Shown here one piece after another: positions 1 to 35,494 of a DNA stretch of 35,494 nt. The DNA comes from a virus. Made by a program: the position numbers and the translations under genes. The notes below the pieces were generated by a model. The model did no database searches, was not told where the DNA came from, and was given only the letters and a program-made list of their open reading frames with translations. The stretch spans positions 1 to 35,494 of IMG/VR virus record IMGVR_UViG_3300022900_000038; one strand, given 5' to 3'. Position 1 is the stretch's first letter; each line of letters begins with the position of its first letter.

Positions 1-69
1 AAGAGCGGGGAAATCTTTTTAGAGGATCTTCAAAATCAAATTAAAAACGGGCCAAAAAAGGAGCAGTAA
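1..69 (+). CDS. C-terminal end of a truncated gene, unknown
   Basis: The first frame is open from base 1 to a TAA at 67-69 and gives the last 22 residues of a polar, Lys/Gln-rich protein ending in PKKEQ. The start lies outside the window. The gene is supported by the next gene: the Shine-Dalgarno of the 71 gene (AAGGAG, 58-63) lies inside these last codons and only one base separates the two, as in a tightly packed operon. No function can be given. Confidence 0.5.
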   Translation, partial: KSGEIFLEDLQNQIKNGPKKEQ

Positions 70-70
70 A

Positions 71-331
71 TTGGAAACTTGGGCAGAAATCCGCAACCGT
101 CACCAACAAGAAAAGATTGCTTTGGTCAAATCACTATCTGATCATTACACTTATGCACAGGCTGCAAGAATTTTGGAATGGGATGCGAGAAGCCTTGTGA
201 GGTTTTGCCACTATTGGAAGATCAATTTTAAACGCAGCAAAAAGGAAGGATATGTTGATGCACAACCTTACATCAGCCGATCAAGGACTTTTGCGGTTTC
301 TAAATCGTCAAGTAGATCGTCTACAAGATGA
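71..331 (+). CDS. Small HTH-like phage protein (TTG start)
   Basis: This 86-residue protein starts at TTG with a strong Shine-Dalgarno, AAGGAG, 7 bases upstream. Residues 5-55 are helical and basic, with a helix-turn-helix-like stretch around YTYAQAARILEWDARSLVRF (27-46). Small DNA-binding phage proteins often have an 'AQAARIL' helix followed by a turn and a second helix. The last 26 residues are Ser/Arg-rich and overlap the next gene by 80 bases, so the protein tail may be low-constraint sequence. A DNA-binding or regulatory role is inferred from composition only. It is the second gene of the plus-strand unit that ends at the 756-795 terminator. Confidence 0.6.
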   Translation: METWAEIRNRHQQEKIALVKSLSDHYTYAQAARILEWDARSLVRFCHYWKINFKRSKKEGYVDAQPYISRSRTFAVSKSSSRSSTR

Positions 332-446
332 AAGCTTCCGACTTGATCCGCACCCCAATGTAAAACAAGACCTTGACCGCGCTCGTCGTGAGTTAAAGGC
401 GTTCATATTATCATTACAAAAAGAAGGAAAGAATATTCATGGATGA
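252..446 (+). CDS. Small helical protein, unknown
   Basis: This gene encodes a 64-residue, highly charged protein that is predicted to be helical throughout (SADQGLLRFLNRQ, then LDRARRELKAFILSLQKE). The ATG at 252 has a very good Shine-Dalgarno, AAGGAAGGA, ending directly upstream. The ATG at 258 is an alternative start. It overlaps the preceding gene by 80 bases in another frame and the following gene by 8 bases. The strong ribosome-binding site argues that it is real despite the long overlap. I do not recognise the family; the function is unknown. Confidence 0.6.
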   Translation: MLMHNLTSADQGLLRFLNRQVDRLQDESFRLDPHPNVKQDLDRARRELKAFILSLQKEGKNIHG

Positions 447-735
447 AGCTGAACTAGGAAAACTAATGGTTGCTATGGCAGAGGAAGATATGAAGGCCAA
501 CAAAAAAAGGGGCGCTTGGAGCGAAAACCCTAAGTGGCACGAGGTGGAAAAATACCAGAACAACCGAACTCGTGGTGGACGCCCATCAACCAGAAGCAAA
601 ATCCTAGCAATGTTGAAAAAAGGTTACTCAGTTGAAGAAGTTATCAAAGAATTAAATTGCAGAAGGAATTTAGCCTTTGAATGTGCTAGAGTTCTGAAAA
701 TGGAACAGAATGCCGCGTCCTCCCACGCAGCATAG
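439..735 (+). CDS. Small protein with C-terminal HTH-like region
   Basis: This 98-residue protein starts at ATG 439 behind GAAGGAAAG and overlaps the upstream stop by 8 bases, which suggests translational coupling. The N-terminal half is acidic and then basic. Residues 51-90 (RPSTRSKILAMLKKGYSVEEV, then an Asn/Cys turn and a helix) look like a helix-turn-helix such as those in small terminase-like or regulatory phage proteins. It is the last gene before a terminator and faces the end of the late operon. A DNA-binding role is inferred; no family was recognised. Confidence 0.65.
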   Translation: MDEAELGKLMVAMAEEDMKANKKRGAWSENPKWHEVEKYQNNRTRGGRPSTRSKILAMLKKGYSVEEVIKELNCRRNLAFECARVLKMEQNAASSHAA

Positions 736-755
736 ATGAAGGGTGATACCTTCTC

Positions 756-795
756 CCCCGTCACTGCATCTCTCCTCCGTGGTGGCGGGGTTTTT
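756..795 (+). terminator. Rho-independent terminator of the left plus-strand genes
   Basis: CCCCGTCAC (756-764) pairs with GTGGCGGGG (782-790), 9 base pairs with one G-T wobble and a 17-base loop, followed directly by TTTTT (791-795). It lies 21 bases after the stop of the 439-735 gene. The rest of 736-859 holds no gene that I can support. On the minus strand the hairpin has no U-tract, so I see no clear terminator there for the convergent late operon. Confidence 0.6.
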
Positions 796-859
796 CGTGG
801 GGCCAGCAAGTCCATCACAACCCTGTCACAGTTTCCTATGAGCCAGCCCCGACTTATGT

Positions 860-1288
860 TTATGCCCAATCCTTCACAGCGAAGCAAGGGCAAGCTTTTC
901 TTGCATAGGAATTATGCCCAGATATTTCTTTGATGCTGGGAAACTTAGCACTGTAATCTGCGATTAATTCACGCAAAGCTTCTTCTTGCTCTGGCGTAAA
1001 GTTATCCAGAAAAGCATCGTCAGCACAGCCGCCACGGCCACCTACTAGGCTTACCCCTATGGATGACTTGTTTCGGCCCCTACAGTGCGCTCCTGAGCGC
1101 TCTACGGGCCTACCATAGCCAATAGATCCGTCACGATGAATGATTGCGTGATAGCCAATATCAGACCAGTTGCGTTCTTCTACATGCCAGCGCTTTATTT
1201 CTTTCACCACATCATCAACAGATCGATCAGCATACCAGCTTGGGTTTGTTGCCGTGCAGTGAATTATAATCTCGTTAATCTCTCTCAT
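860..1288 (-). CDS. N-acetylmuramoyl-L-alanine amidase (endolysin)
   Basis: This 142-residue enzyme belongs to the T7 lysozyme / amidase_2 family, which cleaves the bond between N-acetylmuramic acid and L-alanine in peptidoglycan at the end of infection. The family landmarks are visible: the zinc ligands H10 (IIIHCTA), H125 (SGHNSY) and C133 (KACPC), the catalytic-site Y46 (DIGYH), H68 (GAH) and K131. The His-Cys spacing of 8 matches T7 lysozyme, which is 151 residues long. No signal peptide is seen, so export depends on the holin. The ATG overlaps the upstream holin stop by four bases (ATGA). It is the last gene of the long minus-strand late unit. Confidence 0.93.
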   Translation of the reverse strand: MREINEIIIHCTATNPSWYADRSVDDVVKEIKRWHVEERNWSDIGYHAIIHRDGSIGYGRPVERSGAHCRGRNKSSIGVSLVGGRGGCADDAFLDNFTPEQEEALRELIADYSAKFPSIKEISGHNSYARKACPCFAVKDWA

Positions 1289-1680
1289 TTGGTTAAGCCT
1301 TTCTGCTTTTCATATGTCCTCAGACCGCCAATTCCTAACATGCCGCCCAGAACAGTCAAAAGCGTTCCCATGTCAAATTCTGGCAATGGCGGGATTTGTG
1401 TACCTGTTAGCGCAACGACAAAAAGGGCAACAGGCTGACCAATAAAATGCCAACCAAAAGCAAGCCCACAGATCCAACCAATGAAAGGACGCCAGCCACC
1501 CTTAAAAACACTTCCGCTTGCAGCTTCTGCTGCGTTGACTTGTATCTGAGCGAGGGCCAAGTCTTGCGCGTGACGCTGTGACATAGTGGCAATCTCGTGC
1601 GCGAGCTTTGCTTTCTCGTCAGCATCAGGAATGAACTTGTCTAAGAGGCCAGTGACCGGCGCTATCAGCTTGTCAATCAT
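1285..1680 (-). CDS. Holin, GTA-type 3TM family
   Basis: This 131-residue membrane protein has an amphipathic N-terminus, a charged helix (residues 18-52) and then hydrophobic segments around GGWRPFIGWICGLAFGWHF (61-79), PVALFVVAL (83-91) and LLTVLGGMLGIGGL (106-119). The 'WRPFIGW' opening of the first membrane helix is typical of the 3TM holins first described in gene transfer agents. It would make the inner-membrane lesion that lets the amidase reach the cell wall. It overlaps the amidase by four bases and the upstream membrane protein by four bases, forming a compact lysis cassette. Confidence 0.85.
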   Translation of the reverse strand: MIDKLIAPVTGLLDKFIPDADEKAKLAHEIATMSQRHAQDLALAQIQVNAAEAASGSVFKGGWRPFIGWICGLAFGWHFIGQPVALFVVALTGTQIPPLPEFDMGTLLTVLGGMLGIGGLRTYEKQKGLTK

Positions 1681-1877
1681 TTCTCAGAACCCAGCCACAC
1701 GGCAAACGCGCCCGTCATGGCCCCAGAGCAAACGCTAATCATTGCGGATTGCTGTGTTGACAAATCTTCAAGGCTCATACCCCATTCTATAACGCGAATA
1801 TACATGACAGTCATAACCAACATCATAATGCGCGGCATTATTTTCCAAGCCAATATTTTTTCCATAGCTATAGTCAT
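1677..1877 (-). CDS. Small two-helix membrane protein, possible second holin
   Basis: This 66-residue protein has two hydrophobic stretches: residues 12-31, rich in Met/Ile/Val, and residues 45-62 (MISVCSGAMTGAFAVWLG). The charged loop between them contains SLEDLSTQQ. The ATG at 1877 follows AGAGG by a normal distance, and a second Met lies four codons in. Its size, two membrane helices and position just before the holin and amidase suggest a holin, antiholin or lysis-timing role. This is inferred from context and I recognise no family. Confidence 0.7.
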   Translation of the reverse strand: MTIAMEKILAWKIMPRIMMLVMTVMYIRVIEWGMSLEDLSTQQSAMISVCSGAMTGAFAVWLGSEK

Positions 1878-1878
1878 A

Positions 1879-2133
1879 TCAAACCTCTATGTTTATTTTC
1901 GTTCCTTGCGGTCTATCCGCTGTAGTCTTGCGGCCAAACCTATCATAAGTTTCGTTTAGATCAAATCTTTGCTTTGCGAGCGCCTCTAAGTGGCTGTGGT
2001 TGGCCCTATGCTCTTTTTCCACCCTCTGCTCCGCTAAGTGCGTTTCTATGCGCTCACGCGCTCTGGTTTGCTGGTGAATGTTTGACGCTACATCAAACGG
2101 CATTTGCCCTGCACCCTGCACACCGTCAGCCAT
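1879..2133 (-). CDS. Small coiled-coil protein before the lysis genes
   Basis: This 84-residue, soluble, highly charged protein has a long predicted amphipathic helix (residues 18-62: many Glu, Arg, His and Gln) and a basic tail. It has no signal peptide or membrane segment. Its stop overlaps the ribosome-binding region of the next gene, and its ATG comes immediately after the upstream stop (TAA then ATG), so it is translated as part of the late operon. It could be a minor virion or lysis accessory protein. I do not recognise the family. Confidence 0.65.
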   Translation of the reverse strand: MADGVQGAGQMPFDVASNIHQQTRARERIETHLAEQRVEKEHRANHSHLEALAKQRFDLNETYDRFGRKTTADRPQGTKINIEV

Positions 2134-2616
2134 TTACCACCACCCAGCGCCCAAACCAGTCAACCATGTGCCGCCCCCTATGATAGCTGCCAGCATCACA
2201 AATAGTAATATCAACAGCAAAGTTTCAAAAAATGCGGCTTTGCGCTCTTGCTGCTTATACAGCGTTTCCTCGCGCTCTTTCTTAATCTTGCGCCGTAGCT
2301 CCACCATCTCACGCCATGTGCCATAGCCAAAGCGGTTATTCAGCATTTGCTGCAAGTCTTTCTCTTGCTCTGCCAGCTTCTTCTGGTGAATGATAATTTG
2401 AAGCGCCTCTTGCTCCACAGATCCAGATGAAAAAAGCTTAGTAAAGATAGGCGGGTTTTTACGCTGCTGTTCTGCGCGGCCAAGATCCGCTGCTGCGCCG
2501 TACCACTTACCTAACTGACCAGCAACATCCTCTAGCTCACGACCAGCGTAAACTAGCTTTTTTACCATGTTATAGGCTTGTGTGGCCCCAGCTATCGCTG
2601 TGATAGGATCTATCAT
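2134..2616 (-). CDS. Coiled-coil protein with C-terminal membrane helix
   Basis: From ATG 2616 the protein has 160 residues, starting MIDPITAIAGATQAY. A longer reading frame starts at 2649 but has no ribosome-binding site, so the internal start is preferred. The N-terminal 20 residues are mildly hydrophobic and residues 70-118 form a charged coiled coil. Residues 120-142 form a strong membrane helix (LLLILLFVMLAAIIGGG), and the protein ends in a Gly/Trp-rich tail. This layout could suit a virion-associated or spanin-like envelope protein. The function is unknown and the context is the pre-lysis part of the late operon. The 189 bases upstream (2617-2805) hold no gene that I can support. Confidence 0.7.
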   Translation of the reverse strand: MIDPITAIAGATQAYNMVKKLVYAGRELEDVAGQLGKWYGAAADLGRAEQQRKNPPIFTKLFSSGSVEQEALQIIIHQKKLAEQEKDLQQMLNNRFGYGTWREMVELRRKIKKEREETLYKQQERKAAFFETLLLILLFVMLAAIIGGGTWLTGLGAGWW

Positions 2617-2805
2617 GCATCTTGCCCTACGATAATGTATCCCAAGCATTTCGCATCAGGATGTATTCTGTATATTTTTGGATAATGATAATAAAATGAC
2701 GGGCGCGGGCAGCGATACCGGCAAGCCTTATACATGATCCCCTGCGGAAACATTCCAAAGGCAATAGATGTTAGGGCGCAAATCATGGCCCAACCATATC
2801 ACATT

Positions 2806-3018
2806 TTACTTGACAGCTAAATTCTGAATATCGCGCCGCATTTCTTTTTGATCGTCGCGCATTTCTTTAAGAAGTTCATGCATCATATCTGTTTTTTGCT
2901 CAAGAAGTTTAATCTGAGATTTATTTGTTAAAAGATTGTTGATAATCCACCAACCAGCAGCAGAAAATGCGCCCGCTATAGCTATTAAGAAGCCTGTATA
3001 ATCTTCAATAAACTTCAT
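2806..3018 (-). CDS. Membrane-anchored coiled-coil protein (possible i-spanin)
   Basis: This 70-residue protein has one N-terminal membrane helix (residues 9-30: FLIAIAGAFSAAGWWIINNLL) followed by an uninterrupted charged coiled coil (33-68, with KEMRDDQKEMRRDIQ). I chose ATG 3018, which follows the upstream stop and has an AGGG ribosome-binding site. An ATG at 3039 lies inside the upstream gene without a clear site. An N-in helix plus periplasmic coiled coil is the architecture of inner-membrane spanins, and the gene sits near the lysis cassette. That role is inferred; no outer-membrane lipoprotein partner is visible. Confidence 0.65.
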   Translation of the reverse strand: MKFIEDYTGFLIAIAGAFSAAGWWIINNLLTNKSQIKLLEQKTDMMHELLKEMRDDQKEMRRDIQNLAVK

Positions 3019-3028
3019 TATTCGCGCC

Positions 3029-3316
3029 CTAATAGCCATGAACCATTAACTTACTGTATTCACCAGAAAGAAGTTTTCTTTTAACATATTCAGAAAATTC
3101 TGGTGATCCAATTTTTAGACCACTTTCATTGATCCATTTTTCAACAACCACAAATGGCAAAGAACCAACGTGACGCATATCTGATTTACGGTTATGACCG
3201 TCTATTTGTTTTTCTTTGTTAAAATTTAAAATGGCGCTGACATCCTGAGAACGGTTTATAATCAGCTTATCATCTTCTGTTTTGTAGGAAGTATTAAGAC
3301 TAAGATTATCAGTCAT
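3029..3316 (-). CDS. Small conserved-type phage protein downstream of capsid
   Basis: This 95-residue soluble protein starts MTDNLSLNTSYKTEDDKLI. ATG 3316 is preferred over an upstream frame opening at 3364 because of the AGGAAG site 7 bases before it. Residues 43-95 look like a compact helical domain (NRKSDMRHVGSLPFVVVEKWI, then PEFSEYVKRKLLSGEYSKL). I recall similar small proteins next to head genes of several phages, but I cannot name the family. Its start overlaps the preceding 56-residue gene by 8 bases. A head-related role is inferred from position. Confidence 0.7.
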   Translation of the reverse strand: MTDNLSLNTSYKTEDDKLIINRSQDVSAILNFNKEKQIDGHNRKSDMRHVGSLPFVVVEKWINESGLKIGSPEFSEYVKRKLLSGEYSKLMVHGY

Positions 3317-3479
3317 CTTTTTTCTTCCTTGGCTTTTTAGGCTTTTCTTCTGCCCGCATAGCAAACTCTAATGACATCATTAGCTTTGCTTCTTCCGCTG
3401 AAACGTCAACAATGTCGCCCATTTTTGCGCGTACACCATCAACAAACGGGCCTCTGTCAGTGATAATTTTAACTTTCAT
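3309..3479 (-). CDS. 56-residue protein following the capsid gene
   Basis: This short gene encodes MKVKIITDRGPFVDGVRAKM, then an acidic segment DIVDVSAEEAKLMMSLEFA, and a Lys-rich tail (KPKKPRKKK). The ATG has a strong Shine-Dalgarno, GGAAGG, five bases upstream, and its stop overlaps the next start by 8 bases. The beta-rich start with a 'gd.vdvs.eea..l' pattern resembles small head-completion proteins that often follow capsid genes. That resemblance is weak. The basic tail may contact DNA or another virion protein. Confidence 0.7.
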   Translation of the reverse strand: MKVKIITDRGPFVDGVRAKMGDIVDVSAEEAKLMMSLEFAMRAEEKPKKPRKKKDD

Positions 3480-3500
3480 ATCAACCTTCCATAAGAATAG

Positions 3501-3520
3501 AGGGGCATTTCTGCCCCCCT
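3501..3520. other. Intercistronic GC hairpin after the capsid gene
   Basis: AGGGGCA (3501-3507) and TGCCCCCT (3512-3519) form a 7 bp stem with a four-base loop, just after the capsid stop. No U-run follows on the minus strand, so it is more likely an mRNA-stabilising or attenuating hairpin that keeps capsid message high than a full terminator. Confidence 0.5.
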
Positions 3521-3532
3521 AATATGCCTTAT

Positions 3533-4492
3533 TTAGCTTACATCAGCAACAACGCCGTGCGCTTTTTCTGAAGTAACCTGTAAACCCCACTCAGCAGAAA
3601 TCAAACGGCGCTCTGACAAGCCAGTACGGGCCAATGGTTTCTGTTTTGCAGTTTGCAGATACGCAATTTCTGCGTAGCTTGGATCAAGCACAAATACATC
3701 ACGCGAACGAATGTGACGGGATGGAACAATTTGCAACTCGCCAAAGTCTGAGATGTAAACGTCAATTGCAGCGTTCAGCTTGCTATCTTCTGCCTCTTTG
3801 AAACGTGTAGCGTTACCTGTGAAGGTAGAGATAGTTTGCTTCTGAGCAGATCCACAAAGAACAATTGAAGGTGTTGCACCTTCATCCCAACAATCAGCAA
3901 TTACCCCTTTTAGGAGCGCCTCTGTAATGGCCCTTTGAGTACCGTCAGTTGCAGCAGCATTTGGATAACCAGATGATCCTGATCCTGATGTAGTACCGTC
4001 TGCACCGCCAGTTCCGCGTGAAGCGTTAGTGGTCAAGAATGCTGGCAAACCAGCAGTAACGCGAGCCGTACCAGACGCCCCTGCATTTCCCGCTACATTT
4101 GACAGACACATTTTTTCCATGTCACGTTTCATTTCAGACAACTTATAGGCAACTTGCTTGGCTACTGTTTGAGCGTTTGCAACACCATTGACTGCTTGGT
4201 TTGTATCAGAAACTTCTACAACCTTAGCGCTAATATTGGTGTAATTGCCTTTTCGTACTGCGTTTGTTGGCGCAGAATTAGACAGCCCAACGTCACCCTC
4301 TATTTGGGTGTTTGTCGCTGCTGCGGCCAAGTCTACTTCAGACCATTCAAAAAATGTATTATCAACGCTGCGCGTTCCAATAGCACTCATAAAAACGGTT
4401 TCTGTAGGCGTTATTGAGGCTAAAGCCTCTGAGAGATCCTCGCGGATCGTTGTGACATCATATGTCTCGTTTGTGTTTGCAGTAACAGCCAT
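3533..4492 (-). CDS. Major capsid protein, SU10/DUF5309 type
   Basis: This 319-residue protein matches the SU10-like (DUF5309) major capsid family, an HK97-fold lineage. The N-terminus YDVTTIREDLSEALASITPTE is typical: the protein starts with an N-terminal arm and then the 'P-TETVFMSAIG' segment. A Gly/Ser-rich insertion lies at about residues 150-178 (GTGGADGTTSGSGSSGYPN) in the middle of the chain. The C-terminal half (IVLCGSAQKQTISTF, DVFVLDP, LARTGLSERRLISAEWGLQV) is also family-like. It follows portal and scaffold genes in the same operon, as expected, and would form the procapsid shell. Confidence 0.9.
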   Translation of the reverse strand: MAVTANTNETYDVTTIREDLSEALASITPTETVFMSAIGTRSVDNTFFEWSEVDLAAAATNTQIEGDVGLSNSAPTNAVRKGNYTNISAKVVEVSDTNQAVNGVANAQTVAKQVAYKLSEMKRDMEKMCLSNVAGNAGASGTARVTAGLPAFLTTNASRGTGGADGTTSGSGSSGYPNAAATDGTQRAITEALLKGVIADCWDEGATPSIVLCGSAQKQTISTFTGNATRFKEAEDSKLNAAIDVYISDFGELQIVPSRHIRSRDVFVLDPSYAEIAYLQTAKQKPLARTGLSERRLISAEWGLQVTSEKAHGVVADVS

Positions 4493-4516
4493 TGCTGTGT
4501 CCTTTCATTGCAAAAG

Positions 4517-5497
4517 TTAATAGAGTAGAAAATTAGCAACATCATCAATGCCGCCTTTTTTCTGCATCTGCGCTCTTGCTTGTTTAGATTTTGTAGCTTT
4601 TCCTGCCGTTGCTGCCCGCTTTGCTGCCGGTTTTACTACAGGCCGCGCACCTTCTGCTTTTTTATTAGCAGTAGTCTTGGTTTGCTGTAGCTCACGCCAT
4701 TTCAAAGCATCGTTCAAAATCATAACTTCTTCAGCAGTTTTCACAGTAGAAATCTGTTCATTTGTCAGATCATAATGCTTCTTTGCTTTAGTAGTCATTT
4801 CTTTGATAAATACACTGCGCTTTTCGGGATCAGCAAACTCAGGCATCCATTCCTGCAAACGCATAGCTTGCTGTTCAAGAAACTGATTGTGTTGCTGTTC
4901 TTCTTGAGCGCGTTGTTGTTGCGCAACGTATTGAGCCTTACGGTCAAAATCATTGCGTTTATCAACGGCACGGCGATATTCTGCCTCTGCTTCTAAATAG
5001 CCTAGAGGGTCACTAGCGCGTAGTTCCTCTGATGGATATTGTGGCACAGGCGGTATTTCACCGCTTTGGATTTGCTGCATCATCTGTGCAAGCATTTGAC
5101 GCTCTTGGGTCACTTTCTGAGTTATTTCCTCAACTTGCTTTTTGGCTTGCGCCGCTTCAGCCATGCCCTTTTGGATATACTTTTGCCCTGAGTACCCGCG
5201 TTTGAGTTCATCTAGGCTTACCTCTTTTTCTTCGCCATCTACTCTGACACGATAAAGAGGTTCCTCTTGAACTTCGCTTTCTTCAGCTTCCTCGTATTCC
5301 TCATCCACGCTTTCTTCACTGGCTTGGATTTCAGTGTCATCCACAACTTCAGCTTCAGCTTCCACCATTTCGGGCTGATCGTCATCAGTTACCTCTACAG
5401 CATCTTCTATCGCCTCTTGCGGATTTGGAGCTTCCATAATCAAATTATCGGCAACAGCCCCTAAGTCATTACCGTTGATTGGGTTAGTCGTGTCCAC
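4517..5497 (-). CDS. Capsid scaffolding protein
   Basis: This 326-residue protein lies between portal and capsid and has scaffold composition. The N-terminal 75 residues are extremely acidic (runs of Glu/Asp such as DEEYEEAEESEVQEE). A long Gln/Glu/Lys-rich coiled coil follows (about 95-220). The C-terminus is Lys/Ala-rich and basic (about 280-320: KPAAKRAATAGKATKSKQARA), as in scaffold segments that bind the inner capsid surface. It starts at GTG 5497 behind AAGGGAAAG, inside the end of the upstream gene (14-base overlap). It should guide capsid assembly and then leave or be degraded; no protease gene is seen in the window. Confidence 0.8.
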   Translation of the reverse strand: MDTTNPINGNDLGAVADNLIMEAPNPQEAIEDAVEVTDDDQPEMVEAEAEVVDDTEIQASEESVDEEYEEAEESEVQEEPLYRVRVDGEEKEVSLDELKRGYSGQKYIQKGMAEAAQAKKQVEEITQKVTQERQMLAQMMQQIQSGEIPPVPQYPSEELRASDPLGYLEAEAEYRRAVDKRNDFDRKAQYVAQQQRAQEEQQHNQFLEQQAMRLQEWMPEFADPEKRSVFIKEMTTKAKKHYDLTNEQISTVKTAEEVMILNDALKWRELQQTKTTANKKAEGARPVVKPAAKRAATAGKATKSKQARAQMQKKGGIDDVANFLLY

Positions 5498-5732
5498 GGT
5501 GCTTTCCCTTCTTATTAAGGAGCTTTACTGCATCCACATCGGCTTGCAGCAAATGCTCAATTGCATTTAAGGCCCGCAGAATTGCGTGTGCCTCCTCGCG
5601 GTCAGATACGTCATCCTTCCCGCTACTTGCAAAAACACTTTTTTGATGTTCTCGCAAATCCTCTATGGTTTCTCTGAACCAATCATTTTGCAGCAGAGAT
5701 TGTGAGCGCTTGGCTCTTGTTTCAATATCCAC
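5484..5732 (-). CDS. Small helical protein between portal and scaffold
   Basis: This 82-residue, all-helical, charged protein (DWFRETIEDLREHQKSVFA, then DREEAHAILRALNAIEHLLQA) overlaps the portal gene by 11 bases and the scaffold gene by 14. Tight coupling with both suggests a head-assembly role. A small helical gene in this slot is common in phages with P22-like portals. I cannot assign a specific activity. Confidence 0.7.
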   Translation of the reverse strand: MDIETRAKRSQSLLQNDWFRETIEDLREHQKSVFASSGKDDVSDREEAHAILRALNAIEHLLQADVDAVKLLNKKGKHRGHD

Positions 5733-7824
5733 CAGACATTCCCATCATTTGAGCGTTATGCTCACGAATAGCGTTTTGCTCTTGCTTCACGCCTTCAACG
5801 TCAACAGCAGTGCCGTATTTCCCAAGGATCTCAGCAACCTTAACGGCAAGATCCTGCACCATCTCATCACGCTGCAAATCATCATCCATGCCAAGCTTAT
5901 GCATTTTATATTGTTGATCCATTTGCGCTTTTACCATGTCAACTTGCGCTCTTGTCTGTGCCTTCATTTGCTCTGATTGCAAAAACGCCGCATTTGGATC
6001 TGGCTGGGGCTGCTGTGCAGCTTGTTGCGCAGCTTGTTGCTGTTGCATCATCATTTGCTGTTCTATTTCTGGCGTCATCGGCATGAAATATCTGTCTGGG
6101 TTTCTAATGCCGCCTAAAGCCAGCATATCAGCCATCGTATTGCGTAGCTGTGTAAGCGTCACAACGCCGTTTTGAGGCCCGTATGTCTGATATAGCTGTT
6201 GCTGTATAGCAAATGCCTGTTGCAACGCCGCAGCGCGTTCATTTTCGCGCCCTGTGCCAATACCAACATTAACAATTAAGTCCATCTCCACATCCCACGC
6301 TCTAGGATCTACGGGAACAAAAGTACCATTGAGGCGCATTAGTTGCTCATCATCAGTATGTTTAACCATTAATTCTAACATCCGACGAAACAACTGACGC
6401 ATACCGCCTTCAGCGAAATTACGGGCTATTACTTCAGCTTGGCCCGTCTGGCCCTCTTGAGATGCAGCGATTGCTGTTGCTGTGGAAGATTTTAAAACGT
6501 CTGGATCAAGACCCTGCGCCATTTTGCTAACGCCGGTTTTGTTGTCTACCAATTGGTCAAAATACTGCATCGCCGGTAAAGTTTGACCAGCAGTAAATGG
6601 CACTGTCATTTCTGTTACCGCTGCCGGTGATTTGACCCTGATTATTCGGCCAATCTCATTGTTTAAAAGATCGTCAACCGCTACCTGTCCATCTACAATT
6701 TGCAATGCTGGATTGTTTGTCAGCGCCACGTTGTCTAAAACACCCCGTAGCATCGCTGTAGCGGCGTCCTGATCGTCCATAACCAAATCTACAAGGGATG
6801 TACCAAAGAAAGCGTGTGGCTCTGGATCGCACTCAAAAATAGCGTATGGAATGTGATCTGCTTCATAAAAATTTAGAAGCTTGTAAGAAGATCCAGCACA
6901 CAGAAATTGATACAAGACCGGCACACCTGATCCTTCTATATCAAGCTCCATATATGCTGTTGTTACAGTAATTTTTTTAGACGCTGTAGAGGTGTTTTCA
7001 TCATCGTCATCTGTAGCATATCCACGGCGCTCAAATTCTGCCTCATCGTCCATTGTGCTGTATTCAGAGCCATCAAGACCAGCCAAGTCATCTAAAATAA
7101 ATCCCATAGCCAAAAGATCAGAAACCCGCATTTCTGTGCTGTGTCCAATACAGTAGCAATCATCAACAGAACGGGCGTTTCTATCTACAAAGAAATCTTC
7201 TGGCGGCACACTTTCTATGCATAGATCGCCATGAGGCATTGACCGCGCAATTTTAACGTCATGCTCTGGGGTTTCTATTTCCATCCCCATCTCATCTACC
7301 GTGATGGTCATGCGAGCTTCATGCTCTAAAACCTCTACATCATCCTCTTTGACGATAACAGTAAACGCCTCATCAGTAAGATTGGTAAATGTGTGGATCT
7401 CTGTTTCCATGTTTTCTTTATGGTAAACGTAAGCAATCCCCGCTTTTTTCACCATAGCATCTTGGAAAACATCGTTCAGCACACGATAGCCATCATGCTG
7501 CTGAAACTTGTAACTTATATATTGCGTAGCCTGTTCTGCTGATTGGACATCTTCTGGCCCACGCGGCACAAATTCAACAGGCTTTTCGCTTGTTAAAAAA
7601 ATACGCTGAATAGAAGGTTTCATGCCACGCACAACTTCACGGCACTTAGTTGCTACAACTCTTGACCGGCCTTCTTCATAGCCAATGTCAACTTCCCCAT
7701 CAAAGTACCGTTGAGCTTTAATCCTTTGAGGCGCTATTTCACCGTCTATGAAATCCACCGCATCTTGAATTGCTTTGGAAACAATGCTTTCAATCTGTAC
7801 TTCGTCTAATGGTTCTAAGCGCAT
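5722..7824 (-). CDS. Portal protein, P22-like
   Basis: This 700-residue protein has the size and sequence features of P22-type portals: an N-terminal helical region with RYFDGEVDIGYEEGRSRVVA, a 'VRGMKPSIQRIFL' segment, a wing region with many beta strands, and the crown/stem segment containing YFDQLVDNKTGVSKMAQGLD and 'STATAIAAS'. The C-terminus is Gln/Met-rich (about 600-640), as in the barrel or tail of these portals. Twelve copies would form the packaging vertex where TerL docks and where adaptors attach. ATG 7824 follows GGAAA. It is separated from terL by about 18 kb of tail and internal genes, an unusual order for P22-like modules. Confidence 0.9.
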   Translation of the reverse strand: MRLEPLDEVQIESIVSKAIQDAVDFIDGEIAPQRIKAQRYFDGEVDIGYEEGRSRVVATKCREVVRGMKPSIQRIFLTSEKPVEFVPRGPEDVQSAEQATQYISYKFQQHDGYRVLNDVFQDAMVKKAGIAYVYHKENMETEIHTFTNLTDEAFTVIVKEDDVEVLEHEARMTITVDEMGMEIETPEHDVKIARSMPHGDLCIESVPPEDFFVDRNARSVDDCYCIGHSTEMRVSDLLAMGFILDDLAGLDGSEYSTMDDEAEFERRGYATDDDDENTSTASKKITVTTAYMELDIEGSGVPVLYQFLCAGSSYKLLNFYEADHIPYAIFECDPEPHAFFGTSLVDLVMDDQDAATAMLRGVLDNVALTNNPALQIVDGQVAVDDLLNNEIGRIIRVKSPAAVTEMTVPFTAGQTLPAMQYFDQLVDNKTGVSKMAQGLDPDVLKSSTATAIAASQEGQTGQAEVIARNFAEGGMRQLFRRMLELMVKHTDDEQLMRLNGTFVPVDPRAWDVEMDLIVNVGIGTGRENERAAALQQAFAIQQQLYQTYGPQNGVVTLTQLRNTMADMLALGGIRNPDRYFMPMTPEIEQQMMMQQQQAAQQAAQQPQPDPNAAFLQSEQMKAQTRAQVDMVKAQMDQQYKMHKLGMDDDLQRDEMVQDLAVKVAEILGKYGTAVDVEGVKQEQNAIREHNAQMMGMSGGY

Positions 7825-7834
7825 TTTGTTTCCT

Positions 7835-9430
7835 TTATTGTGTCGCAGCTTGCCCAGATAGATAAGCAGTCAACGCTGCCCGCATTCTTTGTTGCGCTGC
7901 CGGTGACATATTTCTGCTTTGGATAATACTTTGATAAAGATTATCTATATTTCTTTTTTGCAACTGAGAACCCACTACTCTGCCTGTTGCTCCAACGCCC
8001 GCAACCGTTCCTGCAACGCCAAGAGCAGTTAAAGGATCTCTCGTCAACATTCCAGCAACGCCAGCCGGTGCTATTGAGGCTATAGCTGAAACTGACCCCG
8101 TAGGCGCAAATTTACCGATAAATCTTGCTATATTTTCTGCTGAACCGCCCTCAACAATTTGTGCAATTTGGTCTTTTTCAGTTTGCGTCCATCCAGCTTC
8201 TTTGCCTTGAATAATACGTCTATAAAGCGGTCTAAATTCCGTTCGCACCGCATTTTCCAAATCTAAATTGTTAGAAGTCGCTCTGGATTTTGCTAAAGAT
8301 AACAATTCCTCAATTTGATCTGCCTTCATTGCTCTTGAATATAAAGCGTTAGCAACTTGTATTTCTGGCGCAAGTTCAGAAGTATTTGCATCAAATGTTC
8401 TCAGTACATTTCTCAAAGCATTTTTTTCTTCACCTTTGGCGTCATTCATTCTACCAGATATTGCCCTTCTTGTGGTTTGAATGCTTGCAGCGGTCATACC
8501 CTTTTCAGCAAACCCTTCAAGAATTGAAACAACCATACGCAATTTTGTATAATCAGGGGCAACTCTAACTTTATTACTTCCCCGAACAGGAGTTAAATAT
8601 CCTTGTTGATCTAATAAACGAAAAACATCGCTGTAAATTTTATCTGTTACCGCCGGTTGTGCAGACAATCCTTCAGCTTTTTGTAATTCATACAACTTTC
8701 CAGCTTGTTTTTTTAAATCAACAGCAGACAATGGGCCTTTAGGTGCTTTTGTTAAAATTTTATCTGCTGTTTGCGCAATTTTCCCGCCGCCGACAGCACC
8801 TAAAATTTCTGCAATCGTCTCAGCCGTTGGGTTGTCTGGGAACAATTCTTCTATACCAGCGCCAGCCGCGCCACCACTAAAACTTGTTGCAGCTTCAGTA
8901 GCCGCAAATGCTGTCGGAGCTTTAGCCGCTTCTGTCCGAACAGACGCCAAAGCGTTTTTTGCACCTTGATAAATAGAAGGCGCTGCTTGTAATGCCGCTT
9001 TTGGCCCAGCCAAAGCTATTGTCGCAGCAGCCGGTATAGTCTCTCCGATTGCTTCAGTGCCGCCTCTCACAATGCGTTGACTTCTTGTTTGTGGCTTCAC
9101 ATCTGAAATTGCTTGATCTGCGCTTAATGCTTGAAATAAATCTCGCAAACTTTCAGACCCGCCAACAGGCTTTTCGCCAATTGGAACCCCAATTTTTTGC
9201 AACCCAGATGTCGCGATGTCTACTGGCGCACCAAATCCGCTCGCCAAACCCTCATATATCCCAGATAGAGATTGCTCAACTATGTCAGTTTTTTCACCAG
9301 ATTGAGTAGAAGTCTTTTGTCGTCTGTTTAATTCACGATCAAACATCAAGGCATTTGCAAAATCTTTTGCAGCCAGCGCTTTATTCATTGCGCCTTCAAT
9401 TTCTTCATATGAAAATTTACTTAAATCCAT
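7835..9430 (-). CDS. Large internal virion / DNA-ejection-like protein
   Basis: From ATG 9430 (AAGGGAA upstream, 10 bases after the previous stop) the protein has 531 residues; an earlier in-frame ATG at 9478 lies inside the upstream gene and is rejected. The N-terminus is helical and charged. It is followed by Ala/Gly-rich hydrophobic segments around residues 125-150 (AIGETIPAAATIALAG) and 455-495 (SIAPAGVAGMLTRD, ALGVAGTVAGVGATG), which could cross a membrane. Ejection proteins of short-tailed phages often combine long helices with such segments. It lies directly upstream of the portal gene. Its role as an internal protein that leaves the head with the DNA is inferred from composition and position. 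Confidence 0.65.
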   Translation of the reverse strand: MDLSKFSYEEIEGAMNKALAAKDFANALMFDRELNRRQKTSTQSGEKTDIVEQSLSGIYEGLASGFGAPVDIATSGLQKIGVPIGEKPVGGSESLRDLFQALSADQAISDVKPQTRSQRIVRGGTEAIGETIPAAATIALAGPKAALQAAPSIYQGAKNALASVRTEAAKAPTAFAATEAATSFSGGAAGAGIEELFPDNPTAETIAEILGAVGGGKIAQTADKILTKAPKGPLSAVDLKKQAGKLYELQKAEGLSAQPAVTDKIYSDVFRLLDQQGYLTPVRGSNKVRVAPDYTKLRMVVSILEGFAEKGMTAASIQTTRRAISGRMNDAKGEEKNALRNVLRTFDANTSELAPEIQVANALYSRAMKADQIEELLSLAKSRATSNNLDLENAVRTEFRPLYRRIIQGKEAGWTQTEKDQIAQIVEGGSAENIARFIGKFAPTGSVSAIASIAPAGVAGMLTRDPLTALGVAGTVAGVGATGRVVGSQLQKRNIDNLYQSIIQSRNMSPAAQQRMRAALTAYLSGQAATQ

Positions 9431-9440
9431 TTTAATTCCC

Positions 9441-10460
9441 TTATGGCAAGTAATCAGATGGATTTGCCTGTGAAGCAAATGGATCTGGACGGTTCAACAA
9501 TTGTTGAAACGCCTCATCTTTATCAATTTCACCAGAACGATATTTCTGTACGATCTGCGCACCTAAAGCATCATATTGAGCAATGCCACGCAAGGTTTGT
9601 AAAATAATTTCATTTCCTCGCGGTTGATTGATTAAACGCGGCAACGATTGTTTAAACAAAGCCAAATCCGCATCTGACATAGGCCCAGAACCCGCTGGCC
9701 TCTGCTGTGGAACTAAGGAATTGATTAAGGCAGCAGCAGCTTGCAAATCATCTAAGCCTTCAGTTTCTATTCCAAAATTGCCCGCTGCAAACTTGAGTGC
9801 AGCCATACTGCCGGTTTCTGTTTCACCTAAAAGTTGCTCCAACCTGTTAATATTTGCCATGTTTCTTTGCGCATTTGCACCAACGCCAAATGCCTCAGAC
9901 AAAGTTTTTGCATCTAACTTTGCAAACTCGTCAACGCCTTTATCAGAAATAATTGTTGTTTGACTGCTATCAGCAAATTTCAAAGCTTCTTCTTGCGTCA
10001 TTCCTAATTGATTGATCGCATATTCATAAGCTTGCACTTTGCTTGGTTTTTTAACCTTACCAGCCGCCAACATTGCCCTAGCATTTGCAGCAGCCTCAGT
10101 CTGGCGCAACCTCTCATTAGCTTGCACTTCAGCAAGATAGCCTGAGAAGCCTTGAGAAGCGTCCAGAGCGCGTGATTGCACTGCCTCTAAATACCTTTGG
10201 GCCACCTTGTCACCCGCCTCTGCACGTTTCTGTAGCTCCGCTATGGTGCGGTTGCGAGCTTGACCCTGCATTCTAGCTTGACCAGACTGCATCATTTGCT
10301 GCCGGTAATTAGCAGATTGCGGGTTCATGGGATTTAAAACAGATGCGGCCATGCCCAAACGGTTTGCAAAGTTTAGGCCGGTTTCCTCATCTGGACGCCT
10401 TACACGATCAAGTAAACCTAATAGGCCGCTTCTAGGTGCTTGGTTTGGGTTCATACTCAT
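9441..10460 (-). CDS. Internal virion-like helical protein
   Basis: This 339-residue protein is Ala/Gln-rich and almost entirely helical. It opens with a Pro/Arg-rich segment (RSGLLGLLDRVRRPDEETG) and a Met/Gln region (residues 45-70), and ends with RPDPFASQANPSDYLP. Residues 145-330 contain ordered helices (YEYAINQLGMTQEEALKFA; MANINRLEQLLGETETGSM). It sits in a row of three Ala/Gln-rich genes ahead of the portal, like the ejection-protein clusters of marine podoviruses. The exact role is inferred. Confidence 0.65.
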   Translation of the reverse strand: MSMNPNQAPRSGLLGLLDRVRRPDEETGLNFANRLGMAASVLNPMNPQSANYRQQMMQSGQARMQGQARNRTIAELQKRAEAGDKVAQRYLEAVQSRALDASQGFSGYLAEVQANERLRQTEAAANARAMLAAGKVKKPSKVQAYEYAINQLGMTQEEALKFADSSQTTIISDKGVDEFAKLDAKTLSEAFGVGANAQRNMANINRLEQLLGETETGSMAALKFAAGNFGIETEGLDDLQAAAALINSLVPQQRPAGSGPMSDADLALFKQSLPRLINQPRGNEIILQTLRGIAQYDALGAQIVQKYRSGEIDKDEAFQQLLNRPDPFASQANPSDYLP

Positions 10461-10471
10461 CTAAAAATCCT

Positions 10472-11422
10472 CTAAGCGAATTGACCAGCCGCCATAAGAT
10501 AGTCAAGAAATCCTGCGTTATAACCTTGCTGCTGACCCTGCAAATTAGGCACACCAGAAATTCCACCTAAGAAGGTTGCTAAACCTTGCTGTGGTGCGCC
10601 AGTATATCCTGCATACTGCTGCTTTCCTGCGTTGATAAGATCCTGCATCATTTGTTGTTGCATAGCGCCCTGCATCATTTGTTGGTTTTGTATGCTTTGA
10701 CCGTACCCAAATGATTGCTGGCCTAAATTAGCCATTTGCTGCGCTGCGCCTAGATTTTGTTGATTAGCTTGCAAACCGGCTTGCTGGTTTAACTGTTGAG
10801 CAGTCATGCCTTGTTGTGCGCCAAACTGGTTCGCTACATTTGCAGCACTCGCGCCAAATTGATTAGCGGTATTAGCAGCACCAGCACCAAATTGCGCAGC
10901 CTGATTAGCCGCCATTTGATTAGCTGCGTTTACTGCTTGCTGTTGCCCAACGTCAAATTGAGCCGCTCCGATAGCAGTATTGAAACCCTGTGATCTAAGC
11001 CGTGATGCTGTATCTAACGCTTGCTGAGTGTAGTTTTTATTTGTTTCAGCTTCTACAAGGCCGTGACGCGAGCCGCCAAAAGCATTAGCAGATGTTGCTT
11101 GCGCCCCTGCCGTATTCATCGCTTGCTGCCGTGCGCCCTCTATATCTCGCAAAGAAGCTTGCACAACTTGGTTTTCAAAAGGATTTTGATAATTAGCCAT
11201 TCCAGATGCAGCCGTTGCTGGCCCACCCTGCATAGCAGCATTATATCCCGTAGACTGATAACCAGTTGCCCCATAACCAGTTGGACGCACCTGTTGCGGT
11301 CTGTAGCCCATTTGGGCCTGTGTTCCAGCTAATGCCGTTTGCTGTGCGTTAGAGGCTTGAGTATAAGGATTTTGCGAAATCGCTGGCATCCGTGACATTG
11401 CTGGGTTTGCTGAACCGCCCAT
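10472..11422 (-). CDS. Gln/Ala/Asn-rich internal virion-like protein
   Basis: From ATG 11422 (strong AGGAGAGG site; an earlier start at 11464 lies within the upstream gene) the protein has 316 residues. It is very low-complexity: Gln, Ala, Asn and Gly dominate, with imperfect repeats such as NQFGA(A/S)AAN and QMAANQAAQFGAG at about 160-215. Similar Gln/Ala-rich proteins lie beside portal genes in marine podoviruses, where they are thought to be internal or tail-tube components. It has no membrane segment. A specific role is not known. Confidence 0.7.
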   Translation of the reverse strand: MGGSANPAMSRMPAISQNPYTQASNAQQTALAGTQAQMGYRPQQVRPTGYGATGYQSTGYNAAMQGGPATAASGMANYQNPFENQVVQASLRDIEGARQQAMNTAGAQATSANAFGGSRHGLVEAETNKNYTQQALDTASRLRSQGFNTAIGAAQFDVGQQQAVNAANQMAANQAAQFGAGAANTANQFGASAANVANQFGAQQGMTAQQLNQQAGLQANQQNLGAAQQMANLGQQSFGYGQSIQNQQMMQGAMQQQMMQDLINAGKQQYAGYTGAPQQGLATFLGGISGVPNLQGQQQGYNAGFLDYLMAAGQFA

Positions 11423-11423
11423 A

Positions 11424-11885
11424 TTATTTACCTCTCCTGCCGCCGCCCTGCATTTCAAGTGCAACGGGTTGATTTGATGGTGCGCGACTTCCCATTTCTC
11501 CCGTAACAGGATCTATTGAAAAGCTGTTTAAATAATCATATTGCGCTGGCCTATTTTCCTGCAATTGCTGTTGAGCTTGCTCAAATATTGGCGCTGAAGA
11601 ATAGCCAGAAACCCCGCCAGCATATTGCGTTGGCTCTGGAAGATATGATTGCTGCTGACCATCTGGCCCTGCGCCTGTAGGCATCCCAAAAGCGCTTGCC
11701 ATTTGATTAGTGCCTTGAAATGATGCTTGCTGCATCGGGCTAAAAGCCGCAACGTCTGGCCCGTAGTAAGGAACGTAACCCGTTGACGCAACATCGCTGC
11801 CCATTCCAATTCCCTGCTGATAAGCAGTTTCTAAAAAGGCTGGCACTGTTGCCTTTGTTGTAGATGATCCACCACCACCAGACAT
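11424..11885 (-). CDS. Gly/Gln/Tyr-rich small virion-like protein
   Basis: This 153-residue protein begins MSGGGGSSTTKATVPAFLE and ends with GGGRRGK. It is rich in Gly, Gln, Tyr and Pro, and shares its style with the next gene ('YxPxY', 'GYSSAP', 'FSPMQQASFQG'). The ORF ends one base before the start of the 11422 gene, and the two may once have formed one protein. The 'fsp.q..a' stretch resembles N-terminal segments of internal virion proteins in marine phages. A structural role is inferred from its position between tail and portal genes. Confidence 0.65.
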   Translation of the reverse strand: MSGGGGSSTTKATVPAFLETAYQQGIGMGSDVASTGYVPYYGPDVAAFSPMQQASFQGTNQMASAFGMPTGAGPDGQQQSYLPEPTQYAGGVSGYSSAPIFEQAQQQLQENRPAQYDYLNSFSIDPVTGEMGSRAPSNQPVALEMQGGGRRGK

Positions 11886-11887
11886 TT

Positions 11888-12262
11888 TTATATCTCCTTA
11901 ATAAAGTTTGCATGGAGCATTTTCCAATCTAACGGCGCTAAAGGCTTTTTCCACCCAATGCGACCCGCCATGATTGCTGCCGTGCAATTTTGTTCTTTGG
12001 CCCAAGCCTTAACGTCTGTATCCATGTCTAGTATTTGATCCAATTCGCCACCAGCCAAAAAGATGTTTAAAACTCTCTTTCTAGGATATACCACAATTTC
12101 AGTAACAATACACCCCTTGGGCGCGGGCCATAGCTGCATACGCCCTTCCATAATGCCTTTTTCAATATCTTCCCATTCGTGAGTGCCGCCACAGTAAGCA
12201 AGAGCATCTTCTATCCACGGCCTACAACGATGTAGTTGATTTATTGGGGTTAGATCATTCAT
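11888..12262 (-). CDS. Possible GNAT-fold-like small protein
   Basis: This 124-residue protein has alternating helices and strands: an N-terminal helix (RPWIEDALAYCGG), then 'EGRMQLWPAPKGCIVTEIVVYPRKRVLNIFLAGGEL', then a helix and AKEQNCTAAIMAGRIGWKKPL. The pattern 'w..i..gi..g..qlw...........ei...p....l.i....G' recalls small GNAT-like proteins found among podovirus tail genes. The acetyl-CoA-binding motif is not convincing here, so enzymatic activity is doubtful. It overlaps the upstream gene by 8 bases and is translated with it. Confidence 0.65.
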   Translation of the reverse strand: MNDLTPINQLHRCRPWIEDALAYCGGTHEWEDIEKGIMEGRMQLWPAPKGCIVTEIVVYPRKRVLNIFLAGGELDQILDMDTDVKAWAKEQNCTAAIMAGRIGWKKPLAPLDWKMLHANFIKEI

Positions 12263-12914
12263 GGTTTCTGGTAATTGCTAAAGTTGTTGCTGGAGAAGCT
12301 GGAGAAAAAGCGGTAGCTGCTGTTGTGTTTAAATGACCATTAGTATCTGTCACCGCCCATTTAACCTCTAAATAATCATCCGCATTCAAATCAAAAATCG
12401 CTGTCCTTGAAACAACTAAAGTAGCATTGTTTTGATGCAACGAATTAACCATCGTTGCACCAGCTACGTTTACACCGTTGATTGCGGGCCAAAAATAAAA
12501 AGTAACTGTACTTGATGAAGTTGAAGCTATTTCTGCGCTAAAACTAATGACATACTCACCAGCTTCATCAAAAACAATTCTTTCTGGATTACTGCCATCA
12601 CGATTAATTCTGCTGAAATTAGATGGTGCATCATATGTGATAGAGTAAGCCGTATTCGCTGATGCAGCGGTAACATCGGTTGACCTAATAAATGTGGCAT
12701 GACCGCCACGCATAACAATTTGCCTAAATTCATTGTTATAAGAAACAACAGGAAAACCGCTTGCATCATCCCATAAAATAACGCCGTTTTCTGAGGGATT
12801 ATCGTCAGATGTTTTAAATCCTAATTTTGCTAAATTTCTTTGCAAATAAGATGTTAGCTGTCTGCCCCATTCAGCCAAATCTACACCTATCGGTGGTGGC
12901 AATGGACTAGGCAT
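12255..12914 (-). CDS. Tail-associated protein with C1q/TNF-like jelly-roll
   Basis: This 219-residue protein has a helical N-terminus (DLAEWGRQLTSYLQRNLAKL), probably an attachment or trimerisation segment. It is followed from about residue 85 by a beta-rich domain with TAYSITYDAPSNFSRI, GEYVISFSAEIAST, FYFWPAINGVNV and DYLEVKWAVTDTNG. Those strand patterns match C1q/TNF-like jelly-rolls, which in phages often serve as receptor-binding or decoration knobs. Its ATG overlaps the stop of the gp10-like gene by one base. It is likely a trimeric tail-tip or fibre protein. Confidence 0.75.
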   Translation of the reverse strand: MPSPLPPPIGVDLAEWGRQLTSYLQRNLAKLGFKTSDDNPSENGVILWDDASGFPVVSYNNEFRQIVMRGGHATFIRSTDVTAASANTAYSITYDAPSNFSRINRDGSNPERIVFDEAGEYVISFSAEIASTSSSTVTFYFWPAINGVNVAGATMVNSLHQNNATLVVSRTAIFDLNADDYLEVKWAVTDTNGHLNTTAATAFSPASPATTLAITRNHE

Positions 12915-14416
12915 TATCTTTTCCCTGCTGGCAAAGCATCAACTCTCATATTTCCCACACGCCAATCAGCATTAGTAACACCCTCTACTCGCATTCTCAT
13001 TTGCCGCCCCGAAAATCTTACTCCAGTAGGATTAGCCGGTGCGTAAGGCCCATGCTCTTGCTCAGAACCGTTTGGATAAAATCTCGTTTTAAACTTTACT
13101 TGAACTTGGCCCTGCGTAGCCTCATCAGGAATAAGCTGCATCACATTCATAATGTTATCGCCATTGCCTAATGAAATAGGGCCAGTTTCAGCGAAAACTG
13201 ACTGGCTGTCATATGCGTGTCCAACTTCATGCTCGTATAGTGTTTTATTGTTACCAGCGAGCAACGCAAATTTAAATACGCCTCTACCAACCCCAGAGGA
13301 ACGCCCAAGATCACCAATAACCCAATGATTTTCTTGGTAATCAAACGCTACATATTTATCTATATCTGTGCTGCCAGCAGAGCAATAAAACCACCAAATT
13401 TCATTATATTCTGTATTTGCCCAAGCCCACACCTGACTTTGTTGGGATCTGTTGAAATTATTGAAAACATGATCGTGAACATCACACGGCAATTCTCTAA
13501 CGCCATTACCATCAAAATGATGAAAACCCCGCTGACCCATCCAAAAAACACCGGCATCAACATCAGCAGCCGCTTTTCGTGAAATTGCACCACACGCGGT
13601 TCCAACCCTTTGGTTTGAATAAACATACGGTGGGCCTAAATATCTCATGGCATGAGCGTCTACATCAGTTATGATTAACGTCTGGCCGCGTGTTCTAATG
13701 CCTTGCATAATTTGCCCAGAGGTTTGCAGCAAAATATCACCCGCTTCGTTGGTTGTAGCGGGTGTCCATACGGTGTTTGCTTCACGATCACACCACTGCA
13801 CTTTTCTAGGGTCATCACCAGCACCCAAGGCAAACACAAATCTTTCCTCTGTTACAATTAAACCTAAGTTTTTAGTAGGCGCGTTTGTCAAAACAGAAGC
13901 CGTAGAAGGATTTGCGGATTTATCCCAATACCATATTCTGCCATCTGATGAAGAACATGCTAGTAAATCCTCACCCCAATTATCTATTGACCAAGTTGTA
14001 GCTTCGTCAAAATTACCATCATCAGGCCGCGCTGTTCCATATTCAGTTTCACCATAATCGCCATATCCATAACCAGTGAGAACAACCCCGCGCTCCAACT
14101 CAGGAACACGCCTAGCAGATACATCATTTAATGCGCTTGGAGTAATAGATGTTAAAGTGCCGCCGCCGGTCATCAATTTTAGTTCATTGTAAGATCCACC
14201 AGCTATATAAGCAGTGCCATCGTTTGCTTCCCACGAATGCATACCGCGCAATGTATTTGATGCAAAATTCGCTTTTCTAGTCTGCCACCCCTTAACAGGA
14301 CGCAAACTGTTATCACGCCAGCGAACTAAACTGCCATCACGCCATCTACCAGTTTGCTCTAAATCAGTGCCATTTCGGTAAAATCCTGCGGGTATATCTA
14401 AGGGTACTAAAGTCAT
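12914..14416 (-). CDS. Tail hub protein, P22 gp10-like beta-propeller
   Basis: This 500-residue protein has repeated beta-blade patterns: 'RWRDGSLVRWRDNSLRPVKGW' near residues 23-45, 'GTAYIAGGSYNELKLM', 'DLLACSSSDGRIWYWD', 'ERFVFALGAGDDPRKVQWCD', 'GVFWMGQRGFHHFDGNGV' and 'NEIWWFYCSAG'. It resembles the P22 gp10 family of packaged-DNA stabilisation proteins that close the tail after packaging. The start 'VPLDIPAGFYRNGTDLE' is typical of that family in marine phages. It is followed by a jelly-roll tail protein, consistent with a short-tail hub. Confidence 0.75.
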   Translation of the reverse strand: MTLVPLDIPAGFYRNGTDLEQTGRWRDGSLVRWRDNSLRPVKGWQTRKANFASNTLRGMHSWEANDGTAYIAGGSYNELKLMTGGGTLTSITPSALNDVSARRVPELERGVVLTGYGYGDYGETEYGTARPDDGNFDEATTWSIDNWGEDLLACSSSDGRIWYWDKSANPSTASVLTNAPTKNLGLIVTEERFVFALGAGDDPRKVQWCDREANTVWTPATTNEAGDILLQTSGQIMQGIRTRGQTLIITDVDAHAMRYLGPPYVYSNQRVGTACGAISRKAAADVDAGVFWMGQRGFHHFDGNGVRELPCDVHDHVFNNFNRSQQSQVWAWANTEYNEIWWFYCSAGSTDIDKYVAFDYQENHWVIGDLGRSSGVGRGVFKFALLAGNNKTLYEHEVGHAYDSQSVFAETGPISLGNGDNIMNVMQLIPDEATQGQVQVKFKTRFYPNGSEQEHGPYAPANPTGVRFSGRQMRMRVEGVTNADWRVGNMRVDALPAGKR

Positions 14417-14429
14417 TTACCGATCCTGA

Positions 14430-15314
14430 TTACAGGGTTGCGTTAGAATTTACATTTCCAGCCACACTTAAATTGCCACTACTATCTAAAGTCATCAAAA
14501 CCGTTGAACCATTTTTAAATTGCAAAGTTGTTCCAGACTTAACAATTTCCCAATGACCGCCAGTGCCACCAGAAATAAAATGACTATCTGCGGTTACGGT
14601 GTCATCTTTTAAAAGAACGTTATCAATAGTTACACCTGATCCAGAAGTCACTTCCGTAACGGTATTTGTAAATAACTGATTGCCATCACCTACAATCAAA
14701 CTTCCTGTTAATGTGCCGCCACCAGTAGATAGCTTTCCATTAATCTGTGTTTGTATAGAGGACGAAACACCATCTAAATACCCAATTTCTGTAGATGTTA
14801 CGGCTGAAACAGCAACCTTTCCGCTCCCATTAGATACAAGAGCGCGATTTACTGTTAAATTAGACCCATCAATTGTTGTAGCAGCACCAGTTATAGTAGG
14901 CTGTTTTCCATTTAACTGCGTTTGTATATTGCTGCTTACGTTGTTTAAGTAATCTAATTCTGTAGTAGTGATTGTTGAAGATGCCGCGACCTTACCATTA
15001 CCATCTGAAATAAGCGCTCGCCCAGCAGTTAAATTGCTGCTTGCAATAGTCGTTGCGCCGCCAGTAATCGCAGAAGGAATATTGTTTAATTGCGTAGCTG
15101 TAGCCGTAATTGCTGTGCCATTTACAGCCCAACTTCCTTGTTCTAAATCGGGCTGAATGCGCTCTACAGTTTGGCTGTCTCCATCAGTATAAGACGCCCC
15201 GTATAAAAGGCTGTCTATTTTATCCCAATTCTCATTTAACTCACCGCCCCAGCTATCGCTATCTGCGCCCACTACTGGCTTATTAAATTTATAATTTGTG
15301 GTATTTACAGCCAT
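14430..15314 (-). CDS. Tail fibre protein with internal repeats
   Basis: This 294-residue protein opens with MAVNTTNYKFNKPVVGADSD, including 'SWGGELNENWDKID', a conserved N-terminus of many phage fibre proteins that probably binds the virion. Two imperfect repeats of about 60 residues follow (about 70-190), each containing 'ITGAATTI..SNLT..RALVS.G.GKVA.S..T.TE..YL..VSS.IQTQ.NGK'. The C-terminus is Gly/Thr/Ser-rich and beta-structured. It probably forms a trimeric fibre shaft. It is one of several fibre-like genes in 12255-20317. Confidence 0.8.
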   Translation of the reverse strand: MAVNTTNYKFNKPVVGADSDSWGGELNENWDKIDSLLYGASYTDGDSQTVERIQPDLEQGSWAVNGTAITATATQLNNIPSAITGGATTIASSNLTAGRALISDGNGKVAASSTITTTELDYLNNVSSNIQTQLNGKQPTITGAATTIDGSNLTVNRALVSNGSGKVAVSAVTSTEIGYLDGVSSSIQTQINGKLSTGGGTLTGSLIVGDGNQLFTNTVTEVTSGSGVTIDNVLLKDDTVTADSHFISGGTGGHWEIVKSGTTLQFKNGSTVLMTLDSSGNLSVAGNVNSNATL

Positions 15315-15348
15315 ATTTTACATCCTTTGTTGTGCGCAATGTACCACG

Positions 15349-16512
15349 CTACGCGGCCTCAGTCCATGTTTCACTGGCAACCACTTGCTCCGTCCAATTT
15401 TCTGCTTCTTGGAAAGGTTCCAACCAACCTCTAATCTTAACATCAAAACCAGAATACAAGAACGATCCGCTGACAAGATCCGTATTCATCACTTTGGTTA
15501 TCGTCACATCAAACACAGCCAGCGAAAACGCGCCGCTATCGGCTGGCATTCTATTGCCGACCCTAAGCAGAACAGTATTGCCGGTTTGCGCAAACGATCC
15601 GCTCGCAAGGTCAACATTCATCGCCTTTTTGAATGGGATGACATTGCCAGTTGCCGCGAAAGATCCAGCATCAAGCTGGGTATTCATTGCAATGCTAAAT
15701 GACGCATCTTGCCCAGAATATGCAAACACGCCAGCCGGTGTAAATTCTGTTATATCTTCAGTTATAGATTGGCCGGTAACAAAGAATAATGCATGTGAGG
15801 CGTCAAACCTAATAGCCTTTTGCAGCGTTACAGCTTGCCCTGTAGACGCGAAAGAGCCAGATAGCACATCTACGCTTAGATTAAACGACATGGGCGCTGC
15901 ATGGCCCGTTAGAGCGAAGCTGCCAGCCTCTACAGCCTCAGATATATCCTCAGTAATATTCTGGCCGGTAGAAGCAAAAGATCCAGATGCCAGAGAGATG
16001 TTAAACTGCGCATTAACCGCAGCATCTTGGCCTGTGAGGGTAAAGCTTCCAGCGTCAACTACTTCACTGATTTTTTCAGTAATTTCTTGGCCGGTTAAAG
16101 CAAATGAGCCAGAGGCGGCTGTGATGTTAAGCTGCGCATTTACATCTGCATCCTGACCAGCAAGAGCAAACGACCCACTCGCCAAGGTTTCGTTTAATGC
16201 TTTTTGCAGCGTTACATCTTGGCCGGTAAGAGCGAATGATACGCTCTCAGCAATCAGACCAAAACCAAGCTCAAAGATGATAGTTTGACCTGAGACAGCG
16301 AAAGACCCCGCCGCCAGATCCACATTCATCGTTTTGCTAAACTCAGCCGCCCTGCCGTTTAGAACGTACTGACCATCTGGCACAAACTCAGTAATGAGTT
16401 TTGCTGCGCCCTGCCCACTAACCGCAAACGTACCGGCATTAACCTCAAAGATATAATCTTGAGTTCCGCTGCTTGCTATTGGCCCTGCGGCTAGTGGAGT
16501 AAAACCTAACAT
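15349..16512 (-). CDS. Repeat protein of 16 'GSFALTGQ' units, structural
   Basis: Residues 26 onward of this 387-residue protein consist of 16 tandem imperfect units of 20 or 22 residues, with consensus (A/S)GSFALTGQ followed by a hydrophobic/polar strand and ending in 'NxxLA'. Four units are the 20-residue form (as in SGSFALTGQEITEKISEVVD); the rest are 22. The regular strand-turn-strand pattern suggests a beta-solenoid or fibre shaft. It ends in an acidic, Trp-containing tail (PFQEAENWTEQ). It lies between fibre and oxygenase genes, so a virion fibre or adhesin role is inferred. The plus-strand frame open across it is a shadow. Confidence 0.8.
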   Translation of the reverse strand: MLGFTPLAAGPIASSGTQDYIFEVNAGTFAVSGQGAAKLITEFVPDGQYVLNGRAAEFSKTMNVDLAAGSFAVSGQTIIFELGFGLIAESVSFALTGQDVTLQKALNETLASGSFALAGQDADVNAQLNITAASGSFALTGQEITEKISEVVDAGSFTLTGQDAAVNAQFNISLASGSFASTGQNITEDISEAVEAGSFALTGHAAPMSFNLSVDVLSGSFASTGQAVTLQKAIRFDASHALFFVTGQSITEDITEFTPAGVFAYSGQDASFSIAMNTQLDAGSFAATGNVIPFKKAMNVDLASGSFAQTGNTVLLRVGNRMPADSGAFSLAVFDVTITKVMNTDLVSGSFLYSGFDVKIRGWLEPFQEAENWTEQVVASETWTEAA

Positions 16513-16515
16513 TCA

Positions 16516-17079
16516 CTAAACCCAGTTGCTTGCCAGTGTAATTCTTTCAGTCTTGTTTTTGCCAGCCCTGACTAAATGAGGAATATATGACCGAAACACA
16601 ATAAGCCTTCTTTCTAGTGGATCACTTCCAATAACGTCTCTGTTGTCTGGAAAGCCAAACATATCTTTGTATGGAGATTTAAACATAGTGCCAGAAGAAC
16701 CCTCTGGAGATTTTGCATAATATATACAGCTTAGGCGTGCCTCACTATGAATATGCTCCTCAACGAACTCTCCAGTTTTATTGAAATTAACCCACCCATT
16801 TGAATAGTTCATAGGCTCTGATCTCTCATGTTCAGCAGCATAAGAGTTTACAGCTTCCTGAACCTTGTTGTTGTAAAACCTAAACCTCTCATCTTGAAAA
16901 GGATCAAACCCAGTAAAGGTTGTGGTATTTGTCGCATCCCAACCTTCTGGGTTTTTACCTTTAAAGTCCGATCTCACTTCATCACAAAGAGAGCAAAGGG
17001 TTTTATTTTCTTCTTCCGTAAGAAGATTATCTGCGAACAAAAATGCACTGCCCAAAACACTCATCATCTGCATAGACAT
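16516..17079 (-). CDS. Putative 2OG-Fe(II) oxygenase
   Basis: From ATG 17079 (GGGG six bases upstream; an in-frame TTG at 17091 is less likely) the protein has 187 residues. It matches the 2OG-FeII_Oxy_5 type common in cyanophages and pelagiphages: W97 in NGWVNFNKTGEF, iron ligands H109 and H111 (EEHIHSEA, HxH rather than HxD), 'LSCIYYAKSPEGSSGTMF' and distal H168 (FRSYIPHLV) with R179 (TERI) for 2-oxoglutarate. The family uses 2-oxoglutarate and oxygen to hydroxylate an unknown substrate. Its place among tail-fibre genes hints at protein or glycan modification of fibres. Confidence 0.85.
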   Translation of the reverse strand: MSMQMMSVLGSAFLFADNLLTEEENKTLCSLCDEVRSDFKGKNPEGWDATNTTTFTGFDPFQDERFRFYNNKVQEAVNSYAAEHERSEPMNYSNGWVNFNKTGEFVEEHIHSEARLSCIYYAKSPEGSSGTMFKSPYKDMFGFPDNRDVIGSDPLERRLIVFRSYIPHLVRAGKNKTERITLASNWV

Positions 17080-17101
17080 AATTAACCCCAATAATCACGA
17101 A

Positions 17102-17569
17102 TTATATGTTTTGATAGTATATAAAATTCTGTCTAGTATCCGTGCTTGCCGCTGTAATAGAAGCGTTTGGCGCAAGATAGAAAAAACCGCTAGCTGGGCC
17201 AACCCATTGAGTTGTTCCACCGCCCTTATGGATCAAAGCACTAAGCCCCCCTGGGATACTACTATTAGTAAACCAACTGTTAGACCCAGTATACACAATT
17301 CCAGCCCTATTAGACTTACTTCCTGTGTAGTTATAAATCCCTATTACCCCTGTACTTCCAGCAGTAAAACCAGTGCCCTGTATGTTGCCACCACTAACGT
17401 ACAAGCTGTTGCCACCAGAAGGGGCATTTGTATACAACGTGTCAATTATAGAAAATCCCCCAATGCCAGCCGCTTCAATTGCGTTCTTTGTGGTGGTGTC
17501 AACGCTCGCAATATTCTGCAATTGCCTTGAGTTATTTACGACTGTTGTGCCGTTTATCTGTAAAGCCAT
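17102..17569 (-). CDS. Tail fibre-like protein
   Basis: This 155-residue protein starts MALQINGTTVVNNSRQLQNI, including 'IASVDTTT', an N-terminal attachment motif widespread in fibres of marine phages, and then has a Gly/Ser/Thr-rich beta region (GGNSLYVSGGNIQGTGF; GSTGVIGIYNYTG; GPASGFFYLAPNASIT). It ends with IYYQNI. It is short for a complete fibre and may be a tip, adaptor or truncated paralogue that works with the 909-residue fibre directly upstream. Receptor binding is inferred. Confidence 0.75.
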   Translation of the reverse strand: MALQINGTTVVNNSRQLQNIASVDTTTKNAIEAAGIGGFSIIDTLYTNAPSGGNSLYVSGGNIQGTGFTAGSTGVIGIYNYTGSKSNRAGIVYTGSNSWFTNSSIPGGLSALIHKGGGTTQWVGPASGFFYLAPNASITAASTDTRQNFIYYQNI

Positions 17570-17587
17570 CGTCGTGTCCTTTCACTA

Positions 17588-20317
17588 TTAGCTTTTCATG
17601 GATTGGATTTCAGCTTTCAGATCGTCAATCTGAGTTTGCTGCGTTTTGATTGCCTCAACCAGATGACCAATCAGGCCGACATAGTTGATAGATTTCATGC
17701 CAGTATCTTCATCGGTATTCACAACGTCTGGAATAATCGGCTCAACCTGTTGCGCTATGAAGCCTTGGCCCTGAGTGCCGGTATCGCGCCAATCAAATGT
17801 AACGCCCTCAAGCTGACAAATATCAGCGAGCGCATTATCAATTGGCTTGATGTTTTTCTTTAGCCGCTCATCAGATGTACTGTTTAGATCGCCAGAAACC
17901 AAAACATGCGGAGATGAGTTTTTAACTTCTAGCCGCTCTGACCCACCGACAACAACGCGCCACTGATCGGAAGCATGAAACTGCATGTATGTGTTGGTGT
18001 CGCCGTGATGAAATATCTGATCACATCCATAGATGTCATAGTTATTCATATCTAGGTGGCGAGCCATTTCCATATAAGTCGGCCCTGTGGTGAAGTTGGA
18101 TACACCATTGTGGTAGAGCGTAACCCCACCGTTTTCTTGCATTTGAACAGCCCAATCGCCGTTTTCATCATCATAAAAACCACTTGTTGAGCCATCGGTC
18201 ATAAATGACCAGCGGCCCTCGTTTGAGCTATTGCGAATTTGCAAGCCACCCCAAGTAGAAGTTGCTGATGTAATTTGCAGCAAATCAGCACGGTCTGTGC
18301 TTTCCCGTAGCTGAACCTCTGAACCAAGATGAACCTCTGTAACGTCAATCGTGCTATCAAGATTAAGGGTAACAGACCCGCTAGTGCCGCCACCGTTAAG
18401 GTTTGTACCAGCCGTTACGCCCGTTATATCACCTACGTTTGACGTATAACCAGCAGCAGCGTGATCGCCCCAGCCATAAGCAGTATTCCAATTGCTTACA
18501 TTCGCATCAGACGCACCAGTAATCGTGCCGCCAATAAAGTTTCCTGACCCGTTTATGCCTTTGGTAGTACCATCAACAAAGAAGCCACCATCTGACCTAA
18601 TATATCTTGGAGTATAAATGTTTTTGGCGGTCACTTGGTTAATACGCAGCCACGTTGTATCTTGGCAGCCAATCTCACCCATACGGGTTGTGCCGTTGTA
18701 AAACTGAATATGATCGCTGACGTTGTTATCAGCTTTGTAAATTCTAACCTCAGTATCACCGCCTGTGCCATCACCAACATCAAGCCGTGCATTTATTTGC
18801 AACTCGCCCGTCATAGTGTCGCCAGTGACATTTACAAAGCGGCTGTCTGCTTCGCTCTCAGTGTAATAGCGCCCATCTAAATTGACTGACGCTAAACCCG
18901 TAACATGCCCAAAGCCATCTAGCGTAACGTCTTGAATGACTGTGCCACTACTGTTGTTTACAGAGGCTTGCGTTGATGTATCAGAGTGTGAAATTGTGCG
19001 GTTTGAACTAAGCGCCCCGCCACCCGTTAAACCGCTACCAGCCGTAATAGATGTTGAAACATTAAAAGACAGATCAAAGGGATCGCCATCTGAACCTGTG
19101 CTGGTATCAGTCCAGTTAATATTGATCCCGCCAGCCTCAACAAATTTCCACTCTTTGCCCTGAGAGATTGTAACTTCTGTGCCATCACCATCCTCAACGA
19201 CAAAAGTAGTCAATTGATTGGTATTGGTATTCGTAACGGTTTCTGTGGCGCTATTTATTCCAGTAACATGACCATACCCATCTAACGTAATGTCTTGGAT
19301 ATAGGTGCGGCCCGAATTGTTTACAGAACCTTGGCTAGACGTATCTGAGTGATTAAAGGTGATCGTTTCATTTGACGATTGATCGGTTGTAAAATTACCG
19401 CCACCAGTTAGCGCACCCCCCGCACTCAAAGTGATCGTGGCATTGTTTGGGATCGTGTTTGTATTGACCACCGTTTCAGTAGCCGTTGCCAGCCCCGTAA
19501 CATGCCCGTAGGTGTCCAAGGTTATATCTTGGATGTAAGTACGCCCAGAGCCGTTTACTGACGCCTGTGAGGACGTATCCGCGTGGCTGATGGTAACGTC
19601 ACCAGTGCCGCCACCAGTTAGCCCACCACCCGCTGTGATCGTCTGATCGTTCTTTGCGTTAGCCTCAATGCCGTTCAGCTTTGTATGGTCTGCATCGGTG
19701 AAAACATTACTGTCTGTTGCCGCTTCTACCGCCGCTCTAATTTCAGCATTGGTTTGATCGCCAGTTGCGCCAGCTTCTATCCCGTTTAATTTGCTGTGAT
19801 CGGCATCAGTGAAAACATTACTATCAGATGCGCTTTCTACTAATGATCTTATTTCTGCGGCTGTTTGATCTGCCGTTGCACCGCTTTCAATGCCATCTAG
19901 CTTGCTGCCATCACTTGCAACATTGCGGCCATCAACGGTTCCAGAAACAGCCAAATTGCCGGTAACACTTGCGCCCGTAGACGAAACCGTAACCTTGTCA
20001 GATCCACCGTGCTGAAGCCTGTTTAGATCATCAGCGACAGCCGTAATAGAAACGGTTGCCTGACCGGCTAAAGTGATCGCGTTATTGCTGTTACTACTTT
20101 CTGTCGGGGATCTGGTTAGTGATGTGCCGGTACTGCTATATGTGCCTGTGCCAATCTCAAAATTCGCACCTTCCTCAATAACGTATTGGACAACATCACC
20201 ATTTGAAACACCCGCCGCTGCGAATGTTTGAAACCCATTGGACGCGGAACCCAAAGTGACAGTTCCGCTTCCAGTAGTGGCGGTTGTCATCTTGGCCCTG
20301 TTAAACAATTTAGCCAT
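17588..20317 (-). CDS. Long tail fibre with C-terminal S74 chaperone
   Basis: This 909-residue fibre has an N-terminal domain starting MAKLFNRAKMTTATTGSG. Three tandem 'SKL(D/N)GIE.(G/N)A..DQT.AEIR' repeats (about 135-225) and three 'TYIQDITLD.YGHVTG' repeats (about 245-480) form the shaft. At residues 815-909 lies a Peptidase_S74 intramolecular chaperone, seen in SDERLKKNIKPIDN, 'TFDWRDTG', 'GFIAQQVEPIIPDVV' and a coiled coil (VEAIKTQQTQIDDLKAEI). Ser815 and Lys820 fit the dyad that cleaves the chaperone off after trimer folding. It would bind the host receptor and is the largest gene here. Confidence 0.9.
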   Translation of the reverse strand: MAKLFNRAKMTTATTGSGTVTLGSASNGFQTFAAAGVSNGDVVQYVIEEGANFEIGTGTYSSTGTSLTRSPTESSNSNNAITLAGQATVSITAVADDLNRLQHGGSDKVTVSSTGASVTGNLAVSGTVDGRNVASDGSKLDGIESGATADQTAAEIRSLVESASDSNVFTDADHSKLNGIEAGATGDQTNAEIRAAVEAATDSNVFTDADHTKLNGIEANAKNDQTITAGGGLTGGGTGDVTISHADTSSQASVNGSGRTYIQDITLDTYGHVTGLATATETVVNTNTIPNNATITLSAGGALTGGGNFTTDQSSNETITFNHSDTSSQGSVNNSGRTYIQDITLDGYGHVTGINSATETVTNTNTNQLTTFVVEDGDGTEVTISQGKEWKFVEAGGININWTDTSTGSDGDPFDLSFNVSTSITAGSGLTGGGALSSNRTISHSDTSTQASVNNSSGTVIQDVTLDGFGHVTGLASVNLDGRYYTESEADSRFVNVTGDTMTGELQINARLDVGDGTGGDTEVRIYKADNNVSDHIQFYNGTTRMGEIGCQDTTWLRINQVTAKNIYTPRYIRSDGGFFVDGTTKGINGSGNFIGGTITGASDANVSNWNTAYGWGDHAAAGYTSNVGDITGVTAGTNLNGGGTSGSVTLNLDSTIDVTEVHLGSEVQLRESTDRADLLQITSATSTWGGLQIRNSSNEGRWSFMTDGSTSGFYDDENGDWAVQMQENGGVTLYHNGVSNFTTGPTYMEMARHLDMNNYDIYGCDQIFHHGDTNTYMQFHASDQWRVVVGGSERLEVKNSSPHVLVSGDLNSTSDERLKKNIKPIDNALADICQLEGVTFDWRDTGTQGQGFIAQQVEPIIPDVVNTDEDTGMKSINYVGLIGHLVEAIKTQQTQIDDLKAEIQSMKS

Positions 20318-20331
20318 GATGAGTTACCTTT

Positions 20332-20763
20332 TTATGTAAGTGTCAGAATGCCGTTTGTGCCGATATCAACGGTAAACGTATCACCATCATTCAACACTAA
20401 GCTGGCTCCATAATCATAGTACCCAATGATCGGATCTGCCGGTGATGTAGGCGTATCATTATATACAACAATATATCTAAATGCCGCTACAGTGCCGCCT
20501 GATGCTGTCAGTGTCAAATCATCTGCACTTAACTTATATGTGCCAGATGTTTGTGTGCTGGTGACATTAGCCAACGTGCGAGATGACAGGTTTGTGTATG
20601 AAATTTCGGTGATGTTTGCCAAAACACCATTGCCATCAGAAACAACATTTGTGCCTGATGTTGGATCGGTATTTGACAAAGCTACCTTTAAAGTGTCGCT
20701 GTCAAGATCCATAGCGTTTGCCAAATTTACAACAAAGTCATTGACCTTTGTAAAGCTTGCCAT
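20332..20763 (-). CDS. Small beta-rich virion protein
   Basis: This 143-residue protein begins with a helix (TKVNDFVVNLANAMDLDSDTL) and 'KVALSNTDPTS', followed by a regular beta-rich domain (ANITEISYTNLSSRTLANV, FRYIVVYNDTPTSPADPI, DGDTFTVDIGTNGILTL). I know this pattern ('f.kfndFv..la....dl..dtlkvaLsnt') from small structural proteins of marine phages that lie just before fibre genes. A collar or tail-surface role is likely but unproven. Its start comes two bases after the upstream adaptor stop. Confidence 0.75.
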   Translation of the reverse strand: MASFTKVNDFVVNLANAMDLDSDTLKVALSNTDPTSGTNVVSDGNGVLANITEISYTNLSSRTLANVTSTQTSGTYKLSADDLTLTASGGTVAAFRYIVVYNDTPTSPADPIIGYYDYGASLVLNDGDTFTVDIGTNGILTLT

Positions 20764-20765
20764 GT

Positions 20766-21386
20766 TTAGTAACTCCTAATTTGAATACGCCGACCCGCGC
20801 CAGCAGTCTTTGCCTTTTCGCTCTCAGCATTTATACCATCTATTGCGCTTTGATACAATGAAGTCCAAACGGCCAACCTTCCATCATCACCCAAAAATGG
20901 CGCTGTCTGCATCAATGCTCCGAACAGGTATGCGTCTTGATGCTTTTCCAGAACCCAATTTGATGTGTTGCTGTCACTAAGAGCAGGAATATCTGAATAA
21001 TAAACCATCTCAAAAGTGTAATCTGCATCGGGTTTCGGGAAAACTTCTATCGTACCGTCTACGATAGCATAATACTTTGGCTTAGAGGTTACGTCATTGG
21101 ATCTTTCACGGCGTTCCGCTAACTCTCCAATGCCAATCAATTCTAAACGCAATGGATCTGAACCCGTCAGCATTGTTCTAACAGGCTCTAAAAAATCACT
21201 AGGTAAGGCTGTGTATTGCGTATCTAATAATGCCGTGCTGCGGCGCTCCATACGCCAGTGACGCACTTTGCGCTGCATATCTGCTTCTGCCAAGGCAATG
21301 AATGTATCTAATGACTGCGCAATATCTTGCTTATTTGCGTAAGCTAAGATTGCATCTTGCAACGTGGCATAAGATGTAATTGCCAT
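20766..21386 (-). CDS. Head-tail adaptor, SU10-type, copy 2
   Basis: This 206-residue protein begins MAITSYATLQDAILAYANKQ and then 'DTFIALAEADMQRKVR', the N-terminus of SU10-type adaptor proteins that ring the portal and receive the tail. The central part has 'YTALPSDFLEPVRTM', 'KPKYYAIVDGTIEVFPKP' and 'YYSDIPALSDSNTSNWVL', followed by helical 'YLFGALMQTAPFLGDD'. It is clearly paralogous to the adjacent 21396-22067 gene, sharing 'LSDSNT-NW', the YAIV segment and the 'APFL-DD' motif. The C-terminus is basic (GRRIQIRSY). It probably forms one layer of the neck. Confidence 0.8.
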   Translation of the reverse strand: MAITSYATLQDAILAYANKQDIAQSLDTFIALAEADMQRKVRHWRMERRSTALLDTQYTALPSDFLEPVRTMLTGSDPLRLELIGIGELAERRERSNDVTSKPKYYAIVDGTIEVFPKPDADYTFEMVYYSDIPALSDSNTSNWVLEKHQDAYLFGALMQTAPFLGDDGRLAVWTSLYQSAIDGINAESEKAKTAGAGRRIQIRSY

Positions 21387-21395
21387 TTAAAAGCC

Positions 21396-22067
21396 TTACC
21401 CCGCAACAGATGCCAGAGCCGATTGCTGCGCAGCCGCAACATCAGTAGGCGCTGACAAAGAAAATCCTGCCATCTTCATATCATCTAAAGCAAGAGTTTG
21501 CTGAGAACGTACCGCTGACATCACTTGCTGGCTCACTGTATTGTTAAATACAGCATAGCGGGCATCATCCATCAAAAATGGCGTTGCATGAAGCAAGCTG
21601 GTGTAAAGGTAAATATGCGGGCTATCTGTCAGCAGCCAGTTTGTTGTATTGCTATCAGACAAAACTGGCAGTCTTTGATAGTAATCTAAATCCAAAGATC
21701 CAGATGCCGGTGTAGGAGTGACCACTATATCACGGCCAACAATAGCGTAAAATCTAGGGTTTGCAGCATTTCTTGTGCGCGTTCTTCGCAACATTGTAAG
21801 CTGCTGCGGCGTAATTTGCTCTAAAGGCTCATCCTCAGATGACGCCACCTGCGCGTAGACAATCTCTAAAGCATCGGCTGGCAATGTGGCGCGGCCACTT
21901 GTAATTGCTATAGACGTTGATTGCGTGACCATATCAGCAGAACGCAAAACATCATTCAACGTGCTTTCAGCTAACCGAATAAAATCAGGTATCTTTTGGT
22001 CAAGATCGGCGCGGTTCAGCCAATCGCCAATTGCAGTTTGTAACTCTGCGTAAGTTGTGATCGCCAT
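21396..22067 (-). CDS. Head-tail adaptor, SU10-type, copy 1
   Basis: This 223-residue protein has the classic family start MAITTYAELQTAIGDWLNRA followed by 'IPDFIRLAESTLNDVLR', then 'ATLPADALEIVYAQV', 'NPRFYAIVGRDIVVTP', 'YYQRLPVLSDSNTTNWLL' and 'YLYTSLLHATPFLMDDARY'. The C-terminal 40 residues are Ala/Gln-rich. It is the first of a tandem pair (copy 2 ends 9 bases downstream) and would attach to the portal ring. In the usual order such adaptors follow the capsid; here they precede the fibres and lie far from the portal gene. Confidence 0.85.
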   Translation of the reverse strand: MAITTYAELQTAIGDWLNRADLDQKIPDFIRLAESTLNDVLRSADMVTQSTSIAITSGRATLPADALEIVYAQVASSEDEPLEQITPQQLTMLRRTRTRNAANPRFYAIVGRDIVVTPTPASGSLDLDYYQRLPVLSDSNTTNWLLTDSPHIYLYTSLLHATPFLMDDARYAVFNNTVSQQVMSAVRSQQTLALDDMKMAGFSLSAPTDVAAAQQSALASVAG

Positions 22068-22121
22068 GTAAATCTCCTAAGATTGGCTTACTTTTATCAT
22101 ACTTTGGCTGAGAACCCAAGG

Positions 22122-22295
22122 TTAAACGCTTTTTGCGTAATATGCGTTTTCTTCTCGCTCAACAACTTTTACTAAATAACGCTTCTGCATTGTGCCGGTA
22201 GGTTTTTCCTTCACTACCTCAACGCTTCTATAAAATGGATCACTGCGCATTAAACCCAGCCCCATATCATCAACTTCTATTTCATATTCTGTCAT
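22122..22295 (-). CDS. 57-residue protein, unknown
   Basis: The short frame encodes MTEYEIEVDDMGLGLMRSDP and then FYRSVEVVKEKPTGTMQKRY, LVKVVEREENAYYAKSV. It is supported by a four-base ATGA overlap with the upstream gene's stop and a GAGAG site before the ATG. The second half looks like a small beta-hairpin (KRYLVKVVEREENAYYA). I do not recognise it. Its place between the unknown gene block and the adaptors suggests a minor virion or assembly role. Confidence 0.65.
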   Translation of the reverse strand: MTEYEIEVDDMGLGLMRSDPFYRSVEVVKEKPTGTMQKRYLVKVVEREENAYYAKSV

Positions 22296-22870
22296 TTTTT
22301 TATGCTCTCTAGGTATTCTACCAATGACATCATTTCTTGCCCTAACGGTTGAACCTCTTGCGGGATCACTTCGTTGAATTGAGTATAGACATCTGGCCTG
22401 TATTTTCTATTGCTAAGGCCCAAATATTTAGCTTCTTTTGCTAAACTCATTGCCCTGCCTTGCACCATTAGATTTACTTCATACGGTGTAAATTTCTTGT
22501 CAAACTCTGCCAACCTGTCCATTACTTCTTCACGCGCTAAAGGCATAAACCTTTTAACATCTTCAGAAACATCGTAGAAGGCTTCTTCATCAGCAGTTGT
22601 TTTGTGGATAACTTCACCCAAACCACTTTCGGGCGTATAATTAGATGTTCCAAAATAGGATTGTGGCGGGTAAGGGTCATAAATTACTTCTGGCACTTCA
22701 CCGTACTTAGATAACCGCGTTCCATAAGCTAACTCACGCTCCATGCCGCGAATATTAGGGTTAGTTAAATGCTGCAATGGATCAATAACTGGCCGCACCT
22801 CATCAGAATAATGAAATAAATCAAGCAAGCCTTTTGCTAACTGTGAAGCTTGCCGTAAACCCTTCCGCAT
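22292..22870 (-). CDS. Unknown protein in block between terL and adaptors
   Basis: From ATG 22870, which overlaps the upstream stop by one base (TAATG), the protein has 192 residues. The first 20 residues are basic and amphipathic (MRKGLRQASQLAKGLLDLF). The rest is mixed and soluble, with a Pro/Tyr-rich middle (EVIYDPYPPQSYFGTSNYTP) and a charged helical end. The in-frame start four codons earlier would overlap the upstream gene more. I recognise no family. Coupling to the 22870-24147 gene suggests that the two act together. Confidence 0.7.
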   Translation of the reverse strand: MRKGLRQASQLAKGLLDLFHYSDEVRPVIDPLQHLTNPNIRGMERELAYGTRLSKYGEVPEVIYDPYPPQSYFGTSNYTPESGLGEVIHKTTADEEAFYDVSEDVKRFMPLAREEVMDRLAEFDKKFTPYEVNLMVQGRAMSLAKEAKYLGLSNRKYRPDVYTQFNEVIPQEVQPLGQEMMSLVEYLESIKK

Positions 22871-24147
22871 TATCTGCCCCACTTCTTGATAATTTCGTCT
22901 AACTCATCACGCTCAATGCCTTTTGGCATACCCTGTGGATCTACAGCCCAATCTGGCAGCAAACCAGCCTTCTGATCGGCAAACACTGTATCAGCGCCCA
23001 AAGCAGTAGCATTTTGATCTGCAAATGGCCCACTGTTTAACCAGCTATTTTGACCGCGTGTCTCAGTTGTCATGGCCTTTCGGGCTTCTGGACTGAACAT
23101 TCTGCTATGCTCTAGCCAAGCACGTTCTTCACCTTTTGCTCTAAACTGAGGGTTTCCTGCACCTAAATGACCAAACATATCATGCACAACGCGGAAAGCG
23201 TCATTTGCAACAGCATCTTCTTTATCGCCAACTTGACCAACAAAACCAAGTAGAGGGTTGTCTGATGCATCAAACTCACCAGAACCGTAGCCAAAGTCAG
23301 TAGGAAATACAGTTAATTCTCTGTTTTCCACAACATCTTGATAACCCATCGCGGGGCTTTTTGCATATGGATCTGTCTGTCCCTCGCGCAGAAACTTAAA
23401 ATCTATGCCAGTATCTTTAAGCGCCTCATACTGTGCCATTGTTTCATTTTTTAACGCTTCATATGCAGCTTTTACTTCTGGATTATCTGGATCGTGCTTC
23501 ATGCGCTCATACGCTGCTGCAATGTATTTAGCCCGCCGCTGATCCAATTCTGGATATTCAATATATTCTGGAATATCTATGCCAGCTTCATCCATATATT
23601 TGCGAGATGCGCTTTGCACTTCAGCAATCGGCCTAGAAGAAAATCTCCCTGCGTCTGGAATACCCACTGCTGCCGGTCTGCCCTTTTCTGGCAAATTCAT
23701 AACATCAGGGTTTCCCTCTAATATATCGCCAAGAAGATATGGCCTTGATCGCTTAACCATAGATCCAAATTCACCAGCTTTATCTAATAAACCGGCATAT
23801 GGCGCGACCATCATTTCAACGGGGCTTTCATCAACCAGCGCGATTAAATCACGACCCATTTTGTCACTTGATTTTTTATCTTGAAAAAATGGAAACCCCT
23901 CAGAAAGAGATTGGGCTGTTGATACTGCTGCACCTGTTCCTGATCTAATTGCAGGATCTAACGCCAGAAGTAACTTTGGTAAAGTAAAAACAGGGTTCAT
24001 AGAAGGTACTTCGTAAGCGTTTACTGCATCACTCAAATCTGATGCCGCTTCTCTCAAATACTGCCTACCGATACTTTCACGCGGATCACGGTATTCTGGC
24101 TGTAACGCGCCTCTGTTCTGCAAAAGAAAATCTATAAAACTTGCCAT
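22870..24147 (-). CDS. Protein with a widespread uncharacterised phage domain
   Basis: From ATG 24147 (GGAAAG upstream) the protein has 425 residues. Residues 1-140 are a variable, partly hydrophobic region. Residues 200-400 match a domain I recognise from many phage proteins, including large polyvalent proteins, but cannot name: YERMKHDPDNPEVKAAYEAL, DPYAKSP, NPLLGF, FRVVHDMFGHLGAGNPQF, GEERAWLEHSRMFSPEARKA, TTETRGQNSW and 'FADQKAGLLPDW'. H322, D323, H327, E340, E341, H347, E362, R364, Q366 and K393 would line an active site if it is an enzyme. No function is established. A virion-packaged effector is possible but inferred. Confidence 0.7.
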   Translation of the reverse strand: MASFIDFLLQNRGALQPEYRDPRESIGRQYLREAASDLSDAVNAYEVPSMNPVFTLPKLLLALDPAIRSGTGAAVSTAQSLSEGFPFFQDKKSSDKMGRDLIALVDESPVEMMVAPYAGLLDKAGEFGSMVKRSRPYLLGDILEGNPDVMNLPEKGRPAAVGIPDAGRFSSRPIAEVQSASRKYMDEAGIDIPEYIEYPELDQRRAKYIAAAYERMKHDPDNPEVKAAYEALKNETMAQYEALKDTGIDFKFLREGQTDPYAKSPAMGYQDVVENRELTVFPTDFGYGSGEFDASDNPLLGFVGQVGDKEDAVANDAFRVVHDMFGHLGAGNPQFRAKGEERAWLEHSRMFSPEARKAMTTETRGQNSWLNSGPFADQNATALGADTVFADQKAGLLPDWAVDPQGMPKGIERDELDEIIKKWGR

Positions 24148-24148
24148 T

Positions 24149-24556
24149 TTATCTTTCCGACAAATATCTAAACAAACCGCGAGCAAACCCCATTTTTGTT
24201 GCGGGACTTACGCCAGAATGCAAAAGGGTCTTTAGCGTTTCCACTCCGACATCAAGATTGCTTTTATCTGGATCTCTAAAATTATCTAATTGATTTCTAA
24301 AATAATCTTCGCCCGCCTCTGGCGAAAGATCATACATACTTCCAGCAAACAAACCTTTTTTCGGCCCCATATTTGTCATTTTTGACATCATATAAGTTTC
24401 TTGCGGGCCAGCGGGCATTGACTGCAATCTCTCTACAGCGCGTTTTAGTGTGGCTTCACCATACATATGACCTTCAACGCCATCCTCTCTAGGACGATAA
24501 GCGTTAAAAGTATCACCTGTTATTTGTGCGTAAAGATCCCTGTAGCTTTCAGCCAT
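24149..24556 (-). CDS. Unknown small protein
   Basis: This 135-residue, Met/Tyr-containing soluble protein opens MAESYRDLYAQITGDTFNAY and includes 'MYGEATLKRAVERLQSMPAG' and 'LKTLLHSGVSPATKMGFARG'. It ends one base before the start of the next gene and begins one base before the stop of the basic 24557 gene, so it is part of one translated block. No motif or family is recognised. Its neighbours are late, so a structural or virion-borne role is likely. Confidence 0.7.
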   Translation of the reverse strand: MAESYRDLYAQITGDTFNAYRPREDGVEGHMYGEATLKRAVERLQSMPAGPQETYMMSKMTNMGPKKGLFAGSMYDLSPEAGEDYFRNQLDNFRDPDKSNLDVGVETLKTLLHSGVSPATKMGFARGLFRYLSER

Positions 24557-24820
24557 CTAGCACTTCCACCTTTTACGCGCAGCCTTGCCCCGCTCACCCG
24601 TCCAGCCTTGTGATCTGGCGCAGAAGGATTTTTTGCGAGCCTTCTCTTTCTTTGTTTTTGGGTTGGGCGCAGGAGCCTTGAGATTGCTTCCTGTGGCCTT
24701 GTTATACTTTGCTCTACCCTTGGCCGTTAAACCACCGCCACGCTTAACAGACAGTTTTTCTCCGCGCCCTACAGATAAGCTTGGGCCAGACTTTCGGCTT
24801 TTAGATTTTGCTTTGGTCAT
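24557..24820 (-). CDS. Small, very basic protein, DUF6321-like
   Basis: This 87-residue protein is dominated by Lys, Arg and Gly. The core GGLTAKGRAKYNKATGSNLK, then PKTKKEKARKKSFCARSQGW and an RKRWKC end, is the hallmark of a small family (DUF6321, from memory) found in cyanophages and other marine phages. The charge suggests binding of DNA, RNA or acidic proteins, perhaps within the head. Two Cys (in SFCAR and RWKC) are conserved features of the family. Its start overlaps the upstream gene by four bases. Confidence 0.85.
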   Translation of the reverse strand: MTKAKSKSRKSGPSLSVGRGEKLSVKRGGGLTAKGRAKYNKATGSNLKAPAPNPKTKKEKARKKSFCARSQGWTGERGKAARKRWKC

Positions 24821-25944
24821 AGTTTAAATGGCCCGCCACGCTCATATAAATCAATAAGTTGAGCGGAATTGGGAGACATTAAAATTTCATTAAACTTTTC
24901 TTCTCCTAACTCCTGCAACATTCTATCCATTGTGGCATGGTAATTCGGCCCTGCATCAAGCTGCAATAAAGAAGGTACTGGCTTTGCTTGATAAGGCTCA
25001 ATAGGTATTCCTTGCGCAGCCTGTGGCGCGGCGTTTACTGGCGGCATAAGCCGATCTATGTTTGGAATACCATCAACACTAGGGTTTGTAAGCTGAGACA
25101 TCGGCTGTCCAGAATATGCCATGTGCTTTTGAGCGTAATATCTGTTTAAAGCATCACTTCCTTCTTCAAATGGAACTCCTAAATTATCCGCTCTTTCTTT
25201 TTCTCTTTCAAAAACATCAGCTACAGCTTCTCTAACATGCTGGCTTCTGTAGTCTAGTGGATGACGGTTCATTGCATTCATTTGCCGACCCGTGCTTTCA
25301 TAATTTGGAAGGCCCATTGTCTGCATTTGGCGAGCAGTGCTTTCGTAATTTTGAGGCGAAACATTATCCTGAACAGCATTTAAAATACCAGATGGGGCTG
25401 GTGTCGGGGCTGGTGGCTCATAAAATCGGCCACCCTCATCGTAATAACCAACGCGCTCGCTTTCATTGCCAGCAAGCATATTAGCTATATTGCCTAAACC
25501 ACTAAAGCCACCCGCGCCTCTAAAGCCACCACCGCTTGCCTGTGGGCCACCTTGGTCAAACATATCGGTCAGATCACGGTAGCCAATTTCTTCACGCGGC
25601 ACTAACCCTTCTGTAGCGCCCAATGGCGCAACCTTTGCTACGTTTAAAATATTAGATAAAGGCCCGCCAGCAAAATACGTTCCTTGCTGGTTCATCCCAC
25701 CACCGTCAAATGCATCTATGTATGCAGGAACATATTTCCCAGCATCATTATAGTAACCAAAGCCACTTTTCTCTGTGCGGCTGGCAGCAATGGCTTTTTG
25801 ACCCTTAGATGTAGACGGGTCTACCGACTTACCGCCACCCTTCCCGCTACTGCCACTTGATTTTGACGATGCTTTTGACCCGTTATCATCACTACCAAAA
25901 TTAACAGGCTTTAACCCCTCTGGGCGCTTCTTGGGTCTTTTCAT
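24817..25944 (-). CDS. Low-complexity Gly/Ser/Lys-rich protein, unknown
   Basis: This 375-residue protein begins with a basic stretch MKRPKKRPEGLKPVNFGSDD and a Ser/Gly/Lys-rich segment (residues 23-50). It then has Gly/Gln-rich regions with repeated motifs: 'GYYNDAGKY' / 'GYYDEGGRFY' and two copies of 'NYEST(A/G)RQM'. The last 100 residues are more ordered, with a helix (YHATMDRMLQELGEEKFNEIL). No family is recognised. The composition resembles disordered internal virion proteins. The ATG at 25944 overlaps the stop of a 16-codon ORF by four bases. Confidence 0.7.
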   Translation of the reverse strand: MKRPKKRPEGLKPVNFGSDDNGSKASSKSSGSSGKGGGKSVDPSTSKGQKAIAASRTEKSGFGYYNDAGKYVPAYIDAFDGGGMNQQGTYFAGGPLSNILNVAKVAPLGATEGLVPREEIGYRDLTDMFDQGGPQASGGGFRGAGGFSGLGNIANMLAGNESERVGYYDEGGRFYEPPAPTPAPSGILNAVQDNVSPQNYESTARQMQTMGLPNYESTGRQMNAMNRHPLDYRSQHVREAVADVFEREKERADNLGVPFEEGSDALNRYYAQKHMAYSGQPMSQLTNPSVDGIPNIDRLMPPVNAAPQAAQGIPIEPYQAKPVPSLLQLDAGPNYHATMDRMLQELGEEKFNEILMSPNSAQLIDLYERGGPFKL

Positions 25945-25991
25945 TTTTTCTTACCGCCCTTGCGGCCCTTTTTCTTGTATCCACAACGCAT
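25941..25991 (-). CDS. 16-residue Lys/Gly micro-ORF
   Basis: A tiny frame, MRCGYKKKGRKGGKKK, starts at ATG 25991, three bases after the upstream stop, behind CGGGATAG. It ends with a four-base ATGA overlap on the start of the 375-residue gene. The exact packing in both directions is that of real coupled genes. Tiny Lys/Gly-rich ORFs are known to me from marine phages, though I cannot cite a family. It may be expressed as a basic peptide or may serve only to pass ribosomes to the next gene. Confidence 0.45.
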   Translation of the reverse strand: MRCGYKKKGRKGGKKK

Positions 25992-25994
25992 TTT

Positions 25995-26210
25995 CTATCC
26001 CGCCATAGTTTTCATAAGACATTTGCCTGATTTCTTACAAGCGCCCCTAGTCGGACATCCCTTGCAAGGCGTAAAATCTTTTGCAGTCTTAGCTGCATCT
26101 TTAAAATCTTTATCTGAAGGAGCGCCAGCCGCACCCTTCTTACGCATTCGCTCACCAGATCCAGCCTTAATGCGTTTTCTTTTATTATGGATATTTTCGT
26201 AAAGTGACAT
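25995..26210 (-). CDS. Small phage protein with Cys cluster
   Basis: From ATG 26210 (GGGG site; an in-frame start at 26249 would overlap the end of terL) this is a 71-residue protein. The first 45 residues, MSLYENIHNKRKRIKAGSGE, then RMRKKGAAGAPSDKDFKDAA, match a small conserved protein type that lies near terminase genes in many marine phages. The C-terminus here carries C49, C52, C58 and C64 (TPCKGCPTRGACKKSGKC), a possible zinc or Fe-S site. It lies directly after terL. Its function is unknown. Confidence 0.75.
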   Translation of the reverse strand: MSLYENIHNKRKRIKAGSGERMRKKGAAGAPSDKDFKDAAKTAKDFTPCKGCPTRGACKKSGKCLMKTMAG

Positions 26211-26250
26211 AAAAACCCCGCGCAGAGCATATATGCCGCACACTACCACA

Positions 26251-27510
26251 TTAGGCTATGCCGCGCAAATTCCTTCTGATCGGCTCACCCCAATCTTGCT
26301 GCGTCTGCTTTCCAACGGCTAAATATCGGAATGCATCTGCGCCATGAGATGTCCAATCATGTAGCGGCCTACCTCGCCAAGTTTTTAATCTCTCATCAAA
26401 TTCTCTGCGGTATTGCCGCAATGCCTCTATGCCTCTAGCGCAATCTTCTTCATCAAACCAGCATCGTGCAATCATAGACCGTGCAGCTTGTATCCCGTCA
26501 TCTACAGCAAGCTTTGGAGCTATCGTGATGTCAGATATGCCCAGCGCGTCTAAAGTCTCTATACGGCTCTTTCCTGTGCCAAGCTCCTTTACTTGCACAT
26601 CGTGCGGCAAAATATGTTCAGAGTAGTGATAACCTTTTTGGCTGAGAACCTTTGCATAATGATCTAAGCCAACCCCGCTGCTTTCATAATAATCTATAAT
26701 GCGGATCTCTTGTCCTACATATTGAGCAAAGAATATGGCCGTGCTGTCACCTATGCCAAGATCCCATGCCGTTGTAACACCTACGGCTGGATCGTAAGGC
26801 ACATTTGTCACTCTACCCTCAGAGGTAGCTGTTTTCATTTCTTGCGCGTAATATGCACCTTGGATTGCTGCTTCAAAGCTGCATTCAAACTCTTGCTCAT
26901 AGCGATCTTCGCCCATTGTGCGTTTAGCTTCTTCAAGCTCATCCTCATCAAGAATATCTGTCTCAGACGCTTTGAACATCCTGCACCACCACTCAGGATG
27001 GTTTTTCGCATAGTCATACATTTCCCAAAATTCGTTTTTGCCTTTAGGCGTCCCAATTATTGTGGCGCGACCCTTGCGATCCACGATAGCCGGTCTGATG
27101 ACTGTGGGCCATGCTGATGCAGGAAAGTCAGCCATTTCATCAAGCACTACCGCATCAAAATACAAACCACGCATAGCGTTGTAATTATCAGCGCCAAATA
27201 ACCGAAATCTTGCACCATTGGGGAAATCTATCCTAAGCTCGCTGTGATTTACTTTAATATGAGGGATGTCCTGAGTATATTCTAGCGCGTAATCCCAAGC
27301 CACCGCTTTTGATTGGCTGAGATACGGGGCGATATAAGCCACCCTGACGTTAGGTAGATCAATGGTTAGCGCATCTCTGATAAGATCATTAACCGCAGCT
27401 ACAGTCTTACCAAATCGCCTGTGTGCAACCAATACTGCAAACCGCTCTGATCTGTTATGAAAATCTCGCGCTTGTAGCCTTGGAGTGTAGTCAATTTCTA
27501 TGACTTCCAT
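26251..27510 (-). CDS. terL: Terminase large subunit (TerL)
   Basis: This 419-residue packaging motor cuts concatemeric DNA and pumps it into the prohead. The ATPase has Walker A at residues 29-36 (AHRRFGKT), Walker B at 120-127 (AVVLDEMA, D124/E125) and a coupling motif at 149-158 (TIIGTPKGKN). The RNase H-like nuclease shows acidic residues D249 (TTAWDLGIGDS), D303 (LPHDV) and D391 (SHGADAF). Its length fits P22/Sf6-type terminases. It overlaps terS by 13 bases and is likely translated from the same message. Packaging strategy (headful or cos) cannot be read from the sequence. Confidence 0.95.
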   Translation of the reverse strand: MEVIEIDYTPRLQARDFHNRSERFAVLVAHRRFGKTVAAVNDLIRDALTIDLPNVRVAYIAPYLSQSKAVAWDYALEYTQDIPHIKVNHSELRIDFPNGARFRLFGADNYNAMRGLYFDAVVLDEMADFPASAWPTVIRPAIVDRKGRATIIGTPKGKNEFWEMYDYAKNHPEWWCRMFKASETDILDEDELEEAKRTMGEDRYEQEFECSFEAAIQGAYYAQEMKTATSEGRVTNVPYDPAVGVTTAWDLGIGDSTAIFFAQYVGQEIRIIDYYESSGVGLDHYAKVLSQKGYHYSEHILPHDVQVKELGTGKSRIETLDALGISDITIAPKLAVDDGIQAARSMIARCWFDEEDCARGIEALRQYRREFDERLKTWRGRPLHDWTSHGADAFRYLAVGKQTQQDWGEPIRRNLRGIA

Positions 27511-27788
27511 TTGATGACAAACTCATGCTCGCCCTGTGCGCCAGATCCTGTAACCTGTAATGGCAGAACCTTTCCCATAAGAGCCATGAAAGCGGTTGGG
27601 TTTGCTTCTGCTTGCAACTCAAGATAGGCAACCATGCCACGTTTACCACCGGCTAATTCAGCAGCTTCTAAGATAGCATCTTTTAAAAGCTTACTGTTTT
27701 TATTCTTAGCGCCTTTGGGTCTACCTTTTCCAGCGGCGGGCGGTTTATTTTTCACTAAGTTAGTGTCGGTTTCAACTTCTGGTTGCAT
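27498..27788 (-). CDS. terS: Probable terminase small subunit (TerS)
   Basis: This 96-residue protein overlaps terL by 13 bases in the usual order. The N-terminus carries GKGRPKGAKNKNSKLLKDAI, the 'GRPKGAKNK' DNA-binding motif found in many small-terminase-like (DUF5681-type) proteins. A helical middle (LEAAELAGGKRGMVAYLELQ) and a C-terminal tail (GEHEFVIKWKS) that could contact TerL or the portal follow. It would recognise the packaging site and activate TerL. The ATG follows AAGGACGG. It lies downstream of the 27845-27893 terminator, so it needs its own promoter. Confidence 0.8.
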   Translation of the reverse strand: MQPEVETDTNLVKNKPPAAGKGRPKGAKNKNSKLLKDAILEAAELAGGKRGMVAYLELQAEANPTAFMALMGKVLPLQVTGSGAQGEHEFVIKWKS

Positions 27789-27797
27789 AAGTCCGTC

Positions 27798-27840
27798 CTT
27801 AGAGGGTGCGTCTATATGTTGTGTATAGTATGCTAAGAAC
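27798..27840 (-). promoter_or_regulatory. Candidate late promoter before terS
   Basis: Between the terminator and terS the minus strand reads TTCTTA, a 17-base spacer and TATAGA, a poor -35 with a fair -10. A competing TATACA lies within the spacer. Because the upstream unit terminates just before, a promoter is expected somewhere in 27789-27845 for the 27-kb late unit. It may depend on a phage activator. The exact boundaries are not secure. Confidence 0.3.
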
Positions 27841-27844
27841 CACT

Positions 27845-27893
27845 AAAAGAAAAGACCCCCCTCGTTGCAGTGCAAAACCTAGCCAGAGGGGGG
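27845..27893 (-). terminator. Rho-independent terminator after the replication genes
   Basis: On the minus strand CCCCCCTC (27893-27886) pairs with GAGGGGGG (27863-27856), an 8 bp GC stem with a 22-base loop, followed by TCTTTTCTTTT. The loop contains a small palindrome, TTGCA-G-TGCAA. It lies about 40 bases after the stop of the 27936 gene and separates the replication unit from terS/terL. Confidence 0.7.
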
Positions 27894-27935
27894 AAGTAGA
27901 GCAGACAGAGGGTATGACGCCCGACTAAAAGTCTA

Positions 27936-28424
27936 TCACGCCTCAAATCGTTTTGCAAAACCTATTGCCTCGCGGTAAGGCAGAAGATCCTGCTCAGTGA
28001 CCAAGCCACGCTCCACCAGTGCTTCACCCAGCTTACCGTTTACCCAATTGTCACCGACAGCCTCGCCGCGTTTAATTCTCTCAGCATTGATCTTATAAGT
28101 ATCAGGCTTCCAAGGCCCAGAAGCAACGTCACGGCCACTGGCTTTGTCAAAGCAACTTTTAATAGCTGATGCTATGTCAGATGCTTTAGGCCATGAGCGT
28201 GAGGTATGAGCCGCCTTAATCTTCAATGCTGCACGTTCAAACGTACCGGCCAAATGATCTGGCGTAGTGTTGTTTGGGAATAGCTGATTTAAAGCTTTAG
28301 CCGTTACATCAATCTCATCCTGCTGCGCTGTCTCACTGCTGCGCAAATGGCTAGGAATTGCATAGCTGCTTAACATTGCTGCCAGATGACGCTTAATCAT
28401 TTCTACTCTTTGACCATAATCCAT
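27936..28424 (-). CDS. Replication-associated protein, unknown
   Basis: This 162-residue helical protein opens MDYGQRVEMIKRHLAAMLSS and includes 'AGTFERAALKIKAAHTSRSWPKASDIASAI' and a C-terminal ordered segment (GDNWVNGKLGEALVERGLVT). Its start overlaps the stop of the winged-helix gene by one base, so the two are coupled. In phages without their own helicase, the partner next to a DnaD-like initiator is often a helicase loader or recruiter, but there is no Walker motif here. It may help load host DnaB; this is inferred from position only. Confidence 0.65.
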   Translation of the reverse strand: MDYGQRVEMIKRHLAAMLSSYAIPSHLRSSETAQQDEIDVTAKALNQLFPNNTTPDHLAGTFERAALKIKAAHTSRSWPKASDIASAIKSCFDKASGRDVASGPWKPDTYKINAERIKRGEAVGDNWVNGKLGEALVERGLVTEQDLLPYREAIGFAKRFEA

Positions 28425-29104
28425 TACACTGTCTCCCGCTTTGCTTGCTCAATATTTGTCATAGCTTTTTTATAGCTATCAGATTTCTCACCATGAAGTG
28501 ATTTAAAGAACCATTCAACCTCTATGCTCTGCCAACCCTTTTCTTCGCACATAGCCAAGGCATCAGATGGCTCACCACCACCGACAAAGATCCACCGTAG
28601 TTTCTCAGACAATCTCTTAGCAGCGGTTTCAGTAAGTGGCTTCTTGATGGATTTACGATATGCGATGAAACTGTCAGCAGCTTCTTCGTCAATCAACCAA
28701 GTAGATAAAATATCCCTAATATTATTACTTTGTTTTTTAACTGGTTTATTATCTGGTATAGGTTCGCCCTCTGGGGCTGATCCATTTGCCCTCTGGGTCA
28801 AATCCACCTGACCTACAGGGCAGTACCATTTTGTCCTATCGTAACCCGACTTATTGAATGTTCCTGAGATGATAAGACCGGCGCTCTCAAGCGTAGACAG
28901 TGCGGTTCTAATCTGTTTGCCAGATAAGTATGGAAACAGCTTTTCAAACGCTGCAATGCTGTTGTACGTCCAGTAAGAACCTTCATGCAAATGGCGGTTA
29001 TTTGCAGCATTTTTCTCTGTCCAGAATAAAATGTTCTGGTAAATGACAGCCGCGTTGACACCTACAGCGCAAGCGATTTCTGGATTGAAAGTGTGATTTG
29101 ACAT
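28424..29104 (-). CDS. Winged-helix replication initiator-like protein
   Basis: This 226-residue protein has an N-terminal winged-helix region (SNHTFNPEIACAVGVNAAVI, NSIAAFEKLFPYLSGKQIRT, ALSTLESAGLIISGTF), the typical fold of phage replication or DnaD-like proteins. A polar linker with PEGEPIPDNKPVKK follows at about 110-122, then a C-terminal helical domain (LTETAAKRLSEKLRWI; KGWQSIEVEWFFKSLHGEKS), similar to the second domain of O-like replication proteins. It would bind the origin and recruit host helicase. The ATG has an AAAGGGG site. No origin iterons are recognised within the gene. Confidence 0.8.
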   Translation of the reverse strand: MSNHTFNPEIACAVGVNAAVIYQNILFWTEKNAANNRHLHEGSYWTYNSIAAFEKLFPYLSGKQIRTALSTLESAGLIISGTFNKSGYDRTKWYCPVGQVDLTQRANGSAPEGEPIPDNKPVKKQSNNIRDILSTWLIDEEAADSFIAYRKSIKKPLTETAAKRLSEKLRWIFVGGGEPSDALAMCEEKGWQSIEVEWFFKSLHGEKSDSYKKAMTNIEQAKRETV

Positions 29105-29167
29105 AGTAACCCCTTTAATTTTTTGTTCCTATAGTGTATCAGGAGTACCATTGTGTTCTCCGACACT

Positions 29168-29181
29168 GTTTACCCCTACGA
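29168..29181 (-). promoter_or_regulatory. GTAGGGGTA motif upstream of the replication gene
   Basis: The minus strand here reads CGTAGGGGTAAACA. The same GTAGGGGTA core, followed by CAAA, recurs on the plus strand at 29476-29488 just before the first rightward gene. Two copies, each in front of a transcription unit leaving this control region, suggest operator half-sites or an activator box. It lies about 64 bases before the ATG of the 29104 gene, the right distance for a promoter-proximal site. It also overlaps the base of the adjacent hairpin by two bases. Confidence 0.35.
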
Positions 29182-29213
29182 ACCGCCAGCATGACCAACC
29201 GCGCTGGCGGTTC
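29180..29213. terminator. Strong hairpin after the regulator gene
   Basis: GAACCGCCAGC (29180-29190) pairs perfectly with GCTGGCGGTTC (29203-29213), 11 base pairs with a 12-base loop. It begins only 3 bases beyond the regulator's stop. On the minus strand no U-run follows, so intrinsic termination would be weak; it may attenuate read-through from the regulator into the replication genes or act at the DNA level. Confidence 0.45.
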
Positions 29214-29215
29214 TA

Positions 29216-29401
29216 TTATTTCTGGCGCTCAAAATAATCTGACAAACGCTCAACTGTTTCATAACGTATTTTGCCAACGCCATTTCGCACATTGTATATA
29301 GTCCAGCGCGATAGACCAGTAGCATCTGCTATGGCTTGCACTTGACGATCACCAAGCATCTGCTGGATCTTGTCAAGTCGGTACATTGTACTTGCTTCCA
29401 T
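29216..29401 (-). CDS. Cro/CI-like HTH regulator
   Basis: From ATG 29401 (GGAG eight bases upstream; an in-frame start at 29437 lies within the promoter region) this is a 61-residue protein. The HTH is clear at about residues 19-42: QVQAIADATGLSRWTIYNVR, then NGVGKIR. It then has a closing helix, YETVERLSDYFERQK. The size and lack of a dimerisation domain fit a Cro-like protein rather than a full CI repressor. It is transcribed divergently from the rightward early genes and probably binds the inverted repeat at 29427-29464. Confidence 0.85.
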   Translation of the reverse strand: MEASTMYRLDKIQQMLGDRQVQAIADATGLSRWTIYNVRNGVGKIRYETVERLSDYFERQK

Positions 29402-29426
29402 TTTTTTTACTCCAAAAACAATTATG

Positions 29427-29464
29427 GGGTTGTGCATAGACTACATTGCTGATAGGTACAACCC
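29427..29464. promoter_or_regulatory. Interlocked divergent promoters with inverted repeat
   Basis: An inverted repeat GGGTTGT (29427-29433) / ACAACCC (29458-29464) brackets two opposing sigma70-like promoters. Minus strand: TTGTAC (29461-29456), 17-base spacer, TATGCA (29438-29433), serving the regulator at 29401. Plus strand: TTGTGC (29430-29435), 17-base spacer, TAGGTA (29453-29458), serving the gene at 29489. Each -35 overlaps the other's -10, so only one polymerase could bind at a time. The repeat arms are natural operators for the regulator. Confidence 0.55.
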
Positions 29465-29475
29465 ACAAAATGCAA

Positions 29476-29488
29476 GTAGGGGTACAAA
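29476..29488 (+). promoter_or_regulatory. GTAGGGGTA box overlapping the ribosome-binding site
   Basis: GTAGGGGTACAAA ends directly before the ATG at 29489. GGGG serves as the Shine-Dalgarno at seven bases. The shared core with 29168-29181 suggests that it may also be a protein-binding site, which would let the regulator act at this start. Confidence 0.4.
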
Positions 29489-29674
29489 ATGCATAAACAT
29501 CCAACACCAGTAGAGATCCAAGCTGCTATCGTTAAAGCTATGATTGAGATGGCTGTAAAAGAAAACATCTCAACTCATACTGTAAGCCGCATGATTAAGG
29601 CTGTAGAGACAGGCGTTAAAGCTGCAAACTATGACCATGATTTGAAAAAGGAGATAGCAGGATATGCAAGCTAA
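29489..29674 (+). CDS. Small first gene of the rightward early unit
   Basis: This 61-residue helical protein starts MHKHPTPVEIQAAIVKAMIE and has 'MAVKENISTHTVSRMIKAVETGVK', which may form an HTH (residues 24-44), so it might be an activator or co-regulator. The ATG follows the GTAGGGGTACAAA box. It overlaps the annealing-protein gene by 11 bases. Its place opposite the Cro/CI-like gene is where a second regulator is often found. The HTH reading is tentative. Confidence 0.7.
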   Translation: MHKHPTPVEIQAAIVKAMIEMAVKENISTHTVSRMIKAVETGVKAANYDHDLKKEIAGYAS

Positions 29675-30272
29675 TAAATTTCATCAAGCAATGGATCTTG
29701 TTGCTGAATTAAATAAATCCCACGGCGTAAAGCAGCGCGGTGGCAAACAATACACAGAGGTTGCCAAGCGCGTAGAAGCTTTCCGCATGTCATTTGGCGG
29801 TGATTACGGCATCACAACTGAGATCGTGCATAACGATGGTAAGACGGTTATCGTGCGGGCTTTGATCGCTGACAAGGATGGTTTTGTTGTTGGATCTGGC
29901 CTTGCAGAAGAAATACGCGGATCATCGCACATTACTAAAACGTCTGCTGTAGAGGTGTGCGAAACTTCTGCAATCGGACGGGCGCTTGCCAGCATGGGTT
30001 TGCATGGCGGGCAGTATGCATCATCTAATGAGATGGATGGCATCTCTCGCAAGGAAGCAGCACACGCTGAACAGTCTAAACCAGCAATGGAACTAGACAC
30101 AGATGCCAGAGTAGAAGCATCTATAGAATTTTACAAAAACTGCACTGCGTCAGCTTTTGAGAAGTTTGAGCCAAAATTTAAAAAGCTCATTAACAGCACG
30201 GGGCTAACGTCAGAGCAATATGACGCGCTCTTTGATGCAAACAATAACCGCAAATTGGAGTTAGGAATATGA
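29664..30272 (+). CDS. Single-strand annealing protein, ERF-like
   Basis: This 202-residue protein matches a group of phage proteins I associate with ERF/Sak-type annealing proteins: 'QYTEVAKRVEAFRMSFGGDYGITTEI', 'KTVIVRALIADKDGFVVGSGLAEE' and the hallmark 'KTSAVEVCETSAIGRALASMGLHGG' (about 92-116). The last 70 residues are a charged linker and a helical end. Such proteins anneal complementary strands in phage recombination. The SSB gene follows with a four-base overlap (ATGA), the usual pairing. The exact SSAP class would need a profile search. Confidence 0.75.
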   Translation: MQANKFHQAMDLVAELNKSHGVKQRGGKQYTEVAKRVEAFRMSFGGDYGITTEIVHNDGKTVIVRALIADKDGFVVGSGLAEEIRGSSHITKTSAVEVCETSAIGRALASMGLHGGQYASSNEMDGISRKEAAHAEQSKPAMELDTDARVEASIEFYKNCTASAFEKFEPKFKKLINSTGLTSEQYDALFDANNNRKLELGI

Positions 30273-30625
30273 AAGCGATTACTATCGTTGGGCGTCTTAC
30301 CAAAGACAGTGAAATTCGTGAGAACGCGAAAGGGGGATTTGTCTCCTTTTCTGTCGCAGTTGACGATGGCTGGGGAGAAAACAAAGGAGTGATGTTCTTT
30401 GATGTATCCTATAACCGCCCACAATTATCGCAGTATCTTACAAAAGGTACGCAAGTAGCTGTGACAGGCGATTTAAAGACCCGTGAGTACAATGGCAAAA
30501 CTTTCTTGGGTGTTAGACCATCAGAAGTTAAGCTGCTTGGTGGGCGTTCTGCGGAGCCGGTAAGGTACACCGATCATCAAGCCCCAGCGCCTACAGCGGA
30601 TCTGGATGACGAAATACCCTTTTAA
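30269..30625 (+). CDS. ssb: Single-stranded DNA-binding protein (SSB)
   Basis: This 118-residue protein has an OB fold: 'AITIVGRLTKDSEIRENAKGGFVSFSVAVDD', 'FFDVSYNRPQLSQYLTKGTQVAVTGDLKTREYNGKTFLGV', with the usual 'YL.KG..V.V.G.L' segment. It ends in a short linker and the acidic tip DLDDEIPF, which in bacterial SSBs recruits partner proteins. It is shorter than Escherichia coli SSB (178 residues), as phage SSBs often are. It coats single strands for the annealing protein translated just before it. Confidence 0.92.
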   Translation: MKAITIVGRLTKDSEIRENAKGGFVSFSVAVDDGWGENKGVMFFDVSYNRPQLSQYLTKGTQVAVTGDLKTREYNGKTFLGVRPSEVKLLGGRSAEPVRYTDHQAPAPTADLDDEIPF

Positions 30626-30635
30626 GGGTTAATCA

Positions 30636-30689
30636 GGGGGTGGGTAAGGTTTGGCAATGGTGCATAAACTTTACAGGAAGCCCACCCCC
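30636..30689 (+). other. Two-stem structured leader after ssb
   Basis: GGGGGTGGG (30636-30644) pairs with CCCACCCCC (30681-30689), and inside it GTAAGGTTT (30644-30652) pairs with AAACTTTAC (30666-30674) with one G-T pair. The two stems share G30644. The apical loop is 13 bases and AGGAAG (30675-30680) forms a bulge on the 3' side. No U-run follows, so it is not a standard terminator. It ends 25 bases before the ATG at 30715 and may be a leader or processing element. Confidence 0.5.
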
Positions 30690-30714
30690 ACAACCATGTG
30701 TTTAGGAGAAAACA

Positions 30715-30930
30715 ATGGAATTTAAAATTGATAAAAAAGTGCCAATGCCGACTGCTGGCCGTGCTGGTAAGTGGCGTGATATTTTGCGTGAAATGAAGAA
30801 GGGCCACAGCATTTTATTAGATAAAGGCAATGAAAGAAATGCAATGTGGGCCGCTGCAAAAAACATGGATATTAAAATAATCACCAGAACAGAGGGTGAC
30901 AAAATCAGAGTTTGGCGAGCAAGTGCCTAA
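30715..30930 (+). CDS. Small basic phage protein
   Basis: This 71-residue protein, MEFKIDKKVPMPTAGRAGKW, then RDILREMKKGHSILLDKGNE, ends in 'KIITRTEGDKIRVWRAS'. The pattern of an N-terminal 'kidk.vPmP..gr', a central 'mkkGdsil' and a closing strand 'dkirvwR' is known to me from small phage proteins of unknown function. The ATG has AGGAG nine bases upstream. It overlaps the next gene's likely start by 8 bases. It may be a small nucleic-acid-binding accessory in the recombination unit. Confidence 0.7.
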   Translation: MEFKIDKKVPMPTAGRAGKWRDILREMKKGHSILLDKGNERNAMWAAAKNMDIKIITRTEGDKIRVWRASA

Positions 30931-31318
30931 AATTCAAGTACACCTAAAGAGCGGGCAGCTATTGCCCGTTTCTCAATACGATGCACAGCGCATGGAAGAT
31001 TTTGCTGATGGTCAAGTTTTTAACTTGATACCTACCGGCAAGAGATCCAACCCTCACCACAATCTTTATTGGGCGGCGCTGCGCAACGTATGTAAAGACA
31101 CTGGCAAATGGCCCACCGAAAAACATCTGCACGATGAGTTAAAATTTGCGTGTGGTTATTACAGCATGAAATACAATGAATTGGCTGAAGAATTTATGCG
31201 TATTCCAAGCAGCATTTCGTTTGACCAGATGAGCCAGCAAGACTTTATGAAATATTTTGAAACCGCAATGGAAAAGCTATCGGAGGCTATAGGATATGAC
31301 CCGTTACACATACAGTGA
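30923..31318 (+). CDS. DUF1367-like phage protein
   Basis: From GTG 30923 (GGCGAG five bases upstream) the protein has 131 residues; a GTG at 30896 has no usable site. The region NPHHNLYWAALRNVCKDTGK, WPTEKHLHDELKFACGYYSM and 'SISFDQMSQQDFMKYFETAMEKLSEAIGYDPL' fits DUF1367-type proteins found in the recombination regions of lambdoid-like phages, next to NinB/NinG-type genes. DUF1367 has no established biochemical function, but its usual neighbours link it to recombination. It overlaps the next gene by 23 bases. Confidence 0.65.
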   Translation: MPKIQVHLKSGQLLPVSQYDAQRMEDFADGQVFNLIPTGKRSNPHHNLYWAALRNVCKDTGKWPTEKHLHDELKFACGYYSMKYNELAEEFMRIPSSISFDQMSQQDFMKYFETAMEKLSEAIGYDPLHIQ

Positions 31319-31769
31319 AGAAAACAAAACCCGCGAAAAAGAATTGGCTGCAATCGTAAAAAAAGAAAAAAACTGCGAATGTGACCTTCAACTCAAATAC
31401 AGCATTTTTGACGCTGTGGCCTATGATTTCAACACAAGAAAGCCACATGCATTTATTGAGATGCGCGTAGTAAATTATGCGTTTGGAGAATTGCCAGAAA
31501 TAATGATCCCAATGTCAAAGATAATTTTAGGCCAGCAGCAAACCCAACTTACTGGCGTAAAATCATTGTTCATGGTTTTTTGGTATAAATGCAAATCAGT
31601 AACTTTTGTTGATATAAACAATATTGAGTGCAAGCCAGATTATCGGGTTACACCAAAAGGAATGAACCGCACTAACGATCCAAACGAAATAGAAGTTTGC
31701 CGATACGTTCCAAGTGAGGCTTTTAAAGTTATGGTTGACAACAGATTTGCAGAATTTCCAGTTGCCTAA
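31296..31769 (+). CDS. Possible PD-(D/E)XK-like nuclease
   Basis: This 157-residue protein starts at ATG 31296 within the previous gene. Residues 30-75 have a strand-turn-strand with D39 (SIFDAVAYDF), then FIEMRVVN with E55-x-R57, and K75 (IPMSKIIL). That spacing recalls phage PD-(D/E)XK-like proteins, in which the final Lys is sometimes replaced, but the replacement by Arg weakens any claim of activity. The C-terminal half has DYRVTPKGMN and an aromatic region (VKSLFMVFWYKCKSVTFVD). Its neighbours are recombination proteins. Confidence 0.6.
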   Translation: MTRYTYSEENKTREKELAAIVKKEKNCECDLQLKYSIFDAVAYDFNTRKPHAFIEMRVVNYAFGELPEIMIPMSKIILGQQQTQLTGVKSLFMVFWYKCKSVTFVDINNIECKPDYRVTPKGMNRTNDPNEIEVCRYVPSEAFKVMVDNRFAEFPVA

Positions 31770-32088
31770 CTTAGCAAATAAACCACCTTTGGGTTTGAAA
31801 AAGCCCAAGGACAAAAAAAGCGTAAAGTTTTTGCGCTGGGTTAGAGAGCAGCCGTGCTGCGTCTGTGAGAGGTTTGGGGAGGTGCAGCAAAGCGCCACCC
31901 AAGCCCATCACCCTATCCATGATCGTCACGGCACTGAGAAGCGCCCAGACACAAGTTGTATCCCTTTATGCGAAGGGCATCATCAGGGTCTTTTTGACAC
32001 ATCCAAAATCGCGCTCCATCGTGAGCCAAAGCTGTGGCGCGAAACGTATGGGCCAGATTACAGCTATTCCCATTCAACCGAAATATAG
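31762..32088 (+). CDS. HNH/DUF968-like zinc nuclease
   Basis: I chose TTG 31762, which overlaps the upstream stop; a GTG at 31714 is possible. The 108-residue protein has a basic start (GLKKPKDKKSVKFLRWVREQ) followed by C-x2-C in 'PCCVCE', then QAHHPIHDRHGTEKRPDTSC, IPLCEGHHQGLFD. This is the His-rich core of DUF968/HNH-type nucleases that act in phage recombination, with 'AHH' and 'C-x2-HH' as metal ligands. It would cut branched or single-stranded DNA. The last 25 bases overlap the convergent rusA gene. Confidence 0.75.
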   Translation: MPNLANKPPLGLKKPKDKKSVKFLRWVREQPCCVCERFGEVQQSATQAHHPIHDRHGTEKRPDTSCIPLCEGHHQGLFDTSKIALHREPKLWRETYGPDYSYSHSTEI

Positions 32089-32489
32089 AGAACCGGCCCC
32101 CGATCAGGATGACAATACACTTTTCTGGATCTGATGCTGTGAACCTGTTTGTCATCTAACACCACTTTTCCTACAATCCCGTCAACGGCAGCCTTTATAA
32201 TGTTATCCAAATCAGGCTTGCTCATATGCCGTATGGCTCCATATTCGGCCTCTAGGCGCTTCATCTTGGGCCATGACTTAGGTATGTCCATGAAAGCCAC
32301 CATATCAACGTGAACGGGCCTGTCTGTCGGTTCTAGCCCGTGCTGCTTCATAGCTGACCATGCTGCTGCTTGAATGCGGGCTTCATACTCTTTTGTCTTT
32401 GTCGGGGTATAAGTGTGACCAGTGCGGGTAAAGCGTGGTCTGCCCTTTCCTTGGGGCTGTCCTGACACTTGGATCTCAACTTTATTCAT
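32064..32489 (-). CDS. rusA: RusA-type Holliday junction resolvase
   Basis: This 141-residue protein has the RusA signature: 'VSGQPQGKGRPRFTRTG', KPDLDNIIKAAVDGI (D93, D95, D103) and VLDDKQVHSIRSRKVY (D112, D113), the acidic residues that bind magnesium and cut four-way junctions. Its length is close to the 120 residues of Escherichia coli RusA. It is the only minus-strand gene in this rightward region and converges on the HNH gene with a 25-base overlap. It has no Shine-Dalgarno, and a good -10 box lies only 7 bases upstream of the ATG, so it may be leaderless. Confidence 0.93.
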   Translation of the reverse strand: MNKVEIQVSGQPQGKGRPRFTRTGHTYTPTKTKEYEARIQAAAWSAMKQHGLEPTDRPVHVDMVAFMDIPKSWPKMKRLEAEYGAIRHMSKPDLDNIIKAAVDGIVGKVVLDDKQVHSIRSRKVYCHPDRGPVLYISVEWE

Positions 32490-32495
32490 GGCTGG

Positions 32496-32523
32496 ATAAT
32501 ATTTTTTTTAATTTATTTGTCTA
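32496..32523 (-). promoter_or_regulatory. Candidate leaderless promoter of rusA
   Basis: The minus strand reads TAGACA (32523-32518), a 16-base AT-rich spacer and TATTAT (32501-32496). A start about 7 bases downstream falls on the A of the ATG at 32489, giving a message with no leader and fitting the lack of a Shine-Dalgarno. Confidence 0.45.
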
Positions 32524-32529
32524 CCCCCC

Positions 32530-32558
32530 TTGACTTGTAGGCTATAAGCTACTATATA
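32530..32558 (+). promoter_or_regulatory. Early promoter module, copy 1
   Basis: TTGACT (-35, 32530-32535), 17-base spacer starting TGTAGGCT, and TATATA (-10, 32553-32558). TAAGCAACA (32566-32574) lies at the predicted start site. The same arrangement recurs at 32913 and 33824. It drives the gene at 32609, through a GC hairpin leader. Confidence 0.7.
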
Positions 32559-32574
32559 TAATGTATAAGCAACA

Positions 32575-32588
32575 GGGGCTACGGCCCC
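32575..32588 (+). other. UNCG-loop hairpin in the leader of the 32609 gene
   Basis: GGGGC-TACG-GCCCC is a perfect 5 bp stem with a UACG tetraloop. It follows the start-site 9-mer with no U-run and lies about ten bases before the AGGAGG site. It is probably a 5' stabilising hairpin. Confidence 0.6.
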
Positions 32589-32608
32589 GCAACGGCTAGG
32601 AGGCCAAC

Positions 32609-32872
32609 ATGATGACTACCGACCAAATCAAAACCGCAACTGACGCTGATTTATCTGAGTGGATGGCAAACGCTGTCGCCACACAAAGTTGCACCGGCCA
32701 CACTAAAGGCCACTTCAATGAAGTTGCAGCAAGCAATTACCGCGATGAGCTAATTGCGCGGGGCCATGACATTCCGACGATTGACTTCTGGGAATGCTTC
32801 AGAGGTGCAGATAGCAGCTACCGCGACAAGCTGTTTGAAACAGGAACCTATAACGGCAAAGGTTCATTCTAA
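32609..32872 (+). CDS. Small early protein, single-gene unit
   Basis: This 87-residue, acidic, soluble protein starts MMTTDQIKTATDADLSEWMA and includes 'KGHFNEVAASNYRDELIARGHDI' and 'FWECFRGADSSYRDKLFETGTYNGKGSF'. It has its own promoter (32530), an AGGAGG site and a terminator (32881), so it is a separate transcription unit. ATG 32609 and 32612 are both possible. No family is recognised. Small single-gene early units often encode proteins that alter host functions, but there is no sequence evidence for that. Confidence 0.75.
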   Translation: MMTTDQIKTATDADLSEWMANAVATQSCTGHTKGHFNEVAASNYRDELIARGHDIPTIDFWECFRGADSSYRDKLFETGTYNGKGSF

Positions 32873-32880
32873 AATAAATT

Positions 32881-32901
32881 GGGGCTTCGGCCCCTTTTTT
32901 T
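32881..32901 (+). terminator. Rho-independent terminator with UUCG loop
   Basis: GGGGC-TTCG-GCCCC (32881-32894) is followed by seven T. This is a textbook intrinsic terminator, 8 bases after the stop of the 32609-32872 gene and 12 bases before the next promoter. Confidence 0.92.
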
Positions 32902-32912
32902 ATGTTTAGGGG

Positions 32913-32941
32913 TTGCAATGTAGGCTATAGTCCCCTATATA
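32913..32941 (+). promoter_or_regulatory. Early promoter module, copy 2
   Basis: TTGCAA (32913-32918), a 17-base spacer starting TGTAGGCT, and TATATA (32936-32941). TAAGCAACA (32949-32957) starts 8 bases after the -10, as in copy 1, and runs into AAGGAG, the ribosome-binding site of the 32971 gene. Confidence 0.75.
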
Positions 32942-32970
32942 TAATTTATAAGCAACAAGGAGATGACCTT

Positions 32971-33303
32971 ATGGAAAACGCAATGAACAACTTACTGGCC
33001 GCAATCAAATCTGATTACAGAAAATGGCATGGCCCCAACCCATGTGTTGTAAAAACCGATATGATCGCTGAGTTTGAAGATGGCCTGTCTTATAAGGTTG
33101 GCCCAAAGTATATCAAAATCACTACTAAAACCCGAAATCAAGAAATGGTCTGGGGTTTTGTGATGAAGGCAGATGACGCCAAGTTTCAAGCCGGTGACAT
33201 TCTCAAGCCCGCCGGTTGGTCAGCGCCAGCCCGCAACAAAGCGCGTGGCAACATTTTCGGTGACTATAAAATTCAATGGACAGGCCCAAACTACTTGGTC
33301 TGA
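32971..33303 (+). CDS. Small early protein of unknown function
   Basis: From ATG 32971 (AAGGAG eight bases upstream; the frame is open to 32902 but that part covers the promoter) this is a 110-residue protein: 'MENAMNNLLAAIKSDYRKWHG', 'EFEDGLSYKVGPKYIKITTKTR', 'MVWGFVMKADDAKFQAGDILKPAGWSAPARNKARGNIFGD' and 'IQWTGPNYLV'. The 'GDiLkPAgw.aPArNkaRGNif.G.y..qWTGP.YL' pattern is known to me from several phage proteins. No activity is known. It looks like a compact alpha/beta protein and is the first gene of a two-gene unit. Confidence 0.8.
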   Translation: MENAMNNLLAAIKSDYRKWHGPNPCVVKTDMIAEFEDGLSYKVGPKYIKITTKTRNQEMVWGFVMKADDAKFQAGDILKPAGWSAPARNKARGNIFGDYKIQWTGPNYLV

Positions 33304-33309
33304 TAATCA

Positions 33310-33325
33310 GGGGGCTACGGCCCCC
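33310..33325 (+). other. UNCG-loop hairpin between two early genes
   Basis: GGGGGC-TACG-GCCCCC is a perfect 6 bp stem with a UACG loop and no U-run. It lies between the 32971 stop and the CAGGAG site of the 33348 gene, so it probably protects or processes the message rather than ending it. Confidence 0.6.
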
Positions 33326-33347
33326 ACTACAGCGACAGGAGAACGCT

Positions 33348-33767
33348 ATGAAACTTTATACGAACAACAAAGGCGAATGGGCTGGCACTCAAGCTGAAGC
33401 TCGCAAGCGCTTTAAAAATGATATGAGAATTATTGAGGTTCCAACCGACAAGCCAAGCTTGCTGGCATTCCTCAACGAACATCAAGTTGGCTCATTTGAT
33501 GTCCTTGTCAATAATGCAGCCGATGGGTTATTTTCCGATATAATGGGTGGCAATCCTTTAGACAGCTTCCCAGATGCACCCTTAAAATTTAAGATGAGCC
33601 ACGGCCCTGATGGTGATGTACGCCTGACAAGGCAGAACCCAGACAGCCACCCGCACCGCTGGGATACTATCCGCGAATGTGCTGAGAAAGCATCCTTCAA
33701 GGATCTAGGCGTTGCTCTGGCCGTGCTGATGAACCGGCTGGATGAGGTGGCCGATCAAGTCTCATAA
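33348..33767 (+). CDS. Small early protein of unknown function
   Basis: From ATG 33348 (CAGGAG seven bases upstream) this is a 139-residue soluble protein. The N-terminus MKLYTNNKGEWAGTQAEARK, then RFKNDMRIIEVPTDKPSLLA resembles small phage proteins with a 'y.t..GeW.Gtq.eA...fk...' opening. The middle is acidic and Pro/Asp-rich. The C-terminal helix reads DLGVALAVLMNRLDEVADQV. No family is recognised with certainty. It is followed by a terminator at 33781, so it ends the unit that starts at 32971. Confidence 0.75.
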   Translation: MKLYTNNKGEWAGTQAEARKRFKNDMRIIEVPTDKPSLLAFLNEHQVGSFDVLVNNAADGLFSDIMGGNPLDSFPDAPLKFKMSHGPDGDVRLTRQNPDSHPHRWDTIRECAEKASFKDLGVALAVLMNRLDEVADQVS

Positions 33768-33780
33768 GTCTATACCCAAG

Positions 33781-33821
33781 AGTTTGCTATTAACCTAAAT
33801 TGGTTTTTAGCAAACTTTTTT
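33781..33821 (+). terminator. Rho-independent terminator of the 32971-33767 unit
   Basis: AGTTTGCTA (33781-33789) pairs with TAGCAAACT (33808-33816), extended by AACC/GGTT inside the loop, and TTTTTT (33816-33821) follows. It lies 13 bases after the stop and just ahead of promoter copy 3. Confidence 0.8.
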
Positions 33822-33823
33822 AC

Positions 33824-33851
33824 TTGCAATGTAGTCTGCAATCTCTATAAT
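33824..33851 (+). promoter_or_regulatory. Early promoter module, copy 3
   Basis: TTGCAA (33824-33829), a 16-base spacer starting TGTAGTCT, and a consensus TATAAT (33846-33851). TAAGCAACA (33860-33868) starts nine bases after the -10, with AAGGAG directly behind. It drives the six-gene unit from 33880 on. Confidence 0.8.
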
Positions 33852-33879
33852 AGCATCTGTAAGCAACAAGGAGAATAAA

Positions 33880-34449
33880 ATGGCATACGATCCGACACAC
33901 GAATATGAGCATAATTATCACCCAGCCATTCAAGCTCGCAAGCTGGCAAACGCCGCTCACACAAAGCGCGTCAACTGGATTGCATCTGATGATCGCGCTC
34001 AAGAGATTATTGATTTCTTGGATGATTACAGCCCAGAAGGCGAAGGGTTTTTCTCAGCCGTTAAGAAGGGCATTCAAAGCTTTGGTCAGCCTACACCTAA
34101 CATGCGCAATGCTATTGTAAAAACGCTGGATAAACGCGCCGCTCAAAAAGCAGAATGGGCTGAGAGAGACAGCAAGTGCGAATTTGTTGGCACGGTAGGC
34201 GAGCGTCAAGCTTTTTCTCTCAAGGTTATTATAATTGTAGAGTTAGAAAGCATGTATGGATCTTCGTACCTTCATGTATGCCGTGACGATAATCAAAATA
34301 TTATTATTTACAAAGGCTCACAATATTGGGGCAGCGGCGCTGAAGTAACTTGCACGGCCAAGGTCAAAGACCATGAAGTGCGCGAAGGCATTAAGCAAAC
34401 CATCATCCAGCGTCCCACCAAAGTTAAAGTAAACGGGGAGAATTACTAA
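33880..34449 (+). CDS. Protein with C-terminal OB-like domain, unknown
   Basis: This 189-residue protein has a helical N-terminal half (about 1-95, including RAQEIIDFLDDYSPEGEGFF) and a beta-rich C-terminal domain (100-184). The latter has 'CEFVGTVGERQAFSLKVIIIVE', 'YGSSYLHVCRDDNQNIIIY' and 'EVTCTAKVKDHEVREGIKQT', then 'IIQRPTKVKV'. The 'G.VG.R..F....', 'VK.H....G.kQT...R' pattern recurs in many phage proteins and looks like an OB fold that binds nucleic acid. Its function is not known. It is translated from promoter copy 3 with AAGGAG before the ATG. Confidence 0.8.
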   Translation: MAYDPTHEYEHNYHPAIQARKLANAAHTKRVNWIASDDRAQEIIDFLDDYSPEGEGFFSAVKKGIQSFGQPTPNMRNAIVKTLDKRAAQKAEWAERDSKCEFVGTVGERQAFSLKVIIIVELESMYGSSYLHVCRDDNQNIIIYKGSQYWGSGAEVTCTAKVKDHEVREGIKQTIIQRPTKVKVNGENY

Positions 34450-34709
34450 TGACTTGCAAAGAATGTAAAGGCACTGGCCTTATAAGCTACTCACACCAGC
34501 ACAACCCGTTTGATGACAGTGTGACGATTACAGAGGCTTGTGACTGCCACACAGGCCCAACCGATTATGACGTTAGTATGCATAACGCACGGCTTAAATC
34601 TGCCTACCTCTATGGCACATATGATGAGATCGTAGAGATCGTTAAAAGCATCAAACACGCTCCAACGCGCAACCAGCTATGTCGCAGCTATGGAGTTATC
34701 AATGACTAA
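34449..34709 (+). CDS. Small Zn-finger protein (DnaJ-like CxxC motif)
   Basis: This 86-residue protein begins MTCKECKGTGLISYSHQ with C3, C6 (a CxxCxGxG knuckle as in DnaJ zinc fingers) and then C31 and C33 (EACDCHTG), enough to bind one zinc. The remainder is helical and basic at the end (VEIVKSIKHAPTRNQLCRSY). Its ATG overlaps the previous stop by one base (TAATG). It may be an RNA- or protein-binding early factor. No family beyond the zinc motif is seen. Confidence 0.75.
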   Translation: MTCKECKGTGLISYSHQHNPFDDSVTITEACDCHTGPTDYDVSMHNARLKSAYLYGTYDEIVEIVKSIKHAPTRNQLCRSYGVIND

Positions 34710-34794
34710 TTGGGTGCAAGACATCATCATCACTGCGGCGATTGCTGCGGTGGTGCTAGGCTGGATCTTTGGCGTTAGCATGGGGTGGATGTAA
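34702..34794 (+). CDS. 30-residue membrane micropeptide
   Basis: The frame MTNWVQDIIITAAIAAVVLG, then WIFGVSMGWM, encodes one membrane helix (about residues 7-26). ATG 34702 has GGAG six bases upstream within the end of the previous gene, and the stop overlaps the next start (TAATG). The tight packing makes it a credible gene that size cut-offs would miss. Small single-helix proteins of this size in early units can act on host membrane complexes, but there is no direct evidence here. Confidence 0.65.
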   Translation: MTNWVQDIIITAAIAAVVLGWIFGVSMGWM

Positions 34795-35120
34795 TGTCAT
34801 ATAACATAAGCTATCGCGGCCCATATTATGTTTACGCCCTTATGAGCGATACGAATGAGTATTTATATATTGGCAGAACCAGAGATATTCATCAACGCAT
34901 TGCTCAACACAAAGGCACAAAGCATTGGTTTCCAGAAGTTAAGGAAGTTTGGTGTCAGGAAATTTTTACTGAAGAATATTTGGATGTAAATGAACATGAG
35001 CGCACTTTGATTGAGTATTTTAAGCCAAAATACAACAAGACCGCTCACAAACAGCCAAAACTAGAAACGCCGCCGATTTATGAATGCGAGTTTGTTTATG
35101 TGCAGGAGTGTGTCGCATGA
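34794..35120 (+). CDS. GIY-YIG endonuclease-domain protein
   Basis: From ATG 34794 (a start at 34785 would overlap more) this is a 108-residue protein. Residues 10-83 are a GIY-YIG domain: YVY (12-14) in place of GIY, YIG at 25-27 (EYLYIGRTRD), R35, H39 (QRIAQHKG), E69 (NEHERTLIEYFKP) and N81 (KYN). These are the residues that cut DNA in this fold. It is a free-standing domain followed by a short Pro-rich end. It could be a homing-type, repair-type or host-DNA-cutting nuclease. No intron or intein is seen nearby. Confidence 0.85.
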   Translation: MSYNISYRGPYYVYALMSDTNEYLYIGRTRDIHQRIAQHKGTKHWFPEVKEVWCQEIFTEEYLDVNEHERTLIEYFKPKYNKTAHKQPKLETPPIYECEFVYVQECVA

Positions 35121-35317
35121 CTTTATCTGAACCTGTTTTCATGGCATTTGTCATTTTCTCATCACCAGATGAATGCAAAGCGTTTTCTGAGCATTATAAT
35201 CTTGAGCGCCTTTTTCAGCCTCAATGCGTAGAGATGGGCGGTGAAGCAGATTACCGCCGCCCTATCCCAAACATCAAACCACGGCCACGGCCAGAACAAG
35301 GAGAGCAAAATGGATAA
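35117..35317 (+). CDS. Small protein, unknown
   Basis: From ATG 35117 (AGGAG seven bases upstream, ATGA overlap with the GIY-YIG stop) this is a 66-residue protein, MTLSEPVFMAFVIFSSPDEC, then KAFSEHYNLERLFQPQCVEM, with a Pro/Arg-rich tail (NIKPRPRPEQGEQNG). The earlier frame opening at 35084 lies in the previous gene. The short hydrophobic stretch (VFMAFVIF) is too short for a membrane helix. No family is recognised. Confidence 0.7.
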   Translation: MTLSEPVFMAFVIFSSPDECKAFSEHYNLERLFQPQCVEMGGEADYRRPIPNIKPRPRPEQGEQNG

Positions 35318-35494
35318 ATTTATGCATTACGTTTGCGACAGATTAGAAGCCATGATGAGAAATTCAGCAGAGCATGGGCCAGTAATTAATAAACTTACGA
35401 ATAAAAGGGAAAAGTTTGTTTCGGTAGATGTGATTGACGAATTTGTACAGGAGATAATTCTAAATATTGGCGTCAACCAAAGGATAGAAAGAAA
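35310..35494 (+). CDS. N-terminal part of a gene cut by the window end
   Basis: An open frame from ATG 35310 (AAGGAG six bases upstream) runs to the window end, giving 61 residues: MDKFMHYVCDRLEAMMRNSA and then a charged region ending GVNQRIER. It overlaps the previous gene by 8 bases. The stop lies outside the window. Its function is unknown. Confidence 0.7.
   Translation, partial: MDKFMHYVCDRLEAMMRNSAEHGPVINKLTNKREKFVSVDVIDEFVQEIILNIGVNQRIER

Follow-up and report, generated by a model that had tools for sequence, protein, structure and literature searches.

The locus and its phage

The DNA analysed, a virus record of IMG/VR, is 35,494 bases long and is called the window hereafter over its full length. 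It carries three promoter-like modules, P1, P2 and P3, in front of small genes (Table 1), which are unrelated to one another as the sequence-only reading of this DNA had stated. The neighbouring genes form a recombination set, with SSB-like, NinB/Orf-like, HNH and RusA members. No informative family match was found for any of the cargo genes scanned, and a PADLOC scan of these genes gave nothing convincing. The GIY-YIG gene is missing in some relatives, and possibly represents a homing-type element within the same shuffled stretch.

By DNA, the nearest named relative is the Roseobacter phage CRP-902, only over 576 and 396 bases. Its gp29 is 87% identical to gene 3, with a different upstream region that lacks the module. 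The nearest terminases, all below 50% identity, are those of Methylophilales, Rhodoferax and Pelagibacter phages. About 18 related contigs were gathered through the genes behind the three sites, the module pattern and the neighbouring rusA. These contigs are metagenomic and some are near-identical, so that the independent events are fewer than the contigs. In the near-identical contig G001 (L223), the 139-aa protein differs in a short stretch, FDVLVNNAADGLFSDI against FDALGSKPDDNQLSDM; both variants were seen in other relatives, which suggests a small recombined patch.

Table 1. Features of the module region and of the regulator control region (positions in the window).
Feature	Position	Strand	Remarks
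Control region	29402..29488	.	Between HTH regulator gene (29219-29401, minus) and plus-strand operon; GCAATGTAGTCTAT on minus strand
RusA-like Holliday junction resolvase	32064..32489	-	PF05866, E 4e-27; divergent neighbour, fixed left anchor of the region
Module P1	32530..32580	+	TTGACT, TGTAGGCT spacer, TATATA/TATAAT, leader TATAAGCAACA fused to GGGGCTACGG hairpin leader; slot 1 empty here
GGGGC(UACG)GCCCC hairpin	32575..32588	+	Opens gene 1 leader; joint where slot-1 cargo of relatives ends
Gene 1, 87 aa	32609..32872	+	No assigned function
Intrinsic terminator T1 (predicted)	32881..32901	+	GGGGC(UUCG)GCCCC and T7; precedes P2
Module P2	32913..32963	+	TTGCAA, TGTAGGCT spacer, TATATA/TATAAT, leader AAGCAACAAGGAGA with Shine-Dalgarno
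Gene 2, 110 aa	32971..33303	+	Widespread marine-phage family phrog_5014, weak DUF7717
GGGGGC(UACG)GCCCCC hairpin	33310..33325	+	Between the two genes of unit 2; recombination joint in L255
Gene 2b, 139 aa	33348..33767	+	No assigned function; other genes in its place in relatives
Intrinsic terminator T2 (predicted)	33778..33821	+	Long AT-rich stem and T6; precedes P3; fold z = -7.3; constant in all relatives
Module P3, type P3a	33824..33874	+	TTGCAA, 16-base spacer, TATAAT, leader TAAGCAACAAGGAGA with Shine-Dalgarno
Gene 3, 189 aa	33880..34449	+	phrog_27218 (no assigned function)
Gene 4, 86 aa	34449..34709	+	First behind P3b in relatives without gene 3
GIY-YIG endonuclease-domain gene	34785-35120		PF01541, E 8e-9; downstream of cassette region

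Three copies in one register

The three sites lie where they had been reported (32530, 32913 and 33824), and TTG(A/C), TGTAGNCT and the 9-mer TAAGCAACA are present in each. P1 reads TTGACT-TGTAGGCT...TAAGCAACA, P2 begins with TTGCAA-TGTAGGCT and P3 with TTGCAA-TGTAGTCT. The hexamers were located at 32553-32558 (TATATA, P1), 32936-32941 (TATATA, P2) and 33846-33851 (TATAAT, P3), which bears out the offsets of 8, 8 and 9 bases proposed between the -10 hexamer and the start of the 9-mer. Counted from the start of TGTAGNCT to the end of TAAGCAACA, the length is 39 bases in all three copies. The P3 hexamers agree with 10 of 12 sigma-70 consensus positions at a spacing of 16. P1 and P2 would fit the sigma-70 rule (TTGACA- and TATAAT-like boxes, 16-18 apart) through TATATA at a spacing of 17; both also carry a perfect TATAAT, but only at a spacing of 21, which makes their -10 ambiguous.

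A resemblance by chance among AT-rich promoter-like sequences would agree with two of the counts: an automatic promoter scan flagged P3 only and found 14 sites in the region for 13.5 expected, which is the chance level, and the 9-mer with one mismatch allowed is equally at chance level in the window. The fixed register argues against it. Since a loose pattern with a variable gap was matched mainly by chance, mostly within genes, a fixed register was adopted, and TGTAGNCT-N22-TAAGCAACA with at most two mismatches was found 3 times against 0.01 expected (0 of 100 shuffles). The exact 9-mer occurs three times in the window, always at P1-P3. Pairwise identity over 45 bases is 37/45 for P1 and P2, without indel, and 32/45 and 29/45 for the other pairs, as compared with a mean of 18/45 for random 45-mer pairs in which all nine box positions were granted as identical (P about 1e-4 for at least 29). 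The identity exceeds what common boxes alone give. Across the whole module, no inverted repeat common to the copies was found.

A conserved block of 51 bases and its types

Among the related contigs, the conserved block begins with the first T of the -35 box, ends with the Shine-Dalgarno and measures 51 bases without any indel; it follows the pattern TTGN4GTAGNCY-N26-CAACAAGGAG. A search over 2.9 million viral contigs recovered the full pattern in 20 IMG/VR stretches, all 20 in this clade, and none of 84,980 prokaryote species genomes contains it. The enrichment in related phages that had been set as a check was thus found, and the module is specific to this phage clade. With the P3 region as query, blastn against phage records yielded nothing but short stretches of unrelated sequence. 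Chance resemblance, to which we give practically no credence, is refuted by the fixed-register excess, the clade restriction and the invariant columns.

Four block types, P1, P2, P3a and P3b, are present across the clade, each being kept throughout. When the consensus sequences of the types are compared, TTG, GTAG and CT are invariant, as are the whole of CAACAAGGAGA and parts of the -10 region. Sigma-70 does not require a conserved GTAGNCT in the spacer, which is a point against the role proposed below. Beyond the block, slots 1, 2 and 3 show only background identity to one another, and similarity ends at both block edges.

The 9-mer had been presented as the conserved transcribed element at the start site, which has to be amended. 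Relatives carry TATAGACAACA, TATAAACAACA or TATAGGCAACA in its place, and the two bases 5' of CAACA vary (GA, AA, GG, AG or GT); TAAGCAACA as such is therefore not the conserved unit, and it is CAACAAGGAG, including the Shine-Dalgarno, that is constant. The identical 9-mer is found three times only in the window and one near-identical contig. The leader is not a general ribosome site of these phages: with one mismatch allowed, each contig has no more than two or three forward-pattern occurrences of RRCAACAAGGAG, and these are at the modules.

The units had also been considered as recently duplicated, and the copies could be plain duplications, too recent to have diverged and with no selected role past that of ordinary promoters. 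The indel-free identity of P1 and P2 and the equal block length in all copies are in line with such an origin. However, the conservation of each type throughout the clade makes the copies older than the clade itself; moreover, similarity halts at the -35 box and the Shine-Dalgarno, not at arbitrary points, and the invariant columns cluster in TTG, GTAG, CT and CAACAAGGAGA. Recent duplication is thus an improbable explanation.

Terminators and hairpins

GGGGCTTCGGCCCC followed by a T run precedes P2 and is predicted as an intrinsic terminator from sequence and fold. P1 stands back to back with rusA and has no stem-loop in front. Hairpins of the type GGGGC(UNCG)GCCCC are three in number, all in this stretch and none elsewhere in the window (0.02 expected): they are the terminator that precedes P2, the hairpin at the head of the gene 1 leader and the one separating the two genes of unit 2.

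In the leader of gene 1 (GGCUAGGAGGCC, 32602-32613 region), a 4-bp hairpin holds the Shine-Dalgarno in its loop. The equivalent GCUCUGGAGGGC in L235 and L237 belongs to the leader of a different gene and has the same fold with changed stem bases. This element could be a small translation-control hairpin.

Cargo exchange and natural recombinants

Slot 1 shows six states behind P1 among the about 18 contigs. It is empty in 5 contigs, window included, and otherwise harbors a gene of 62, 74, 98 or 134 aa or, in L247, a P2-type module with a gene of the 197-aa family. The cargo of slot 2 is either the 110-aa or a 197-aa gene; in slot 3, P3a goes with the 189-aa gene and P3b with an 88-aa gene. Block edges are where the breaks fall: cargo diverges directly past CAACAAGGAGA on the right; on the left, T2 matches at 38 of 40 bases and P3a and P3b diverge from TTG onward.

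Two natural recombinants were found, with one joint at a module edge and one at a hairpin. L247 has the P1 flank fused at TTG to a module of the P2 type that carries slot-2 cargo. In L255, the hairpins of slots 1 and 2 (repeated GGGGCTACGGCCCC) are fused to each other, P2 and gene 2 being absent.

Where slot 1 is occupied, the stop codon of the cargo is followed by a version of CAACAGGGGCTACGGCCCC, and P1 of the window leads directly into this CAACA joint. Because P1 runs directly into the joint that ends the cargo of relatives, the 9-mer of copy 1 is read as a CAACA junction, and it was probably formed by recombination there. Its TAAG is perhaps what a lost gene left of its stop codon, as seen in L140 and L218 (TAAGCAACAGGGG). 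Slot 1 may, however, have either lost or gained cargo. The CAACA and TTG joints measure only 3-5 bases, which is short for homologous recombination.

The sister clade and the regulator control region

Sister contigs, with RusA at about 69% identity, present a different promoter-like sequence, TTGCAATAGTGTAAAACGTAATATACATATAATGTATAGACA, at the same place and in one copy per contig. Behind it, eight unrelated first genes were counted across 19 contigs, and this rusA-divergent site (L273-L294) is a separate accessory-gene socket. A fixed promoter with changing first genes is thus not confined to the triple arrangement. In L301 (RusA 77%), a homologue of the 86/88-aa gene lies inside an operon, with neither module nor terminator in front, so that T2 and P3 were gained or lost together, as one element.

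The conserved spacer (TGTAGNCTATA) may alternatively be seen as an operator of the HTH regulator of the phage, which would place the three units and the plus-strand operon in one regulon; in the sister clade, regulator and operator would then have changed in parallel (TGTAG against TGTAA types). Genes entering a socket would in that case fall under phage regulation at once. This idea was tested by ranking all 90-base windows. The control region of the regulator holds GCAATGTAGTCTAT, as in P2 and P3, and 0.5-1.3% of the 90-base windows match P2 or P3 equally well; similarly, the sister-clade promoter spacer GTGTAAAACGTAA resembles GTGTAAAGCATAA in the control region of its own regulator (0.7% of windows). 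On the contrary, P1 has no special match to the control region, other places match P1-P3 equally or better, and the position relative to the -35 is not the same in control region and modules. The stretch also varies in relatives, whereas its outer arms, GGGTTGT/ACAACCC, do not, and identity of the regulator protein is 94-100%. Since P1 lacks the match and the stretch varies between constant arms, both the operator and its parallel divergence are retained as minor, rather unlikely hypotheses.

The HTH control regions of CRP-902 (L001, 5590-5701) and of the sister clade (L283 and relatives) have common TTTACA-N15-TGTAAA arms, with a near form in L271, and the clade of the window has the GGGTTGT/ACAACCC arms instead. 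The TTTACA-N15-TGTAAA arms may be either an operator or face-to-face promoters.

Proposed role of the modules

The modules are likely to be sigma-70-type promoter/leader blocks of independent small units that double as recombination joints. Each copy would be read by the host RNA polymerase from a sigma-70-type promoter, followed by the region of the start site and by a short 5' leader with little structure that ends in the Shine-Dalgarno (CAACAAGGAG). With intrinsic terminators before the second and the third, the modules would delimit three small independent transcription units of accessory genes. We infer promoter activity, start sites and early timing from the sequence, and the units are probably early. 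The units have the modules and the repeated UNCG hairpins in common, and these would therefore serve as joints for recombination between and within phages. Cargo genes would be swapped or lost with breakpoints at module edges, an incoming gene being expressed at once, and these breakpoints would be set by recombination at repeats rather than by selection alone. The blocks thus look like exchangeable sockets for small accessory genes.

The genes found in such slots are candidates for functions in host take-over or counter-defence. The tag TTGN4GTAGNCY-N26-CAACAAGGAG, together with the promoter of the sister clade, allows the accessory genes of these phages to be harvested.

Comparison with known systems

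Morons of lambdoid phages are single promoter-gene-terminator insertions with their own unrelated promoters, and short border sequences are common to module borders in these phages. The units described here similarly associate promoter, gene and terminator independently, with short common sequences at their borders, but the genes change behind one promoter block, which is kept and used again.

In cluster K mycobacteriophages, the SAS and ESAS are clade-specific repeats just 5' of the start codons of unrelated small genes; the SAS is a 13-mer with many copies genome-wide, and the ESAS adds a 17-base inverted repeat (PMC3203893). The present modules are likewise start-linked, clade-specific and span the ribosome site, but they differ in sequence and form a promoter-to-ribosome-site block in three clustered copies. 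They do not belong to the SAS/ESAS, as the consensus GGGATAGGAGCCC differs from the leader CAACAAGGAG and there is no common inverted repeat.

The closest kind is that of the PeSLs (promoter-early/stem-loop mobile regulatory cassettes) of T4-type phages (Arbiol 2010; Comeau 2014), described in PMC4503421 and PMC3950731 as composite promoter-terminator motifs that mediate shuffling. Both systems place a composite of terminator stem-loop and promoter between genes, as in T1-P2 and T2-P3 (P1 has no stem-loop), and both have repeats in an accessory region poor in gene function with genes shuffled between them, here in three slots and about 18 contigs. By contrast, the phage is here small and non-T4, the copies number only three, leader and Shine-Dalgarno are part of the conserved block, and the separate UNCG hairpins are a second kind of joint. 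The records are of 35-37 kb, with podo/pelagiphage-like terminase and portal; because the phage is not T4-type, the modules would work like PeSLs and not be members by descent. They are a well-bounded new instance outside the T4 group, not a new principle, and extend promoter-cassette-driven gene shuffling from T4-type phages to a clade of small uncultured marine phages, partly related to a roseophage.
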